A stretch of 64,000 nt of DNA from positions 90,181 through 154,180 of the forward strand of contig ONCQ01000004.1 in the NCBI GenBank assembly GCA_900316355.1, written 5' to 3'. Every line of letters starts with the position of its first letter. Position 1 is the first letter of the stretch. The notes beneath the pieces were generated by a model. It made no database searches and was not told the origin of the DNA. It saw only the letters and a list, made by a program, of their open reading frames with translations. This DNA is from an uncultured Prevotellaceae bacterium. Its GTDB lineage: Bacteria > Bacteroidota > Bacteroidia > Bacteroidales > Bacteroidaceae. A program made the position numbers and the translations under genes. Shown piece by piece: positions 1-64,000 of the stretch.

Positions 1-4207
<4,207 letters not shown>

Positions 4208-4216
4208 GATGTCATG

Positions 4217-7200
4217 TTAGAGGTTAATGGATACGCCTACGTTGACGCTACGTCCGGAGGGGAGCAGACCCGTGTCGATGCCCTGATAGAGGGCGTGGTT
4301 GCGGGCGCTCATCTCGGGATCGGTGCCCAAGTAGCGGGTGAGGGTGAAGAGGTTGTTGCCTTCAGCCCATACGCGCAGACCTTGGATGTATTCGTTGCGT
4401 ACTGGGATGACGTAGGTGACGCGTACGTTCTTCAGCTTCAGGTAGCTGCCATCTTCAATCCAGCGGTCGGACATGCGCTCGTTGTTGCGCCAGTCGTCAG
4501 CATCGGGGTAACATGCCTTGGGGATGTCTGTCTGCTGGCCTTCGTGAGTCCAGCGCTTCTGCATGGCCGTTGTCTGGTTGTAGGTGGTGTTGCCGCCTTC
4601 GAGAATGCTGCGCTGGTAGTTGTAGATGTCGTTGCCCAAGGAGTACTTGAAGTTGACATCCAGTCGCAGGTTCTTCCACGAGAGGGCTGTGAAGATGTTA
4701 CCGAAGAGGTCGGGGTTGGGATTGCCGATGACCACGCGATCGTTGTCGTCGATGACACCGTCGTTGTTCTGGTCCACGAAGCGTACATCACCCGCCTGGA
4801 AGACATCATACGGACGGCTCTCAACACCGGTGGGGTATTGCAGGTAGCCGTTCTTGCCGGCGGCGCGGGCTTCGGCATCGCTGGCGAGGACACCATTCGT
4901 CTCCCATCCGAAGAAACTGCCTGCGGCATAGCCCTCGGCGGTGAGGATGTTGTTGGTGCCATAGATGCTGTTGGTGACACCGTTCACGGGCTGACCGCCA
5001 ACGGTAAGGCCGTTGTTATAGGTCGGCAACTTGGTAATCTCATTGGTGTAGTGACCTACGCTCAGGCCCAATTCCCACTTCCAGTCCTTCTGGTTCAGCA
5101 GGGCTGCTGTGGCGTGCACCTCAAAGCCGCGGTTCTTGAGCTGACCGTCATTGGTCCAGTACTTTCCGAGACCGGAGATATAGTCGATTTCGCCCAGAGT
5201 GAGCAGGTTGTCGGTGGTGTTCATGAAGAAGTCCACGCCTGCGTTCAAGCGGTTCTTGATGAAGGAGCCTTCCAATGCCACGTTGAAGCGTGTGGTAGTT
5301 TCCCATTGGATGCTGCTGTTCTCGATATTCTTCAGCACCAGACCCACGGTATTGCCCGTTACGCGCTGGCTCTCCCAGTAGGTGCGGGCAGCATAGTAGT
5401 CGATGCCGTCGTTACCGCTCTGGTCGAAGCCGGCCGTCAGCTTCAGGTAGTTGATGCCCTTGCCAGGCTTGAACCATTTCTCATTGGAGATAACCCATCC
5501 CAACTGAATGCTGGGGAAGAAGCCCCAACTCACGCCGGCGATTTTCAGACCGCCTTTGGTGTTCTTTCCAAAGCGGCTGCTGGCCTGTGTGGAGAGGGTG
5601 AACTCCGCGAAGTACTTGTTCTGGAAGTTGTAGGCTGCATTGAGATAGTAGGCCATGTCAATCCAGTTGTCCTTCGTACCGCCGTAGTTGACGTAGGCCA
5701 TGTTCTTGGAGATGTTGGGCAACTTGTCGTTCTCGTTGTTGTAACCGCGGATGAAGGAGTAGCTGTAGTTGTAGTTGTTGTAGCGCCAGCCTCCGAAGAC
5801 GCTGATGTCATGTGCACCATAGGTGTTGGCCCACTCAATACGCAGGTCGTTGTTGATGGTCGTTTCCTTGGTGAACTGTGACTTCAGCACAGAGGAGATG
5901 GTGCCCAGGTCCTTCAACTGGTACAGCGTGGTACCGTTGATGGGCAGGAAGTATTTCTCGTTGTTGCGGTTCAGCGTGTAGCAGAAGCGGTCGCTGATGG
6001 CAAACTGCTTCGTGATCTGGTACTTCGGGGCGAAGTTGATGCTGATTTGTGTCATCTCAGCGTAGTTCTTATTTTTGCCCTTGCCGTTCTCCAGGATCCA
6101 ATAGGGGTTGCGGAGGCTCTCGTTGATGTCGGGATCCAGCTGATTAGCAAACTGGAAGGGGTTCTGGACCCACTGACCCAGAAGGGCTGTGGAGGCATAC
6201 TTACCGGCATAGGAGTCAGAGAGCTCCAGCTTGCCTGTGGCCTCGCTGTGGTAGTAGGCGTAGGGCGACAGGAACGGTGCCTGCAGGAGACCCAGCACAT
6301 TGGTGGAGCCGATGTTCTGCATGTCGTAGTTTTCGCTCCAGCCGCTGTCCATCACATTGTAGGAGGTCTGGTTGTAGGCGATGTCCAGCGCAGCACGGAG
6401 CTTCGAGAATATCTGGATGTCGGTGTTGAAGCGCAGGTTCAGACGGCTGAAGTCATTGCCCTTGAGGGTGGAGGTGCCGTTGGCGTAGCCCAGTGACAGC
6501 GCATACATACCGATTTCATCACCGCCTTCCACACTCACCTTATAGTTCTGTGTGAAGGTGTTGCGGTAGAGATTATCCTGCCAGTTGGTGTTGTTGTGGA
6601 AGATGCTGTAATAGTAGTTGCTGCTTTCCGGTGCATCGTTTAGGAAGGTGTATTTGTTGAGGCTGCTGGTGGAGGACTCGCGCACCTCCTTCACCGTACC
6701 TGCCAGCTCACTGACGTAGTTGCGGTAGGCATTGCCGTCCATCATCTTGATCTTGCTGGGGATGAACTCGGTACCGCCATAGACGCGAACATTGATCTTG
6801 GTGGCCATGCTGTGGCCGCGCTTGGTGTTGATGATGACCACGCCATTGGCACCTTTGGCGCCATACAGGGCGGTACCGTTCTTGAGCACCTTGATGCTCT
6901 CCACGTTGTCAGGATCCAAGCCTGCGAGGAGGTTGTTGTAGTAGCCCTCGTGGAGGCTGGGACGGTCCTCTTCGAGATCGACCATGTTACCGTCGATGAT
7001 GAACAGGGGCTGTGCGTTGGCGTTCAGCGAGTTCACACCGCGGATGGTGAAGTAGGCACCCTGAGCGGGTAGGCCGCTGCGGTTCACGGAGTGGATGTCG
7101 GCCGCCAACAGGTTCTGCATGTCGGTCTCGATGCTCAGGGAGCTGGTCTCATTCAGCTTGACTTCCTTTTCTGCCAGAATGGTAGTGCCATCTGTGTAGT

Positions 7201-7654
7201 AGCTCTTGAACTTGCTACTCAGTAGGCGGGCATCCTGATTTGTCTCGCCCTTGATGGCGACTTGCAGGAGGTTATACTCGGGCGCTTCCACGATGAGGGC
7301 ATGGCAGAACACCGGCACTTGCAGCTGGTAGGTACCGTCCTCTTCGGTCAGCGTGGAATACTTGGGAAGTTGCAAAGCCTGCACGCGCACGCCACTCATC
7401 GGTTCGCCTGTGGCATCATCTACGATGCGTCCGGCCACCGCTTTCATGGGATACTGCTTGTCAGCCTTCTTGTGCAGGCGGAGTTTCGCTAGGGCGATAC
7501 TGTCTTTTTCAGCGGTATCATCCACGCGTTCTTCCTGGAACATATCCTGGGCCATGAGGGGGGCGACGCTGCCGCTGGCAATGAAGAGCAGGCAAAGCCC
7601 CAGGCGGATGGCCATATCTTTGAATGGATTGAAATAGGATCTCATACGTATCAT
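4217..7654 (-). CDS. SusC/RagA-family TonB-dependent transporter
   Basis: Outer-membrane TonB-dependent channel that imports the oligosaccharide or other ligand delivered by SusD. The 1145-aa protein has a signal peptide (LCLLFIASGSVAPLMAQ), a carboxypeptidase-regulatory-like domain (VAGRIVDDATGEPMSGVRV, about residues 70-150) and a plug with the SusC hallmarks FIIDGNMVD and KGANGVVIINTKRG. A long beta-barrel follows, ending in GVSINL with a terminal hydrophobic residue. Immediately downstream is its SusD partner (9-nt gap). Upstream is a fasciclin lipoprotein (23-nt gap). The linker between the N-terminal domain and the plug is longer than usual. Confidence 0.95.
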   Translation of the reverse strand: MIRMRSYFNPFKDMAIRLGLCLLFIASGSVAPLMAQDMFQEERVDDTAEKDSIALAKLRLHKKADKQYPMKAVAGRIVDDATGEPMSGVRVQALQLPKYSTLTEEDGTYQLQVPVFCHALIVEAPEYNLLQVAIKGETNQDARLLSSKFKSYYTDGTTILAEKEVKLNETSSLSIETDMQNLLAADIHSVNRSGLPAQGAYFTIRGVNSLNANAQPLFIIDGNMVDLEEDRPSLHEGYYNNLLAGLDPDNVESIKVLKNGTALYGAKGANGVVIINTKRGHSMATKINVRVYGGTEFIPSKIKMMDGNAYRNYVSELAGTVKEVRESSTSSLNKYTFLNDAPESSNYYYSIFHNNTNWQDNLYRNTFTQNYKVSVEGGDEIGMYALSLGYANGTSTLKGNDFSRLNLRFNTDIQIFSKLRAALDIAYNQTSYNVMDSGWSENYDMQNIGSTNVLGLLQAPFLSPYAYYHSEATGKLELSDSYAGKYASTALLGQWVQNPFQFANQLDPDINESLRNPYWILENGKGKNKNYAEMTQISINFAPKYQITKQFAISDRFCYTLNRNNEKYFLPINGTTLYQLKDLGTISSVLKSQFTKETTINNDLRIEWANTYGAHDISVFGGWRYNNYNYSYSFIRGYNNENDKLPNISKNMAYVNYGGTKDNWIDMAYYLNAAYNFQNKYFAEFTLSTQASSRFGKNTKGGLKIAGVSWGFFPSIQLGWVISNEKWFKPGKGINYLKLTAGFDQSGNDGIDYYAARTYWESQRVTGNTVGLVLKNIENSSIQWETTTRFNVALEGSFIKNRLNAGVDFFMNTTDNLLTLGEIDYISGLGKYWTNDGQLKNRGFEVHATAALLNQKDWKWELGLSVGHYTNEITKLPTYNNGLTVGGQPVNGVTNSIYGTNNILTAEGYAAGSFFGWETNGVLASDAEARAAGKNGYLQYPTGVESRPYDVFQAGDVRFVDQNNDGVIDDNDRVVIGNPNPDLFGNIFTALSWKNLRLDVNFKYSLGNDIYNYQRSILEGGNTTYNQTTAMQKRWTHEGQQTDIPKACYPDADDWRNNERMSDRWIEDGSYLKLKNVRVTYVIPVRNEYIQGLRVWAEGNNLFTLTRYLGTDPEMSARNHALYQGIDTGLLPSGRSVNVGVSINL

Positions 7655-7677
7655 ATCAGAAGGTTTAAGAATTCACG

Positions 7678-9627
7678 TTATTCTTCATTGCTCTTTGGGC
7701 GCAGGATGATGCGATCCAAGTTAAAGCGGGATTGATAACCTTGCTTGGTCAGCGTTGATGTGATGCGCTGAGAAGCAATCTTGATGGTCGGGTAGGCCTT
7801 GGGTAGGTTGCGATAGGAATTCGGGAAGGTGATGATGTCGTCTAACCAGAGGGTGTCCACCTTCGCGCCTTGATAATCGATGTAGGCTGTCGTCTTCAGG
7901 GTCTCCGGGTCAGTCCACTTGAGGTTCGCAGTTGTCTTTTCCTTCTTGTCCTCTTCCAGATAGGTGATGGTGACCGTCAGCCTGTTCTTCTTGACGGCCT
8001 CAGGATCCAGCTCCGGATCGATGTTATTGCGATAGAAGTCAGGAACCAGTACGATGCCGACTTGATAGGGCAGGTTGCTAAGAACTTGAGCATCTTCATC
8101 GTTGCTTCTCAGTTTGAAACTTACCTGAGGTTCACCGTTGTTGCGATAGAAGGACATGAACGTACCGTTTTTGCTTACAGTGCCATACTTCTGAGCAAAC
8201 TTACCACTATTGTCTATGCTCATGTAATCATAGTGAGCCATGTAGGTGTAGTGTTCCGTGTCTTTGATTTCGGAATCCGTTAGGTTGTAGCGGACATTTT
8301 GGAAGATGGCGTACGGAGCCACTTTGACCTCCACGTTGAGCGCATTGTAGGTCTTACGATAGTTCCAGTGGTCCACCGAATATACCAGACCGTTGCTGAC
8401 ATAGACTGGGGCTTTGTCCTCGAAGAGCAGTTTACGGACATCCTCAGTTCCTTCCTTGTCAATCAGGAAGGTATCCACGCGGGTGTTGAAGAGCTTGCTA
8501 ATCTTGTACTTCAGGAAGGATTCAACTGTCCAGAAGTCCGGCTGCTCAGGTGTGCGACGCTGCATGCGGATGTTGAATGCCAGCGGCGATACGATGTCCA
8601 TGGCGATGGCATCTTCCTGCAGGTCGTTCGTGACCTCCAATAACATATTCGCCTTGGCGGTGCTATTGTCCTTCGGCAGGTCATCTAACTTGGACATATC
8701 GAAGTAGTTGTCTGCATAGTTGTACCAGGGTCTCATCTGCTCTGCTGCTTCCTCCCATGCGGCATCCGTTGGGAGTACCATCGCCCAGGTACTGTCTTCC
8801 TGCTCGATATTGGCGTTGAGGCCCTTGTGCGGCATCGCCCATTCGATGGCGTTGGGCTGGTAGGAATAGTAGTAGAGCGAATTGAAGCGGGTATAGACGC
8901 TATCTACATAGATGGGCTCGCCCGTTTCGGGATCCGTTCCTGCCACGGCACTGAGATTCGAGTTGAAATAGAGCGTGTCGTGACGGTTAATCCAATCGTT
9001 CAGATGGGTGTAGCCCTTGTTGGCACGGATATACTCGTAAATGTTATAGGCAAAGGGAATCTGGGCGCTGACGATATGCATGACACCGTTCGTGGCGCTG
9101 AGGTTGCTCTTTGTCAGGGGGATGTCCTTGATGGTCTTGGCCTCGCGGTCAAAGGTGCCCTTCTTGTTGTTAAGGAATATGAGGCGCTCAGCCTTGCCCT
9201 GCGGGTTCATGCCGGAGGCCACATAGCGGTTGCGGGCCAGATGGTTGCCAATCAGGCGGAGGAAAGCATCATAGGGGCTGACTAACAGGAGCTCTTCATA
9301 CTCCTCCACATCCGCTTTCGTGAACGCGGTGTTGTCGGGGGCGAACAAGGTCAGCACCTGATTGCCATTGAGGATATCCTTGAAGGTGTAGCCTTCAATC
9401 TTATGCTTCTCATCTTTGAAGGCGGGTGTCTTCTCCACGATGCTGGCAAAGTTGGACAACTCGGGGTTGCTGGACAGCAGCGACCACAGCGACTCTGTGG
9501 CGATGCCGTCAGCACCATCCCCTTCGGGAATATCGAAATGGTCATCAGCGCAGGAGATGAAGGCGGCCGACATGACGAGCCCCCATACTCCCAAGAGAAT
9601 GACTTTGGTTAAATTCGTTCGTATCAT
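7678..9627 (-). CDS. Fasciclin (FAS1) domain lipoprotein
   Basis: Predicted surface lipoprotein of 649 aa; fasciclin domains are generally adhesion or carbohydrate/protein-binding modules. It has an N-terminal signal with lipobox ending FISC, then a FAS1 domain (about residues 45-200) with the typical patterns TLFAPDNTAF and ATNGVMHIVSAQ. A second, diverged FAS1-like segment (about 205-380) contains MVLPTDAAWEEA. The C-terminal third resembles no domain I recognise. It sits between another fasciclin gene (19 nt upstream) and a SusC gene (23 nt downstream), so it probably acts with the outer-membrane importer. The ligand is unknown. Confidence 0.88.
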   Translation of the reverse strand: MIRTNLTKVILLGVWGLVMSAAFISCADDHFDIPEGDGADGIATESLWSLLSSNPELSNFASIVEKTPAFKDEKHKIEGYTFKDILNGNQVLTLFAPDNTAFTKADVEEYEELLLVSPYDAFLRLIGNHLARNRYVASGMNPQGKAERLIFLNNKKGTFDREAKTIKDIPLTKSNLSATNGVMHIVSAQIPFAYNIYEYIRANKGYTHLNDWINRHDTLYFNSNLSAVAGTDPETGEPIYVDSVYTRFNSLYYYSYQPNAIEWAMPHKGLNANIEQEDSTWAMVLPTDAAWEEAAEQMRPWYNYADNYFDMSKLDDLPKDNSTAKANMLLEVTNDLQEDAIAMDIVSPLAFNIRMQRRTPEQPDFWTVESFLKYKISKLFNTRVDTFLIDKEGTEDVRKLLFEDKAPVYVSNGLVYSVDHWNYRKTYNALNVEVKVAPYAIFQNVRYNLTDSEIKDTEHYTYMAHYDYMSIDNSGKFAQKYGTVSKNGTFMSFYRNNGEPQVSFKLRSNDEDAQVLSNLPYQVGIVLVPDFYRNNIDPELDPEAVKKNRLTVTITYLEEDKKEKTTANLKWTDPETLKTTAYIDYQGAKVDTLWLDDIITFPNSYRNLPKAYPTIKIASQRITSTLTKQGYQSRFNLDRIILRPKSNEE

Positions 9628-9646
9628 ATTTTCGATGTTTTTTAGG

Positions 9647-11953
9647 TTACCAAATGTCTTCGGGCTCTACGGGATTGTCATAGACATTCTTTTCGACAAA
9701 CTCAAAGTAGTCCATGAAGAACTGCAGTTCTTCGTCGTCGAGCACGCTCTTAAATCGGATGTAGTAGGTCTTGTCGGGATCCATGTCCTCGCTCACCATG
9801 ATGCGTCGTGTGACGTTCTCGTTCTCGATGCCCAGATTGGCCGTCGTCGATTGTCCGCAATGGTAGTACTTCGGACCTTTCATGAAGCCGCGGGCGCGCA
9901 GGGCCTTGTTGATCTCATCCTGCTCCTCCATGCTGAGTGAAGACTCATTCTTGTAGTCGGCGTCCGAGGTGTAGCCGAACGTGGAGGTCTGGTTGCCGTT
10001 CTTGAAGCGGTGACGTACGAAGCCGATGCGGAGGTCCATGGGGATGTCCTTGGCAGGCAAGTAGTTCGGGTTGTCACCGAAATATACCTGGCACATGCTT
10101 CGCTTGGACGAGCCGGAGCTCACGCCGAAGCGTACCTCATAGTGTCCGCGCTTGGGCACGGGCGGCAACTTCATGGTGAATTCGTACTTACCGATGATAT
10201 TAAACTCGTCGCCCTGATAGTTGTGCCAGCCGCGGTTGTAACCGGAGAGATAGTAGAAACCGGTGCCTTCGCGCATGCTCACGTCGGCCAGGTAGGGGTA
10301 TTCTACGGGGAAGCCGACAGTGCCGCCCGTCGTATGGCCGGCGGGGGAGAAGGAATATTTACCCATTGGTCGGCGTAGCTCGTTGTTGATCATCTCCGGG
10401 AACATGGCTGCCATGTTGATGCGGATGCGTTCGCCTGCGAGGCGGTTTTGGACATTCTCGGTATATACCAGCATCCGTTCGATGGGATAGATGCAGCTGT
10501 TCAACAGCTTCTTATGCTTGGCGGCGTCCTCCGCCTGGAAGCGTACCTTCACACCGCGGTTCTCGTCGGGGTAGAAGACGGCAGCGGAACCGGGATCCTT
10601 GAACATACCACTCTCATGGTAGCTGTTGTTGTCCTTACTGCTTTCATCGCTGAACATACCGCGTCCGTTCTTTAGAATGGGGAAACGGTTGAGGTAGATG
10701 CCGGCGTTGCCGTCGGTGCGTTCGGCGTCCTCATCGGCACTCTCCTTGCTCTGGTAGATTTTCAGCAGGCGGCGCTTGCCCATCGTGGTGTAGTACTCAT
10801 ACACGGGCACGGTGAAATGTCCCTCTGTGGTGCTGTAGCAATAGCCGTTCTCGTTGTAGTGGATAACCAGCTTGTCCGGCGTCAGCTTATAGGGCAGAAC
10901 GTGGTAGGTGACGAACTGGTTCAGGATATTCTCCTCGTTCTTGAAATCGTTGTCCTGACGGGCATGGGGATAGACTCCTTTCTGAATCAGGTAGTTCTTG
11001 ATGTCTATAGCCTCAATCTGGTTGTAGCTCTTGTGGATGCCTTCCTTTGCCAATTCCTTCTCCCAAAAGTCATCCGTCTCGGAGAAGATGGTGAAGCCGT
11101 ATTTGCGGTGGTCAGGGATGGGGCCTGTGCCTTCCGGGGCTGAGTGTAGCGGCAGGTCTTTCACGCTTCTGTTCTTGTAGAGCTTCTCCCACACATCGTC
11201 CTGTGTCTTGCTGAGGGTGTCCTCCAGACCACAGGCTAGGATAAGCTTGGCCATGACCACGAAGCCTTTCTCATTTTCAGCCACAAGTTGGCGGAACATA
11301 TCGGCCATCGTGTCGTTGCTGGGCGCGATGACGGCGTGGACTTCGTGTACGCGGCCGTTGAGCGTTTTCACATCGCGGTTCCTCAAGTCAATCAGCGCAT
11401 GGCCGTTGATGAAGACGGAGTCCGTCTGGTCCACATGTGTCTTGTAGAGTTTGCGGTCGTTGAGGTTGGGGAGGGTGAACTCATCCTCGTCATTCTGAGA
11501 GAGGATGTCGCCCATCTCCAGCACCTTGTCGATGTTGCTGCCGTCGAGCACGCTGTTATAGACGATGACCTTGCGCACGGAGTCCAGTGTGGCCTCGGAG
11601 CGGAAACCGTTCCATGAGGGTTCGCTGATGATTCCTTTTTTATACAGGGAGTCCAGATAGTCGTGGATGGCCTCGTTGTTGGGTGCGAAGCAGGTGTAGG
11701 CGCCGCGTGTTGCCAGCAGCTGTGCCACCGTAGAATTTGACTGCTCACTGATGGGCACCTGATGGAGCAGGCTGGCATATTCGGTGTATCTGTAAGCCGA
11801 ATCGCTATGCTCCAGAAAGCTCATAATGGTATAGTCCGATGCTGTGAATCGGTCCTCGGTGTTAATTTCCTCAGTACATGATGCCATGAACCCTATGAGA
11901 AGAGCCGCAAGGATGCCCCATGTGCTTCGGCGTATGCTTGTCATATCTTTCAT
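9647..11953 (-). CDS. Fasciclin (FAS1) domain lipoprotein
   Basis: Lipoprotein of 768 aa with signal peptide and lipobox (GFMASC). The first FAS1 domain (about residues 40-215) contains CFAPNNEAIHDYL and ends in VHEVHAVIAP. A second FAS1-like region (about 220-400) contains FTIFSETDDFW and NQFVTYHVLP. The C-terminal half, about residues 440-768, may be a beta-sandwich domain but I do not recognise it. It follows the SusD gene by 26 nt and precedes a second fasciclin gene by 19 nt. The start could also be the Met at codon 4. The role is inferred from context: a surface accessory protein of the SusCD system. Confidence 0.86.
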   Translation of the reverse strand: MKDMTSIRRSTWGILAALLIGFMASCTEEINTEDRFTASDYTIMSFLEHSDSAYRYTEYASLLHQVPISEQSNSTVAQLLATRGAYTCFAPNNEAIHDYLDSLYKKGIISEPSWNGFRSEATLDSVRKVIVYNSVLDGSNIDKVLEMGDILSQNDEDEFTLPNLNDRKLYKTHVDQTDSVFINGHALIDLRNRDVKTLNGRVHEVHAVIAPSNDTMADMFRQLVAENEKGFVVMAKLILACGLEDTLSKTQDDVWEKLYKNRSVKDLPLHSAPEGTGPIPDHRKYGFTIFSETDDFWEKELAKEGIHKSYNQIEAIDIKNYLIQKGVYPHARQDNDFKNEENILNQFVTYHVLPYKLTPDKLVIHYNENGYCYSTTEGHFTVPVYEYYTTMGKRRLLKIYQSKESADEDAERTDGNAGIYLNRFPILKNGRGMFSDESSKDNNSYHESGMFKDPGSAAVFYPDENRGVKVRFQAEDAAKHKKLLNSCIYPIERMLVYTENVQNRLAGERIRINMAAMFPEMINNELRRPMGKYSFSPAGHTTGGTVGFPVEYPYLADVSMREGTGFYYLSGYNRGWHNYQGDEFNIIGKYEFTMKLPPVPKRGHYEVRFGVSSGSSKRSMCQVYFGDNPNYLPAKDIPMDLRIGFVRHRFKNGNQTSTFGYTSDADYKNESSLSMEEQDEINKALRARGFMKGPKYYHCGQSTTANLGIENENVTRRIMVSEDMDPDKTYYIRFKSVLDDEELQFFMDYFEFVEKNVYDNPVEPEDIW

Positions 11954-11979
11954 AATCGTATGTATTTCAGTTTGACAGC

Positions 11980-13794
11980 TTATTTCGGAATATCATTGAC
12001 TTTCTCACGGTTCCAGACAGGATTCTGGGGAATGAGATAGTGGTTGGCACTGCGTTCACGATAGTAGATGGGGCAGTACAGGCCATAGCGGTTTTGGATG
12101 CGGCTGATAAGGTTAGTGTACAATTGGCTGTAGTAACCTTTCGCCATGAATGTCTCTATCATCTCCTTGACGCCCGCTGCACCATCCTTATATTGCGGCT
12201 CACGTGGATCTTCGTTGGTGCCGCCGCCGATGCGTTCGGCGTAGCGTACAAGGTCAAACCAGCGTTTACCTTCGCCCAACAGTTCGATGAGGCGCTCTTT
12301 CATTACCAGCTTGATGCAGGCATCCTTGCTGTTGTCGGCGGTGGCGGAGGACAGGCCTGTCATTTGGTCCAGCATAGAGCGCTTCTGAATGGCATCCACG
12401 ATGCTGCGGCACTTGGCATAGTCGCCCGTGATGGCGTAGGCTTCAGCCATCATCAGCATCACATCGGTCATGCGGTAGAAAATCCAATTGGTATAGCTAT
12501 TAGAGCTAATAGGGATGACATCTGTGCAGAGGTTGGTGGATGACCTGTCAAAGCTCGCCTGTAACCATTTCGCGCAGTAGTAAAGCTGTCCGTTGGTTTT
12601 GATCTCACGGGTGGCGGTGAAGTAGTACTTTTCATCCGCGCAGCTATACCATACGCGGCAGTCCTTGTCCACGCGATCGGCCCCCACGGCGTTCTTTACG
12701 GCATCGTAGCTTGCTGCCAGTTGGAATTTGAAGTCACTGGAGTAGCCCCATAAGGTGCGCGTAAAATTGCTGGTGCGTTGGTCCGCTGCGGAGTACTGCA
12801 GCTCAAACATGCTTTCCTCGCTGTTACCCGTGTAGAAAATGGCGTTATAGCTGTTGACAGTGATGTCGCTGCTGTTGCCATTGTACAGGTTCTGCATATC
12901 CTCATTCTTGATGAGCATCGCATTGGTCAGGCCGCTGCCGAAGTCATCCTTCTTGTTGACATTGCGGTCAAAGGAGCTATTGTTAATCTGTTCGTTCTGC
13001 TTGGCCAGGGCATCCAAGGATTTCTGACCGTATTCAATTACCTTCTGGGCATCAGCCTGAATGTCAGACTCTGGGTAGCCACGACCCTCGCGCAGGGCGC
13101 TGCGCCACAGGTGCATGTCGGCCAAGAGGGCGTAGATGGCAGTGTTGGTAATCAGGCCCTTGGTGTCGCGTTCGCTGGGGAAGCGGCTCTTGGCCTGACC
13201 CGCCACGGGGGTGACATCGTTGATGAGCCAGTCCAAAACCTCCATCTGAGGCGTGAGCGTGAAGTCGTGCACATCCTCGTCGGAGTTGATGACCGTGGTG
13301 GTGAAGGGGATGTCCTTGAAGGCGCGAATCAGGTAGAAATAGTTCAGGGCGCGGAGGCCTGTCATCTCTGCCTTCATTTGTTGCCATTCTGTGGGGGTGA
13401 ATTGCGGGTCTTTCTCCAGCACTTCCTCGCCATGAGACAGCACCTTGTTGCAGTAATTGATGGTTGTATAGACGCCACCCCAGTCAAATTCAGACATGGT
13501 GGAGTCGGGGTTGCCCAACATGATTTCCTTATAGTTACTACTGTTGGGGTTGTGTGAGTTCCAATGGTAGGCATCAGAACGAATGTCACCCCATACATTC
13601 AGGTTGAGGAGGGTGTTGGACATCTGCATATAGGCTCCGTAGCGGACGCCTTCCAGGTCGTTCTTGTCTTCCCAGAAATTCTCTTCCACCACGCGGTCTT
13701 GCGGATAGATGGTCAGGAAGTCGTTGCAGGACAGCATACTGAGACTGGCGAGCCCCAGTACGGCAATGCTTGAATAATATGTGATTCGTTTCAT
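11980..13794 (-). CDS. SusD/RagB-family glycan-binding lipoprotein
   Basis: Canonical SusD homologue of 604 aa: outer-membrane lipoprotein that binds substrate and caps its SusC transporter. The signal peptide ends in a lipobox (SMLSC), followed by the family N-terminus NDFLTIYPQDRVVEENFW. The TPR segment contains EMTGLRALNYFYLIRAF (about residue 145) and the C-terminus carries ERLIELLGEGKRWFDLVRY plus the final YLIPQNP motif typical of RagB/SusD. It begins 12 nt downstream of its SusC partner, and a fasciclin gene follows. Confidence 0.96.
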   Translation of the reverse strand: MKRITYYSSIAVLGLASLSMLSCNDFLTIYPQDRVVEENFWEDKNDLEGVRYGAYMQMSNTLLNLNVWGDIRSDAYHWNSHNPNSSNYKEIMLGNPDSTMSEFDWGGVYTTINYCNKVLSHGEEVLEKDPQFTPTEWQQMKAEMTGLRALNYFYLIRAFKDIPFTTTVINSDEDVHDFTLTPQMEVLDWLINDVTPVAGQAKSRFPSERDTKGLITNTAIYALLADMHLWRSALREGRGYPESDIQADAQKVIEYGQKSLDALAKQNEQINNSSFDRNVNKKDDFGSGLTNAMLIKNEDMQNLYNGNSSDITVNSYNAIFYTGNSEESMFELQYSAADQRTSNFTRTLWGYSSDFKFQLAASYDAVKNAVGADRVDKDCRVWYSCADEKYYFTATREIKTNGQLYYCAKWLQASFDRSSTNLCTDVIPISSNSYTNWIFYRMTDVMLMMAEAYAITGDYAKCRSIVDAIQKRSMLDQMTGLSSATADNSKDACIKLVMKERLIELLGEGKRWFDLVRYAERIGGGTNEDPREPQYKDGAAGVKEMIETFMAKGYYSQLYTNLISRIQNRYGLYCPIYYRERSANHYLIPQNPVWNREKVNDIPK

Positions 13795-13806
13795 ATCGCT
13801 GTACTT

Positions 13807-16800
13807 TTAGAATCCCAAGTTGATACTGGCCGTGAAATAGCGTGCACGGGGCGTTCTGTTGCTGTCGATGGAGATCTTCGACCATCCGTTCGGGGCCACC
13901 TCGGGGTCGGTACCGGAGTACTTGCTCCAAACCCACAGGTTGTTGGCAGAAGCGAAGAGCTTCAAGGAACGGATGCCCCATTTCTTCAGGATCTTCGGGT
14001 CGAAGTCATAGCTAATCTGGATGTACTGCAGGCGCAGGTAGTCACCGTTCTCCACGTAGCGGTCGGTGGGCAAGGCATTGTAGCTGGCGTACTCGGCCGT
14101 GTTCAGTGCGCGTGGAATCTCGGTGATATCGCCGTTCTTGCGCCAGCGCCATGTGGTGGCATAGCTCTGGTTGTCGTTGGCGCGCATGGCCTCTGCGTTG
14201 TGGCGTGCCCAGTTGACAATCTGGTAGCCCATGCGGTAGTTGAAGCCGGTGTTCAGTGACAGACGGTCCCATTTCAGTGTGAAGCCGAAACCACCGTTGC
14301 AGGAGGGGTTGGAGTTGCCGAGATAGACGATATCCAGACGGTCAATCTGTCCGTCGTGGTTGATATCCTCGTAGATGACATCGCCGCCCTGGAAATCCTT
14401 GCGGGAACCGCGGTTGTAGCAATAGTACATCTTCAGGGGATCGCCATTCTGGTCGGTGAGCATGTTGCCATTCTCGTCGAAGGCGACAGGGCAGGTGGCA
14501 TTCTCGCCGCGGCGTGCGGCAGCGGAGGCCGTGTTGATGGCGTAGTCCTTTACCCAGCTGCCGTCGGACGTCTGCTTGTAGTGCCAGCCATCGCCCATGG
14601 ACTGTGCTTCAGCCAGTGACTTGCTGTCGCGGTAGCCGCCGTTACCGTCGGGCACGCTCTCGGCGTAGCCGTACCTATACCATGAGCTCTGGGTGTAGCC
14701 GCTGTGCTCATAGTCATAGCGATAGACGCCCTTGTACTTCAGACCATAGATGGAACCGAAGGCATTATGCTCCTGAATGAAGCGAAGGGCATCATAGTCC
14801 AGGTTGGTTGGTTCGGTGGTCTCGCTGGGGTTCAAGCCTTCCAGAATCAGGGGATCCATCTCCTCAATCTCGTTGATGTTCTGTGCGATGTTGCCGCGCA
14901 GCTTCATGGAGAACTTACCCACCTTGGCGAACCAGCCAGTGGAGAAGTTCAACTCCCAACCCTTGTTACGCATGACACCTGCGTTGACCTTAGCCAGCGA
15001 GGAAAAACCGTTGGCTGAGGCAATGCGCTGATTTTTCATAATCAGGTCAGAGACCTTGTTGTCATAGAGCTCGAACTCCAAATTGATGAGGTCGTCGAAG
15101 AGGCCTACATTGAAGCCGAGGTTCAGCTTGCGAGTCTTCTCCCAACGGATGGAACTCAGCGACAAGTTCTCAGGGATGATGATGGAGTGGCCGTTGTAGT
15201 AGGTACCTGCCTGCCTGTATCTGTTATACTGGTTGAGTTCGCCACCGCCGGTGTTACCCGTGATACCCCATGTGGGACGTACGGAGAGCATGGAGAGCCA
15301 TTTCCTGGACCATTTCATCCAGGGCTCGTCGATGATGTTCCAGCGGAGACCCACGAAGGGGAAGGTGCCGAACTTGTGGCCTTGGCCGAAGGTCGTGTTG
15401 CCGTCCCAACGGACGCTGACATCGAGGTTGTACTTACTCTTATAGGAAGCATGTGCGCGCACGAAGAAGCTGGTCTCGCGCCATTCGCCATTACTGGCAC
15501 CTGCACCCTGCAGCAGCGCTACAATCGTGGGGTCGGTGACGCCGTTAGGCACGTTCCACAAATCGGTATTCTGTCTGCTGGATGAACCGCTCTTCAACTC
15601 CCAGCTGACCAAGGCGCTGGCGCTCCAGTCCTCATTCTTGAAATGGGGATAGAAGGACAGGTTATGGCGGGTGGTGAATTCTAAGCTTTTGTACTCTTCA
15701 TTGCCCACTGTGTTGCGGTTGTTGTTAATTTTGCCCTTACCATGCTGATATGGGGTGTCGCCACCATACTGCCAGTCCATGGTGATCAGGTCAGCGGGGA
15801 GGTACTTGTCGTTGGACGTGTTGTAGATATTCAGCTGCACATCGCCCAGATAATTCAGCTGTGTGTGATCATTGTCCTTGCCCAACAGCTTGTACTCGAT
15901 GGCAAACTGCGGGGTGAGGTTGTACTGCCTCTCCTTGTTCCAGCCGCCGTAGGCGTATGCCACGGGGTTGCCGTTGACGAACATATCGTAGAGGTTGTAG
16001 CTGGTGTAGTTGTAACCATACTGTGCATCGTTGGCCGTCGTCAGCCTCACGGGGCTGAGGGGCAGCATATTGAAGTAGTTGCCCGTGGGGACGTAGGTGA
16101 GTTGGCCATCTACCATCTTGGCGGACATCTCATCGATGCTCATATTCGGCATGGCCTTGTAGGCTTTGGCCAAAATGTCGCTTCGATTATTTTCATTATT
16201 AGTGAAATTCTTGTGGTTGGTGGTGAAGGTCAGGCTGATGTTGGAGGTGAACTTGATGCGGTCACTGACTGTGTAGTCCAAGGCGGTCTGTGTGGTGAAG
16301 CGGTCGAACTTTTGGCCGATGATAGAGCCCTTGGATTTATCATAACCTGCCGACACACGGAACTGTGCCTTCTCACCACCACCCGAGAGGGTGACATACC
16401 ACTTGTGCTCCTGACCGAACTGGCGGACAGCATCAATCCAGTCGGTGTTGTTGCTGTAGTGTGGATAGATGTTCGGGCGGGTCTGGTCGTAGGACAGCTC
16501 CGGCATATTTGTCTGTATATGCTGCGGGTTGTAGTAGGACTCCTTCAGCATCATGGTGTAGCCGTCACCGTCGAGCATCTTGTAGCCATCGGGCTGCCAG
16601 GTGCCGTTGAACTTATAGGAGAAGGTGACGTTGGTCTTACCACGATGACCGCGGCGCAGCTTGATCTCGATGACACCGTTGGCACCGCGTGAACCCCACT
16701 TCGCCGTGGAGGCATCCTTCAGCACCTCGATGCTCTGGATATCCTCGGGGTTGACATTGAGGAGGGTGGAGAACTGCTCCTCGTTGTCGAGGTCGCCGAA

Positions 16801-17427
16801 GTCGATGTCCTTGGTGGCATCTTCAGGAAGCTCGAAGATGTGGTCGTTGACGACAATCAGCGGCTGGGCGTTACCGTTGATGGTGGTGGTACCGCGCAGA
16901 CGCATCGTCGTACCGGAACCGAGGTTACCGGAGTTCTGGACGATATCGAGACCGGCAATCTGACCTTGCAAGGCCTGATCGACAGACTCGAAGGCCATAC
17001 CTTCCATTTCATCCATGCTGAAGGTCTGGGAGGCTCCCGCCAACTCGCGGACGGGGATGCTGAGGCCGCCGGACTGTTGGGTCTTCTTGGCCGTGACTTT
17101 CACCTCGGTCATCGTCTTCGTGTTGTCGGCCAGCTTAATCTTGAAGACGTTGCGCGTGCCAATCTTCTGTGCCCAAGGCTTCAGGCCCATGAAAGTGATG
17201 GACAGCGTATTGTTGGGGTCCTTGATGGCGAGGGTGAAGTTACCGTTCATATCAGTGACGGTGGCACTGACGATACGGTTGTTCTTATCGCGCTCGACCA
17301 CATTGGCACCTGGCACGACATCGAAGTCATCCGATACGGTACCGGAAATACGACGCTGTTGCGCACTGGCCGTAGCGGCCGTGAAGCACATCGTGCAAAG
17401 CAGAATCAGTTTGAGGATCTTATTCAT
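13807..17427 (-). CDS. SusC/RagA-family TonB-dependent transporter
   Basis: Outer-membrane TonB-dependent transporter of 1206 aa. It has a signal peptide ending ATASAQ, a carboxypeptidase-regulatory-like domain (RISGTVSDDFDVVPGANV, residues about 25-110), a plug domain with TTMRLRGTTTINGNAQPLIV and SRGANGVIEIKLRRG, and a C-terminal barrel ending ASINLGF. Its ATG overlaps the end of the upstream fasciclin gene by 8 nt, implying translational coupling. The paired SusD gene follows after 12 nt. With the second pair (4217-7654 and 1871-4207) it makes a double SusCD system in one operon. Confidence 0.96.
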   Translation of the reverse strand: MNKILKLILLCTMCFTAATASAQQRRISGTVSDDFDVVPGANVVERDKNNRIVSATVTDMNGNFTLAIKDPNNTLSITFMGLKPWAQKIGTRNVFKIKLADNTKTMTEVKVTAKKTQQSGGLSIPVRELAGASQTFSMDEMEGMAFESVDQALQGQIAGLDIVQNSGNLGSGTTMRLRGTTTINGNAQPLIVVNDHIFELPEDATKDIDFGDLDNEEQFSTLLNVNPEDIQSIEVLKDASTAKWGSRGANGVIEIKLRRGHRGKTNVTFSYKFNGTWQPDGYKMLDGDGYTMMLKESYYNPQHIQTNMPELSYDQTRPNIYPHYSNNTDWIDAVRQFGQEHKWYVTLSGGGEKAQFRVSAGYDKSKGSIIGQKFDRFTTQTALDYTVSDRIKFTSNISLTFTTNHKNFTNNENNRSDILAKAYKAMPNMSIDEMSAKMVDGQLTYVPTGNYFNMLPLSPVRLTTANDAQYGYNYTSYNLYDMFVNGNPVAYAYGGWNKERQYNLTPQFAIEYKLLGKDNDHTQLNYLGDVQLNIYNTSNDKYLPADLITMDWQYGGDTPYQHGKGKINNNRNTVGNEEYKSLEFTTRHNLSFYPHFKNEDWSASALVSWELKSGSSSRQNTDLWNVPNGVTDPTIVALLQGAGASNGEWRETSFFVRAHASYKSKYNLDVSVRWDGNTTFGQGHKFGTFPFVGLRWNIIDEPWMKWSRKWLSMLSVRPTWGITGNTGGGELNQYNRYRQAGTYYNGHSIIIPENLSLSSIRWEKTRKLNLGFNVGLFDDLINLEFELYDNKVSDLIMKNQRIASANGFSSLAKVNAGVMRNKGWELNFSTGWFAKVGKFSMKLRGNIAQNINEIEEMDPLILEGLNPSETTEPTNLDYDALRFIQEHNAFGSIYGLKYKGVYRYDYEHSGYTQSSWYRYGYAESVPDGNGGYRDSKSLAEAQSMGDGWHYKQTSDGSWVKDYAINTASAAARRGENATCPVAFDENGNMLTDQNGDPLKMYYCYNRGSRKDFQGGDVIYEDINHDGQIDRLDIVYLGNSNPSCNGGFGFTLKWDRLSLNTGFNYRMGYQIVNWARHNAEAMRANDNQSYATTWRWRKNGDITEIPRALNTAEYASYNALPTDRYVENGDYLRLQYIQISYDFDPKILKKWGIRSLKLFASANNLWVWSKYSGTDPEVAPNGWSKISIDSNRTPRARYFTASINLGF

Positions 17428-20400
17428 GGCGCTTCATTTTTTTGATGCTGGTGGGGGAAGGGATGGAGAATCTCTTGAGGTAGTTCTTACAAGCTTTGAC
17501 GTTGGCCCAATCGCCGTCGAAGCGGCCACTCGTAAGAGGCTTGTGGTTGATGACACCGTCAATCTGGTGGACGACGGCAGAGCTGGAACTCTGGAGGACG
17601 ATGTAGTTCATCTCCAGCTTGCCGGTAGGTGTGGTCTTCTCACCGGACATCGTACCGTTCTTATCGTAGATACAGGTCATGTCACGGGTCATGATGTTGC
17701 GCAGGTCACCCGTGGTGGTGTGCGTGCCACATGAGCACGTGGTGTGATCCTCTGTGGGACCGCCTGCATTGTCGTGAATAATCAGCTTGGAACCGTCACC
17801 TGACTTCGTGCGGCCCATGTAAGCCTTGATGAAGACGCCGTTGACCTGGTCGTAGCTGGAGGTGGTGAACTCCTTCGCATCACGCGCTGTCTTGTCCTCG
17901 AAGAAGCTGTTGTCGAGGAAGTGGCTGCGGATGAAGTTGTTGAGGTAGGTAATCATCGTGGTAACCTTGAGGCTGTCGGAACTTTCCGCCTCCGGTTCGC
18001 CTGTTCCGGAATCTATCTGGTGAATCCACATCACCTTGCCGTTGGGATATCTCTTGGGCTCGGGCTCTGCTGTGGGGTCCAGAGGATCGACATCTTCCCA
18101 TTGGATACCTGCATTATAGGCATCACGGATGTCTTGCCAAGTGGGCAGGCCGTTGGCTTCAGCCTGTGTGATGGCATCGTTGGATGGCACCAGCACGGTG
18201 AAGTTATAGTTGCTGAGGAACTTCACGTTACGATCTACAGCACCACCCTGATCCCAGATGGCCAGGTTCTCGGGCTTCAAGCCGCAGTCCTTGGTGATGT
18301 CGCTGTTACCGTCCATATCCGTGAGTTCGAAGAACTTCTCGCACTCTGCGGCATATTCATTGGACATGATATAGTAGATACTTCTGCTGGCGGGGATGAT
18401 GGGGGAGTCATCGATGGTGAAGGTGTGACCGTTCAACTTCTCCAAAGCATTCTTCTCCTCGATATTGATTTCCAAGGTGCCGAGAGCCTCGGGGGTGGCG
18501 GCATAGCCGTCGCGCTCGTTCTCCAGCTGGAAGCCGCCTTGCACCTTGGTGACGGCATACTTGCCGGTGGACGGATTGAAGACCTTGGTCACCTTGATGC
18601 CGACGCCGTTCTTGGCGAGGTAGTACTCGTCCTCGTTGTCAATGGGGTTGTCGCCCGTGTGCACGATGGTGTGGCTCTCCAGGATATCACGCAGACGGTT
18701 CAGGAGCTCCACTTCCGTCAGCTGGTCGAGGTTGAAGGGAACTTCGGCGATGGTGCCGTTCAAACGGTCGTAGGAATACAGAATCTTACCGACCTTGAGG
18801 GGCGGGTTACCGCGGCCGTTGTCTGTCATCTCAATACGGATGACGCGCGGGTGCTGGCTGGTGAAGCTGATGGGGTCGTAGTAGCGCTTCAGGGCCTCGT
18901 CACTGGGCAGGAAGAAGGAGAAGCGGGAGCGCATGGCCATCAAGTAGGCATAGTAGTTCATGTGCATCTTGTCCGCATTCGGGTCGCTACCGTTGTTGAT
19001 GGCCCACTGCATAATCTTGTTGGTTCTGCGGATGTTGGCGGGACCGGCAACAGATTCGTAGCGGGCGGGGCCGTACACCTTATTCATTAGGTAGATGACA
19101 CCGTTGCAGGCCAGCAGGCTGGACTCAATCTCGTCGCGGTCAGCCTCTTCGAACATCTCAATCTGTGAGTCGTGGTCGCGGAGCGTCAGCATCTTGCTGG
19201 GCACGGATTGCACGAAGGAGTTGAACATGATGACGTTCAGCAGGGATGCCAAGGTGTTCAACGGGATGCAGTCGATGTTCCTATAGAGGGTCTCCAAATC
19301 GTCGAGCTCGAAGGTCTTGGCTGTCTGGTCGGGGGAGTATTCCTCGACGAGCTGCGAGCCGCTACCGCCGATGGAGAAATATTTCACCAGCGCCTCGTCG
19401 TTGGGCACGAACATGGCGGCCATGTCCTTGCGCTCGTTGCCGGAGGACATCGTGAACTCGCTCCAGGCGGGATCCAGATACAGGACTGCGCCGTCGGGCA
19501 GCGTCCTGTTATTGGGACCCTTGTTCAGGGTCGCCTTGCTGGCATTGGTGAGGGAGAAATAGCGCTTCGTGTAGATCGTTCCCGAGAAATCAGGATGCAG
19601 GTTCTTGTAGGCCTCCGTGATGGCGGTGTTGGGGAACGGCGCGGAGAAGCGGTCGATCATGTGGCTGAAGATGTTCGTCTTGCCGTTGGTGCGGAGCACC
19701 TCTGCCATGCTGCCCAGGGGCACGGGCACCTTGTCGGTGATGTTGACATAGCCGTTTTCTGCGACGCGGTCTTTCTCGATGATGCGGGCGTCGTAGATAT
19801 GTACGTCGTCGGCTACGCGGGACTCACCCATGATGGTCTCGAAGTCGTCGTCGGTGATGCTGATGTCGCCGCGACCCATGTGCTCACGCGTGAAGTGAAT
19901 CATCATGTTCTTGCTGTCGTCCGCTACGAGGTAGATGCCTTTGTTGTCCTTGCGGAACTCCTCCCAGAAGTCGTAGCCGTTGGCGATGTCTTCTTCGTTG
20001 TAGGTGACGGGCACCTGGTCGGCGGGGAGATAGGTGATGGAGTCCAAGACGCTGACCGTGGTGTAGCGACGCATATACTGTCCAGGCTCCGGGGCGTTGC
20101 TTCCTGAGGCTTCCGAGGCGGAGAGGTTCTCCATCGTGATGGCGTTCTCGAGCAAACTCGTGTGAACCAGCAGGTTCTTCTGAGCCGGTGAGAGGTTGGC
20201 ATAGCTGGTGGCCGTGTGCCAGGGGTTGGTGGCGGGGAGCGTGGCGTTCCTCTTGTAGAACTGTTCCCATGCGGCGTCGTTGGCCGCGAAGACGGTGTTG
20301 GAGCCTGTCTTGCCGAGGACTTCCTTCAGGTTACGGGCACCCTCGGTGTTGATAGCGGGGTCGTCCAGCAACTTCAGGTAGTTACTGAAGCCTTCATTTT

Positions 20401-20551
20401 CCAAGATAGAGTAGATGTTCTCGGACAGCCATTCCGGCTTCTCGTCGTCGAGGGTGTACTCATCTTTACAAGCCCAAGTCGTTCCGCAAAGAGCCATTAT
20501 GCACAGCGTGCGTAACGCATGTGTGCCGAACGAGCTAAAACGGTTTTTCAT
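17420..20551 (-). CDS. Large multi-fasciclin-domain lipoprotein, first gene of the SusCD operon
   Basis: Protein of 1043 aa starting at the ATG at 20549-20551 (MKNRFSSFG). An in-frame ATG 96 nt upstream is open but lies close to the predicted transcription start and would put charged residues before the signal peptide, so I reject it. The lipobox ends TTWAC. At least four FAS1-like repeats can be traced by their conserved phrases: TVFAANDAAWEQF, AAMFVPNDEALVKYF, SFFLPSDEALKRYY and TVLVPSNDAITQAE. Some repeats are separated by long insertions. A Cys-containing stretch (TTCSCGTHT) lies near the C-terminus. Its stop overlaps the SusC start by 8 nt. The function is inferred as a surface binding or adhesion partner of the SusCD complex. 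Confidence 0.88.
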   Translation of the reverse strand: MKNRFSSFGTHALRTLCIMALCGTTWACKDEYTLDDEKPEWLSENIYSILENEGFSNYLKLLDDPAINTEGARNLKEVLGKTGSNTVFAANDAAWEQFYKRNATLPATNPWHTATSYANLSPAQKNLLVHTSLLENAITMENLSASEASGSNAPEPGQYMRRYTTVSVLDSITYLPADQVPVTYNEEDIANGYDFWEEFRKDNKGIYLVADDSKNMMIHFTREHMGRGDISITDDDFETIMGESRVADDVHIYDARIIEKDRVAENGYVNITDKVPVPLGSMAEVLRTNGKTNIFSHMIDRFSAPFPNTAITEAYKNLHPDFSGTIYTKRYFSLTNASKATLNKGPNNRTLPDGAVLYLDPAWSEFTMSSGNERKDMAAMFVPNDEALVKYFSIGGSGSQLVEEYSPDQTAKTFELDDLETLYRNIDCIPLNTLASLLNVIMFNSFVQSVPSKMLTLRDHDSQIEMFEEADRDEIESSLLACNGVIYLMNKVYGPARYESVAGPANIRRTNKIMQWAINNGSDPNADKMHMNYYAYLMAMRSRFSFFLPSDEALKRYYDPISFTSQHPRVIRIEMTDNGRGNPPLKVGKILYSYDRLNGTIAEVPFNLDQLTEVELLNRLRDILESHTIVHTGDNPIDNEDEYYLAKNGVGIKVTKVFNPSTGKYAVTKVQGGFQLENERDGYAATPEALGTLEINIEEKNALEKLNGHTFTIDDSPIIPASRSIYYIMSNEYAAECEKFFELTDMDGNSDITKDCGLKPENLAIWDQGGAVDRNVKFLSNYNFTVLVPSNDAITQAEANGLPTWQDIRDAYNAGIQWEDVDPLDPTAEPEPKRYPNGKVMWIHQIDSGTGEPEAESSDSLKVTTMITYLNNFIRSHFLDNSFFEDKTARDAKEFTTSSYDQVNGVFIKAYMGRTKSGDGSKLIIHDNAGGPTEDHTTCSCGTHTTTGDLRNIMTRDMTCIYDKNGTMSGEKTTPTGKLEMNYIVLQSSSSAVVHQIDGVINHKPLTSGRFDGDWANVKACKNYLKRFSIPSPTSIKKMKRHE

Positions 20552-20657
20552 ACACTTGAAATTGATTTTTATTAGTTGATTGATTTTATTCAAGTTAGTT
20601 AGTGCGCAGCTAGCCTTTTTATGGGCACACTGCGGTAGTAAATGCACTACAAGCGCT

Positions 20658-20691
20658 CAAAATTAAGGCTTTTTTGAAATACGAGCTTCAA
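20658..20691 (-). promoter_or_regulatory. Probable promoter of the seven-gene SusCD/fasciclin operon
   Basis: Minus-strand TAATTTTG (20658-20665) fits the -7 element TAnnTTTG; a TTG (20689-20691) lies 23 nt upstream, slightly longer than ideal. The leader to the ATG at 20551 would be about 100 nt. The rest of 20552-20838 is AT-rich and holds only this element and the hairpin at 20777-20815. No regulator gene for this locus is visible in the window. Confidence 0.4.
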
Positions 20692-20776
20692 TAATCCTTG
20701 GGAAAATGGGAATATTAACGTTTTTTAATAAATAAAGTGTGTAAGAGTGTATATGAACCTACAGGTGCATCAACAG

Positions 20777-20815
20777 CTACGGACTGTACGGTATCGGGGG
20801 CCGTACAGTCCGTAG
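20777..20815 (-). terminator. 15-bp perfect hairpin after the GH43 gene
   Basis: Arms CTACGGACTGTACGG and CCGTACAGTCCGTAG around a 9-nt loop, 24 nt past the stop of the GH43 gene and before the SusCD promoter. No U-run follows on either strand, as with the hairpin at 1808-1841. Confidence 0.55.
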
Positions 20816-20838
20816 CAGGGACGTTTTGTCGGGGTGGG

Positions 20839-21819
20839 TTAGCGGTTGGGGAAGGCCTTCAGCAGGCGCTTCAGTTCCTTGGCGGTGATGGCGATGACGG
20901 TGCCGTGGCGGGGCGTGAAGGCGCCCTCGGTCTTGGTGTCCTGCACCTGATGGAAGGTGCGGAGACCGTCGGTGCTCTTGCAGAACTGATAGTGGCCGCT
21001 GGTGTAGCAGTCGTACATCAGCACCCAGTTGCCATCGTGGAGGCGGAAGACGCCGGAGCCCTCCACCGCCTTGTTGGTGTCCTGGCACCAGCCGGGTTGG
21101 AGCTCCCAGGTGTTGCCGTCGTAGAAGTTCTTGGCGATAAACTGTTTGATGCCCTTCTGGCGGCTGCCTTCGGTCTTGAAGAAGATATGTAGCAGGCCTT
21201 CATCGTCCTGCACGATGTCGGTGTCGATGCTGGCATTCTTCATGTCGAAGAGCAGCTGGGGGGTACCCTCCAAGTCGCTGAAGTCCTTGTTGGCGTAGGC
21301 CCAATAGACGCGGTCATAGGGGCAGGAGCCGTCGTCGGTGAGGATGGAGAAATAGACGATGTACTTGCCCGTCTGCTTGTCGTAGATGGTCTGAGGAGCC
21401 CACACGCGGGTGACATGCTCGAACATCGTGCCCTTGAAGCGGTCGGGGAAGTGCACGGTATGGTGCTGCCAGTGGACCAGATCCTTGGAGCGCATCAGCA
21501 CCATGCCGCGGTTGCTGCTCCAGCCGAGGCTGCTCTTCATGTCGGTGACGACCATGTAGAACCAGCCGCCCTTGCCGCGCAGGATATGGGGGTCGCGGAC
21601 ACAGCCGGTGCGGGCGATGTCCTTGGAGGCGATGATGGGTTGCCCGTTGTTCAGGGGCGTATAGTTCCAGCCGTCCTCGGAGATGGCGTAGCAGATCTGC
21701 TCGTTCTCGGGGGCGTTGCCGGTGAAGTAGGTGAAGAGATAGGCGGTTGTCTTGGGCTTGGCGGCAGCACCGCAGACTGCCAGCAGGAGCACAAAGGCCA
21801 GAAGTTGTTTGCGTTTCAT
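20839..21819 (-). CDS. GH43-like glycosidase (five-bladed beta-propeller)
   Basis: Secreted enzyme of 326 aa, start chosen at the ATG at 21817-21819 because it opens a clean signal peptide (MKRKQLLAFVLLLAVCG). Upstream in-frame codons overlap miaA and look non-coding. GH43 features are a catalytic base Asp in CVRDPHILRG, a pKa-modulating Asp in ASIDTDIVQDDEG and a general acid Glu in AVEGSGVFRL, spaced as in arabinofuranosidase/xylosidase propellers. It lies 34 nt downstream of miaA, at the edge of the SusCD locus. It probably acts on arabinose- or galactose-containing glycans together with that locus, but the exact activity cannot be assigned. Confidence 0.85.
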   Translation of the reverse strand: MKRKQLLAFVLLLAVCGAAAKPKTTAYLFTYFTGNAPENEQICYAISEDGWNYTPLNNGQPIIASKDIARTGCVRDPHILRGKGGWFYMVVTDMKSSLGWSSNRGMVLMRSKDLVHWQHHTVHFPDRFKGTMFEHVTRVWAPQTIYDKQTGKYIVYFSILTDDGSCPYDRVYWAYANKDFSDLEGTPQLLFDMKNASIDTDIVQDDEGLLHIFFKTEGSRQKGIKQFIAKNFYDGNTWELQPGWCQDTNKAVEGSGVFRLHDGNWVLMYDCYTSGHYQFCKSTDGLRTFHQVQDTKTEGAFTPRHGTVIAITAKELKRLLKAFPNR

Positions 21820-21853
21820 AAAAGATATAGTTAGAGTTGTTGGGTAAATGTCT

Positions 21854-22750
21854 TCAGCGCAGGGCATCGACAGCCTCGAAGAGCGCGTCGGCTTCAGAGG
21901 GATGGAACCAGTGGATATTGTCGTCGTGGGCAAACCACGTCATCTGTTTCTTGGCGTACACGCGGGTGTTCTTCTTCATCCGCTCGATGGCGAAGGGGAG
22001 CTCCCAGTGGCCGTCGAGGACCTCGAACATCTCCTTGTAGCCGACGGTGTTGAGGGCGTTCTCGTGGCGGTGGGGCAGCATCCGGCGGGCTTCCTCAAGG
22101 AGGCCATCGGCCACCATCTGGTCCACGCGCCGGTTGATGCGGTCGAAGAGGTCGGCGCGCTCACGGCGCAAGCCGAACTTGACGATGCGGAAGGGGCGCT
22201 CCTTGTGCGTCTCGGTGCGGAAGCTGGAGAAAGGTTGCCCCGTCTGGTAGCAGACCTCCAGGGCGTGGAGGATGCGCTTGGTGTTCTTGAGATCGACGCG
22301 TGCGTAGTAGGCGGGGTCCAGGAGCTTCAGCTCGGCCTTGAGGGTGTCGGCGCCTTCCGTTTCCAGACGCTGGCGCAGGTGGTCGCGGGTCTCCGGCGTG
22401 ATGGTGGGGATATCGTCTATGCCGTGGCAGACGGCGTCGATGTATAGCATGGAACCTCCGCTAAGGAGGAGGGTGTCGTGGGTCTTGAAGAGCTCGTCGG
22501 TGAGCTGCATGACATCGGCCTCAAAGCGTGCGGCGCTGTAGTAGTCGGTGATGTCGAGGATGCCGATGAAATAGTGGTACGCGCGTGCGAGCTGTTCGGG
22601 GGTGGGGGCTGCCGTGCCGATGGGCAGGCCTCGGTATATCTGACGGCTGTCGGCATTGATGACGGGGCTGCCGATATGGCGCGCCAGTTCGATGGCGAGT
22701 TCCGTCTTGCCTACGGCAGTGGGACCTATGAGAGCGATGAGGGTCTTCAT
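21854..22750 (-). CDS. miaA: tRNA dimethylallyltransferase
   Basis: Transfers a dimethylallyl group from DMAPP to N6 of A37 in tRNAs that read UNN codons. The 298-aa protein starts at the ATG at 22748-22750 (MKTLIALIG), with the P-loop GPTAVGKT at residues 9-16. It carries the family motifs INADSRQIYRG and GGSMLYIDAVCHGI, and VGYKEMFEVLDG near the C-terminus. The frame is open far upstream, but that portion overlaps the neighbouring gene and is low-complexity, so the shorter start is right. It is 37 nt downstream of the pRiA4b ORF-3-like gene. Confidence 0.96.
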   Translation of the reverse strand: MKTLIALIGPTAVGKTELAIELARHIGSPVINADSRQIYRGLPIGTAAPTPEQLARAYHYFIGILDITDYYSAARFEADVMQLTDELFKTHDTLLLSGGSMLYIDAVCHGIDDIPTITPETRDHLRQRLETEGADTLKAELKLLDPAYYARVDLKNTKRILHALEVCYQTGQPFSSFRTETHKERPFRIVKFGLRRERADLFDRINRRVDQMVADGLLEEARRMLPHRHENALNTVGYKEMFEVLDGHWELPFAIERMKKNTRVYAKKQMTWFAHDDNIHWFHPSEADALFEAVDALR

Positions 22751-22787
22751 CTTGGGAGGGATTCCCGGCAGGAAAACCGCCGGCGCA

Positions 22788-23357
22788 TTATTCTTCTGCG
22801 AAATCGAAGCCTTCAGGGTCGAGCTCGTCGAGTTCGAAGAGGTCGTCGTCGTCGGGCTCGCGGTCATCATCGTCGAGGCCTTCAGCGGCGAGCGCGGCGG
22901 CGTTGAGTTCGGCGAGAAGGGAGGAGGGGGCGTCTGCGGCGATGGCGGCAGGGGCTTCCTCGATGATGGCGGGGGCTGTGCCGTGGGAGCGGCGGCAGCG
23001 GGGGGCATCGATGTGTTTGCCGTATTCGATGTTGGTGACCTCCAGCAGGAAGCCGCGGTCTTTCTCAGCGTCGAAGACATACATGAGCCGCTGGTTCACA
23101 TCGTCGATGAGATCGCCGAGTTCCACCTCGTCCATGGTGTCCTCCTCGTAGCTCTTCTCGGGGATGGCGCGCTCGCGACGCCAGCCGTCGCACATGTAGA
23201 AAGTGGCGGGCTTGGACGGCGTTGCGCTGTCCCATTCGCAGGTCTTGCGGATGAGCTGATGCAGGTCTGCAAAGGTGGCGTCGGACTCTATCTGGAGCTC
23301 GATGGCAAAGTCTTCGTATGCCTCTTCGGGGCTGGCAGCGATAATGGTGTATAGCAT
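22788..23357 (-). CDS. pRiA4b ORF-3-like protein with acidic tail
   Basis: Protein of 189 aa whose first 110 residues fit the plasmid pRiA4b ORF-3-like fold (MLYTIIAASPEEAYEDFAIE at the start, ATFADLHQLIRK, then MCDGWRRERAIPEK and LGDLIDDVNQRLMYVFD). The last 80 residues are Ala-rich and then strongly acidic (DDDDREPDDDDLFEL). The family's function is not known to me. It starts 1 nt after the lpxA stop and precedes miaA, so it is co-transcribed with lipid A genes. Confidence 0.8.
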   Translation of the reverse strand: MLYTIIAASPEEAYEDFAIELQIESDATFADLHQLIRKTCEWDSATPSKPATFYMCDGWRRERAIPEKSYEEDTMDEVELGDLIDDVNQRLMYVFDAEKDRGFLLEVTNIEYGKHIDAPRCRRSHGTAPAIIEEAPAAIAADAPSSLLAELNAAALAAEGLDDDDREPDDDDLFELDELDPEGFDFAEE

Positions 23358-23358
23358 A

Positions 23359-24129
23359 TCAATGTACGAATCCGCGTTGCTTAGTATCTTCGATGAAATC
23401 GAGGATATATGTGATTTCAGGTGTCATGGGAAGCTCCTCGCGGATGGTGGCGATGGCATCGGTCAGAGCCATACCGCCCTGGTAGATGATGCGGTAAGCT
23501 TCGTGGATGGTGTTGATGGTATCGCGCTCGAAGCCGCGACGGCGCAGACCCACGATGTTGAGGCCGTAGTAGGCAGCCGGATGGCGGGCGCAGATGGTGT
23601 AGGGGAGCACGCTCTGTGGCACGCCCGTGCCGCCGCTGACCATCGTGTAGCCGCCGATGCGGCAGAACTGGTGCACGAGGACGCAAGCCGAGAGGATGGC
23701 GTGGTCATCGACGGTGACTTCGCCGGCGAGCTTCGAGCAGTTGCCGATGATGATGTCGTTGCCGATGACGTCATCGTGGGCGATGTGGGCGCCCTCCATG
23801 AACAGGTTGTTGGAGCCTACGACGGTCTTGCCCTTGGAGGCGGTGCCGCGGTTGATGGTGACGTTCTCGCGGATTTTGTTGTTATCGCCGATGATGGCTA
23901 ATGATTCCTCGCCGCGGAACTTCAGGTCCTGCGGGATGGCGCTGATGACGGCTCCAGGGAAGAAGATGTTGCCGTTGCCGATGCGTGCGCCGGAGAGGAT
24001 GGTGACGCTGTTCATGAGCGTGTTGTTATCTCCAATCTCCACATTCTTGTCGATGTAGCAGAAGGGACCGATTTCCACGTTTTCACCGATCTTGGCAGCG
24101 GGGTCTATGTATGCGAGAGGGGAAATCAT
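23359..24129 (-). CDS. lpxA: Acyl-[ACP]--UDP-N-acetylglucosamine O-acyltransferase
   Basis: First enzyme of lipid A synthesis; transfers a 3-hydroxyacyl chain to the 3-OH of UDP-GlcNAc in the cytoplasm. The 256-aa protein is a left-handed beta-helix built from hexapeptide repeats (IDPAAKIGENVEIGPFCYID). It has the catalytic His segment GAHIAHDDVIGN and the C-terminal helical part GLRRRGFERDTI. Its position downstream of lpxC-fabZ, with a 56-nt gap, matches Bacteroidetes gene order. Confidence 0.97.
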   Translation of the reverse strand: MISPLAYIDPAAKIGENVEIGPFCYIDKNVEIGDNNTLMNSVTILSGARIGNGNIFFPGAVISAIPQDLKFRGEESLAIIGDNNKIRENVTINRGTASKGKTVVGSNNLFMEGAHIAHDDVIGNDIIIGNCSKLAGEVTVDDHAILSACVLVHQFCRIGGYTMVSGGTGVPQSVLPYTICARHPAAYYGLNIVGLRRRGFERDTINTIHEAYRIIYQGGMALTDAIATIREELPMTPEITYILDFIEDTKQRGFVH

Positions 24130-24185
24130 GATGGTTGATAGTTTATGGTTGATAGTTTAAAGTTGTTGATGGTTTCAACTTTCAA

Positions 24186-25568
24186 CTAATTTTTAATCAC
24201 CTGTGCCACCAGGTCTGCCTCCGCGACGACGTTCTCGCCGACAAAGACGTGGCCGCTCATCTGTACGATGTTGTGGCGGAAGGGAGCGGTGAAGTAGGCT
24301 TTGAAGAGAAGCGTGTCGCCCGGCACCACCTTCTGCGTGAACTTGCAGTTGTCGATGCGTAGGAAATAGGTGCTGTAGTCCTCGGGGTGCTCCAGGTTGC
24401 TGAGCACGAGGATGCCACCCGTCTGGGCGAGGGCCTCGATGAGCAGCACGCCGGGCATCACGGGCTCCCCGGGGAAGTGGCCCTGGAAGAAGGGCTCGTT
24501 GCCAGTGACATTCTTGATGCCCACAATGCTTTGTGCGTCCATCTCGATAATCTTATCCACGAAGAGCATCGGGTAGCGATGGGGCAGGAGCTTCTTGATG
24601 CGGTTGATGTCCATGAGTGGCGGACGGTTGACATCGTAGAACGGTGCCTGCACCTTGTGCGTGCGTATCTCCTTGCGCATCAGACGCGCGAACTTGTTGT
24701 TGACGGTGTGTCCGGGGCGCGTGGCGATGATGCGGCCCTTGATGGGCTTGCCGATGAGCGCCATATCGCCGATGATATCGAGGAGTTTGTGGCGCGCGGG
24801 CTCGTTCTCCCATTGCAGCGGCTTGGTCTGCAGGAAGCCCAGCTCCGTGGCGTCGTGGTGGGGGGCACCGATGCGCTTGGCGAGCTTGTCGATTTCTTCC
24901 TGTGTCTTCTGGTTCTCGTAGATGACGATGGCGTTGTCCAGGTCACCGCCTTTGATGAGGCCGGCCTCCAGCATCATCTCCACCTCGCGCACGAAGCAGA
25001 AGGTGCGGGCGGGAGCAATCTCCTGCTCAAAATTCGCCATGTCATCGAGGGTAGCGAACTGGCTGCTCAGCACTTTCGACTGGAAGGCTATCATGGCCGT
25101 GATGCTGAACTGCTCGTCGGGAAGAATGGTGATGCAGCTGCCTTTCTCATCGTCGCGCACCTCGATTTTCTTGTGCACGACGTAGTAGTCCTTGGGCGCG
25201 TTCTGCTCCACGACGCCTACGTGGCGGATGTTCTCGACATAGATCTCCGCGGAGCCGTCAAGAATAGGCACCTCGGGGCCGTTGACCTGGATGAGGCAGT
25301 TGTCAACGCCCAGCGCGTAGAGGGCCGCGAGGGCGTGCTCCACCGTGCTGCAGCGTGCCTCGCCCTTGGCCAGCACCGTGCCGCGCGTGGTCTCCACCAC
25401 GTTCTCGGCAACGGCGTCGATGATTGGTTCACCGGGGAGGTCGATGCGCTGAATCTTGTAGCCGTAGTTCTCAGGGGCGGGGTTGAAGGTCACGACCAGA
25501 TTCAGACCTGTGTGCAGGCCCTTGCCGTGTAGCGTGAAACTGCCGCCTAAAGTATTTTGTTTTAACAT
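24186..25568 (-). CDS. lpxC-fabZ: Bifunctional UDP-3-O-acyl-GlcNAc deacetylase / 3-hydroxyacyl-ACP dehydratase
   Basis: Single 460-aa polypeptide fusing two enzymes. LpxC (residues about 1-310) commits lipid A synthesis; zinc ligands are visible in CSTVEHALAAL and in ARHKLLDIIGD. FabZ (about 315-460) dehydrates 3-hydroxyacyl-ACP in fatty acid synthesis, with LLPHRYPMLFVD, the catalytic His in GHFPGEPVMPG and the acid Glu in VLLIEALAQ. The fusion is normal for Bacteroidetes and links the two pathways that share 3-hydroxyacyl-ACP. It lies between lpxD (73-nt gap) and lpxA. Confidence 0.97.
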   Translation of the reverse strand: MLKQNTLGGSFTLHGKGLHTGLNLVVTFNPAPENYGYKIQRIDLPGEPIIDAVAENVVETTRGTVLAKGEARCSTVEHALAALYALGVDNCLIQVNGPEVPILDGSAEIYVENIRHVGVVEQNAPKDYYVVHKKIEVRDDEKGSCITILPDEQFSITAMIAFQSKVLSSQFATLDDMANFEQEIAPARTFCFVREVEMMLEAGLIKGGDLDNAIVIYENQKTQEEIDKLAKRIGAPHHDATELGFLQTKPLQWENEPARHKLLDIIGDMALIGKPIKGRIIATRPGHTVNNKFARLMRKEIRTHKVQAPFYDVNRPPLMDINRIKKLLPHRYPMLFVDKIIEMDAQSIVGIKNVTGNEPFFQGHFPGEPVMPGVLLIEALAQTGGILVLSNLEHPEDYSTYFLRIDNCKFTQKVVPGDTLLFKAYFTAPFRHNIVQMSGHVFVGENVVAEADLVAQVIKN

Positions 25569-25641
25569 ATTCTCAAATTGTAGTGTTTCCTGTATGACAT
25601 CTCAAACAGGATTTTGTTTAATCCATGTCACCCGTCAGTAC

Positions 25642-26691
25642 TCACTTCTCATCTTTCAGCTTCTCTCTCAGCTCCTTCACTTCTTTCTGAAGTTCGCGCA
25701 GCTCGGTAGCCATCTCTGGCAGCGTCTTATAAACGGCAGCGGCGCGCGACCACACTTTCGGGTCGATGGCGGGGTAGCCCATGAGGGTCTGTCCGGGCTT
25801 GCGCACATTGCCGGGTACGCCGCTTTGGGCGCCCACGGTGGTGTGGTCAGCCACGCTGATGTGTCCGGCGATGCCCACCTGACCGGTGAACGTGCACCAT
25901 TCGCCCACCTTTGTGGAGCCGGCGATGCCCACTTGTGAGCAGAGCACGGTGTGGCTCTGTATCTCTACGTTGTGGCCCACCTGCACCAGGTTGTCGATCT
26001 TCACGCCCTTGTGGATGATGGTGGCGCCCATCGTGGCGCGGTCCACGCAGGCGTTGGCGCCCAGTTCCACGTCGTCCTCCAGCACGGCGATGCCAATCTG
26101 GGGAATCTTCTCGTAGCCGTCGGGCGTGGGGGCAAAGCCGAAGCCGTCAGCACCCACCACGCTGCCGGCATGGAGGATGCAGCGGTCGCCCACGATGCAG
26201 TCGTGATAGACGACACAGTTGGAATAGAGGATGCAGTCGCTGCCCACCTTGGCATTGGGACCTACGGTGGCATGGGGGTGCAGCTCGGTGCCGTCGCCGA
26301 TGACGGCATTGTCGCCTACCGCCGCAAAGGGGGCGAGATAGACGTCCTTGCCAATCTTGGCCGTCGGCGCCACATACGCCAGCGGGTCGATGCCCGTGCG
26401 CTTGGGCTTCATACTCTCATAGAGCATCAGCAGCTTACCCAGCGCCTCGCGCGGGTTTTCCACGCGGATGAGCGTGGGCTTCACGGGTTGTGCGGGCTGG
26501 AAACTGTTGGGCACCAGCACCACCGACGAAGCCGTCTGGTAGATGTAGGGCTCGTATTTCGGGTCGGAGAGGAAGGACAATGCGCCTTCCACACCCTCTT
26601 CAATCTTGGCAAAGGTATGCACGGCTTTCGAGGCGTCGCCTTCGACGGTGCCGTGGAGATGGGTTGCGATTTGTTGAGCGGTGAAATTCAT
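25642..26691 (-). CDS. lpxD: UDP-3-O-(3-hydroxyacyl)glucosamine N-acyltransferase
   Basis: Third step of lipid A assembly; N-acylates UDP-3-O-acyl-glucosamine. The 349-aa protein has the uridine-binding N-terminal domain (residues 1-100), the left-handed beta-helix of hexapeptide repeats (YVAPTAKIGKDVYLAP) and the catalytic His in LVQVGHNVEI. The C-terminal helix ends in a charged coiled coil (LRELQKEVKELREKLKDEK) used for trimer packing. First gene of the lipid A operon in this window. Confidence 0.97.
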   Translation of the reverse strand: MNFTAQQIATHLHGTVEGDASKAVHTFAKIEEGVEGALSFLSDPKYEPYIYQTASSVVLVPNSFQPAQPVKPTLIRVENPREALGKLLMLYESMKPKRTGIDPLAYVAPTAKIGKDVYLAPFAAVGDNAVIGDGTELHPHATVGPNAKVGSDCILYSNCVVYHDCIVGDRCILHAGSVVGADGFGFAPTPDGYEKIPQIGIAVLEDDVELGANACVDRATMGATIIHKGVKIDNLVQVGHNVEIQSHTVLCSQVGIAGSTKVGEWCTFTGQVGIAGHISVADHTTVGAQSGVPGNVRKPGQTLMGYPAIDPKVWSRAAAVYKTLPEMATELRELQKEVKELREKLKDEK

Positions 26692-26724
26692 GTGGGCTGT
26701 TGAACAATCGTACTATTTGCGGGG

Positions 26725-26732
26725 CAAAGTTA
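26725..26732 (-). promoter_or_regulatory. -7 element of the lpxD operon promoter
   Basis: TAACTTTG on the minus strand, matching TAnnTTTG, about 33 nt before the lpxD ATG. I see no good TTTG at the expected -33 distance, so it is a tentative call. Confidence 0.4.
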
Positions 26733-26803
26733 CAAAAAAAGATAAATGGCACCTATTTTTTGCAAGTTTTTTTGCCTTTGTGCACAAAAAACGACCATTT
26801 CTC

Positions 26804-29074
26804 CTACATGACGCCCTTTTTTCTGCGTCGCAGAGAGTAGATGGCGATGCCGTGGCTGAGCTTCTTGGAGAGGCGCATCGCGCGAGCCTCGGAGGTTAGC
26901 CAGCGGCCCAGGTAGTTGAGGCTGCGGTTGCTGTATTCGAAGTGGGTCTGACGGCGCACCTCGTTGGCGATTTCCGTGGTGCTCAGCCATTCGCACTCGC
27001 CCTTGCCGTCGGCCACGGGCTCAAAGACATCCAGCAGGTACTCCACCTCCGGGCGCTGGTTGGCGAAGGCGGCGTTGTAGGCTTCAATCTGCTGCACCTC
27101 CTCGGGCGTGAAGTAGCAGCGGCGCTGCTGTCCGTAGAGCTCACGCAAGGCCTGGCTGTAGAGCTCCTCATATCGGATGCTACTGCGCAGGTCGATGAGC
27201 TGTCCCTCGCGGATCTCTGCCACGATGAAACGGCGACTTCCGCTGGGGTCGGCCAGCACATCGTTCATGTTCGTCGTAGCGATGAACGAGGCGCGGCGCG
27301 GCAATTCGGAGATGGCGCTGCTGTAGGGGCGGCGCATCTTCACGCTGCTTTTCTGCAGCAGGTTCTTTAGGAAACCCTGCTGCAGCTTCTCGCTGATTTG
27401 GTTGAATTCATCGAGGTTGATGAGCAGGCTGCTGGTCAGCATACGCTCCACTTCCTGCTTGCTGGAGAAGTCCACCAACTCGCGGTAACCGTCGCCGCGC
27501 AGCTCAGGCGGTAGGATGAACTGCCCGAAGGTGCTCTTGCCGCAGCCCTGCAGGCCTATCAGCAGCGGCACCACGGCATTGCCGTGGCCGGTGTTAAACT
27601 CCTCCCATTGTGCCACCATGCCCAGGAACCACGTGTGGAACCACTCTCTCCAATGCGGGTTGCGGTTGGGCACGCGGTCAGCCAGCGCGCCGATGTGGTC
27701 GGTCTTGCCGTCCCATTTGTCCTTCACCTCGCGCAGGTAGGCCTGTGCCGTGTTGTAGGAGCGGATGCGCGTGGACCCTAAGAAGCGGCGCATGTCGCGG
27801 TCGAAGACCTCGATGCCGTGCTCGTGGGCTTCCTGGATCATCGTGTTCATCACGCGCGTGTCCAGCGGACGGAAGACATAGCTGTTGGAATGGTTGGGGC
27901 GCCACTCCACGCTGTTCGTCAGCTCGTTGAAGCGCAGGTCGTAGCGCTGGTTCATAAACGCCTGCAGCATCATCGTCAGCTCCTGCATGCCGTGGGGGTG
28001 GTTCTTTGTGGGGCGCAGCGGATGCGCCAGATAGATGCTCTCGGCAATCTCGCGGGCGCGCTCGCGGCTGTCCAAATGTGTAAATGCCCAATACTGCGCC
28101 TGATATAGCGTTTCCTCTATTGGCATCCCCAATGCGATGCATTCCTCCACGATGAGCGCAAACTGCTCCTCGCCGCATCTCCTCGCCGCCTCGGCATCCT
28201 TTCCTCCCTTTCTCTCCGCCTCGGCATCCATTCCTCCCTTTCTCTTCGCTTCGGCATCCTTTTCTCGGTTTTTCTCCGTTTCTGAATCTTTCCCTCGGCC
28301 CCTCTCTGTCTCAGCATCTTTGTCCGTGTGCTCCTGCCATAGCTCGTTCATCTTCTTCACCGCCAGGGCGAAGCGCATCTCATAGAAATGTCTGGTCTTC
28401 GTGCTCGGGACGATAGACTCCTCACCGTACTCGCGGCTGCGGTCCTGCTTCTCGGCGACGCCCTGTGCCAGATCCTGCGGCTGTATGCGTAGCGCCGATG
28501 CCTCGGGGTTGTAGAACGCCTCGGGGTCCCATGTCCAGCGGAACGTGTCGGAGGGCTCGCCGCTCTTGCTCTTGAGGGGCTTGCCGATGACGGCGCTATA
28601 GACTGCGGCGCAACGCTCGTAGAGCAGGTGGTGGAAGTGGCCGGCCACCGTTGCTTCGCTGGGCAGTGTGCCGTCGGCACATGTGCCGCGCACCAGGATC
28701 TTCACGCTCTTGCCGCTGGCACCCGTCATGGCGGCCAGCGTCGTGGGCCATGCCGCCACCTTCTGCTTCACCTCCGTGATGCCGTCGTCGTCGAGGTCGC
28801 TGACTTCCAGCAGCGCTACACCGTTGTAGCGCATCTCCACTTCCCCTGAGCGACGCTTGTGCGCCTCCAGGCCCGGGCAGATGAGCGGCAGGGAGTTCGT
28901 GAGTTCAAGTCGAAAGGACGGTAGAAGCGGGGGGTAAACCGTCCGTAGTGCTTCTACCGTCTCCTTCTTCTTGGCATCATCTCTGATGCGAGCCATCAGC
29001 GGCTCCATACCCAAGGTGCTGACGACTTCTCTCTTACTCCTGATTGTTTTCCTATGAATAGTGCATTTAATCAT
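26804..29074 (-). CDS. VapE-like ATPase/primase protein with BT4734-like N-terminal domain
   Basis: Protein of 756 aa. The N-terminal region (about residues 15-200) resembles the BT4734-like domain linked to primase folds (FRLELTNSLPLICPGLEAHK, ASGKSVKILVRG). The C-terminal half is a virulence-associated E (VapE) helicase-type ATPase with Walker A GLQGCGKST and downstream LINLDEFNQ and ATTNMNDVL. Such proteins occur in phages, integrative elements and as lone genes. No integrase, capsid or phage gene is adjacent. I chose the ATG at 29072-29074 because an excellent promoter (29098-29129) overlaps the more upstream in-frame ATG at 29128. A 30-bp tandem repeat encodes a charged linker (KDAEAERKGG-type units). 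Confidence 0.82.
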   Translation of the reverse strand: MIKCTIHRKTIRSKREVVSTLGMEPLMARIRDDAKKKETVEALRTVYPPLLPSFRLELTNSLPLICPGLEAHKRRSGEVEMRYNGVALLEVSDLDDDGITEVKQKVAAWPTTLAAMTGASGKSVKILVRGTCADGTLPSEATVAGHFHHLLYERCAAVYSAVIGKPLKSKSGEPSDTFRWTWDPEAFYNPEASALRIQPQDLAQGVAEKQDRSREYGEESIVPSTKTRHFYEMRFALAVKKMNELWQEHTDKDAETERGRGKDSETEKNREKDAEAKRKGGMDAEAERKGGKDAEAARRCGEEQFALIVEECIALGMPIEETLYQAQYWAFTHLDSRERAREIAESIYLAHPLRPTKNHPHGMQELTMMLQAFMNQRYDLRFNELTNSVEWRPNHSNSYVFRPLDTRVMNTMIQEAHEHGIEVFDRDMRRFLGSTRIRSYNTAQAYLREVKDKWDGKTDHIGALADRVPNRNPHWREWFHTWFLGMVAQWEEFNTGHGNAVVPLLIGLQGCGKSTFGQFILPPELRGDGYRELVDFSSKQEVERMLTSSLLINLDEFNQISEKLQQGFLKNLLQKSSVKMRRPYSSAISELPRRASFIATTNMNDVLADPSGSRRFIVAEIREGQLIDLRSSIRYEELYSQALRELYGQQRRCYFTPEEVQQIEAYNAAFANQRPEVEYLLDVFEPVADGKGECEWLSTTEIANEVRRQTHFEYSNRSLNYLGRWLTSEARAMRLSKKLSHGIAIYSLRRRKKGVM
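28191..28322 (-). repeat. 30-bp tandem repeat inside the VapE-like gene
   Basis: About 4.4 consecutive 30-bp units, each starting TCGGCATCC or a variant on the plus strand. They encode 10-residue units such as KDAEAERKGG, MDAEAERKGG and KDSETEKNRE. The units join the N-terminal and ATPase halves and probably form a charged helical linker whose length can change by slippage. Confidence 0.85.
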
Positions 29075-29097
29075 GCGCCAAACCTCTCTTTCTGCGA

Positions 29098-29129
29098 CAA
29101 AGGTATGATAATCCTTCCAACTGTGCAAA
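29098..29129 (-). promoter_or_regulatory. Promoter of the VapE-like gene
   Basis: Minus-strand TTTG (29126-29129), 20 nt, then TACCTTTG (29098-29105): a full match to the Bacteroidetes consensus. The ATG at 29074 lies about 24 nt downstream of the -7 box, which fixes the gene start. Confidence 0.8.
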
Positions 29130-29368
29130 TATTTTCACCAAAAAATGCTTCTTTGATGTAAAAATCTTGCATTATACATTTCATTTATCCACCTTTCTTT
29201 CTTATGTTCCACCCATATAACTTTCTGTGTATAAATTATTCCATTCCTATCAGGTGGACATTCCTCTATTTTCTTAAACCCTATGTGATTTTCCTATTTC
29301 TCCTTCTTTTACATATTTTTTCCTACCTTCCACATACTTTTTCTCCTCCTCCACAAGCCTTTGTCAAG

Positions 29369-29495
29369 AAGGATGCATCCTTATGTCCATAAGGACGTGT
29401 CCTTCTCGCCATAAGGACACGTCCTTTAAGCATTTGCCACCAGTGGCAAATCCCATCACACCATGCTCTTACGCCTTGTCCCACCAGTGGGACAA
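29369..29495. repeat. Cluster of five short palindromes
   Basis: The roughly 480-base gap between the VapE-like gene and the next lipoprotein gene is AT-rich on its VapE side and has no credible gene. Its other half holds AAGGATGCATCCTT (29369-29382), AAGGACGTGTCCTT (29391-29404), its reverse complement AAGGACACGTCCTT (29413-29426), TTTGCCACCAGTGGCAAA (29433-29450) and TTGTCCCACCAGTGGGACAA (29476-29495). The second and third units share a preceding AT; the fourth and fifth share the core CCACCAGTGG. Confidence 0.85.
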
Positions 29496-29535
29496 CAAAA
29501 AGCCCCACGCTCTTCCTTGCGGAAGCCGTGGGGCT
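29494..29535 (-). terminator. Rho-independent terminator of the lipoprotein gene
   Basis: Stem AGCCCCACG / CGTGGGGCT with an inner CTTCC/GGAAG extension, followed on the minus strand by TTTTTGTTG. It lies 24 nt after the stop codon at 29559. Confidence 0.9.
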
Positions 29536-29558
29536 GATGAGTAGTGATATGCCCGGGG

Positions 29559-30422
29559 TTAGCGACCCATACCTTTCACGAGGAAGGTGTAGATGTCACT
29601 CTCCTGGTTGTTGGTCTCGGGGACGCCCGATACCTTGATGACACCGAGAGCTGTTGCCCTTTTGGCTGCTTCATCAACGGTGCCGACGAGGATGATGTCG
29701 CCGACGGTGATGTTGTTGATGAATGTCTTTACATCGCCTACGTTATAGCGATCTCTGAATGCATTCAGGACGCTGTTGTACTTGGCATTGGTGTAGTCAA
29801 AATGATTCACCCTTACCATGCGTATGTTTGGAGCCAAGGTGCGGATGGCCTTGGAGGAGGCAGTACCTGCATCCTTGTCGTAGGAGATGACGACATGGTG
29901 ATGCTTGACATCGGTGTCGTTGCCGGTGTTGATAGCTGTAGCCTTGCCGCCGGAGAAGTAGAGGGCGTTGTTGGCTCCCAAAGTCGGGTTCTCCCAGAGA
30001 TTGAAGGATGTTTCCGTCAGCGTGTAGTCGGCAGCGAAAACTTTCAGATACTTGGTGCCCGTCCATTCATCACCGATGGAATTGGTTACTGTAGCTCGGA
30101 GCTGAACTTCAAGGACGGAGTCGGGAAATACGGGGAGAAGGAAATCGTATTCCATTTTCTTCCGCGTTCCGCTTAATTCTATGGTTTCAAGCTTCGTTTC
30201 GCCATTGTAACCGTCGCGAGATGAAATGACCAACTTTTCAAGGGTTCCCTGAGGCGAGTTGATGTCCATCTTGAAGAAATAATGTCGTCCGCCGAGTACG
30301 CTGTCTGCTTTAGCCCAGTCTGCTATAATATATACGGGAGATTCATCCTCTTTATTATCGGAACAAGCCCAGTTGAAAGCGCCCAAGAGGATGATGGCTA
30401 AGAGGGGAAAGAATTTCTTCAT
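29559..30422 (-). CDS. Putative lipoprotein of unknown function
   Basis: Protein of 287 aa with signal peptide and lipobox (GAFNWAC), then an acidic stretch (SDNKEDES). No domain is recognised. The body is rich in beta-strand-like segments (YIIADWAKADSVLGG, TLEKLVISSRDGYNG), so a surface or periplasmic beta-sandwich is plausible. The last 50 residues contain a hydrophobic repeat (ITVGDIILVGTVDE). It is the third gene after an outer-membrane protein gene and another lipoprotein gene; hairpins separate it from its neighbours on both sides. Confidence 0.75.
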   Translation of the reverse strand: MKKFFPLLAIILLGAFNWACSDNKEDESPVYIIADWAKADSVLGGRHYFFKMDINSPQGTLEKLVISSRDGYNGETKLETIELSGTRKKMEYDFLLPVFPDSVLEVQLRATVTNSIGDEWTGTKYLKVFAADYTLTETSFNLWENPTLGANNALYFSGGKATAINTGNDTDVKHHHVVISYDKDAGTASSKAIRTLAPNIRMVRVNHFDYTNAKYNSVLNAFRDRYNVGDVKTFINNITVGDIILVGTVDEAAKRATALGVIKVSGVPETNNQESDIYTFLVKGMGR

Positions 30423-30448
30423 TTGTCTGTTGTGTGTGAAAACTCTAA

Positions 30449-30482
30449 AATCCCGCCCTCTTCAGAGCGAAAGGGCGGGATT
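30449..30482 (-). terminator. Terminator between two lipoprotein genes
   Basis: Perfect 11-bp stem AATCCCGCCCT / AGGGCGGGATT with a 12-nt loop, followed on the minus strand by TTTAGAGTTTTC. It lies 22 nt past the stop at 30504. Read-through would be needed to express the next gene, since I see no separate promoter in the short gap. Confidence 0.85.
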
Positions 30483-30503
30483 AAAGAAATGGTGTAGATG
30501 GGA

Positions 30504-31028
30504 TTACTTCTGGAGCTGCTTCTTCTGCAGTTCAACCTGCTGCTTCTGGAGCTCAACCTGCTTCTCTACCACGCAGGGGAGGCAGTGGTTGTGGCTCTCG
30601 CGGATCTTGTAAGCGCGAATCAGAGCGGTTCTCTTCCATTCTCTTCCGAGGAAGAGCTTTTCTTTCTCGGCGGTCTGGCGAACAACCTGGAAGTAGCGAG
30701 CTTCGGGGAACTGTTCTGTAACCTTGTAGGTAGCCTTTCTGAGCATACGGGGCAGCATGCGAGTGTTGACACCGTTGGTCAGGTTGGTCATCTTCTTGTT
30801 GCTGCTATCGTATTCAACGCCGTTGACGGTGTGAATCTGATAGAACACGCTCAACCATGTGCTGTAGGTTACGGATACCTCTGTCTCACCCAAGAACTCC
30901 ATGTCATCGTTGGAATAAATCAGCTGGGTGATTTGCGGACTGAAGGACCGAGTGCTGGTCGTTGTTCCGCAGCTGGTGAAGAGCATTGCTGCCACACCAA
31001 CCATGAATAGATATTTCAAATTCTTCAT
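30504..31028 (-). CDS. Small lipoprotein of unknown function
   Basis: Protein of 174 aa with signal peptide and lipobox (AAMLFTSC). No known domain is recognised. The C-terminus is a Gln/Lys-rich heptad-like stretch (VEKQVELQKQQVELQKKQ) with an exact QVELQK duplication, suggesting a short coiled coil. Two Cys residues sit just before it (HNHCLPC-type spacing). It begins 44 nt after the outer-membrane protein gene, so both probably share that promoter. Confidence 0.72.
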   Translation of the reverse strand: MKNLKYLFMVGVAAMLFTSCGTTTSTRSFSPQITQLIYSNDDMEFLGETEVSVTYSTWLSVFYQIHTVNGVEYDSSNKKMTNLTNGVNTRMLPRMLRKATYKVTEQFPEARYFQVVRQTAEKEKLFLGREWKRTALIRAYKIRESHNHCLPCVVEKQVELQKQQVELQKKQLQK

Positions 31029-31072
31029 GTCCTTGTTAACTTAAAGTGTAAAAAGTGTGAGGAGAGGACCGA

Positions 31073-31885
31073 TTAACGGTTGAAGTAGTATGACAGGGTC
31101 AGACGAACCTGGCTGCCCCATTGGCCTTTGCGACCCTTCACAGCGTCCCAAGTCTGGTTGCCCAGCTGGTTGTTGGGGAGGTTTACATGAGTAAGCTGAG
31201 TAGCATCCGGCGAATACTTTACAATTGCGTCGTTGTCACCAGTCTTAGCGCTGGAGCGTGCCTTCAGAGCACCATCCCACCTTGTGCCGATGCCATACTC
31301 AACGCCGAGAGCCAGAGGCAGACGAGCGATGAAAGCCTGCAGACCGATGAATGCGTTAGCACCGAACTGAATGTTGCGAATACGTACATTGTTGTAGCTC
31401 TTTGTACCATCCACTTCAGCATTGTAAGTGATAGTGTTGCGCTTCCAACCGAGGATACCCTCTACGCCAGCGTAAACATCGAGCAGGTTGCTCTTTGTGA
31501 AGTGGTAAGCGAAGCCGGGACGGAACTGGTTGTCAGCCTCTACCCATTTTGTGCTCTGGGTCTCTGCAACGACGCCTTCAGCCTCATCCATTGTACCCTT
31601 GAAGCTTTCGCGCTGCTTCCAGAACTTCATACCCATGCGGAGTTCCAAGTTGTCTGTAGCCATGTACTTCAAGTTGATGATAGGGAGAACATGGAACTGA
31701 CCTGACTTAGGACCCTCATCTGTTTTAAAGAGGTCTGTCTCAGCACCTACATAGAGGCCGAAAGTGCCTTTCATAGGACGGTTACCTGTAGCGTACTTCT
31801 TTGCAGAAGGAGCACCCTCAGAAATTTGAGCAGATGCAGTCATAGCGAAGCAAGCCATGAGAGCAGAGAAAAGAATCTTCTTCAT
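31073..31885 (-). CDS. Outer-membrane beta-barrel protein
   Basis: Protein of 270 aa with a clear signal peptide (MKKILFSALMACFAMTASAQ). Alternating amphipathic strands run through the rest (GTFGLYVGAETDLF, NLELRMGMKFWK, LALGVEYGIGTRWDG), and it ends in VRLTLSYYFNR, typical of small outer-membrane barrels. It belongs to no porin family I can name with certainty. It has a strong promoter and a leader of about 80 nt, fitting an abundant envelope protein. Two lipoprotein genes follow on the same strand. Confidence 0.8.
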   Translation of the reverse strand: MKKILFSALMACFAMTASAQISEGAPSAKKYATGNRPMKGTFGLYVGAETDLFKTDEGPKSGQFHVLPIINLKYMATDNLELRMGMKFWKQRESFKGTMDEAEGVVAETQSTKWVEADNQFRPGFAYHFTKSNLLDVYAGVEGILGWKRNTITYNAEVDGTKSYNNVRIRNIQFGANAFIGLQAFIARLPLALGVEYGIGTRWDGALKARSSAKTGDNDAIVKYSPDATQLTHVNLPNNQLGNQTWDAVKGRKGQWGSQVRLTLSYYFNR

Positions 31886-31971
31886 TTTTAATTTGTCTTT
31901 AATGGTTAATAATTAAGAAGAATAAATAATGTTTGTTTTGTTAAATTTCACTTTCATTTCTAAATGCAGTG

Positions 31972-32004
31972 CAAAGGTATGTCATTATTTATTACCTTAC
32001 ACAA
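31972..32004 (-). promoter_or_regulatory. Promoter of the outer-membrane protein gene
   Basis: Minus-strand TTG (32002-32004), 22 nt, then TACCTTTG (31972-31979). The leader of about 80 nt to the ATG at 31885 is AT-rich. The rest of the gap 31886-32119 shows no gene. Confidence 0.7.
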
Positions 32005-32119
32005 CATTTTATGTTAAAAAATATTAAACACCACTACAAATGTTATTTAAACAAGTGTTAAATGTTGAAATGTTGTCTTTCTCACCCTAAAAAAGTCCGA
32101 TTTGTGCATTCTATGGTGC

Positions 32120-33031
32120 TTATAGCCCTTTTGCGTGAAGAATGGCGGCCATTTGCTGTTGCACTTCCTGCGCTTTGTTGCCAGCCACTTCTGCGAAGCG
32201 CTCTGTGCCGTCGGCATAGATGATGGCGCGGGAGCTGTTGACGATGAGCCCGCAGTGGTTGTTCCATCCGTACTTGCACACCTCTTCGAGGCTCCCGCCC
32301 TGGGCACCGATGCCGGGCACGAGCAGGAAGTGATCGGGAGCGAGTTTGCGGATGTCGGCGAAGGCGCTGCCTTGGGTGGCGCCGACGACGTACATCAGGC
32401 ATTCAGACGAGGCCCCCTCCAAGCCTCCCCGAGGGGAGGCTTCCTTAACCCACTCCTGACTTCTTTTGATAACAACTTCAAACAACCGTTTTTGGGTCGC
32501 AGAAGCTGTAGTGTCCCCCTCGGGAGACGAAAGGGGGGCCAGTTGGAAGTCCTGACTCCCCTTGTTGCTCGTCAGCGCCAGCAGGATGACCCACTTGCCT
32601 TCGTAGCCGAGGAAGGGAGTGACGGAGTCCTCGCCCATGTAGGGAGCCACGGTGACGGCATCGACATCCATCTCTTCAAAAAAGGTACGCGCGTAGAGCT
32701 TGCTGGTGTTGCCGATGTCACCACGTTTCGCGTCGGCGATGATGAACTGGTCGGGGTATTGCTCGCGGATGTATTTCACCGTCCGCTCGAAGGCCATCCA
32801 TCCCTTCACACCGTGTGCCTCGTAGAAGGCGAGGTTGGGTTTGTAGGCGATGCAGTAGGGGGCGGTGGCATCGATGATGGCTTTGTTGAACTCGAAGATG
32901 GGGTCGAATCCCTCTTCTTTCTCAGCCCGCTCGATGAGGAACTGCGGCACCTTCTTCAGATCAGTGTCGAGGCCTACGCACAGGAAGCTCTGCTTCCGCT
33001 TGATATTCTCAAATAATTGTTGTCTTGTCAT
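32120..33031 (-). CDS. pyrF: Orotidine 5'-phosphate decarboxylase with two in-frame repeat insertions
   Basis: Last step of UMP synthesis: decarboxylates OMP. The 303-aa protein has the catalytic [12 protein letters not shown] motif (about residue 100) and the phosphate-binding [11 protein letters not shown]. It follows the long bacterial/Bacteroidetes PyrF form but is longer than usual. Two extra segments, about residues 160-175 ([11 protein letters not shown]) and 196-210 ([15 protein letters not shown]), are encoded by GC-rich palindromes at 32512-32541 and 32421-32442. The stretch between them ([14 protein letters not shown]) looks native. It is downstream of prfA by 114 nt. Confidence 0.93.
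32421..32442. repeat. GC-rich palindrome inserted in pyrF (copy 1)
   Basis: Perfect 22-nt palindrome with arms AAGCCTCCCC / GGGGAGGCTT, flanked by CCCCCTCC. Translated in frame as part of SPRGGLEG. It belongs to the dispersed element family found in purM, purC, truA and elsewhere. Confidence 0.75.
32512..32541. repeat. GC-rich palindrome inserted in pyrF (copy 2)
   Basis: CCCCCT and AGGGGG arms around CGGGAGACGAA. It is in opposite orientation to the copy at 32421-32442 and is translated in frame as PLSSPEGD. Confidence 0.65.
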
Positions 33032-33039
33032 AATAGAGA

Positions 33040-33144
33040 CCCACCCCCTGCCCTCCCTGTGAGGGAGGGAGCAATTTCTTTTGAAGGTTAATAATTATGT
33101 GGTTTATTGTTCATCTTTTTGAGAGGTGACCACTCCCTCCCTCG
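33040..33144. repeat. Paired GC-rich element in the prfA-pyrF spacer
   Basis: The 114-nt spacer carries a left copy (ACCCACCCCCTGCCCTCCC with its palindromic GAGGGAGGG, 33040-33072) and an inverted partial right copy (ACTCCCTCCCTCG, 33131-33144). Between them is AT-rich sequence. The architecture resembles the pairs upstream of purM and purC. Confidence 0.7.
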
Positions 33145-33145
33145 T

Positions 33146-34258
33146 TTACAGCGCTGCCTCCTTCAACCTTTCTGCATTCTCGGCCACAGTGAGCCGGTCG
33201 ATGCATTCCTGGATGTCGCCGTCCATGAAGGCGGCGAGGTTGTAGATGGTGTAGCCGATGCGGTGGTCGGTGATGCGGCCCTGCGGATAGTTGTAGGTGC
33301 GGATCTTCGCAGAGCGGTCGCCGGTGGAGACCATCGTCTTGCGGCGGCTGGCGATGTCGTCGATGTACTTCTGGTGCTCCTTGTCATATATAAAGGTACG
33401 CAGGCGCGCGAGTGCGCGTTCCTTATTCTTTGGTTGGTCACGCGTCTCGGTACATTCGATGAGGATCTCCTCGGTCTCGCCGGTGTTAGGGTTGGTCCAC
33501 ATATAACGGGCGCGCACGCCTGATTCCACTTTATTAACGTTCTGACCGCCGGCGCCCTGGCTGCGGAAGGTGTCCCACTTGATGGCGCCTTCGTTGATCT
33601 CCACGTCGAACTCCTCGGCCTCTGGCAACACGGCGACGGTGGCGGCAGAGGTATGCACGCGCCCCTGTGTCTCGGTGGCCGGCACTCGCTGTACGCGGTG
33701 CACGCCGCTCTCATATTTCAAGGTGCCATAGACCTTCTCGCCCGTGACAGCGAAGATAATCTCCTTGTAGCCGCCGGCAGCACCCTCGGTGAAGCTGCTG
33801 ATGGCAATCTTCCAACCTTTCGTCTCGCAGTACTTGGTGTACATGCGGAACAGGTCGCCGGCGAAGAGGGCTGCCTCGTCGCCACCTGTGCCGCCACGGA
33901 TTTCCATGATGACGTTCTTGTCATCCTCGGGGTCGGCAGGGATGAGCAGCAGCTTGATGTCTTCTTCCAACTGGGGGATGCGCTCTTGGGCGGCATTGAG
34001 TTCCTCGCGCGCCATCTCCTTGATGTCGGGGTCGTCCTCGGAGAGCATCTCCTTGGCGTCTTCTATGGTCTGCAGTGCGCCGACATACTCCTCGCGTTTT
34101 TTGACGATGGCGCCCAGATCCTTGTACTCTTTGGTTAACTTGACATAGCGCTTCTGGTCGGCGATGACAGAGGGGTCGGTGATGAGCGTCCCCACCTCCT
34201 CATAGCGACTTACTAAGCCTTCAAGCCTGTCTAACAGTTCGTTATTCTCAATGGCCAT
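33146..34258 (-). CDS. prfA: Peptide chain release factor 1
   Basis: Recognises UAA and UAG stop codons and triggers peptide release. The 370-aa protein has the stop-codon reading PAT tripeptide in RVPATETQGRVHTS and the catalytic GAGGQNVNKVESGVR. An N-terminal coiled-coil domain spans about residues 1-110. Length and motifs are standard. Its start lies just beyond the tRNA-Val terminator, and it is co-directional with pyrF. Confidence 0.98.
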   Translation of the reverse strand: MAIENNELLDRLEGLVSRYEEVGTLITDPSVIADQKRYVKLTKEYKDLGAIVKKREEYVGALQTIEDAKEMLSEDDPDIKEMAREELNAAQERIPQLEEDIKLLLIPADPEDDKNVIMEIRGGTGGDEAALFAGDLFRMYTKYCETKGWKIAISSFTEGAAGGYKEIIFAVTGEKVYGTLKYESGVHRVQRVPATETQGRVHTSAATVAVLPEAEEFDVEINEGAIKWDTFRSQGAGGQNVNKVESGVRARYMWTNPNTGETEEILIECTETRDQPKNKERALARLRTFIYDKEHQKYIDDIASRRKTMVSTGDRSAKIRTYNYPQGRITDHRIGYTIYNLAAFMDGDIQECIDRLTVAENAERLKEAAL

Positions 34259-34326
34259 ATCTTAAGTTCGTATATTTCTTTATCTGTGATGCTGCTAAGG
34301 GTTAAGCGTGTGCATTCTCGTCATCA

Positions 34327-34362
34327 GAAAGAAAAAGCGGACTTGCCGTCTAGCAAGCCCGC
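34327..34362 (-). terminator. Terminator of tRNA-Val
   Basis: Ten-base arms GCGGACTTGC / GCAAGCCCGC (one G-T pair in the RNA) around a 6-nt loop, followed on the minus strand by TTTTTCTTTC. It lies 14 nt past the tRNA 3' end. Confidence 0.9.
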
Positions 34363-34376
34363 CGTCTCGTGGGTTG

Positions 34377-34451
34377 TAGGAACGATCGGGCTCGAACCGA
34401 TGACCTCTTCAATGTGACTGAAGCGCTCTGAACCAACTGAGCTACGCTCCT
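34377..34451 (-). tRNA. tRNA-Val (anticodon CAC)
   Basis: The minus strand folds as a full cloverleaf of 75 nt: acceptor AGGAGCG / CGTTCCT with one G-U pair, D stem GCTC/GAGC, anticodon stem CTTCA/TGAAG with loop GTCACAT (anticodon CAC, codon GUG). The variable loop has 5 nt and the T stem is ATCGG/CCGAT with loop TTCGAGC. The discriminator base is A; CCA is not encoded. Position 32 is G, slightly unusual. Confidence 0.92.
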
Positions 34452-34468
34452 ATCCTTGTTTGCGGCTG

Positions 34469-34476
34469 CAAAGGTA
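34469..34476 (-). promoter_or_regulatory. -7 element of the tRNA-Val promoter
   Basis: Exact TACCTTTG on the minus strand, about 18 nt before the tRNA 5' end. No clear TTTG at -33. Confidence 0.6.
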
Positions 34477-34551
34477 CAACAAACTTTTGAAACCGCCATC
34501 GTTTTTCTCGCTTTTTTATTCCGAGACGGAAAAAATGATGCCAACGACCCT

Positions 34552-35919
34552 TTATCCTGCATGGGTTGCATCGAGCGCTTCTTGGTGTTTCCACCAGTCA
34601 TCCTTGGTTTTGCATAGCGCCTGCGCCACACAGTTCATGGCTTTACAGAAGGGAACGTGGATGGCATCGTCTTTCCTGCGGAATTGGTACTGCCAGGGTG
34701 TCACGAGGAGAAGACGGCCATTAGCACAGGCGTCAATCATCTCTTCGGAGGGGTGGTAGCGGTCGGAGAAGCCGTTGTCGATGATGCGGATGACGGGGTA
34801 ACCAGCTGCGCTGGCTGCATCCATGATGTCTTGCTCGCCACGAGCGATGCGGGCTGAGACAAGGAGTGCACCTGCGGCGGCAGCCTCTAAGCAGCGCGCT
34901 TTCTGCTGAGCAAAGAGGGCGGCATCCTTACGGTGACAGACAACGGGCAGCAAGTGCCGCTTCAGCAGTTCGCGGTTGCCATAGCTGTCACAGCTGATGC
35001 GACAGCTTTCAATGAGGAAGCGCGCTTGCAGCTCTTGCCAGATGGCAGGCGTGAACTGATTGGCCCTGCATTCACGGCGCAGAAATCCACACATGGCAGA
35101 GGGGCTGACGGCGGTGTCGATGCCGCCGCGGCGGGGCATGAGATGGGCGCGGTTGGAGGTGCGCAGCAGGCGGCTGCGTGGGTTGTTGAGGATATAGGCG
35201 CGCTGGGTGGCCAGCTGTGCCTCATCAATGGGGACGACATCGCAGTAGCCAGCATCGAAGAGGGGTGGGAGAGGGGCGGAGGGGTGATGCTCAACGACTG
35301 AATCGTTGAGCGCCATCGCAGCCTTGGTGGTTGCAGCCTTGGTGGCTGCTGCTTTGTTGGTTGCTGCTTTGTTGGTTGCTGCCTTGGTGGGTGGGTCCGC
35401 GTTTTTTGCGATGGCGTCAGGCGATTTGGTCGCCTGCGCTTCCGCCTGCCCTTCCATCTGCCCTTCTACCTGCCCTTCCGCCTGCCCTCCTGTCGCTGGG
35501 GCCGTTATGCGGCCTGTCATTTCCCAATAGCGGCGGTTACAGCCCTGCTTGAAGCCGGCGATGACGCGGCCGATGTGGGTGCGGCGGCCTGTGGCGGAGA
35601 AGATGTCGCGGGTGGCATGGAGGAGGATGTGGAGATGCTCCGGCATGATCACGTAGGTGTCCACCTCCACCATCGGGTAGTGGCGCTTGATGCTCGTTAA
35701 CAGCTCCTGCTGCACCATCTGCCCGAAGGGCGTCAGCTCCACATGCGGCGCCGCGGCATCGCCGTCGGGCTTGCTGATGTCGCCGCATATCCGCCCTAAC
35801 GGCTGCCGAAGCTGCTGCTCGGTGCTGATGGTGATGTGGAAGTAGCCGCGGTAGCTGTATTCATGCGTGAAGCTGCGGCGCTTCATGCTGTGCGCTTTAG
35901 GCTTCTTGGGCGTTTCCAT
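34552..35919 (-). CDS. REP-type Y1 (HUH) transposase fused to a DprA/SLOG-like domain
   Basis: Protein of 455 aa in three parts. Residues about 13-135 match the Y1/IS200-like transposase fold used by REP-associated transposases: HUH metal motif MPEHLHILLH (His 95 and His 97), then RVIAGFKQGCNRRYW; a candidate catalytic Tyr lies in QRAYILNNPRSRL (about residue 242). Residues about 140-205 are a low-complexity linker of tandem repeats. Residues about 320-445 look like a Rossmann-type SLOG/DprA module: GALLVSARIARGEQDIM, DNGFSDRYHPS, ACANGRLLLVTPW. It is the last gene of the purM run (43-nt gap). I infer single-strand DNA processing, possibly on the GC-rich palindromes nearby. The C-terminal assignment is less certain than the N-terminal one. 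Confidence 0.75.
   Translation of the reverse strand: METPKKPKAHSMKRRSFTHEYSYRGYFHITISTEQQLRQPLGRICGDISKPDGDAAAPHVELTPFGQMVQQELLTSIKRHYPMVEVDTYVIMPEHLHILLHATRDIFSATGRRTHIGRVIAGFKQGCNRRYWEMTGRITAPATGGQAEGQVEGQMEGQAEAQATKSPDAIAKNADPPTKAATNKAATNKAAATKAATTKAAMALNDSVVEHHPSAPLPPLFDAGYCDVVPIDEAQLATQRAYILNNPRSRLLRTSNRAHLMPRRGGIDTAVSPSAMCGFLRRECRANQFTPAIWQELQARFLIESCRISCDSYGNRELLKRHLLPVVCHRKDAALFAQQKARCLEAAAAGALLVSARIARGEQDIMDAASAAGYPVIRIIDNGFSDRYHPSEEMIDACANGRLLLVTPWQYQFRRKDDAIHVPFCKAMNCVAQALCKTKDDWWKHQEALDATHAG
35318..35390 (-). repeat. 15-bp tandem repeat in the transposase linker
   Basis: Nearly five units of the type TTGGTTGCTGCTTTG (plus strand) encoding TKAAT/NKAAT/TKAAA units, an Ala/Lys/Thr-rich flexible linker. 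Confidence 0.85.
35431..35490 (-). repeat. 12-bp tandem repeat in the transposase linker
   Basis: Five units of 12 bp (CGCCTGCCCTTC type on the plus strand) encoding GQAE/GQVE/GQME/GQAE/AQAT units just before the 15-bp repeat. Confidence 0.85.
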
Positions 35920-35962
35920 CTGCGCGGCGGTCTTTTACCTTTGTCCTTATGTGAAACTATTA

Positions 35963-37285
35963 TCAGTAGTTGAACTCGCCGAACTCGCTACGGATGGTGA
36001 GGCTGAGCGGGCCTTCTTCGATGTGGCCGACGACCTGCGCATCGATGTTGAAGCTCTTGGAGATAGCGATGACCTGGTCGGCATCCTCGGGGCTGACATA
36101 GACCTCCAGGCGATGGCCGCAGTTGAAGACCTTGTACATCTCGCTCCAGTCAGCTCCGCTCTCCTCGGCGATGATGCGGAAGAGGGGCGGCACGGGGAAC
36201 ATGTTGTCCTTGATGACGCGGCAGTTGTCGCCCACGAAGTGCAGGACTTTTGTTTGGGCGCCGCCCGTGCAATGTACCATGCCGTGGATGCGGGGGCGCA
36301 GCTGGTCGAGGAGGCAACGGACGACGGGAGCATAGGTACGGGTGGGGGAGAGGACAAGGCGGCCGACAGAAGACCCACCCCCGACCCCTCCCGTGAGGGA
36401 GGGGAGAGGCTGCGCATTATCGGAGGATGACGAGCCGGAGGACTCCCCTCCCTCACGGAAGGGGTATGGGAGTGGGTCTTGAAGCTTGTATTTACCACTA
36501 TACACCAGCTCCTCGGGAACGGCGTGGTCGTAGGTCTCGGGGTATTTCTCGGCGAGGTACTTGCTAAAGACGTCGTGGCGGGCGGAGGTGAGGCCGTTAC
36601 TGCCCATGCCACCGTTGTATTCCTTCTCGTACGTGGCCTGACCGAAGCTGGCGAGACCGACGATGACATCGCCCGGACGGATGTTGGCGTTGTTGATGAC
36701 ATCACTGCGCTTCATGCGACAGGTGACGGTGGAATCAACGATGATGGTGCGGACGAGGTCGCCCACGTCGGCTGTTTCGCCACCTGTTCCATAAATGCCG
36801 ACTCCCATCTCGCGCAGTTCAGCCATGAGCTCGTCGGTGCCGTTGATGATGGCAGAGATGACTTCGCCGGGGATGAGCATCTTGTTGCGGCCTATGGTCG
36901 AGGAGACGAGGATGTTATCCACAGCGCCCACACAGAGCAGGTCGTCGGTGTTCATGATGAGCGCGTCTTGTGCGATGCCTTTCCAGACAGAGAGGTCGCC
37001 TGTCTCGCGCCAGTAGGCATAGGCCAGGCTGCTCTTCGTGCCGGCGCCGTCGGCGTGCATGATGTTGCAGTATTCGGGGTCGCCTCCGAGGATGTCAGGG
37101 ATGATCTTGCAGAAGGCCTGAGGGAAGATACCCTTGTCGATGTTTTTGATGGCTGCGTGGACATCTTCCTTGGCGGCGGAGACGCCACGGGCCATGTAAC
37201 GGGCAGACCCTCCCCCCTGCCCCTCCCTTGTAGGGCGGGGAGTAGGATGTATTTGCCTGTTTGTTTTTATGTCGTTTTGTTGCAT
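35963..37285 (-). CDS. purM: Phosphoribosylformylglycinamidine cyclo-ligase (AIR synthetase) with repeat-derived insertions
   Basis: Fifth step of purine synthesis: ATP-dependent closure of FGAM to AIR. The 440-aa protein has the family motifs HADGAGTKSSLAY, GETADVGDLVRTI, GLTSARHDVF and HCTGGAQTKVLHF. It follows the AIR synthetase form found in Bacteroidetes but carries two additions. An N-terminal extension of about 28 residues ([15 protein letters not shown]) comes from the GC-rich element at 37203-37364. An internal insert of 37 codons (about residues 269-306; PYPFREGGE and SLTGGVGGGS) comes from the element at 36370-36480. The rest of the protein is intact, so I expect it to be functional. 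It starts 80 nt after lemA. Confidence 0.95.
   Translation of the reverse strand: MQQNDIKTNRQIHPTPRPTREGQGGGSARYMARGVSAAKEDVHAAIKNIDKGIFPQAFCKIIPDILGGDPEYCNIMHADGAGTKSSLAYAYWRETGDLSVWKGIAQDALIMNTDDLLCVGAVDNILVSSTIGRNKMLIPGEVISAIINGTDELMAELREMGVGIYGTGGETADVGDLVRTIIVDSTVTCRMKRSDVINNANIRPGDVIVGLASFGQATYEKEYNGGMGSNGLTSARHDVFSKYLAEKYPETYDHAVPEELVYSGKYKLQDPLPYPFREGGESSGSSSSDNAQPLPSLTGGVGGGSSVGRLVLSPTRTYAPVVRCLLDQLRPRIHGMVHCTGGAQTKVLHFVGDNCRVIKDNMFPVPPLFRIIAEESGADWSEMYKVFNCGHRLEVYVSPEDADQVIAISKSFNIDAQVVGHIEEGPLSLTIRSEFGEFNY
36370..36480. repeat. 111-bp inverted-repeat element inserted in frame in purM
   Basis: Begins AAGACCCAC and ends GTGGGTCTT. Each end carries a palindromic CCCTCCC..GGGAGGGG core, and the two ends are inverted copies of each other. 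The length is exactly 37 codons and has no stop in the purM frame. Confidence 0.85.
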
Positions 37286-37364
37286 ATAGGATATTTATTC
37301 TTATCTATCTTGTGTTGTAATTACTCCCCTCCCTACAAGGGAGGGGTAGGGGGGAGGGTCTGCT
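37203..37364. repeat. 162-bp element with 42-bp inverted ends at the lemA-purM junction
   Basis: Left end 37203-37244 and right end 37323-37364 are inverted copies of 42 bp with two mismatches, both starting GCAGACCCTCCCCCCT. The core is AT-rich and contains the purM ATG (37283-37285). The left end is translated as the PurM N-terminus; the right end abuts the lemA stop codon. Confidence 0.88.
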
Positions 37365-37365
37365 C

Positions 37366-37944
37366 TTAGAACTGCACCTCCGGTGCTTTCTCAGCTCCGG
37401 CTTCAGCAGCAAACGGTGTCTTCTTCTCGAAGCTGAAGATCATTGCCCAAATGTTGTTGGGGAACTTGCGGACGTTGACGTTGTAGGTCTGCACGGCTTC
37501 GTTGTACTGGCGGCGGGCTTCGGCGATGCGGTTCTCGGTGCCTTCGAGCTGTGCCTGCAGTTCGCTGAACTGTTCGTTGGCCTTCAGGTCGGGATAAGCC
37601 TCGGTGATGGCGAGGAGACGGCCGAGGGCTTGACTGACCTCACCCTGAGCCTCTTGGAAGGCAGCAATCTGTTCGGGGGTAGCATTGGCCGGGTCGATGG
37701 TAATCTGTGTGGCCTTGGTGCGGGCGGCGACAACAGCCTCCAAGGTCTCGCTCTCATGGGCGGCATAGCCCTTGACGGTGTTCACGAGGTTGGGAATGAG
37801 GTCGGCACGGCGCTGGTACTGCGTCTGCACATCAGCCCATTTCTGGTTCACCACTTCTTCCTGTTCTACGAGCTTGTTGTAGGTGCAGCTGGTGAAACAC
37901 ATGGCTGTCATGACAGCTACAAAAATCGATTTCAGAGTCTTCAT
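37366..37944 (-). CDS. lemA: LemA family protein
   Basis: Membrane-associated helical protein of 192 aa; LemA proteins have an N-terminal membrane segment and a long periplasmic helical bundle, biochemical role unsettled. The start is the ATG at 37942-37944 (MKTLKSIFVAVM), with a lipobox-like MCFTSC. Family motifs are present: VNQKWADVQTQYQRRADLIPN and the C-terminal ENRIAEARRQYNEAVQTYN. The frame is open further upstream, but that part overlaps the Gly-rich tail of the preceding gene. It begins 37 nt after the TPM-domain gene, a common lemA partner. Confidence 0.93.
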   Translation of the reverse strand: MKTLKSIFVAVMTAMCFTSCTYNKLVEQEEVVNQKWADVQTQYQRRADLIPNLVNTVKGYAAHESETLEAVVAARTKATQITIDPANATPEQIAAFQEAQGEVSQALGRLLAITEAYPDLKANEQFSELQAQLEGTENRIAEARRQYNEAVQTYNVNVRKFPNNIWAMIFSFEKKTPFAAEAGAEKAPEVQF

Positions 37945-37981
37945 TGTTGTTATTTTTTTATTGGTTATGTGGCTTGCTGTT

Positions 37982-38902
37982 CTAAAATCTGCCTCCTGCA
38001 CCGCCTCCTCCGAAGGAGCCGCCGCCAAAGGAACCGCCAAAGGAACCTCCAAAGGACCTGCCGCCCCCGCCGAAGAAGCTGCCGCCGAGGGCACCACCCG
38101 CCGCTGCAGCACCGGTGCCGCTGTGGAGGTCCTCATCCCAGTGCTGCTCCTTGGTGAAGTAGCAGTGAGAACAACGGTAGGTGTCGTGGTGTGTGCGGAT
38201 GCCGAGACGTTTATTCTTTGTCGTGTAGCTGCTGATTTTCTTCATCTTGTACTGATGGCAGCTGGGACAGTATGATTTCCTCCTCTGCTCCAACCAGATG
38301 GCGAAGAAGATGAGGCCTATGCCGAGTGCCATGAAGGCAACGAAGAACATGAGCGCGATGGTGTCATCCTCGTCGTCGAAATCAGAGGTGCCCACCAGCG
38401 ACGTGTCGCCATCGACATAGCGTGTGATGGCACGCACAGTGGCGAGCATCGCCTCATCCCAGTCACCCTCGCGCAAGGCAGGTAGCATCTGACGGTTCTC
38501 GATGCGTTTGCAGATGGCGTCCGGTAGTGTGCCTTCCAGTCCGCGTCCGGTTAATATATAGTACGCGCGATCTCCTGTGGAGAGCAGGATGATGAGACCT
38601 GTGTTCTGCTCCTTTGAGCCGATACCGTATTTGCGGCCGAGGGCCATGCAGAACTCGTAGGTGTCGCCTCCTTCGATGTGCTCCACGACGGCCAGAACGG
38701 TCTGCACCCCATGAGCCTTTTCCATCTCTCCAAGCCATAAATTCAGCGAATCCACCGCTTCCTGAGACAAGATTCCATCGGGGTTTGATACATACTGACT
38801 CTTGTCCTGAAGGTAGGGGATGGGCAGGCTTTCAGGGGTGTAGGTGGCTGCATGCAACGCAGCAACCAATATCATACATAGTATCGTTATACGTAGTCTC
38901 AT
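37982..38902 (-). CDS. TPM-domain membrane protein with Gly-rich tail
   Basis: Protein of 306 aa. The start at 38900-38902 overlaps the aroE stop as ATGA, so I prefer it to the in-frame ATG 27 nt upstream. It has a signal peptide (LCMILVAALHAA), a TPM domain (about residues 30-170; VSNPDGILSQEAVDSLN, GLIILLSTGDRAYYILTGRG) and one transmembrane segment (FFVAFMALGIGLIFFAIWL). A cytoplasmic segment follows with two CxxC pairs (YCPSCH, RCSHCY; probable zinc ribbon), then a Gly/Ser/Phe-rich tail. TPM proteins are often encoded next to lemA, as here. The exact role is unknown. Confidence 0.9.
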   Translation of the reverse strand: MRLRITILCMILVAALHAATYTPESLPIPYLQDKSQYVSNPDGILSQEAVDSLNLWLGEMEKAHGVQTVLAVVEHIEGGDTYEFCMALGRKYGIGSKEQNTGLIILLSTGDRAYYILTGRGLEGTLPDAICKRIENRQMLPALREGDWDEAMLATVRAITRYVDGDTSLVGTSDFDDEDDTIALMFFVAFMALGIGLIFFAIWLEQRRKSYCPSCHQYKMKKISSYTTKNKRLGIRTHHDTYRCSHCYFTKEQHWDEDLHSGTGAAAAGGALGGSFFGGGGRSFGGSFGGSFGGGSFGGGGAGGRF

Positions 38903-39720
38903 AAGTCTTGTTCGTTCCAGAAATTCCATGAAGCTAAGGCCTGGCGGTGTAGCATCTCAAGGCCATTCTTGACAGTGGCACCGAATCGGCGCCCCTGGCG
39001 CATGAACATTGTTATCTCTGGATTATAGACGAGGTCATAGAGGAGGTGTCGCGGGGAGAGGGCTGCGTAGGGGATGGTGGGAGCGGCATCGATGTGGGGG
39101 AACATGCCGAGAGGGGTGCAGTTGATGATGACGGTGTAGTCAGCGAGGAGGGCGGGGGTGATGTCGGAGTAGGTGAAGGGACCCTCGGGAGAACACTTGG
39201 GAACCGTAATAGAATGCTCGGGTACGGTAATGGGGCGATGGCGGGTGACATAGTGCCATTCTATGCCGAGGTCGTCGAGGCCGTGGCAGATGGCCTTGGA
39301 CGCACCACCGGTGCCGAGAACGAGGGCGCGCTTATGGTGGGACTGCAGGAGTGGGCGGATACTATCAGTGAAGCCGATGATGTCGGAGTTGTAGCCTTTG
39401 AGGTAAGGGCGTGAGGCGTCTGATGAGTGGCTTATCTTGATGACATTGACAGCCCCGATGGCACGTGCCTCGTCGGAGAGCTCGTCGAGATAAGGGATGA
39501 CGGCCTGCTTGTAGGGGATGGTGACGTTGAGGCCGCGCAGGTTGGGATGCTCGGCGATGAGCTTCGGAAAATCTTCGATGGATGGTAGTTCGAAGTTCCT
39601 ATATTCCGCATCAATCCCTTCGCGCGCGAACTTATCATTAAAGAACGCGCGCGAGAAGCTGTGGCCGAGGGGATAGCCCACGAGACCATATAACGCGCTA
39701 TGGAGATTACCTGTTGTCAT
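38899..39720 (-). CDS. aroE: Shikimate dehydrogenase
   Basis: NADPH-dependent reduction of 3-dehydroshikimate to shikimate (chorismate pathway). The 273-aa protein has the substrate-binding segment YGLVGYPLGHSFS and the catalytic Lys in LNVTIPYKQAV. It also has a conserved Asp in GYNSDIIGF and the nucleotide-binding LVLGTGGASKA. It lies 6 nt after the glycosyltransferase gene and overlaps the next gene by 4 nt. Confidence 0.96.
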   Translation of the reverse strand: MTTGNLHSALYGLVGYPLGHSFSRAFFNDKFAREGIDAEYRNFELPSIEDFPKLIAEHPNLRGLNVTIPYKQAVIPYLDELSDEARAIGAVNVIKISHSSDASRPYLKGYNSDIIGFTDSIRPLLQSHHKRALVLGTGGASKAICHGLDDLGIEWHYVTRHRPITVPEHSITVPKCSPEGPFTYSDITPALLADYTVIINCTPLGMFPHIDAAPTIPYAALSPRHLLYDLVYNPEITMFMRQGRRFGATVKNGLEMLHRQALASWNFWNEQDL

Positions 39721-39726
39721 ATAGTT

Positions 39727-40638
39727 CTATTGTCCTTGTAGGTGATAGTGCTGCCATACGGCACGTAGCTGTCTGTCGTTGCGGTTACCACTGTTATTGA
39801 TGAGGTGGAGGGCGCTGTCCTGGCAGACGTGGTTGTCGGCTTGCAAGTAATCGTAGTTACCTCGTTGGCAGACGGCTATCGGTGTGCCTGCGAGGCGCGC
39901 CATGGCATTGAACCACACATCGTCAGCTGTGGGACAGATGTCCTGGAAGACCTCTTTATGAAAGACCTCTTCAGGCATGCAGCCTGCGGGATAGAAGACA
40001 CCGCCGAAGCCCTCGAAGAAGAGGTCTTTGGATGCCTCTTGGGTCTCCTCCTGAAGATAGGGCCAGTCGAGGATGCCGGTGGGAATCCCCTCTGCATCGC
40101 GTGAGAGCCTCATAACCATATTTCCCACGATGGAATGGGTGTTTTTTGAGTGCTCGATAAGGATATTCTCCAAGAAGTCGTGGGGATAAAAGATGTCATC
40201 ATCAACAGTGATGATATGGGCATCAGGATACATCTTCAAGGCGGGCAGGAGCTTGGTGTAAGATTGGAGGTCACGTGTTCCAAGAACCTGCAATCCCCTC
40301 TCCATCTGTCTTTGCAGGGTGACGGGCAGCGGTCTGCGGTCCCTCTCATCTCTCCATAGGACGATGCCGTTGGGCTTCACCGTTCCCTGCATCAAACTCT
40401 CGATGGTCGTACATACTTCATAGAAACGTTTACCATGTGTTGTCAGAGATACGATGACAGGTGTCTCACCAGCAGTGGTTGCTGCAACGCCTGCTTCCTG
40501 ACCTTGGAGTGCTGCCTGCAACAGCCTTTCCCTGCGTTGTTCCTGCAGAAGCCTTGTGGCAGCGGCTTCTATCAGGCCCGGCGTGATATGCGCTTGAAGG
40601 TAGGCCGTGAGCTTCTGTTTGATGAGATGTTTGAGCAT
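39727..40638 (-). CDS. Putative GT-A type glycosyltransferase
   Basis: Protein of 303 aa with the layout of a GT-A fold: a beta-strand and loop start VIVSLTTHGKRF (about residue 60), then a metal-binding acidic motif IITVDDDIFYP (about 140) and a later WFNAMARL segment with a preceding TADDV. No membrane segment or signal peptide. The N-terminal 55 residues are helical and Gln-rich. Donor and acceptor are unknown; cell-surface polysaccharide assembly is a guess. It starts 15 nt after the menG stop and is followed by aroE. Confidence 0.75.
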   Translation of the reverse strand: MLKHLIKQKLTAYLQAHITPGLIEAAATRLLQEQRRERLLQAALQGQEAGVAATTAGETPVIVSLTTHGKRFYEVCTTIESLMQGTVKPNGIVLWRDERDRRPLPVTLQRQMERGLQVLGTRDLQSYTKLLPALKMYPDAHIITVDDDIFYPHDFLENILIEHSKNTHSIVGNMVMRLSRDAEGIPTGILDWPYLQEETQEASKDLFFEGFGGVFYPAGCMPEEVFHKEVFQDICPTADDVWFNAMARLAGTPIAVCQRGNYDYLQADNHVCQDSALHLINNSGNRNDRQLRAVWQHYHLQGQ

Positions 40639-40653
40639 GGAGACTGATGTTTG

Positions 40654-41394
40654 CTATTTTGTGGCAAGATACATGGTTGACAGTCCGAAGGTGAAGCGCT
40701 TGAAGGTCACCTTGCTGAAGCCGCAATGGTGGAGCATCGGCACGAGGCGTTCGGCCTGCGGGAAGGCCGCCATGGAGCGGGGCAGGTAGGTGTAGGCGCT
40801 GTCGTCGTGGCTGATGAGGTGGCCGATGGAGGCCATGATGACATGGGAGTAAATCCAGAAGAGCTGCTTCATCGGGAAACGGGGTGGGGTGGTTAGCTCC
40901 ACGAGCATCAGGTGCCCGCCGGGTTTCAGCACGCGACACATCTCGCATAGTCCTGCTTCGAGATCCTCGAAATTGCGGGCGCCATAGGCGACGGTGACCG
41001 CATCGAAGGTGCCGGTCTCGAAGGAGAGTGCCGTGCAGTCATCCTTCATGAAGTAGATGACGTTGTCGAGCCCGACTTGTTTCACTTTCTCACGAGCCAC
41101 CTCCATCATCCCCTCACTGATATCCACGCCGATGATGCGGTCGGGGTCGAGGCGCTTGGCGGCGAGGATGGCGAAGTCCCCCGTGCCCGTGGCGACATCG
41201 AGGATAACCTGCGGCGCAAAGGGCTTCAGCGAGTCGATGGCCTTGCGGCGCCAGCGGCGGTCGATGCCGAGGGAGAGGGTGTGGTTGAGGCGGTCGTAGG
41301 TGGGGGCGATGCGGTTGAACATCGTCTCGACTTGTCCGCGCTTCGGGCCAGACGCTGTGGAATAGGGGGTGATGGGTTCTGGAGCGTGGGGCAT
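40654..41394 (-). CDS. menG: Demethylmenaquinone methyltransferase
   Basis: SAM-dependent C-methylation that completes menaquinone (also called ubiE family). The 246-aa protein has family motifs [17 protein letters not shown] near the N-terminus, SAM-binding [30 protein letters not shown] and [15 protein letters not shown]. Bacteroidales use menaquinone, so this rather than ubiquinone synthesis is its role. It lies 83 nt downstream of purC. Confidence 0.95.
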
Positions 41395-41477
41395 AGCTGC
41401 TCTTGGAGGGCTCGGCGACGGAATCGCCGAGAGCTATCGGGTTACGATTAATGGGCGGTAGGCCGTGAGATGCGGGG

Positions 41478-42497
41478 TTATGATTGGTGGGTGGAGAGCC
41501 AGGTGGCAACGTTCTTTTCGATGCGGGCGGCGACATTATCGGTGGTGGCTTCTTTCACGAACTTCTCGCCCACGATATGCTCATAGAGCTCGATATAGCG
41601 GTCGCTGATACTTTGGACGAAAGCATCGGTGAGTTCGGGCATTTTGTCGCCTGGACGGTTCATGAAGTCGTGGTCGATAAGCCATTGGCGCACGAACTCC
41701 TTGGAGAGTTGGCGTTGCGGTTCGCCCTTCTCAAACTTCTCCTCGTAGCCCTCGGCATAGAAGTAGCGACTGCTATCGGGCGTGTGGATCTCGTCGATGA
41801 GGATGACCTTGCCGTCGCGCTTACCGAACTCATACTTTGTATCAACGAGGATGAGGCCCTTTTTGGCAGCAATCTCAGTGCCACGCTGAAAGAGTGCACG
41901 GGTGTAGCGCTCCATCACCTCATAATCCTCAGCGCTGACGATGCCCTGTCGGATGATTTCCTCCTTGGAGATGTTCTCATCGTGGCCCTCGTCGGCTTTG
42001 GTCGTCGGTGTGATGATGGGTTCGGGAAAACGCTCGTTTTCGCGCATTCCATCGGGAAGTTTTACGCCGCATAGCTCGCGGCAGCCGTTCTTATATTCAC
42101 GCCATGCGGAACCAGTAAGGTATCCGCGGATAATCATCTCCACGCGGAAGCCTTCTGCCTTCAGACCTACAGTGACCATGGGGTCGGGAGTGGCGAGTTT
42201 CCAATTGGGTACGATGTCAGCGGTGGCGTCCAAGAAGGAGGCGGCAATCTGGTTCAGCACTTGTCCCTTGAAGGGGATGCCCTTGGGCAGCACCACGTCG
42301 AAGGCCGAGATGCGGTCGGTGGCGACCATCACCATGATGTCGTCGTTGATGTTGTACACATCGCGGACCTTGCCGTGATAGACACTGCGCTGGCCTGGGA
42401 AGGTAAAAGCAGTGTGGGTTAGAGCGGACCCTCCTCCCTGCCCCTCCCTTACAGGGCGGGGAGTAGAATGTACTTGACTAGTTGTGTTCTTTTCCAT
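41478..42497 (-). CDS. purC: SAICAR synthetase with repeat-derived N-terminus
   Basis: Condenses CAIR with aspartate in purine synthesis. The 339-aa protein has core motifs [40 protein letters not shown] and [13 protein letters not shown]. The first 25 residues are not native: [17 protein letters not shown] is encoded by the GC-rich element at 42426-42574, and the native protein would begin near [11 protein letters not shown]. The same peptide pattern opens PurM, an unrelated fold, showing a shared insertion. It starts 17 nt after the phoH stop. Confidence 0.96.
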
Positions 42498-42574
42498 GTA
42501 GAATATGATATTTATTAGATGTAATCTTGGCGGTCTTTACTCCCCGCCCTGTAAGGGAGGGGTAGGGGGAGGGC
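42426..42574. repeat. About 150-bp element with inverted ends at the phoH-purC junction
   Basis: Left end (GGACCCTCCTCCCTGCCCC...) and inverted right end (...GGGGTAGGGGGAGGGCC) share the core CCCTCCCTTACAGGGCGGGG exactly. The AT-rich middle contains the phoH stop and the purC start. It is closely related to the copy at 37203-37364, including AGRATGTAYTTG next to the left end. Confidence 0.88.
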
Positions 42575-43507
42575 CTTCTCCTTTCTTTCATACGCTTCAA
42601 CAATCTTTGTCACCAGCTTGTGGCGCACGATATCCTTCTCATTCAGGTGGATGACGGCGATTTCGTCGATGTCCTCGAGAATCTTCAGGGCCTCTATGAG
42701 TCCGCTCTTCTGCGAGTGGGGCAGGTCAATCTGTGTCATGTCACCCGTGATGACCATTTTAGTATTCATGCCCATGCGCGTGAGGAACATCTTTATTTGT
42801 GCCGGTGTGGTGTTCTGCGCCTCGTCCAGGATGACTACGGCATCATTCAGCGTGCGACCACGCATGAAGGCCAGTGGCGCTATCTGGATGATGTTCTGCT
42901 CCATCATTTCGTTGAGCTTCTGGCGCGGTATCATATCCTCAAGGGCATCGTAGAGCGGTTGGAGATAAGGGTCTATCTTCTCTTTCATGTCGCCCGGCAG
43001 GAATCCTAACTTCTCACCAGCTTCCACGGCGGGGCGGCTGAGGATGATGCGGCGCACCTCCTTATTCTTCATGGCGCGCACGGCGAGTGCGATGCTGGTG
43101 TAGGTCTTTCCCGAGCCGGCCGGGCCGATGGCGAAGACCATGTCATGTTTGTCGAAGGCCTCTACGAGGCGCTGTTGGTTCTCGCTGCGTGCGGTGATGG
43201 GTTTGCCGGTGACGCTGAAAACGATGGCGCCGGCAATGCCATCGCGCTTGGTGCGCTCGCCCCTCACAATGTGTATGATGTCCTCCTCGCTGAGGCTGTT
43301 GTATTTGGCGCAGTGGCGCTGCAGCTTCTCGATGTTCTCTTCAAAGGTGCACAGTTCCTCCTCATCGCCCATGACCTTCACGACATTGCCGCGTGCCACG
43401 ATGCGCATTTTCGGGTGTAACGCCTTAATCATCTGCATATTGGTGTTGTTTACACCATAGAAGATGATGGGGTCTGCTTCTTCCAGGATGAAGTGTTTTT
43501 CTGTCAT
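42515..43507 (-). CDS. phoH: PhoH family ATPase with repeat-derived C-terminus
   Basis: Cytoplasmic NTPase of the PhoH family, associated with RNA handling and stress. The 330-aa protein has Walker [13 protein letters not shown], Walker [14 protein letters not shown] and [12 protein letters not shown]. An N-terminal RNA-binding-like region spans about residues 15-80. The last 20 residues ([18 protein letters not shown]) come from the right end of the element at 42426-42574, which also supplies the stop codon. It is the first gene of a long co-directional run to the transposase gene. Confidence 0.94.
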
Positions 43508-43526
43508 TCTTTATCTTTTTCGGGTG

Positions 43527-43534
43527 CAAATATA
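43527..43534 (-). promoter_or_regulatory. -7 element of the phoH promoter
   Basis: TATATTTG on the minus strand, 19 nt before the phoH ATG. The -33 region overlaps the divergent promoter of the DUF5715 gene. Confidence 0.5.
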
Positions 43535-43552
43535 ATGAAATCCTATGAAACG

Positions 43553-43585
43553 TTGGAGTGATTCGGAAGAAATGTTTTATCTTTG
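43553..43585 (+). promoter_or_regulatory. Promoter of the DUF5715 gene
   Basis: TTG (43553-43555), 22 nt, TATCTTTG (43578-43585). The predicted start site leaves a leader of about 18 nt before the GTG start at 43610. Confidence 0.65.
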
Positions 43586-43609
43586 CACCGCTTTTTGTGA
43601 TACATCATC

Positions 43610-44464
43610 GTGAAAACCCTCAGAAAAGACCTTTTTGTGAAGAGTGTCATCACCATCGTGGTGGTGTTGTTTATCGTGCGTCTCTGCTGGCCCGAGGCAG
43701 CCGCGTCTTCTGCCACAGAGTCGGAAACGTCTGTTGCAGACAGCTCTGATGCTGAGACACCGATGGCCGAGAATGCTTCCCTGTTGGCGGAAGCTCCTAC
43801 TGCCGACAGCACTTGCCAGATGGCGCCTGCCGCCTGCCATGCTGAGCTACTGGCTCTGTCCTCTACGGAGCCATGTCTGGATTTCAGCGTGCACCACCGC
43901 ATCCGTGGTGTACACTCCTATCAGCAGTCTTTCCCTGATGTGCAGGATGTGCAGTATCCGGCAGCACGGGCGAATGGCGTGACACCTGTTGAGGACCGCG
44001 CTGAGGCGGAGCAACGCAAGAGCGAACTCTTATTCGTGGGTGTGAATCCCTACTATATGATGGATGGCGGCATGAGTCGCAGTATCCCCTATCTGGTGCC
44101 GAAAGCCAGTCATCTGCTGCAGCACATCGGTCGTCGTTTTCTGGATTCTCTTGCTGTCAAAGGTATTCCTCTGCATAAGCTCATTGTCACCAGCGTGCTG
44201 CGTACGGAGGATGACGTGCGTCGCCTACGCCGCATCAACGGCAATGCCTCCGAACAGAGCTGCCATCGCTTCGGCACCACTTTCGATATCAGCTACAACC
44301 GCTACCATACAGTGGCACCGCCCGATGACCCGAACCGGCGTGCGGTTCGTAGTGACTCACTGAAGTATGTCCTTTGTGAGGTGCTCAATGATGCGCGCAA
44401 TGAGGGACTGTGCTATATTAAATATGAGGTGAAGCAAGGCTGCTTCCACATCACAGTGCGTTAA
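43610..44464 (+). CDS. DUF5715 family protein, M15-peptidase-like
   Basis: Protein of 284 aa starting at GTG 43610-43612 (KTLRKDLFVKS), with an N-terminal membrane anchor or signal (VITIVVVLFIVRLC) and a low-complexity Ala/Ser/Glu-rich spacer (residues about 30-85). The C-terminal domain resembles the fold of D-Ala-D-Ala carboxypeptidases/M15 enzymes: VTSVLRTEDDVRRL, then SEQSCHRFGTTFDISYNRY, where His and Asp of the HxxGxxxD pattern are visible, and a late VKQGCFHITV with another His. A cell-wall peptidase role is inferred. The promoter is divergent from phoH and a terminator follows. Confidence 0.82.
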   Translation: MKTLRKDLFVKSVITIVVVLFIVRLCWPEAAASSATESETSVADSSDAETPMAENASLLAEAPTADSTCQMAPAACHAELLALSSTEPCLDFSVHHRIRGVHSYQQSFPDVQDVQYPAARANGVTPVEDRAEAEQRKSELLFVGVNPYYMMDGGMSRSIPYLVPKASHLLQHIGRRFLDSLAVKGIPLHKLIVTSVLRTEDDVRRLRRINGNASEQSCHRFGTTFDISYNRYHTVAPPDDPNRRAVRSDSLKYVLCEVLNDARNEGLCYIKYEVKQGCFHITVR

Positions 44465-44510
44465 GAAAGCTCATCCTATACAGCTTTTATTGAATTGTTA
44501 AGCTGTCTTA

Positions 44511-44548
44511 AAAACCGCGAGAGGGATAAACCTTCTTGCGGTTTTGCT
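44511..44548 (+). terminator. Terminator of the DUF5715 gene
   Basis: AAAACCGC / GCGGTTTT stem extended by an imperfect GAGAGG/CCTTCTT part, ending in the T-rich arm. A second small hairpin (ACAGCTT/AAGCTGT, 44480-44505) precedes it. Confidence 0.7.
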
Positions 44549-44609
44549 GTCGTAGGTATAAAGCAAAGAGAAAAAGAACCCGATTCAATTCATTTATTAT
44601 CTACACACA

Positions 44610-45194
44610 ATGAAAAAGTCTATTTTTATGCTCGCAATGGCTGCCATGATGTTCGGCAGCGTCAGCAACACAAACGCACAAGATGATAACAGTCAGCGTC
44701 AGGCTCGCCGTTCGGATATGCGTGGCCGCCAGACGGAGCGACTGATGAAAGACCTGAAGCTCACGGATGAGCAGAAGGCGAAGTTTGAACCTATCTACAA
44801 AAACTACCAGACGGAGCTGTCAGCCTTGCGCACACCGCGTCAGCAAGTGGACGGCCAGACGGGTGCTAGCGCACAAGATGGCAGCGACAAGAAAGAAGAG
44901 TTGACAGATGCGGCAGCAACCGCCCGTCTGCAGACAATCTTCGACCGTCAGGCTCAGCAGATTCAATTGTCACAGCAGCGCCTGGATATCCAGAAGAAGT
45001 ACTGCGCCGAGCTCTCCGCCTTCCTCACACCCCAGCAGCTCCTGCGCGTCTTCCGTCCGCAGCAGACCCCCAACCAGCGTCAGCAAGGACGCGGTGGTCA
45101 AGGTCGTGGTGGTGACTTCGGTGGTGGCCGTGGTCCTCGTGGCGGCTTCGGCGGTCAGGGAGGTTTTGGCGGAGGCCCGCAAGGCGACCTCTAA
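44610..45194 (+). CDS. Secreted Spy/LTxxQ-like protein with Gly/Arg-rich tail
   Basis: Periplasmic protein of 194 aa with a clean signal peptide (MKKSIFMLAMAAMMFGSVSNTNA). The body is helical with two LTxxQ-type phrases (LKLTDEQKAKFEPIYKNY and LSAFLTPQQLLRVF), as in Spy/CpxP-like stress proteins. The tail is a Gln/Arg/Gly repeat region (GRGGQGRGGDFGGGRG). A chaperone or metal-stress role is possible by family resemblance only. I see no consensus promoter in the 145-nt gap upstream. Confidence 0.78.
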   Translation: MKKSIFMLAMAAMMFGSVSNTNAQDDNSQRQARRSDMRGRQTERLMKDLKLTDEQKAKFEPIYKNYQTELSALRTPRQQVDGQTGASAQDGSDKKEELTDAAATARLQTIFDRQAQQIQLSQQRLDIQKKYCAELSAFLTPQQLLRVFRPQQTPNQRQQGRGGQGRGGDFGGGRGPRGGFGGQGGFGGGPQGDL

Positions 45195-45199
45195 TTCTG

Positions 45200-45217
45200 G
45201 ATGCAGCACGCTGCATC
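45200..45217. repeat. Small palindrome GATGCAGC-AC-GCTGCATC
   Basis: Perfect 8-bp arms 5 nt after the stop codon. The same GATGCAGC core recurs in the terminator hairpin 11 nt downstream, suggesting duplication. Confidence 0.7.
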
Positions 45218-45227
45218 GACTTACACA

Positions 45228-45267
45228 GCAGGCTGCATCGCCCGATGCAGCCTGCTGCATTTTTTTT
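45228..45267 (+). terminator. Terminator of the Spy-like gene
   Basis: Perfect 13-bp stem GCAGGCTGCATCG / CGATGCAGCCTGC with a 2-nt centre, followed by TGCATTTTTTTT. Strong intrinsic terminator on the plus strand. Confidence 0.92.
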
Positions 45268-45295
45268 CTCATTTAAGAATAAAATGTGTTTTTAT

Positions 45296-45326
45296 TTTGC
45301 GGTTCGGACAAATTGCCTTACCTTTG
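45296..45326 (+). promoter_or_regulatory. Promoter of the secreted OB-fold protein gene
   Basis: TTTG (45296-45299), 19 nt, TACCTTTG (45319-45326): perfect Bacteroidetes consensus. The leader to the ATG is about 25 nt. Confidence 0.85.
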
Positions 45327-45356
45327 TGCCGTATTCACTTTAAAACCTGTTTTTAT

Positions 45357-47762
45357 ATGAAAAAATTCTACTCTTTACTCATCGCCTTGCTCGCCTTAGT
45401 CGGTGTGGCACAGGCACAAACGATTACCTTTACGGCTGGTACGGACAAAGGTACGCAAACAGATGCCGGAAAGGGCGCAGACCAAGTCTCGAAGGATGGT
45501 ATTACCCTCTCTGTGACAAAAGGTGCTTTGGCTGCAGATCAGTATAGAATCGGAAAAAATCAGACTTTGACGATTTCTTCCACAGTAGGTGATATTCAAA
45601 AGGTGAAATTCACCTGTACAGCCAGCGGTACTTCCCAGTATGGTCCTGGCTGTTTTGCCGAGCAGACGGGTTATTCTTATGAGGGTAACACTGGTACTTG
45701 GACCGGTTCTGCCGCTGAAGTCTCTTTTTTGGCCAGTTCCAATCAAGTGCGTGCCACAAAGATTGAGATAACGGTGAAGAATCCTGATCCCAATTATGTG
45801 GCAGCTCCTGCTATTACCCCTGAGACCGGGACTTACTATTCTGCTCAGGAGGTAACGATAGTCGCCGAGGAAGGCACTACCATTTACTATACCACCAATG
45901 GCGGTGATCCTACCATTTCCAACGATGTCTATGCCGCTCCTTTTACTGTGAGCGAGACCACGACCGTGAAGGCTATCGCTGTCAAGGGCGACAACAAGAG
46001 TGATGTGGCCACGAGCGTCATCACCATCGAAACCCTGCAGACTCAGACAATTGCTGATGTCCTGACAGCTGGTGTTGGTACCGGCAAGGTGAGTGCTACT
46101 GTCGTTGCAGCAGCCACCAACGGTGTGCTGGTTCAGGATGCCACGGGCTACATCTTCGTCTATACCGGCGCAGCCCCCGAGGTGGCTGTCGGTGATGTCG
46201 TCACCGTCTCCGGTCCTACTGTTGAATACGGCGGTCGTCTTCAGTTCTCTGAGGACGCCAGTGTCACTAAGACAGGCACTGCAACCCCCGTTTACCCGAA
46301 TCCCACCGTCCTCAATGGATCTTCTTTCGATGCCCTCGTTTCCAACGTTCAGGTTCAGTATGTCGAGGTTGAGGCAACCGTTACGAGTGTCGGCACCTAC
46401 TACAACTTGACGATTTCTGGCGCTACAAACACGGGCTCACTCATTGCTGGATCGGATATCCTCAGCCAGCTGAATGTGAACGATGTCGTGAAGATTACAG
46501 GTTTCTTTGTCTATGCTACGGGCACTTCTAAGAAATATGGTTACATCATCGCTACCAAGGTTGACCTTCCCCAGGTGGAATACACTGAGTTCAACACCTT
46601 CGCTGCTGCTAAGGCTGCCGCTCCCGCTGCTGAGGCTGATGCCGTCAATGCCCAGCTGAACCTCAACGAGGCCATCGTCGTCTTCGTGAATGGTCAGAGC
46701 GTTTACCTCAATGATAAAGAACATGGTATGCTGGTCTATGGTACTAACAGCAAGAACCTGAAGGCTGGTGATATCGTCAGCGGTACTGTTAAGGGTAAGC
46801 TTTACAAGCGCAATGGCAACACGCAGGTGTCCAACCCCGTCTATGATGTCAATGTCGTTGAATCCGGTTTTGGCATTCTTCCCCACAAGGTGGCTGCTGC
46901 TGACCTCTTGTCAAATGGTGCCAATTATGAGAACGAGTTGGTGCTTATCGAGTATCTGGTGCCCCAAGCAACAGCTTTGGATAACCGCAACATCAACTTC
47001 GATGCTTACGCTGATGACAGCTTCGAGCAGTCGGTGGGCGTGGTTGCCGTTCGTGACAACTGGAACATCGCTACTGAGCTTGTCTTCAATGAAGAGACTC
47101 CTTACGCCGTGACAGGTTTCGTCACCCTCTACACGAAGAATGACAACACTGTGGTGCAGATATATCCCCGTACTGCCGCCGACCTCGACAATGGCGAGGT
47201 ACAGCCGGAGTATGAGTTCACAGGTGATGGCACATTGGAGAAGCCTTACACGGCAGAAGATGTCCGCCACAAAGTTACCGAAAAGGATGTTGACCTGGAG
47301 ACACAGGTAATCGTGAAGGCTTACATCGTGGGTTACATCAGTGGCAACGCCCTGAACGCAAACTCGGTCATCTTCTCTGCAGCTGCTCCCGAGGGTAAGA
47401 CCGTGACCGAATCCAACATTCTGGTGGCAGATGCTGCTGATGCCAGCACCATCGCCGAGGTTCTTCCTATCAATCTCCCCAACGGCTTTGTTCGCGAAGG
47501 CCTTAATTTGGCTGCTAATCCCACTAATCTCGGCAAGCAGGTATGGCTCCGTGGTGATATCACCAAGTATATGGGCGTTTCCGGCCTCAAGGATGTCAAG
47601 GATTACAGCTTTGACGGCGTAAACTTCACCGCTGTGCGTGGCATCGCTGCTGAGGCTGCTCCCGCTGCCAAGACCATCTACAATGTTGCCGGTCAGCGCA
47701 TGCAGAACCTCAACAAGGCAGGTCTGTACATCGTCAACGGCAAGAAGGTCGTGGTGAAATAA
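45357..47762 (+). CDS. Secreted multidomain protein with chitobiase-C-type and OB-fold-like domains
   Basis: Protein of 801 aa; start at the ATG 45357-45359 (MKKFYSLLIALLALVGVAQAQ) just after a perfect promoter. The frame is open upstream through the terminator, which I discount. Domains in order: an unassigned beta-rich N-terminus (about 22-145), a chitobiase/hexosaminidase C-terminal-type module (EEGTTIYYTTNGGDPT, about 150-220) and several OB-fold-like segments (ATGYIFVYTGAAPEVAVGD; YGTNSKNLKAGDIVSGTV). A GTLEKPYTAEDV segment follows, as also found in the lipoprotein at 60109-61623. The C-terminal tail KAGLYIVNGKKVVVK resembles a type IX secretion signal. Function unknown; surface or secreted nucleic acid or glycan binding is a guess. 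Confidence 0.82.
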   Translation: MKKFYSLLIALLALVGVAQAQTITFTAGTDKGTQTDAGKGADQVSKDGITLSVTKGALAADQYRIGKNQTLTISSTVGDIQKVKFTCTASGTSQYGPGCFAEQTGYSYEGNTGTWTGSAAEVSFLASSNQVRATKIEITVKNPDPNYVAAPAITPETGTYYSAQEVTIVAEEGTTIYYTTNGGDPTISNDVYAAPFTVSETTTVKAIAVKGDNKSDVATSVITIETLQTQTIADVLTAGVGTGKVSATVVAAATNGVLVQDATGYIFVYTGAAPEVAVGDVVTVSGPTVEYGGRLQFSEDASVTKTGTATPVYPNPTVLNGSSFDALVSNVQVQYVEVEATVTSVGTYYNLTISGATNTGSLIAGSDILSQLNVNDVVKITGFFVYATGTSKKYGYIIATKVDLPQVEYTEFNTFAAAKAAAPAAEADAVNAQLNLNEAIVVFVNGQSVYLNDKEHGMLVYGTNSKNLKAGDIVSGTVKGKLYKRNGNTQVSNPVYDVNVVESGFGILPHKVAAADLLSNGANYENELVLIEYLVPQATALDNRNINFDAYADDSFEQSVGVVAVRDNWNIATELVFNEETPYAVTGFVTLYTKNDNTVVQIYPRTAADLDNGEVQPEYEFTGDGTLEKPYTAEDVRHKVTEKDVDLETQVIVKAYIVGYISGNALNANSVIFSAAAPEGKTVTESNILVADAADASTIAEVLPINLPNGFVREGLNLAANPTNLGKQVWLRGDITKYMGVSGLKDVKDYSFDGVNFTAVRGIAAEAAPAAKTIYNVAGQRMQNLNKAGLYIVNGKKVVVK

Positions 47763-47825
47763 AAAGTAGGATGATTAGAGAATAAGAGAATCCGGAAATA
47801 AGCAGTTCAGATTCTCTATCTTCAG

Positions 47826-47861
47826 AAAAAGAGCCAAGGTTTTGCTGCCTTGGCTCTTTTC
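47826..47861 (+). terminator. Terminator after the OB-fold protein gene
   Basis: Stem AAAAAGAGCCAAGG / CCTTGGCTCTTTT around TTTTGCTG, ending in CTTTTCTTG. Strong on the plus strand. Confidence 0.92.
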
Positions 47862-47873
47862 TTGTCTATATTT

Positions 47874-47904
47874 TTTGCCGTTCACGCTTTTTCACCTATC
47901 TTTG
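47874..47904 (+). promoter_or_regulatory. Promoter of the endonuclease I operon
   Basis: TTTG (47874-47877), 19 nt, TATCTTTG (47897-47904), about 24 nt before the ATG at 47928. Confidence 0.82.
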
Positions 47905-47927
47905 CCCCAAAATACCTTATTAGCAGG

Positions 47928-49415
47928 ATGAGATATACTCGTTTTTGTTCAACGCTTATTCTTTTATTCGCTTGTGTAGCAATGACTTCACAGGCTGAGA
48001 ATCTAGCCACCTATTATGCTGGAGCAAACAATAAAAAGGGGGCTGATTTGAAGACTGCTCTCTATGGAATCATACACAACCATACCAACATCGGGTATGA
48101 TGGTCTTCTTTCTGCTTACCACGAAACAGACAAGCGTGCCGATGGATACCTTCGTGACTGGTATTCCAATGCCACGAATTATGTCATCGGCGGTCCCAAA
48201 GAGAATCATTCATATAGCGGCGAGGGTGACGGCTACAACCGCGAACACCTCGTGCCGCAGAGCTGGTTCGGAAGTGGCGAGATGAAGAGTGACCTGGTGC
48301 AGGTGGTGCCCTCTGATGGTTATGTCAACAATCGTCGCGGAAATTACCCGCTTGGCGAGAACAATGGCGGCACATGGATGTCGGCCAACGGATATAGCAA
48401 GCTCGGAGCATGTACGGTCAGCGGCTATAGCGGGCAGTGCTTTGAGCCCAATGACGAGGTGAAAGGAGATATTGCACGTGTCTATTTCTATGTCCTTGCC
48501 TGCTACGAGAATCTGCATCCGAATTGGAATGGCGGCAGTGCCTCACAGGTCTTCGACGGCAAGAAATACCCTGGCCTGAAGGACTGGGCTTTGAAGATGT
48601 TCCTGCGGTGGGCGAAGCAAGATCCAGTGGATGATGTCGAGCGTGCCCGTAATGAGGCTGTTTACAAATGGCAGAAGAACCGTAATCCATTCATTGATTA
48701 TCCTTCGCTCTGTGAGTACGTGTGGGGCGACAGCGTCTCATACGCTTTCGATGTCTCATTGCCTCATGGACAGGGCGAAGTAGTCATTCCTGACGACCCC
48801 GATCCTGACGACCCAAATCCTGATGACCCTGATCCTGATAATCCCAATCCAGACGACCCTGTAACCCCAGATAATCCCGGTGCTCATTCAGGATGTATCG
48901 TATTCAGTCAGTGCACATGGACCTCAGAGAAGCACCCCACTTATGGTAATGGCTACACTGCAACAGCTAATGGCTTGAAGATAAGTTATTACACCAATAC
49001 TTCGCAGAATGGCGTCATTAAGACAGATGCCGAGGTGCGCCTTTACAAGGGCGCAGTGCTACTCATCGAGGGCGCAGAAGTGACGGGTGTCGTCTTCCAT
49101 GCTTATGACAGCAAACTTGCTAATATGAGTATTGATGGCAAGAGCTATGCATGGCAAGATAAAGCAACAATGACATGGACGGGTAGTATGAATCCCTTCT
49201 TGGTGATGGCGCAAGACGGACAAAGCCGCATAGCAAGCATGGACGTTACCATCGCAGAACCGCTTATCACAGGGGTTGAAGACTTGTGCAGGCCTTCAGT
49301 TTTGCGCCTCGTTTTTGATGAGCAAGGTAGATATGTCGGGCATTCTGTGCCTGCACGTCGTGGCATATATCTGATTCGTGAAGGGGAGAGAACAATAAAA
49401 AGTCTTGTGAAATGA
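47928..49415 (+). CDS. Secreted endonuclease I family nuclease (paralogue 1)
   Basis: Protein of 495 aa, start at the ATG 47928-47930 with a signal peptide (LILLFACVAMTSQA). The endonuclease I domain spans about residues 25-270, with the catalytic pair in YNREHLVPQSWF and the metal-ligand Asn region in YVNNRRGNYPLG. It also has RVYFYVLACYE and ERARNEAVYKWQKNRNPF, typical of EndA/Vvn nucleases. The usual DxHxLxP phrase reads SDLVQVVP. A Asp/Pro/Asn repeat linker (about 285-320) leads to a C-terminal beta-domain. The protein ends in the tail GRYVGHSVPARRGIYLI, shared with the next two genes. Its stop overlaps the next ATG by 4 nt. Confidence 0.92.
   Translation: MRYTRFCSTLILLFACVAMTSQAENLATYYAGANNKKGADLKTALYGIIHNHTNIGYDGLLSAYHETDKRADGYLRDWYSNATNYVIGGPKENHSYSGEGDGYNREHLVPQSWFGSGEMKSDLVQVVPSDGYVNNRRGNYPLGENNGGTWMSANGYSKLGACTVSGYSGQCFEPNDEVKGDIARVYFYVLACYENLHPNWNGGSASQVFDGKKYPGLKDWALKMFLRWAKQDPVDDVERARNEAVYKWQKNRNPFIDYPSLCEYVWGDSVSYAFDVSLPHGQGEVVIPDDPDPDDPNPDDPDPDNPNPDDPVTPDNPGAHSGCIVFSQCTWTSEKHPTYGNGYTATANGLKISYYTNTSQNGVIKTDAEVRLYKGAVLLIEGAEVTGVVFHAYDSKLANMSIDGKSYAWQDKATMTWTGSMNPFLVMAQDGQSRIASMDVTIAEPLITGVEDLCRPSVLRLVFDEQGRYVGHSVPARRGIYLIREGERTIKSLVK
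48793..48880 (+). repeat. Asp-Pro-Asn repeat linker
   Basis: Imperfect 15-30 bp tandem units encoding DDPDPDDPNPDDP-type sequence, a rigid acidic spacer between nuclease and C-terminal domains. Confidence 0.8.
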
Positions 49416-50947
49416 AATTGCGAACGGTTATACTAGCGTGTTTCTGCGCTCTTTCCTGCAATACTCTGTCAGCACAGGGCGTTGATTTGAAGGTGTACTA
49501 TGCTAAGGCAATTGGTGAGAAGAAAGAAAATCTAAAGTCCGCACTGCATAGTATTATCGCTAAGGCGGATGTCCTTGATTATGGCAAGGGGTCTGCAGAT
49601 AAGACTTGGGCAGGCTTTTACAAGACTGACCGCATCATAGGAACCAACGAGGTTCGTGACCGCTACAGTAACGACCATCGTTATTTTGACGTTTCCAATC
49701 CGTATGCGGCCGTTAGTGGCATGAATATTGAGCATTCGTTAGCGAACAGCTGGTGGGGCGGGTCAAAGAACCAAGCTTATAAGGATATACATCATCTTAT
49801 GCCATGTCAGACCACCATTAACAATTCTAAGGGAAACTATGGCATGGGCAAGGTTACAACCGCCAAAACCGACAACGGATGCACGAAGGTCGGTACTGGC
49901 CCTGGTGCGGGGGGCAACAGTATCCAGCTGTGGGAACCCGCAGATAAGTGGAAGGGCGATTTCGCACGCGTATATTTCTATATGGTGACATGTTACAGCG
50001 ACCTCACATGGAAGTCTGAAGCGCTAAAGTCACTCACCAACACAGACTGGCCGACCTTGCAACCATGGGCTTATGAGCTCTATCTGCAATGGGATAAGGA
50101 TGACCCTATCGACGATATCGAGCGTGCTCGTAATGAAGCTGTTTATAGCTTCCAGAACAACCGCAACCCATTCATAGACATACCGGGTTTGGCAGAATAC
50201 ATCTGGGGTAGTAAGACCGAAGTCCCATTTTCCCTTGATGGACAAATCCCCGATCCGCCTGTTCCCCCTACGCCTGAGCCTGGTGATAGCGTCATCTTGG
50301 TCAACCGGAATTTCAAAGGTGATGGAGCCGGTGACTTCCGCATTGTCAATGCGGACGGCACACAATCGCAGGTCTGGGCCTATGATTCACGCTATGGAAT
50401 GGTCGGCAATGCTTTCAACTATGGGAAGTCTGGTGATGCATGGCTCATAACGCCTGCTTTGGATTTGACTTCGATGCAGGGCGCAAAGATGCTATTCAGT
50501 CACGCCGTAGGTTACAATGCAGGTGGCGACCCGCGCTCTATGTTTGAAGTCCTCATCTCAACGGATTATCTGCAGATACCCAATGATGCCACTTGGACGA
50601 CATTAGATGTGCAGTGGCCTTCGGAGTATCTCTCTGAAAAGAATAAGTTCACAGAATTTGTTTCGTCGGGCATCATAGACCTTGATGACTATGCCGGTCA
50701 GGTCGTGAATATCGCCTTCCGTTACACTTCAGATGCCGACCACTGCTGGGCTTGGGAACTGAGCGATTGTGTCATCAAGGCAAAGCCCTTGCCTACGGGA
50801 ATTGACCAGAACTACATGTCCCCCATAGCAGGCGAGGATGCTGTCTTCGATATCAATGGCCGCTATATTGGCGTCGCAGTACCCGCGCAGCGTGGCATAT
50901 ATATTGTCCGTAAGGGCGGCTATACCTATAAACGTTTTGTGAAATAG
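49412..50947 (+). CDS. Secreted endonuclease I family nuclease (paralogue 2)
   Basis: Protein of 511 aa with a signal peptide (LACFCALSCNTLSAQ). The nuclease domain (about 25-270) has MNIEHSLANSWWGG, the full YKDIHHLMPCQTTINNSKGN phrase and ERARNEAVYSFQNNRNPF. A C-terminal jelly-roll-like domain (about 295-460; GDAWLITPALDLTS, CWAWELSDC) may bind substrate or surface. The tail FDINGRYIGVAVPAQRGIYI is nearly the same as in paralogues 1 and 3. It is translationally coupled to paralogue 1 through an ATGA overlap. Of the three it keeps the most complete active-site pattern. Confidence 0.94.
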   Translation: MKLRTVILACFCALSCNTLSAQGVDLKVYYAKAIGEKKENLKSALHSIIAKADVLDYGKGSADKTWAGFYKTDRIIGTNEVRDRYSNDHRYFDVSNPYAAVSGMNIEHSLANSWWGGSKNQAYKDIHHLMPCQTTINNSKGNYGMGKVTTAKTDNGCTKVGTGPGAGGNSIQLWEPADKWKGDFARVYFYMVTCYSDLTWKSEALKSLTNTDWPTLQPWAYELYLQWDKDDPIDDIERARNEAVYSFQNNRNPFIDIPGLAEYIWGSKTEVPFSLDGQIPDPPVPPTPEPGDSVILVNRNFKGDGAGDFRIVNADGTQSQVWAYDSRYGMVGNAFNYGKSGDAWLITPALDLTSMQGAKMLFSHAVGYNAGGDPRSMFEVLISTDYLQIPNDATWTTLDVQWPSEYLSEKNKFTEFVSSGIIDLDDYAGQVVNIAFRYTSDADHCWAWELSDCVIKAKPLPTGIDQNYMSPIAGEDAVFDINGRYIGVAVPAQRGIYIVRKGGYTYKRFVK

Positions 50948-50957
50948 TTTTTCGCGC

Positions 50958-53300
50958 ATGAAAAAGTCTGCCTTTCTCCAGCTCTGTATGTTTCTTGTGG
51001 TTGCCACACTATGTGCGCAGCCGCTATCGTTGGATTATCTTCGTACTGTGCAAGGATTGAACAAAGGTCAGTTGAAGACGGCTCTCCATGACCTCGTTCA
51101 ACCACGCCTTGTCCTCAGTTATGGGGGTGGCAGTAATCGTACATGGTCGGGCTTTGCCGTGACTGATGTCATGCCAGACGGTTCAGTGCGCGACCGCTAC
51201 AGCGATATACGCCGAGAGTTCGACGGACAGAATGCTGTTACGGGCATGAATATTGAACATATCTGGGCCAACTCTTGGTGGGGCCATACGATGAACAATG
51301 CTTACTGCGACCTCTTCAACCTCTATCCCGCTGACGGCTCTGCCAACGGACGTAAGAGCAACAATCCCATCGGCGTTGTCGATGGTGCAACCTCTTTTGA
51401 CAATGGTGTCACCAAGGTTGGAAAGAGCAGCAGCTACAGCACTGACCAACTCATCACCGCATGGGAACCCGCCGATGAATGGAAAGGTGATTTCGCGCGT
51501 ACTTATTTCTATATGGCCACGACCTATCAGCACATGACCAATGAATGGCAGACCACAGAGGGCTTGCTTACTGTGGATCCCACCTCATGGACGACCATGC
51601 GCCCGTGGGTCTATGAACTGATGCTTGAGTGGGCAGCAGCTGATCCCGTGGATGACATCGAGCGCAACCGCAACGAAGCCATATATGGCATCCAAGGCAA
51701 CCGTAATCCTTATGTGGATATCCCTGAGTTGGCAGATTATGTGTGGGGATCTCGTAACGAGGAAGTGTTCTATGTAGATCCTTCATCCACAGCACCCGAA
51801 GTGTTTGTTCCTGTTCATGATGTGTCCCTTGACTTCGGCTTGCAAGCCTTAAGCCTTGGCATGAACCGACAGGTGATGGTGCGTGGCCGTAATTTGCCAA
51901 CAGGCCTGACAGCAACCATCGAGGGGAACGGCTTTGCGATGGCAGATGCAGACCTCACGGCGCAGGAGGTTATTGCGGGCGCTCCGCTGACCATCACCTC
52001 TTCGGCCACGGCTGGCGGCGTCTATGATGCCATGCTCATCTTGCGTGGCGAAGGCAACTACGAACAGCGCACACCTTTGCGTATGACGGTCATCGATGGC
52101 GTGCCGGCTTATCCGGCACGTGACATCACCAGCACAGTGAATAGCCGTTCATTCCTGGCAACATGGATGGATATGCATCTGCCGGAGGGCGAGAAGTATA
52201 TCATAGATGTCTATACGAAGGACTCAGAAGGCGAGCGTAAATCCTTCGGCACCTATCCCGTAGAGTTGACTGACACGTTCTGTTTCGTTCGGAACCCGGC
52301 CGCTTCCACGACCTATTATTATGAAGTCCGTACCTCTCAGGGGCTTGTGAGTAATGAGGTGCAGGTGGATATACCTGCCATCACGCCTATCTTCACAGCT
52401 TCTTTCTCTGATATGCTCTTCACGGCAGTTCCCGAGAAGCCTTCGCTTCCTCAGAATATGAAACTCAATGTCCTTGGCATCAGCGGCTACAGCATCGTCG
52501 TTTCTTGTCCTGATCCATACGAGGTAAGCCTTGATGGAGAGACATGGAGCCATGAGTTGACGCTCAATTCCTCACAGCTGGAGTTCCAGATACGCTTTGC
52601 CGGTGCACCTTATGAAGGTGTCTATGCGAGCGAGATGACGCTTCTGTTGCCTGACGTGAGGGAGTTGATTGTCTCACTGACGGCTTCCGTGGATGCAACA
52701 AAAGCTTTCTTTGAGAGCTTTGAACTCGGCAATAAGGGTGGTTACGCAGAGGCGGCTGTCACCTGCAATGCTGCCACATGGGTGATGAATAGGGCCTTAA
52801 TCAGCGGTTCAGAAGTCTTCCATAACGACGGTCGCAGTGTCAGAATGCAGATAGGTGGTTCCATCACCATGCAGGATGATAAGGTGGGTGGCTGCGATTC
52901 CCTTTGGTTCTATGCAGGACTCTACAATAAAGATACGGGCGTGAAGCTCAACGTTAGCTACAGTCTCGATGGCGGTATGACGTGGACACCCGTAGCGCAA
53001 GACATTGCGTTCAATAGCGGCGAGTGGAAGCGTTATGGCTATGAGATAAAACGTGACGGTCTAATACGTTTAAAGTTTGCCACACAAGACGGGAATCAGA
53101 ACAAACGCATCAACCTCGATGACATCCAAATGAGTGACTTCGGCACGAACGTGGCTGTCTATGACCTTGAGCATTCGCTCGATGCAGAACCCACCGCCGT
53201 CTATACGTTGGACGGCCGCTACGTCGGCACTTCAGTGCCTGCTCGCAGCGGCATCTATGTGGTGCGTAAGGGCGATAAGGTCTGGAAATTGAAACATTGA
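50958..53300 (+). CDS. Secreted endonuclease I family nuclease (paralogue 3, long)
   Basis: Protein of 780 aa with a signal peptide (LCMFLVVATLCAQ). The nuclease domain (about 20-275) has TGMNIEHIWANSWWGH and GSANGRKSNN. The position of the second His differs (CDLFNLYP). Next come two or three beta-sandwich domains (about 285-560, with immunoglobulin/fibronectin-like phrases such as TTYYYEVRTSQGLVSNEV) and a jelly-roll-like domain (about 575-745; NKDTGVKLNVSYSLDGGMTW). The terminal tail is TLDGRYVGTSVPARSGIYVV. It lies 10 nt after paralogue 2, so the three form one operon. The variation among them may reflect different substrates or surfaces. Confidence 0.92.
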   Translation: MKKSAFLQLCMFLVVATLCAQPLSLDYLRTVQGLNKGQLKTALHDLVQPRLVLSYGGGSNRTWSGFAVTDVMPDGSVRDRYSDIRREFDGQNAVTGMNIEHIWANSWWGHTMNNAYCDLFNLYPADGSANGRKSNNPIGVVDGATSFDNGVTKVGKSSSYSTDQLITAWEPADEWKGDFARTYFYMATTYQHMTNEWQTTEGLLTVDPTSWTTMRPWVYELMLEWAAADPVDDIERNRNEAIYGIQGNRNPYVDIPELADYVWGSRNEEVFYVDPSSTAPEVFVPVHDVSLDFGLQALSLGMNRQVMVRGRNLPTGLTATIEGNGFAMADADLTAQEVIAGAPLTITSSATAGGVYDAMLILRGEGNYEQRTPLRMTVIDGVPAYPARDITSTVNSRSFLATWMDMHLPEGEKYIIDVYTKDSEGERKSFGTYPVELTDTFCFVRNPAASTTYYYEVRTSQGLVSNEVQVDIPAITPIFTASFSDMLFTAVPEKPSLPQNMKLNVLGISGYSIVVSCPDPYEVSLDGETWSHELTLNSSQLEFQIRFAGAPYEGVYASEMTLLLPDVRELIVSLTASVDATKAFFESFELGNKGGYAEAAVTCNAATWVMNRALISGSEVFHNDGRSVRMQIGGSITMQDDKVGGCDSLWFYAGLYNKDTGVKLNVSYSLDGGMTWTPVAQDIAFNSGEWKRYGYEIKRDGLIRLKFATQDGNQNKRINLDDIQMSDFGTNVAVYDLEHSLDAEPTAVYTLDGRYVGTSVPARSGIYVVRKGDKVWKLKH

Positions 53301-53344
53301 AACAACTCTATTAAACATTAAACAGCGGGTTAGCCCGTTTCGAT

Positions 53345-54139
53345 TTGCGCTACTTCATCGAACTATCCTATGACGGTACTGCCTATTGCGGTTGGCAAGT
53401 ACAGCCCAATGGCGAGAGTGTGCAGGGAACCTTGCAGAGGGCCCTGTCCCTGTTGCTGCGTGAGGAGATGCCTGTAACTGGTGCCGGGCGCACCGATGCT
53501 GGTGTGCATGCAGCCATGATGGTGGCGCACTTCGATATAAACGCTCCACTCCCAACCCCTCCAGCTAGGGAGGGGGGTGAAAAGCAGACAGCATGCGACT
53601 ATCTTGTGTATAGGTTGAACGGAGTTTTGCCTCACGACATCGCTATTCATCGCATCTATCCAGTTGCCGATGATATGCACGCTCGCTTCTCGGCTATCGC
53701 GCGTACCTATTATTATTACGTGCATACGCGTAAGTCCCCCTTTCTGCGTGACCGCTCCTGGAGACTGGTCAGTACGCCTGATTTCGAGGCGATGAACAAG
53801 GCTGCAGCTACGCTGATGGAATACAACGACTTCACCAGCTTCTCAAAAGTGAATACCGATACGAAGACCAACATCTGTCATGTCACCCATGCCCAGTGGC
53901 TGCAACTTTCAGACTATGAGTGGCGCTTCGAAATCACAGCAGATCGTTTTCTCCGCAATATGGTGCGTGCCATCGTCGGCACACTTATGGAGGTGGGACG
54001 TGGTCAGCTCACCATCGACGGGTTCCGTCAGGTGATAGAGAAGAAAGACCGATGTGCAGCCGGTGACAGCGTGCCGGCACGAGGACTGTTCCTCCAAGAT
54101 GTTAAATATGAGGGCCTTTTGTTATGTGGTTACTATTAG
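53345..54139 (+). CDS. truA: tRNA pseudouridine(38-40) synthase with in-frame repeat insertion
   Basis: Isomerises uridines 38-40 in the anticodon arm. The 264-aa protein starts at TTG 53345-53347 (RYFIELSYDGTAYCGWQVQ), the expected family N-terminus. The catalytic Asp lies in GAGRTDAGVHA, and ITADRFLRNMVRAIVGTL is conserved. Residues about 68-80 (PLPTPPAREGGE) are a GC-rich repeat inserted between native VAHFDIN and CDYLVYRLNGVLP. The gene ends inside the next one (16-nt overlap). Confidence 0.95.
   Translation: MRYFIELSYDGTAYCGWQVQPNGESVQGTLQRALSLLLREEMPVTGAGRTDAGVHAAMMVAHFDINAPLPTPPAREGGEKQTACDYLVYRLNGVLPHDIAIHRIYPVADDMHARFSAIARTYYYYVHTRKSPFLRDRSWRLVSTPDFEAMNKAAATLMEYNDFTSFSKVNTDTKTNICHVTHAQWLQLSDYEWRFEITADRFLRNMVRAIVGTLMEVGRGQLTIDGFRQVIEKKDRCAAGDSVPARGLFLQDVKYEGLLLCGYY
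53544..53581. repeat. GC-rich palindromic element inserted in truA
   Basis: CTCCACTCCCAACCCCTCC with AGGGAGGGGGG, translated PLPTPPAREGG. It is a single end of the family seen at purM and purC, read in the same frame as there. Confidence 0.8.
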
Positions 54140-55089
54140 CCTTTACCTCAGCCGCTTTGCTCGGCTTCTATGATGTTTTCAAGAAGATAGCCTTGAAGGA
54201 CAACTCCGTGGTGTTGGTACTGACGCTGAACACCTTCTTCGGCTCGCTCATCTTCCTACCATTGGTCGTGTTGTCTGCCACAGGGCATCTGTCGGAATCC
54301 TCTATTTTCTACGTTCCCGTTTGCGGATGGGAGGTGCATAAGTATATTATCCTCAAGTCTGTCATTGTCTTGTCCTCATGGCTATGCGGGTACTATGCCA
54401 TGAAGAATCTGCCGCTGACCCTTGTGGGGCCCATCAATGCCACGCGTCCTGTTATGGTGCTCCTGGGCGCTTTGCTCATCTTTGGTGAGCGCCTGAATCT
54501 CTATCAGTGGCTGGGTGTGTCATTTGCGATTGTCGGCTACTACCTGCTGCGCCGCAGTGGTAAGAAGGAGGGTATAGATTTTCGTCATAACCGTTGGATT
54601 ATCTTTGCGGTTCTTGGCGCGCTCTTGGGTGCCGTCAGTGCCCTCTATGATAAATATCTCTTAGCGCCTGAGGAAGCAGGTGGTGTAGGGCTGAACCGCA
54701 TGGCCGTGCAGAGCTACTTCCTCTTCTATCAGTTCTTCATGATGGCGGTCGTGTATTTGAAAACCTGCACCGGAGAGATATCTCATTCGCAAGAACAGGT
54801 CAGTGCGCCAGTTTTTCCCTTTGTGCGTGTAAGGGATCATGGTTGGGCCTTGGTATTTTGGCCTTTGATGATTGCACTCTTCCTTTCCGCTGCTGACTTC
54901 GTCTATTTCTACGCACTTTCGCAGCCGGATGCCCTCATCGCAGTGGTGTCTATGGTGCGAAGGGGCAGTGTGTTGGTCAGCTTCACGGTAGGTGCTCTGG
55001 TTTTCCGTGAGAAGAACCCATGGTCGAAAGCCCTTGATTTGGCGTTCGTGATATTGAGTATGATATTCCTGTATATGGGATCAATATAA
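54124..55089 (+). CDS. EamA/DMT-superfamily transporter
   Basis: Inner-membrane transporter of 321 aa with about ten hydrophobic helices in two EamA repeats (first half LLAFTSAALLGFYDVF to IVGYYLLRR; second half IIFAVLGALLGAVSALYDKY to IFLYMGSI). The repeat phrase NATRPVMVLLGALLIFGERL is typical of drug/metabolite exporters. The substrate is unknown. The ATG lies inside truA, 16 nt before its stop, implying coupling. Confidence 0.88.
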   Translation: MWLLLAFTSAALLGFYDVFKKIALKDNSVVLVLTLNTFFGSLIFLPLVVLSATGHLSESSIFYVPVCGWEVHKYIILKSVIVLSSWLCGYYAMKNLPLTLVGPINATRPVMVLLGALLIFGERLNLYQWLGVSFAIVGYYLLRRSGKKEGIDFRHNRWIIFAVLGALLGAVSALYDKYLLAPEEAGGVGLNRMAVQSYFLFYQFFMMAVVYLKTCTGEISHSQEQVSAPVFPFVRVRDHGWALVFWPLMIALFLSAADFVYFYALSQPDALIAVVSMVRRGSVLVSFTVGALVFREKNPWSKALDLAFVILSMIFLYMGSI

Positions 55090-55096
55090 AAATGCA

Positions 55097-55837
55097 ATGA
55101 TGAAACGGTTTTTCTATTATTTTCTCGTCGTCCTTTATTCTATATTTGCGCAGCCTGCTGTATCTGCTCCCCTCCTTGGAGAGGATGGGAGAGAGGCTCA
55201 GGTTCTCATGCGTGATGTCTTCGCAGCGATGCCCGATAGCATCCTACCTATGGTGACTAAGAACAATCGGCTGGACTGCATAGACTTCATCGAGAACAAT
55301 ATGGAGGCGCGGGTGCGTAACAAAGTGGATGAATATGTCACGCTGGAGGCGTTGACTCCCGATTATGCCCGTTTCCGCACCAGTGCCGTTGCCGTGCTGG
55401 AGATGAAGTTGCTGCCCGCCAGAGAGTCCACTACTGTGCCAGCAGCATCTCCCGCGGACTCATCAGCCTCTTCGCCCTTCATTCTCTGCGTGGTGACTAC
55501 GGTTCAAGTGGGTGAAGAGAACACGTCACGACGCCTGGAAGATTCTACCATCCGCTTCTATCATACGGACTGGACGCCTCTCAATAGCACCGTCTTTTCG
55601 GCACCTTCCTTGGAGACCTATTTCACTACGCTGTCTCCAGAGACAGAGGTGGCACGACGTGCCCTTGCCTCCTTCCATTCTGTCAAGTTACAGCTCTCTC
55701 CCGAGGATTCCACGCTCACCGCCACCCTGCAAACGTCAGTCCTCAGCGCCGATGAACGAGAGACGGTGCGTGAGGTCGTCAAACCTGTTGTTATGCAATG
55801 GAAAGGTACAGACAGCGGCTACAGTTCTCACTTCTAA
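55097..55837 (+). CDS. DUF3256 family protein
   Basis: Bacteroidetes-specific secreted protein of 246 aa with a signal peptide (FFYYFLVVLYSIFAQPAVSA). The family phrase VFAAMPDSILPMVTKNNRLD (about residues 42-61) is well conserved, followed by DFIENNMEARVRNKV. The function is unknown. Near the mature N-terminus, APLLGEDGREAQ is encoded by sequence resembling a degenerate GC-rich repeat (CTCCCCTCCTTGGAGAGG). It starts 7 nt after the transporter gene. Confidence 0.85.
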   Translation: MMKRFFYYFLVVLYSIFAQPAVSAPLLGEDGREAQVLMRDVFAAMPDSILPMVTKNNRLDCIDFIENNMEARVRNKVDEYVTLEALTPDYARFRTSAVAVLEMKLLPARESTTVPAASPADSSASSPFILCVVTTVQVGEENTSRRLEDSTIRFYHTDWTPLNSTVFSAPSLETYFTTLSPETEVARRALASFHSVKLQLSPEDSTLTATLQTSVLSADERETVREVVKPVVMQWKGTDSGYSSHF

Positions 55838-55844
55838 AACAAAA

Positions 55845-55880
55845 AAAGGAATGCTCCCGCAGGAACATTCCTTTATTTTT
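55845..55880. terminator. Bidirectional terminator between DUF3256 and rpmE2
   Basis: AAAGGAATGCTCC / GGAACATTCCTTT stem with TATTTTTAG on the plus side and a run of seven A's (T's on the minus strand) on the other. It serves two convergent genes. Confidence 0.88.
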
Positions 55881-55894
55881 AGCCCTCTCAGCGC

Positions 55895-56146
55895 TTACTT
55901 GCGGCTGCGAGCATAGCGGCTCATGAACTTATCGACACGACCGGCGGTATCGACGAGCTTGCTCTTACCTGTGTAGAAGGGGTGTGAGCTGCTGGAGATT
56001 TCCAGCTTAACAACGGGGTAGGTCTCGCCTTCGAACTCCACGGTGTCGTTGGTTTTTGCGGTGGAGCGGCTGAGGAACATATCGCCGTTGCTCATGTCCT
56101 TGAACACTACGGGGCGATAGTTGTCGGGATGAATACCTTGTTTCAT
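55895..56146 (-). CDS. rpmE2: 50S ribosomal protein L31, type B
   Basis: Ribosomal protein of 83 aa at the subunit bridge region. It matches the L31 type B form ([40 protein letters not shown]) and lacks the CxxC zinc motif of type A, as expected for the zinc-independent version. A leader of about 85 nt and its own promoter suggest a separate, possibly autoregulated, transcript. Confidence 0.97.
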
Positions 56147-56231
56147 TTTTGTTGAGTAGTTTTGCCGGGCTTGTGTACCGGCGTGTGAATAATTGTAGGG
56201 CTTGACGGCCTACGTACCTATTTTTGCGGCG

Positions 56232-56262
56232 CAAAAGTACAGCTTTTCTCTGATGTAGCCAA
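56232..56262 (-). promoter_or_regulatory. Promoter of rpmE2
   Basis: Minus-strand TTG (56260-56262), 20 nt, TACTTTTG (56232-56239). It is divergent from the TonB-receptor promoter in the 265-nt gap 56147-56411, which is otherwise AT-rich and without genes. Confidence 0.7.
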
Positions 56263-56330
56263 ATATTCCGACCTTTTTTTATTTTTTTTCTGTTTCATGC
56301 CGCTTTATATGATAAAAAATGGGTTGTTTC

Positions 56331-56361
56331 TTGGAGCACATTCACACTTTTTCTATCTTTG
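56331..56361 (+). promoter_or_regulatory. Promoter of the TonB-receptor/nuclease operon
   Basis: TTG (56331-56333), 20 nt, TATCTTTG (56354-56361). The leader to the ATG at 56412 is about 45 nt. It also excludes the in-frame ATG at 56319 as a start. Confidence 0.75.
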
Positions 56362-56411
56362 CGCCAATAATTCATCATTTATTACACTTTACTAAACTAA
56401 ATCCTTACCTC

Positions 56412-59011
56412 ATGACCAACAGGGTGAAGCTCGCGACAATGGTCTGCTGCCTGGCATCAGCCGTGTTCGCACAGCAACCGCAAACTCCTGCAACCCAGAA
56501 GACAACGGTCGAAGAAGATAATGCCGACTTTACCTTCACAGAGTCGCAACTCGATGAAGATAATGACGCGGCCCAGACCGTATCGGCTTTGGTGGCCACG
56601 AAGACCGACCCGTATCTGTCAAAGGTCGGCTTCACCTTCAGCCCCATGCGTTTTCGTATCCGTGGGTTTGACAACCAGTATAACCATACCTACCTGAATG
56701 GCATCATGTACAATGAAGCTGAGCGTGGACGATTCAGCTACAGCATGATAGGTGGTCTGAATCAGATCGTCAATCCCAACCGCGAAGGCTCCTCGCCTTT
56801 CGAGGCAACCATCTATGGCCTGCCCACCATCGGTGGTGCTACCAGTATTAACCTGCGTCCAGGGGCACAGCGCCAAGGACATCAGGTGACGCTCTCTGCC
56901 TGCAACCGCAACTATGTGGCGCGTGCCGCTTATAGCTTTGCCTCTGGTTTCAATTCCAAGGGCTGGGCGTTCTCTGGAGCATTGGGGTACCGTTGGGCCA
57001 AGGAAGGTGTTATCGAAGGTACCTTCTATAACTCTCTGAGCTACTATCTTGGCGTGGAGAAGAAACTTGATGACCGCCACAGCCTCTCCCTCGTCACCTT
57101 CGGCGCGCCCACCGAACGCGGACAGCAGGGCGCCAGCACCGAAGAGGCATACTGGCTTGCCAACTCGCATTACTACAACCCCAACTGGGGTTATCAAGAC
57201 GGCAAAAAACGCAATAGTCGTGTTGTCCGTGACTATGAGCCGACAGCCATCCTCACTTGGGACTTCGATATCGATGAAAAGACCAAGTTGAGCACGTCGG
57301 CAGGTTTCCGCTATTCCATGTATAGCAGCACGGCTTTGGGATGGAACGGCAATGCCTATGACCCCCGCCCTGATTACTATAAGAACCTGCCTTCCAGTGT
57401 GTTCAATGTCTATGATGAGAATTTGAACAATGAGGAATATCTGGGCAATAACCGCTATTTCCTGGATCAGTGGCAGACGTTGTATAACCATTGGACTGAA
57501 GACAAGGCGAACCGCCAGATACAGTGGGATCGCATGTATGCCGTCAACCGTGCTGAGGCTGCCCGTGGTGGTGAAACGCTTTACTATCAGGAGCGCCGCC
57601 ATAATGATCAGCTGATGGCGAACCTCAGCTCGACCCTCAATCGAACCATCGACAACAACCGTAAGTACAGCGTCGGCTTGAGGCCGAGAACGACCTGCGC
57701 AATCCTAATCGTCGTATAGGGGTGGGAGATATCTTCGGATATAACTATAATATATATGTGCACAAGGCCCGTCTTTGGGGACAGTACCTGTTCCAACAGG
57801 GTGGTTGGCACATTGATGCTGCAGCGCACCTGGACGGAACGATTTTCGAACGTGACGGTTTGATGCAGAACGGTCGTGCCCCCGAGAACAGTTACGGCAA
57901 GAGCGGATGGGCCAAGTTCCTGCATGGTGGCGGAAAGGTGCGTCTGGCATACGATATTACGCCCAACCACACCTTGTCCTTTGGCGCAAGCTGGGACTAT
58001 GAGGCTCCGTTGCCTGCGAACAGCTTTGTGGCTCCGCGTATTCAGAATAACTATATCAACGACCTCGGCTTGGAGCAGATTGCAAATGCCGAGCTGGCCT
58101 ACGATTTTCGCTTCGGCATCTTCTCCGGTCGTGTGGCCGGCTATGTCACCAGGTTCGAGAATGGTGTGGAGCAAACAGCCTTCTACAACGATGACCAGTC
58201 ACGTTTCACTTACCTGACGATGAATGGCATCAATCGCCTGCACTATGGCGTTGAAGCAGCGTTCAACCTGCAGGTGACCAATAACCTGAGCTTCCACCTC
58301 CTCGGAACCATTAGCGAAGCCAAGTACACCAACAATCCGCTGGCGCAGGTATCCTATGAAGGTATGGATGCAGCCACGATAGCAAAGGTCAACCGTTGGG
58401 TGAATCCAGTCACGAAGCGCAGCATGAAAGAGCCGCTCTGTGTCTATGCTGACGGTATGCATGCCAATGGTACGCCTCTCACAGCGATTAACTTCGGCGT
58501 GAACTACAACGTCAGTGGTTGGTTCTTCGGCCTCGACCTCAACTATTACGACCGCGTGTACGTCGGTTTCTCTCAGTACCGCCGTTTGAGCAACGTCATG
58601 ACGGAGTACGTGGCTACGGGCAGGACAGAGAACGGCCGATGGATCTTCGACAACGTAGATGAAGAAACGTTGAAGAACGAGGGTGGTATCCTTTACGACC
58701 AGAATGGCAACATCCTTCACGCCTATTCACCGAAGCAGGAGAAGTTCAAGGGCGGTTTCATGTTGGATGCCTCTATCGGTAAGTCTATATTCCTACGCCA
58801 CGGACGTCGCCTCAGCATCAACCTCAGCGTGAGCAATATCTTGAACAATAGGAATATGCGCACAGGTGGCTACGAGCAGAACCGCGATGACAAATACTAC
58901 AACCTTGATGGCACAACAGGCGCAGAGAAGGCTTATAAGTTCTCCAAGAACTCCAAGTACTACTACGCTCAGGGCATCAATGCATTCCTCAATGTTGGTC
59001 TGAGATTCTAA
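56412..59011 (+). pseudogene. TonB-dependent receptor, split by a frameshift near 57677
   Basis: Outer-membrane receptor of about 866 aa if restored. The first frame starts MTNRVKLATMVCCLASAVFAQ and contains the plug (FTESQLDEDNDAAQTVS, RFRIRGFDNQYNHTYLNGIM) and early barrel strands. It shifts after NNRKYSVG and ends at 57719. The second frame continues without a stop from about 57677 (LEAENDLRNPNRRIGVGDIFGYNYN) to the barrel end FLNVGLRF at 59011. One missing base between GGC and TTGAGG would account for it. Both parts are otherwise well preserved, so it is either a very recent mutation or a sequence error. It has no carboxypeptidase-regulatory-like domain and no SusD partner. It heads the operon with lipoproteins and nucleases. 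Confidence 0.85.
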
Positions 59012-59015
59012 ACTC

Positions 59016-59149
59016 GCATACCCCCTTACTCAAAGGGGGAGAAGACGGAAAAAGAAAATAAAGAAAGATTAGCTCTATGAAATATATCAGCAACTTTTTA
59101 GAAAGAGTATTTATTCCCTCCCTCACAAGGAGGGTGAGTGGCGGGTATG
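59016..59149. repeat. Paired GC-rich element at the receptor-lipoprotein junction
   Basis: Left end (GCATACCCCCTTACTCAAAG, 59016-59042) and inverted right end (59116-59149, ending GGCGGGTATG) flank an AT-rich core that includes the ATG of the next gene. It is a more diverged copy of the purM/purC-type arrangement. Confidence 0.65.
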
Positions 59150-60036
59150 TTCTCCTCCTTGCATGTGTGGCTCTTGCCTGCACAGCCTGTATGGATGAGC
59201 ACGACGAGCCACCTGCCACAAATGATATAGGAATCTATAGCCAGACATCCGTGGGTGAGGTGAATATGTCCATTGCGGGCTTGAAGACCAAGTATCGTTC
59301 CAAGATGACAGCGAACAACACCTACACGAAAGTGCTGAAAGACGAGGTGTTCGAGGGTACGGTCGTTGGAAATGATATCTCTGGTAACCTCTATCAGAAA
59401 CTGGTGCTCAGCGAGCTCACTCCCGATGGCGATGTGCAGACCATCTATGTCAGCATCAAGAATACCAATCTCTTCTCCTATTTCCCCGTGGGTTGCTCTG
59501 TGCGCGTTAACCTCAAGGGACTGTGGATTGGTAATTATGGCTATGTGCCCACCATCGGTACACCCTACCGGACTAGCGCTGGCAATATGCGTTTAGGTGC
59601 GATGCTCTTGGAGGATTGCCATACGCATATCCAGTTGGTGGAGGGCCCTGATGCCGCTACGAAGGAGAAACTGCTTTCACCAACTGCCATCGATGGCAGT
59701 TGGTTGGCCAACGACGGAAACAAGAATATCAACAATACCCCCAAGCTGGTGGTCATGGAAGGTGTCTTTACGGAAGCCGATGGCGAGCGTATCTTCGCAC
59801 CGAACATCTCTGAGGCTGAGGACCCATTGAACGGCTATGATGCCGGTTATGCCCGCAACCGTAAGTTCAAGGTGGGGAACACAACTGTTTTGGTGCGCAC
59901 CTCCACGCGCAACGAGATATCCGTAGCACTGCTCCCTTCAGGGCGTGTACGCCTCACGGGATTCCTGACTTACTATGGTTCCGACTGGCAGTTCCAGATG
60001 CGTAATCTCGCGGACATGGAGGTCTTGGGAAATTGA
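59077..60036 (+). CDS. DUF5689 domain lipoprotein
   Basis: Predicted surface lipoprotein of 319 aa; lipobox LACTAC after hydrophobic YVLLLACVAL. The body fits the DUF5689 (OB-fold-like) family: DEVFEGTVVGNDISGNLYQKLVLS, VGCSVRVNLKGLWIGNYG and a C-terminal second unit with RVRLTGFLTYYGSDWQFQM. The residues before the signal peptide (IPSLTRRVSGG) are encoded by the GC-rich repeat; an in-frame GTG at 59134 is an alternative start. It lies 65 nt after the receptor gene and before another OB-fold lipoprotein, so I infer a ligand-binding partner of the receptor. Confidence 0.85.
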   Translation: MKYISNFLERVFIPSLTRRVSGGYVLLLACVALACTACMDEHDEPPATNDIGIYSQTSVGEVNMSIAGLKTKYRSKMTANNTYTKVLKDEVFEGTVVGNDISGNLYQKLVLSELTPDGDVQTIYVSIKNTNLFSYFPVGCSVRVNLKGLWIGNYGYVPTIGTPYRTSAGNMRLGAMLLEDCHTHIQLVEGPDAATKEKLLSPTAIDGSWLANDGNKNINNTPKLVVMEGVFTEADGERIFAPNISEAEDPLNGYDAGYARNRKFKVGNTTVLVRTSTRNEISVALLPSGRVRLTGFLTYYGSDWQFQMRNLADMEVLGN

Positions 60037-60108
60037 GAAAATGAAAGACTGAAACATGGTTTCATAGATAACATATAATAGGACAAAAAGAAAAAACATA
60101 TACAGACT

Positions 60109-61623
60109 ATGAAAAAATATTTTTCCATCTTGGCGATGTTGCTGACGGGCTTTGCCTTCACATCCTGCTCTGATGTTCCAGAGCCTTATGGCATTAATGC
60201 AGGTAACCTTGCAGACGAAGAGGAAGTGATTATCGAACCTGCTGGTAGCGGTACGGTCGCAGACCCTTACAATGTGGCCGGTCTCCTCAAAGCAGTTGCC
60301 AATCTGGCAAATGGTGAGAATACGCCTACGGAGTTGGTAGTGAAGGGTATTGTGTCGCAGGTGAAGAACGACCTGAATCCTCAGTTCGGAAATCTCTCTT
60401 TCTACATCTCTGACAACGGAAAGACTACAGAACAGTTCTATGTCTATCGTGCATTGGGATTGAATGGCGAGATGTTTACTTCTAACGATCAAGTGCAGGT
60501 GGGTGATGTCGTGGTCGTACAGGGAACGGTGACCAACTACAATGGTACATTGGAAACCGTACAGAATAAGGCTCGCCTCCTCTCTACCACCAATACCAGT
60601 GGCGGCACAACTCCCTCTGTAGATATCTTAGGTGATGTCATCTTCTTTGAGGATGCTTTGGATGGCAGTTTAGGTGACTTCACCGTCAATAATGTCAAGC
60701 TGCCCGGTACTTCCTCCTATGTATGGACCGGTGACAAGAACTATCATTGTGCGAAGGCTTCCGGCTATGTCGGCGGTTCCTGTCAGGAGTCCGAGGGGTG
60801 GCTGATTTGTCCGCTCATCAACCTGAAAAAGGCCACAGAGGCTTATCTCACGTTCGACAACTACTGCAGCAAGTTCAATGTCGATGCATCTACACAGTGT
60901 GCCGTATTCGCGAAAGCTGACGACGAACAGGAGTGGACAGCGCTGTCAGTCGAAGAATGGCCTAATGGCACATTCGCCACGATTGCTAACATCAACCTCT
61001 CGCAGTTTGTCGGTAAGAAGGTGCAGATTGCCTTCAAGTATACCAGCACTACTTCCTCTGCAGGCACCTGGGAGATTAAGAACTTCAAGGTGACAGGCTT
61101 CGGCGAGAAGGGCTTCAATGGTACCACATGGGAAGACTTCGCTAACGGCGACTTCAGCGGATGGGATGCTGCCGGCGTGAAGCCTATGGGTTGGCAGGAT
61201 GACACCTCGAAGGGTAATGCCACCTTGTCCCGTTCAGAGGATTGCCTGAGTCAGCCCTACGCCGTCAGCATCGCCGGTGTAGCTCTCGGTGAGCGCCGTA
61301 TGGTTTCTCAGATGATGTACTTCGATCTGGGCACCTACACCTGCACCTTCAGCGCCAAGGCTGCCACACAGGTCGGCGCGCGTGTACAAGCTGGTTACTG
61401 GCCTCAGACAGCCAGCGCTACGATTTGGGACACAGAGTCTGATCCTACGGGCGCGCCGACTACTACAACCAAGCGTACCGACTTGACAGACAGCTGGCAG
61501 GAAATCTCCTTTACGTTCGTCATCGAGGAGGGTGTGCCCGCCTCATTGGTTATCGCTGTTCCCACTGGCAGCAAGGATAAGGCTGTTCTTGTGGATGATG
61601 TTACTCTTACTAAAGTGCAGTAA
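60109..61623 (+). CDS. Lipoprotein with OB-fold-like and jelly-roll domains
   Basis: Protein of 504 aa with signal peptide and lipobox (GFAFTSC). An OB-fold-like domain (about 38-165) opens with GSGTVADPYNVAGLL, the phrase family also seen at 45357-47762, and contains VQVGDVVVVQGTVTNYNG. A choice-of-anchor/jelly-roll domain (about 180-330) has WLICPLINLKKATEAYLTFD. A second carbohydrate-binding-like beta-sandwich (about 345-500) contains FDLGTYTCTFSAKAATQVGA. It sits 3 nt before the NUC1 gene. It probably binds the polymer that the downstream enzymes cleave. Confidence 0.82.
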   Translation: MKKYFSILAMLLTGFAFTSCSDVPEPYGINAGNLADEEEVIIEPAGSGTVADPYNVAGLLKAVANLANGENTPTELVVKGIVSQVKNDLNPQFGNLSFYISDNGKTTEQFYVYRALGLNGEMFTSNDQVQVGDVVVVQGTVTNYNGTLETVQNKARLLSTTNTSGGTTPSVDILGDVIFFEDALDGSLGDFTVNNVKLPGTSSYVWTGDKNYHCAKASGYVGGSCQESEGWLICPLINLKKATEAYLTFDNYCSKFNVDASTQCAVFAKADDEQEWTALSVEEWPNGTFATIANINLSQFVGKKVQIAFKYTSTTSSAGTWEIKNFKVTGFGEKGFNGTTWEDFANGDFSGWDAAGVKPMGWQDDTSKGNATLSRSEDCLSQPYAVSIAGVALGERRMVSQMMYFDLGTYTCTFSAKAATQVGARVQAGYWPQTASATIWDTESDPTGAPTTTTKRTDLTDSWQEISFTFVIEEGVPASLVIAVPTGSKDKAVLVDDVTLTKVQ

Positions 61624-61626
61624 GCT

Positions 61627-62559
61627 ATGAAAAGAAATCTCACCTACTTTGGCTCTATCGTCTTCGCAGCGCTGACGCTCTCAGTGGCATTCGCGTGTGA
61701 CAATGACGATGACCGCTATAAGATGCCAGACGATGTTCAATGGCGCAGTTCGGGCAAGGCCGCAGGTACCATCGTGACGACGCCCTATGACCAGCATCTC
61801 GAGGTGCCGGCGCGTAAGGCCAGTAATCAGTTCGTGGCACATACTGTAGAAATCAATAATCGCGAGGTGATGAACTTCTGCTTGGAGTTCGACCCCGTGC
61901 GGATGCATTCCCGCTGGGTAGCTTTCCGCTTCGACGGTGACACACGAACCAAGTCCGTGGCGCGTGGCGATGAGCCGTTTACCGACGACCCCAAATTGCC
62001 CAACAGTATGTGGGTGGGTTCAAGTTCCTTCGGTTGGCCGTATAGTCGCGGCCACCTTGTAGCCTCGGCCGACCGTCTCTTTTTGCGCCAGGCTAACGAC
62101 CAGACATTCTACATGAGTAATATTAGTCCGCAGATACACAGCTTCAATGCTCCTTACTGGTCGAAGTTGGAGGCTATCGTGCAGAATCATGGGCGTAACA
62201 CGTCTTTTGCCGACACTCTCTACGTTGTCAAAGGCGGCTATATCGATGATGAGTCCGATCTCCTTGGCTATGAGATGCGTGGCAATGGCAAGCGGGTGGC
62301 TGTCCCCGGTCACTACTTCATGGCGCTCCTCCGTATCAAAGGTAAGACATACAACAGCATCGCCTTTTGGATAGAACACAAGGACTATGGCTATACGGAG
62401 GATTATGAGGTACCCAAGACGGTCTTCCAAGACAACCATCAGGTCGTCTCCGTAGATGAACTGGAGCGACTCACTGGTATAGACTTCTTCCACAATCTGC
62501 CCGATGATGTCGAACAGAAAGTGGAGGCAGAGTACTCCGAAGGATTATGGCTAAACTGA
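61627..62559 (+). CDS. DNA/RNA non-specific endonuclease (NUC1 family) lipoprotein
   Basis: Nuclease of 310 aa with lipobox (VAFAC), placing it at the membrane surface or periplasm. The beta-beta-alpha-metal active site is clear: YSRGHLVASADR (His in the DRGH position, first residue Ser instead of Asp) and the Mg-ligand Asn in MSNISPQIHSFNAPYWSKLE. The C-terminal VAVPGHYFMALLRIKG is typical of Serratia-type nucleases. It begins 3 nt after the lipoprotein stop and is followed by the EEP gene (31-nt gap). It likely cuts extracellular DNA or RNA into fragments. Confidence 0.93.
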   Translation: MKRNLTYFGSIVFAALTLSVAFACDNDDDRYKMPDDVQWRSSGKAAGTIVTTPYDQHLEVPARKASNQFVAHTVEINNREVMNFCLEFDPVRMHSRWVAFRFDGDTRTKSVARGDEPFTDDPKLPNSMWVGSSSFGWPYSRGHLVASADRLFLRQANDQTFYMSNISPQIHSFNAPYWSKLEAIVQNHGRNTSFADTLYVVKGGYIDDESDLLGYEMRGNGKRVAVPGHYFMALLRIKGKTYNSIAFWIEHKDYGYTEDYEVPKTVFQDNHQVVSVDELERLTGIDFFHNLPDDVEQKVEAEYSEGLWLN

Positions 62560-62590
62560 GATTGAAATAACATCATAACGCACTCTTGGC

Positions 62591-63640
62591 ATGAAGCATC
62601 GTTTTATTCTTTTATCATTTTGTGTTCTTTCATTCTTCTGCCTCGCCGCTCCTTTGGCAGCCCAGACGGGGCGTATCGGGATGTATGCCATTGGTTTCTA
62701 TAACCTGGAGAACCTCTTCGATACAAAGCATGACGAGGGTAAGAACGACTATGAGTATTTGCCCGATGGTGCTAACAAGTGGACCGACCTGAAGTACCGC
62801 CACAAGCTGAAGAATATGTCAACAGTCTTGGCGGAGATGGGTACAGACCGCTTGCGCACGGGATGTGCTATCATCGGTGTCAGCGAGGTGGAGAATGCCC
62901 ATTGCCTCACAGACCTCTGTGCGCAGGAGCCCTTGGCCAAGCGTGGCATCAAGTTCGTGCATATCGAGGGGCCCGACCAGCGCGGTGTGGATTGTGGTCT
63001 GCTCTACAATCCTCGATTCTTCACCCCCAAGAAAGTGTGGTTGCAGCCTTACGAGCTGAAGGCCGGTGTCAACGAGCGTCCCACGCGTGGCTTTCTCACG
63101 GTGCAGGGTGCCCTTGCGGGTGATAGCCTCACCGTCATCGTCTGCCACTGGCCCAGCCGCTTCGGTGGATCCCCTCTTCGTGAATGGGCCGGGCAGCAGG
63201 TGAAGGTGGAGAAAGACAGCATCCTGCGTGCCAATCCCCGCATGAAGATTATTGTGATGGGCGATATGAACGATGACCCCTTCAGTCCCTCGATGGCCAA
63301 GAGCCTTGGCGCACGTCGTAAGATGGAGGATGTCAAGTCCACCGACATGTTCAACCCCTGGTGGCAGATTCTTTTGGACGGCCGAGGCACCCTTAAGTAC
63401 GATGGCAAATGGAACCTTTTCGACCAGATTGTCATGTCACAAAGTTGCATTTCCGGTTGTGCTTCAAAGAACTATAGTTCCCTCACCTTCTACAAGGCAG
63501 AGATATTCATGCGCGACTATCTTTTCCAAGACGGCGGCAAGTACAAAGGCAATCCCAAGCGCACCCATGCCGGCGGTGTCTGGCTTGATGGCTTCTCGGA
63601 CCACTTACCCGTTGTCACTTACTTTGTACGAAAGCAGTGA
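62591..63640 (+). CDS. Secreted endonuclease/exonuclease/phosphatase family protein
   Basis: Protein of 349 aa with a signal peptide (LLSFCVLSFFCLAAPLAAQ). All motifs of the EEP fold are visible in order: FYNLENLFDT, IIGVSEVEN (metal Glu), RGVDCGLLYN, VIVCHWPSRFGG (catalytic His), VMGDMNDDPF, LFDQIVMS and DGFSDHLPVV. It could be a DNase or a phosphodiesterase/phosphatase; its place after a NUC1 nuclease suggests nucleic-acid breakdown. Last gene of the receptor operon. Confidence 0.92.
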   Translation: MKHRFILLSFCVLSFFCLAAPLAAQTGRIGMYAIGFYNLENLFDTKHDEGKNDYEYLPDGANKWTDLKYRHKLKNMSTVLAEMGTDRLRTGCAIIGVSEVENAHCLTDLCAQEPLAKRGIKFVHIEGPDQRGVDCGLLYNPRFFTPKKVWLQPYELKAGVNERPTRGFLTVQGALAGDSLTVIVCHWPSRFGGSPLREWAGQQVKVEKDSILRANPRMKIIVMGDMNDDPFSPSMAKSLGARRKMEDVKSTDMFNPWWQILLDGRGTLKYDGKWNLFDQIVMSQSCISGCASKNYSSLTFYKAEIFMRDYLFQDGGKYKGNPKRTHAGGVWLDGFSDHLPVVTYFVRKQ

Positions 63641-63720
63641 GTAGGCCCCACGAGTCCTAATAATGAATAATAAATGATAAATAATAAGGATTACACATCC
63701 TTCATATCATATTTTTTCAC

Positions 63721-63728
63721 TACCTTTG
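63721..63728 (+). promoter_or_regulatory. -7 element of the aldolase gene
   Basis: Exact TACCTTTG; the leader to the ATG at 63828 is about 90 nt and AT-rich. The -33 match is weak. Confidence 0.6.
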
Positions 63729-63827
63729 CAGTCGCTTGAAAGAAGAAGGTTTCTGTCAATTCGCAATCATCACAACGAGACAACGAGAATTAAATAGTAA
63801 ATTGTAATTTTTTAATTGTAAATCATC

Positions 63828-64000
63828 ATGACAAGTTACAAAGAACTTGGGTTGGTAAACACCCGTGAAATGTTCAAGAAGGCTGTGGCTGGTGGCTATG
63901 CCATCCCCGCTTTTAACTTCAACACCATGGAGCAGATGCAGGCTATTGTGCAGGCTGCCGTGGAAACCAAGTCTCCCGTCATCATGCAGGTCAGCAAGGG
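63828..64000 (+). CDS. Class II fructose-bisphosphate aldolase (N-terminal part, cut by window end)
   Basis: The first 57 codons (MTSYKELGLVNTREMFKKAV, then AIPAFNFNTMEQMQAIVQAA and SPVIMQVSKG) match the start of class II (zinc) aldolase of glycolysis/gluconeogenesis. No stop before the window edge. It has its own promoter, separate from the nuclease operon. Confidence 0.9.
   Translation, partial: MTSYKELGLVNTREMFKKAVAGGYAIPAFNFNTMEQMQAIVQAAVETKSPVIMQVSK

Follow-up and report, generated by a model that had tools for sequence, protein, structure and literature searches.

How do two unrelated purine enzymes come to begin with nearly the same peptide? The question arises in a 64,000-nucleotide stretch of DNA (the window) from an uncultured Prevotellaceae bacterium, where the translations of the purM and purC reading frames both carry the near-identical N-terminal peptides that a sequence-only reading had reported. 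The proposed history is that a mobile palindrome inserted at junctions between operon genes, that its start codon was captured and that the native start then decayed. Judged from the sequence, this account is probably correct.

Palindromic elements at the starts of purM and purC

The inverted ends and A/T-rich core attributed to both elements are present (Table 1). In element 1, positions 37203–37244 and 37322–37363 are 95% complementary over 42 nt, with a spacing of 77 nt; in element 2, positions 42436–42465 and 42538–42567 are 97% complementary over 30 nt, with a spacing of 72 nt. The long stretches said to be common to the two elements are borne out by their left 65 nt, which are 85% identical. 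Fold z-scores were −10.2 and −9.6, and 0 of 200 shuffles were equally stable. Both window elements possess terminal inverted repeats and lack transposase coding sequence inside.

Table 1. Features of the two junctions, and plain starts of further fused genes
Feature	Coordinates	Strand	Plain start	Basis
Element 1, whole	about 37203-37363			
Element 1 gene-facing arm (RE), read as PurM N-terminus	37203..37244	-		Inverted repeat I1, ORF, end typing
Element 1 core, A/T-rich, with putative PurM start ATG (37285-37283) between arms	37245..37321	-		Sequence, ORF, fold
Element 1 upstream-facing arm (LE), directly after lemA stop codon	37322..37363	-		Sequence, inverted repeat, end typing
purM, with element-derived N-terminus	35963..37285	-		ORF, profile match, orthologues
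Second palindromic insert, related type, in frame within purM (LPYPFREGGESSGSSSSDNAQPLPSLTGGVGGGSS)	36371..36470	-		Inverted repeat I5, orthologues
lemA, upstream of element 1, ends before arm	37366..37944	-		ORF, profile match
Element 2, whole	about 42424-42574			
Element 2 gene-facing arm (RE), read as PurC N-terminus	42424..42465	-		Sequence, inverted repeat, end typing
Element 2 core, with phoH stop (42517-42515) and purC start ATG (42497-42495)	42466..42537	-		Sequence, ORF, fold
Element 2 upstream-facing arm (LE), read as phoH C-terminal stretch	42538..42574	-		Sequence, ORF
purC, element-derived N-terminus in place of native Met-Lys	41478..42497	-		ORF, profile match, orthologues, start-codon scan
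phoH, C-terminus and stop codon from element	42515..43507	-		ORF, profile match
GcvPA			MN-FKYF	
GcvPB			MNRTLYG	
IlvN			MEEQK-LYTIL	
Ddl			MDKKK-IIAIV	
RecQ			MTSF-LSIL	
GT2			MKT-AIVIL	
PaaK			MIDNNSP-YFN	
IorB-like			M-KVDII	
RimO			MKQR-IDIL	
EtfA			MNN-VFVYC	

A plain short start, M(K/N)-ALT in most cases, is seen in 74 of 80 PurC orthologues; six, like the window PurC, begin with an element peptide of their own and have lost the native Met. The MK codons of the window gene are gone and, because no GTG precedes native-side codon 23 and no ATG precedes codon 31, translation of PurC almost surely starts inside element 2. Orthologue alignment, which the sequence-only reading had put forward as a check, showed the extra residues to be absent from these 74 PurC sequences; of 54 PurM orthologues recovered, 52 lack them, and the exceptions (L047 and L116) carry different inserts. 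PurM orthologues start with sequences resembling MDNKQRYMA or MSNQRYMM, of which the window PurM retains RYMA only, its first codons for MDNKQ being gone. As PurM retains an in-frame ATG four codons beyond the arm (MARGVS), a start within element 1 is likely rather than forced, and the case is weaker than that for PurC.

Three further observations had not been made in the earlier reading. Element 2 also provides the C-terminus and stop codon of PhoH, the repeat family extends across the genome, and PurM contains a second in-frame palindrome, which is missing from the L043 orthologue.

On the PurC tree, five label changes between element and plain starts are needed, at least four of which are forced by well-supported branches. 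Five element-bearing PurC loci have 53–62 nt between left arm and ATG, and 66 nt in each between ATG and native sequence; at L116 these distances are 65 and 69 nt. Read by eye, the element-bearing purC loci show a single orientation. The element may have been acquired at purC on three to five independent occasions; because the cores of L051 and of the L049/L055/L057/L061 group look alike, a shared origin of these insertions, with losses or local recombination, is also possible. No empty site close enough to reveal a target-site duplication was found; at purC, no empty site was near-identical and the orthologous junctions are too divergent.

A repeat family and its fusions to genes

The suggested whole-genome search for the arm uncovered a family of roughly 165-bp repeats in at least about 40 places of this 3.16-Mb genome; the places derive from the grouping of 114 pieces, with 40 of 96 candidates scored, so that the counts are lower bounds. 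The arm pattern gave 62 + 66 matches at two or fewer mismatches, in which a palindromic arm may be counted once per strand, and the reversed control gave 0. It is present in 55 of 301 genomes of the family, this one included, and in the phylum sample in two other genomes only, with one match each; almost all genomes with the pattern, in the samples searched, fall within one Bacteroidota family. An Rfam search returned microRNA-type matches far below the gathering score, plus a tRNA, and no description of the repeat was found in the one literature library searched.

The 34 stretches fetched from this genome yielded 27 arm pairs under a loose rule and 18 under a strict one; 20 stretches each were taken from two further genomes, G185 and G246, out of 65 and 55 arm-pattern matches. 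Coding arms measured 38 nt in 30 of 30 cases, and other arms in 19 of 27. End typing of 23 coding arms identified 12 as right ends, 7 as left-like and 4 as undecided; the right end does not face the gene in every case. The upstream-facing end of fused loci was the left end in 15 of 16 (L015 matches neither), and the consensus left end has a TGA in the fused frame. The two arms of an element resembled each other slightly more than they did arms from other elements: in three genomes, 118, 208 and 175 of 5000 permutations reached the observed value.

Capture of a gene's start by a non-coding repeat had been claimed to have happened twice; capture itself is supported, and "twice" is a large undercount, as 18 proteins of this genome have the same N-terminal fusion. 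Similar fusions occur in another genus (G185). Orthologue comparison recovered plain native starts for 10 further fused genes (Table 1). A search for ProC orthologues at a 1e-8 cut gave no match, two of three orthologues of the OstA-like protein have repeat peptides as well, and RecQ orthologues are not all plain (L188 has no in-frame ATG start and L194 has another palindrome peptide). PurC, IlvN, acyl-ACP thioesterase, PaaK and EtfA contain no ATG, GTG or TTG within their first 14 native-side codons. Possible starts lie close behind the arm in PurM (ATG, native-side codon 4), Ddl (GTG, codon 3), GcvPB (GTG, codon 1) and RecQ (TTG, codon 1).

Several loci look like intermediate stages. The native ATG is kept behind two unfused copies ahead of SdhA/SdhB-like genes. 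A CvfB-like protein (L138) is fused with its apparent native Met still inside, at what we take to be the native start position. The former native Met position is occupied by Tyr in the IorB-like protein and by Val (GTG) in GcvPB. Further copies lie in frame inside Mfd-, UvrA-, M16 peptidase-, PFL- and GltB-like proteins. For the arms at L021, L023, L030 and L035, no fusion to a downstream gene was assigned; L031 gave no family match, and L041 is presumably CarA-like.

Co-directional placement was considered as an argument and rejected: it applies to 35 of 39 paired elements (three genomes, internal copies included), which is hardly above the background of 602/752, or 39/42 in the window, and internal copies count trivially. 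The 35 include L153, where a stop directly follows the arm and there is hence no fusion. The lack of divergent placement, at 0 of 39 elements versus 93 of 752 in the background, is suggestive.

Proposed mechanism and alternative explanations

The element would be non-autonomous and mobile, a palindrome about 165 bp long whose two inverted ends (roughly 40–60 nt) each form a small hairpin; the gene-facing end is readable in frame as a peptide of the form (SQIHS) plus 13 residues. It would land at junctions between operon genes and also inside genes. At junctions, the upstream gene would often terminate within the left arm, and translation of the downstream gene would begin at an ATG of the A-rich core, 8–17 codons ahead of the ACT with which the arm opens, and continue across the right arm. 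With the element start in use, the native one, now preceded by a strong GC hairpin, would be dispensable and would decay, and the gene would therefore come to depend on the element. From these comparisons we infer that the element start is used in the cell, that insertion preceded decay and that the element is mobile. A broader formulation is offered tentatively, with some doubt: a portable translation-start cassette, in which a mobile palindrome brings along a start codon and an in-frame leader, takes the place of operon stop–start junctions again and again and leaves housekeeping genes of the host dependent on it, would act as a ratchet from selfish to essential DNA, with one frame for cytosolic proteins and another (LLPSLQGRGRGVGL) in signal or membrane segments.

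Alternatively, the element could be a REP/BIME, an inverted pair of REP hairpins mobilized by a transposase of the RAYT (TnpA-REP) type, for which the gene at 34552–35919 is a candidate, with the start-codon effect as a side product. The arms are hairpins that occur as inverted pairs, and the RAYT-like gene lies about 1.3 kb from element 1. Its match to NF047646 is weak (E 1.3e-5; 25.1 bits versus a cutoff of 80), and Pfam returned no Y1_Tnp match. The NF047646 family has 11 match pieces in this genome and is represented in 23 of 41 genomes of the genus, this one included; at L129, a related palindrome is found about 0.85 kb from the RAYT gene. RAYT and arm counts across the genus were too sparse for a comparison. 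However, a scan detected no type A or B arm at six other RAYT loci taken from the genome (L127–L132, with L127 truncated at the edge of its contig), the GTAG loop is not conserved (TTGTAG in element 1, TTACAG in element 2), and at L045 a RAYT gene follows purM, yet neither purM nor purC has an element. No transposase tied to the element was found, and this origin is considered unlikely, though with points in its favour. Quite unlikely is a functional junction module, in which selection maintains a long stem enclosing stop and start codon because it serves translational coupling or mRNA stability. Such selection would suit the repeated occupation of the phoH–purC junction on the PurC tree, the many stops in or near the left arm with a start in the loop, and the slightly greater likeness of arms within an element; against it, many copies lie inside proteins, where there is no junction, unfused copies exist and most of the 80 relatives have no element at purC.

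A translational phase switch, in which the core is inverted by recombination across the arms, so that the stop-bearing end comes to lie beside the gene and turns it off, is very improbable. The start codon is flanked by near-perfect inverted repeats of 30–42 nt, the left-end consensus carries its TGA and left-like coding arms occur, but the upstream-facing ends of fused loci are almost uniformly left ends, the purC loci have one orientation and switching purC off would be costly. It is scarcely credible, likewise, that the fusions are an effect of annotation, with true starts downstream of the repeat and frames open through the arm by chance. REPs at the 5′ ends of ORFs in other species are interpreted in this way in PMC3733652 (section 15), and PurM, Ddl, GcvPB and RecQ have their possible starts close behind the arm; the five proteins without such codons, and the loss of the native Met wherever orthologues were compared, argue against it.

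Implications and comparison with known systems

If start capture by a mobile palindrome is the correct reading and the fusions are translated as proposed, a single repeat family has given some 18 proteins of one genome new N-termini. Most are housekeeping enzymes (PurM, PurC, GcvPA/B, IlvN, Ddl, ProC, RecQ, RimO, TrpS-like, EtfA and others), and the apparent intermediates would represent stages in which non-coding mobile DNA becomes indispensable to a gene. In such genomes, proteins may be wrongly cut or extended by automatic start-site annotation, and the translation of N-terminal palindromic repeats is now directly testable in carrier isolates.

The element resembles MITEs in its non-autonomous size, inverted ends and lack of an internal transposase; no target duplication came to light among the divergent junctions compared, and no parent element has been linked to it. 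Invertons and invertible promoters of Bacteroidales place inverted repeats around a short core at gene starts, as is seen here. By contrast, no flipped state of the element is seen at purC in assemblies, its core holds a start codon, one arm sequence is common to dozens of places and in-frame copies lie within proteins. Small hairpins, often in inverted pairs near stop codons, and the presence of RAYT-like genes recall the REP/BIME systems with RAYT; unlike in those systems, no constant GTAG/CGTC adjoins the hairpin foot (arm listings, by eye), and no type A or B arms were detected at six other RAYT loci. PMC3733652 (section 15) places some REPs at ORF N-termini and doubts the translation of many of them, whereas native starts are lost here.

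Rickettsia palindromic elements are described in PMC10969869 as palindromes of about 150 bp, present in many copies and in frame in unrelated proteins, and expression is reported for R. conorii proteins with an N-terminal RPE-1 (PMC3733652). The present repeat, at about 165 bp, is likewise a many-copy palindrome with in-frame insertions in unrelated proteins. It differs in the large share of copies at gene starts, where it carries the start codon and the native one is replaced, in its GC-rich ends and in belonging to another phylum. The resemblance drawn by the sequence-only reading holds for behaviour (many copies, in-frame insertions), and in that respect, by analogy, the element works like the Rickettsia palindromic elements.

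Probable element-borne starts of PurM and PurC

The sequence-only reading held that PurM and PurC begin with nearly the same peptide, each encoded by a palindromic element, and the sequence, its ORFs and inverted repeats place both peptides and both palindromes where it had put them. Element 1 has arms (inverted ends) of 42 nt that are 95% complementary and 77 nt apart; in element 2, arm complementarity is 97% over 30 nt. In the minus-strand (coding) mRNA, both are predicted to fold into long stems (−98 kcal/mol, z −10.2, and −89.4 kcal/mol, z −9.6, respectively), with the start codon inside the A-rich region between the arms.

Palindromes and neighbouring features in the window
Feature	Position	Strand	Remark
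Element 1	~37203-37363		purM start
Element 2	~42424-42574		phoH-purC junction
Palindromic insert	36371-36470		in frame within purM; absent from locus L043
RAYT-like gene	34552-35919	-	455 aa; MPEHLHILLHA stretch; weak NF047646 match
tRNA gene	34377-34451		
Single hairpin, related repeat type	33037-33082		few bases upstream of putative pyrF start
Related half palindrome	59103-59146		75% complementary to 33039-33082

Orthologues were proposed as a check on that reading, and they agree with it. The extra PurC peptide is absent from 74 of 80 loci of related genomes, which have a plain short start ahead of ALT, mostly M(K/N)-ALT; a few have other second residues, two have V for M, and L056 has MNMTST-LT. 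In the other six (L049, L051, L055, L057, L061 and L116) and in the window, an element peptide is joined at the first conserved PurC residues and Met-Lys is missing. The phoH stop lies at or within the left arm, which faces the upstream gene, in these loci (L116 by eye), and in the core between the arms in the window; no native phoH tail, intergenic stretch or purC Met-Lys was seen by eye in the element-bearing loci. On the native side of window purC, past the arm, GTG is absent before codon 23, ATG before codon 31 and TTG before codon 65, and the fused protein matches Pfam's SAICAR synthetase from residue 39 on.

In five element-bearing purC loci, the left arm lies 53 to 62 nt from the ATG, and the ATG a constant 66 nt from native sequence; the L116 distances are 65 and 69 nt. 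Mapping the element label on the PurC tree takes five changes, of which supported branches force at least four. As the cores of L051 and the L049 group are similar, these possibly share one origin, which suggests three to five origins. The junction may be a hotspot. At L050 it holds CCCCTCCCCGAGGAGAGAGGGAGG and CCCCCTCGGGGGATTAGAGGGGG, palindromes different in type from the element, and purC retains ATGAAAGCA.

The window PurM peptide is absent from 52 of the 54 PurM orthologues found, which have plain starts (e.g. MDNKQRYMA-RGVS, MSNQRYMM-RGVS). The remaining two carry other repeats: L116 has a copy of subfamily B at the corresponding position, and in L047 a different repeat peptide comes after a native-like MDN. 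Window PurM has MDNKQ replaced and RYMARGVS kept, and thus a second ATG four codons behind the arm; a start in the element is likely, though the sequence does not require it.

A repeat family in which one frame predominates

In the assembly containing the window (own genome; 3.16 Mb, 69 contigs), element 1 as query recovered at least 114 pieces at, by our grouping, at least ~40 places, with 40 of 96 candidates scored. The arm pattern gave 62 and 66 matches at ≤2 mismatches and its reversed control gave none. With ≤1 mismatch allowed, 55 of the 301 genomes searched from the same bacterial family carry it, counting the own one; in a phylum sample, 3 of 296 genomes match: the own genome, plus two others that have a single match each. 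Such patchy spread within the family is what mobile DNA would be expected to show.

Within the hairpin, sequence differs between the two ends of the element. At the right end, AGTCAAATACATTCT then ACTCCCC is open in the fused frame, which runs from an ATG in the core through the arm into native sequence; the left end, read outward, meets TGA in that frame. Arms of the related subfamily B (TAPSLIGRAGGES) are by our own reading three nucleotides shorter, so the frame is kept. Copies ahead of two sdh-like genes contain ATG AGT CAG ATA CAT TCT ACT CCC; an element can therefore bring its own start codon. These copies, at L025, are near-alike and canonical, ~2.1 kb apart, one ahead of each gene (presumably sdhA and sdhB).

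The PurM and PurC fusions stand, but the earlier count of two captured starts was too low: among fetched loci, 18 own-genome proteins are assigned an N-terminus formed by an arm, in the TPLPTREG frame or, for subfamily B, in the corresponding one. They are GcvPA, GcvPB, acyl-ACP thioesterase, IlvN, Ddl, ProC, PaaK, EtfA, PurM, PurC, RecQ, a glycosyltransferase, IorB-like, RimO, TrpS-like and SpoU-like proteins, a chromate transporter and a small unknown protein (L031), the names IorB, TrpS, RimO and glycosyltransferase being presumed from broad domain matches. An arm also follows a signal-peptide-like stretch (by eye) in GH3, mutarotase-like and OstA-like proteins, the last starting with TTG, not ATG. 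The next frame, LLPSLQGRGRGVGL, lies within the hydrophobic leader of four proteins (OEP, OAD-beta, TPR protein, DUF4296). It forms part of such leaders at L024, L026, L028 and L033; the L026 stretch looks duplicated (LLHWRGRGVGLLLLLLFLSSC).

Internal in-frame copies occur in Mfd-like, UvrA-like and M16 peptidase proteins, in a protein that we take to be PurL, and at the domain junctions FeoA/FeoB (L040), CbiG/tetrapyrrole methylase (L022) and APH/RapZ_C (L039). Genomes of two other genera have them in GltB-like and PFL-like proteins (G246) and an MFS protein (G185); G185 has N-terminal fusions too, e.g. an RNase H-like protein.

Across 35 co-directional pairs from three genomes, internal copies included, the downstream frame is TPLPTREG in 30 (one, L153, with a stop right after the arm), the next in four and the third in one. 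Arm length is 38 nt in 30/30 coding arms versus 19/27 others, as expected under frame selection, although arms were classed as coding by their open frame and the comparison partly depends on it. Among 23 coding arms, only 12 clearly present the right end to the gene. Co-directional placement itself was near background level and was discarded as support.

Loss of native starts

Twelve native-side fragments, joined into one query, were compared with four related genomes, and 30 loci were read, recovering at least one plain native start for ten genes. In the own genome, all ten have lost the native Met, and between one and seven native codons are replaced or altered; the Met position holds GTG in GcvPB and TAT in the IorB-like gene. 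Other cases appear intermediate. The G185 CvfB-like protein is fused, yet seemingly retains an internal native Met, and the two sdh-like genes have intact native starts behind the element. In the genome of L116, Ddl, PaaK and RimO carry subfamily-B fusions as well, in addition to PurC and PurM. Insertion followed by start capture and decay of the former start would leave just such a series; no nucleotide-level empty site was found among the loci compared. Against this reading, 4 of the 17 fused genes checked (PurM, Ddl, GcvPB, RecQ) have possible starts within four native-side codons of the arm. The single hairpin ahead of the gene we take to be pyrF, where the native Met is kept, looks like an unfused stage.

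Possible mechanism and known systems

Open fusions and native start loss are observed directly, together with the predicted structure. In 17/17 fused genes checked, the core ATG, where translation would begin, lies 8-17 codons before the arm-opening ACT. Bacteroidota lack Shine-Dalgarno sites and initiation is tuned by structure near the start, as shown for Flavobacterium johnsoniae (PMC6847099). A GC stem directly before the native start would hinder initiation there and the A-rich loop would suit it, so the element start would win and the native start decay.

A RAYT (TnpA-REP transposase) was considered as mover. RAYT-like genes are present at several places in the own genome, and the family has matches in 23 of the 41 genomes of the genus, own included. 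The window copy sits between purM and the tRNA gene, and L045 has one at the same place. Six other RAYT loci yielded no type A or B arms; at L129 a related palindrome lies ~0.85 kb from the RAYT gene. RAYT subclasses are treated in part of PMC6006769.

No description of this repeat was found in the literature searched (one open library). According to extracts of a REP survey (PMC3733652), some REPs lie at ORF N-termini, many judged possibly untranslated, and expression is noted for R. conorii proteins that carry RPE-1 at the N-terminus. The sequence-only reading had likened the elements to Rickettsia palindromic elements; judged by PMC10969869, the likeness holds for behaviour, in which these appear the nearest system. 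Protein-coding palindromes are already known; the apparently new feature would be the capture of starts and stops where genes of an operon adjoin.
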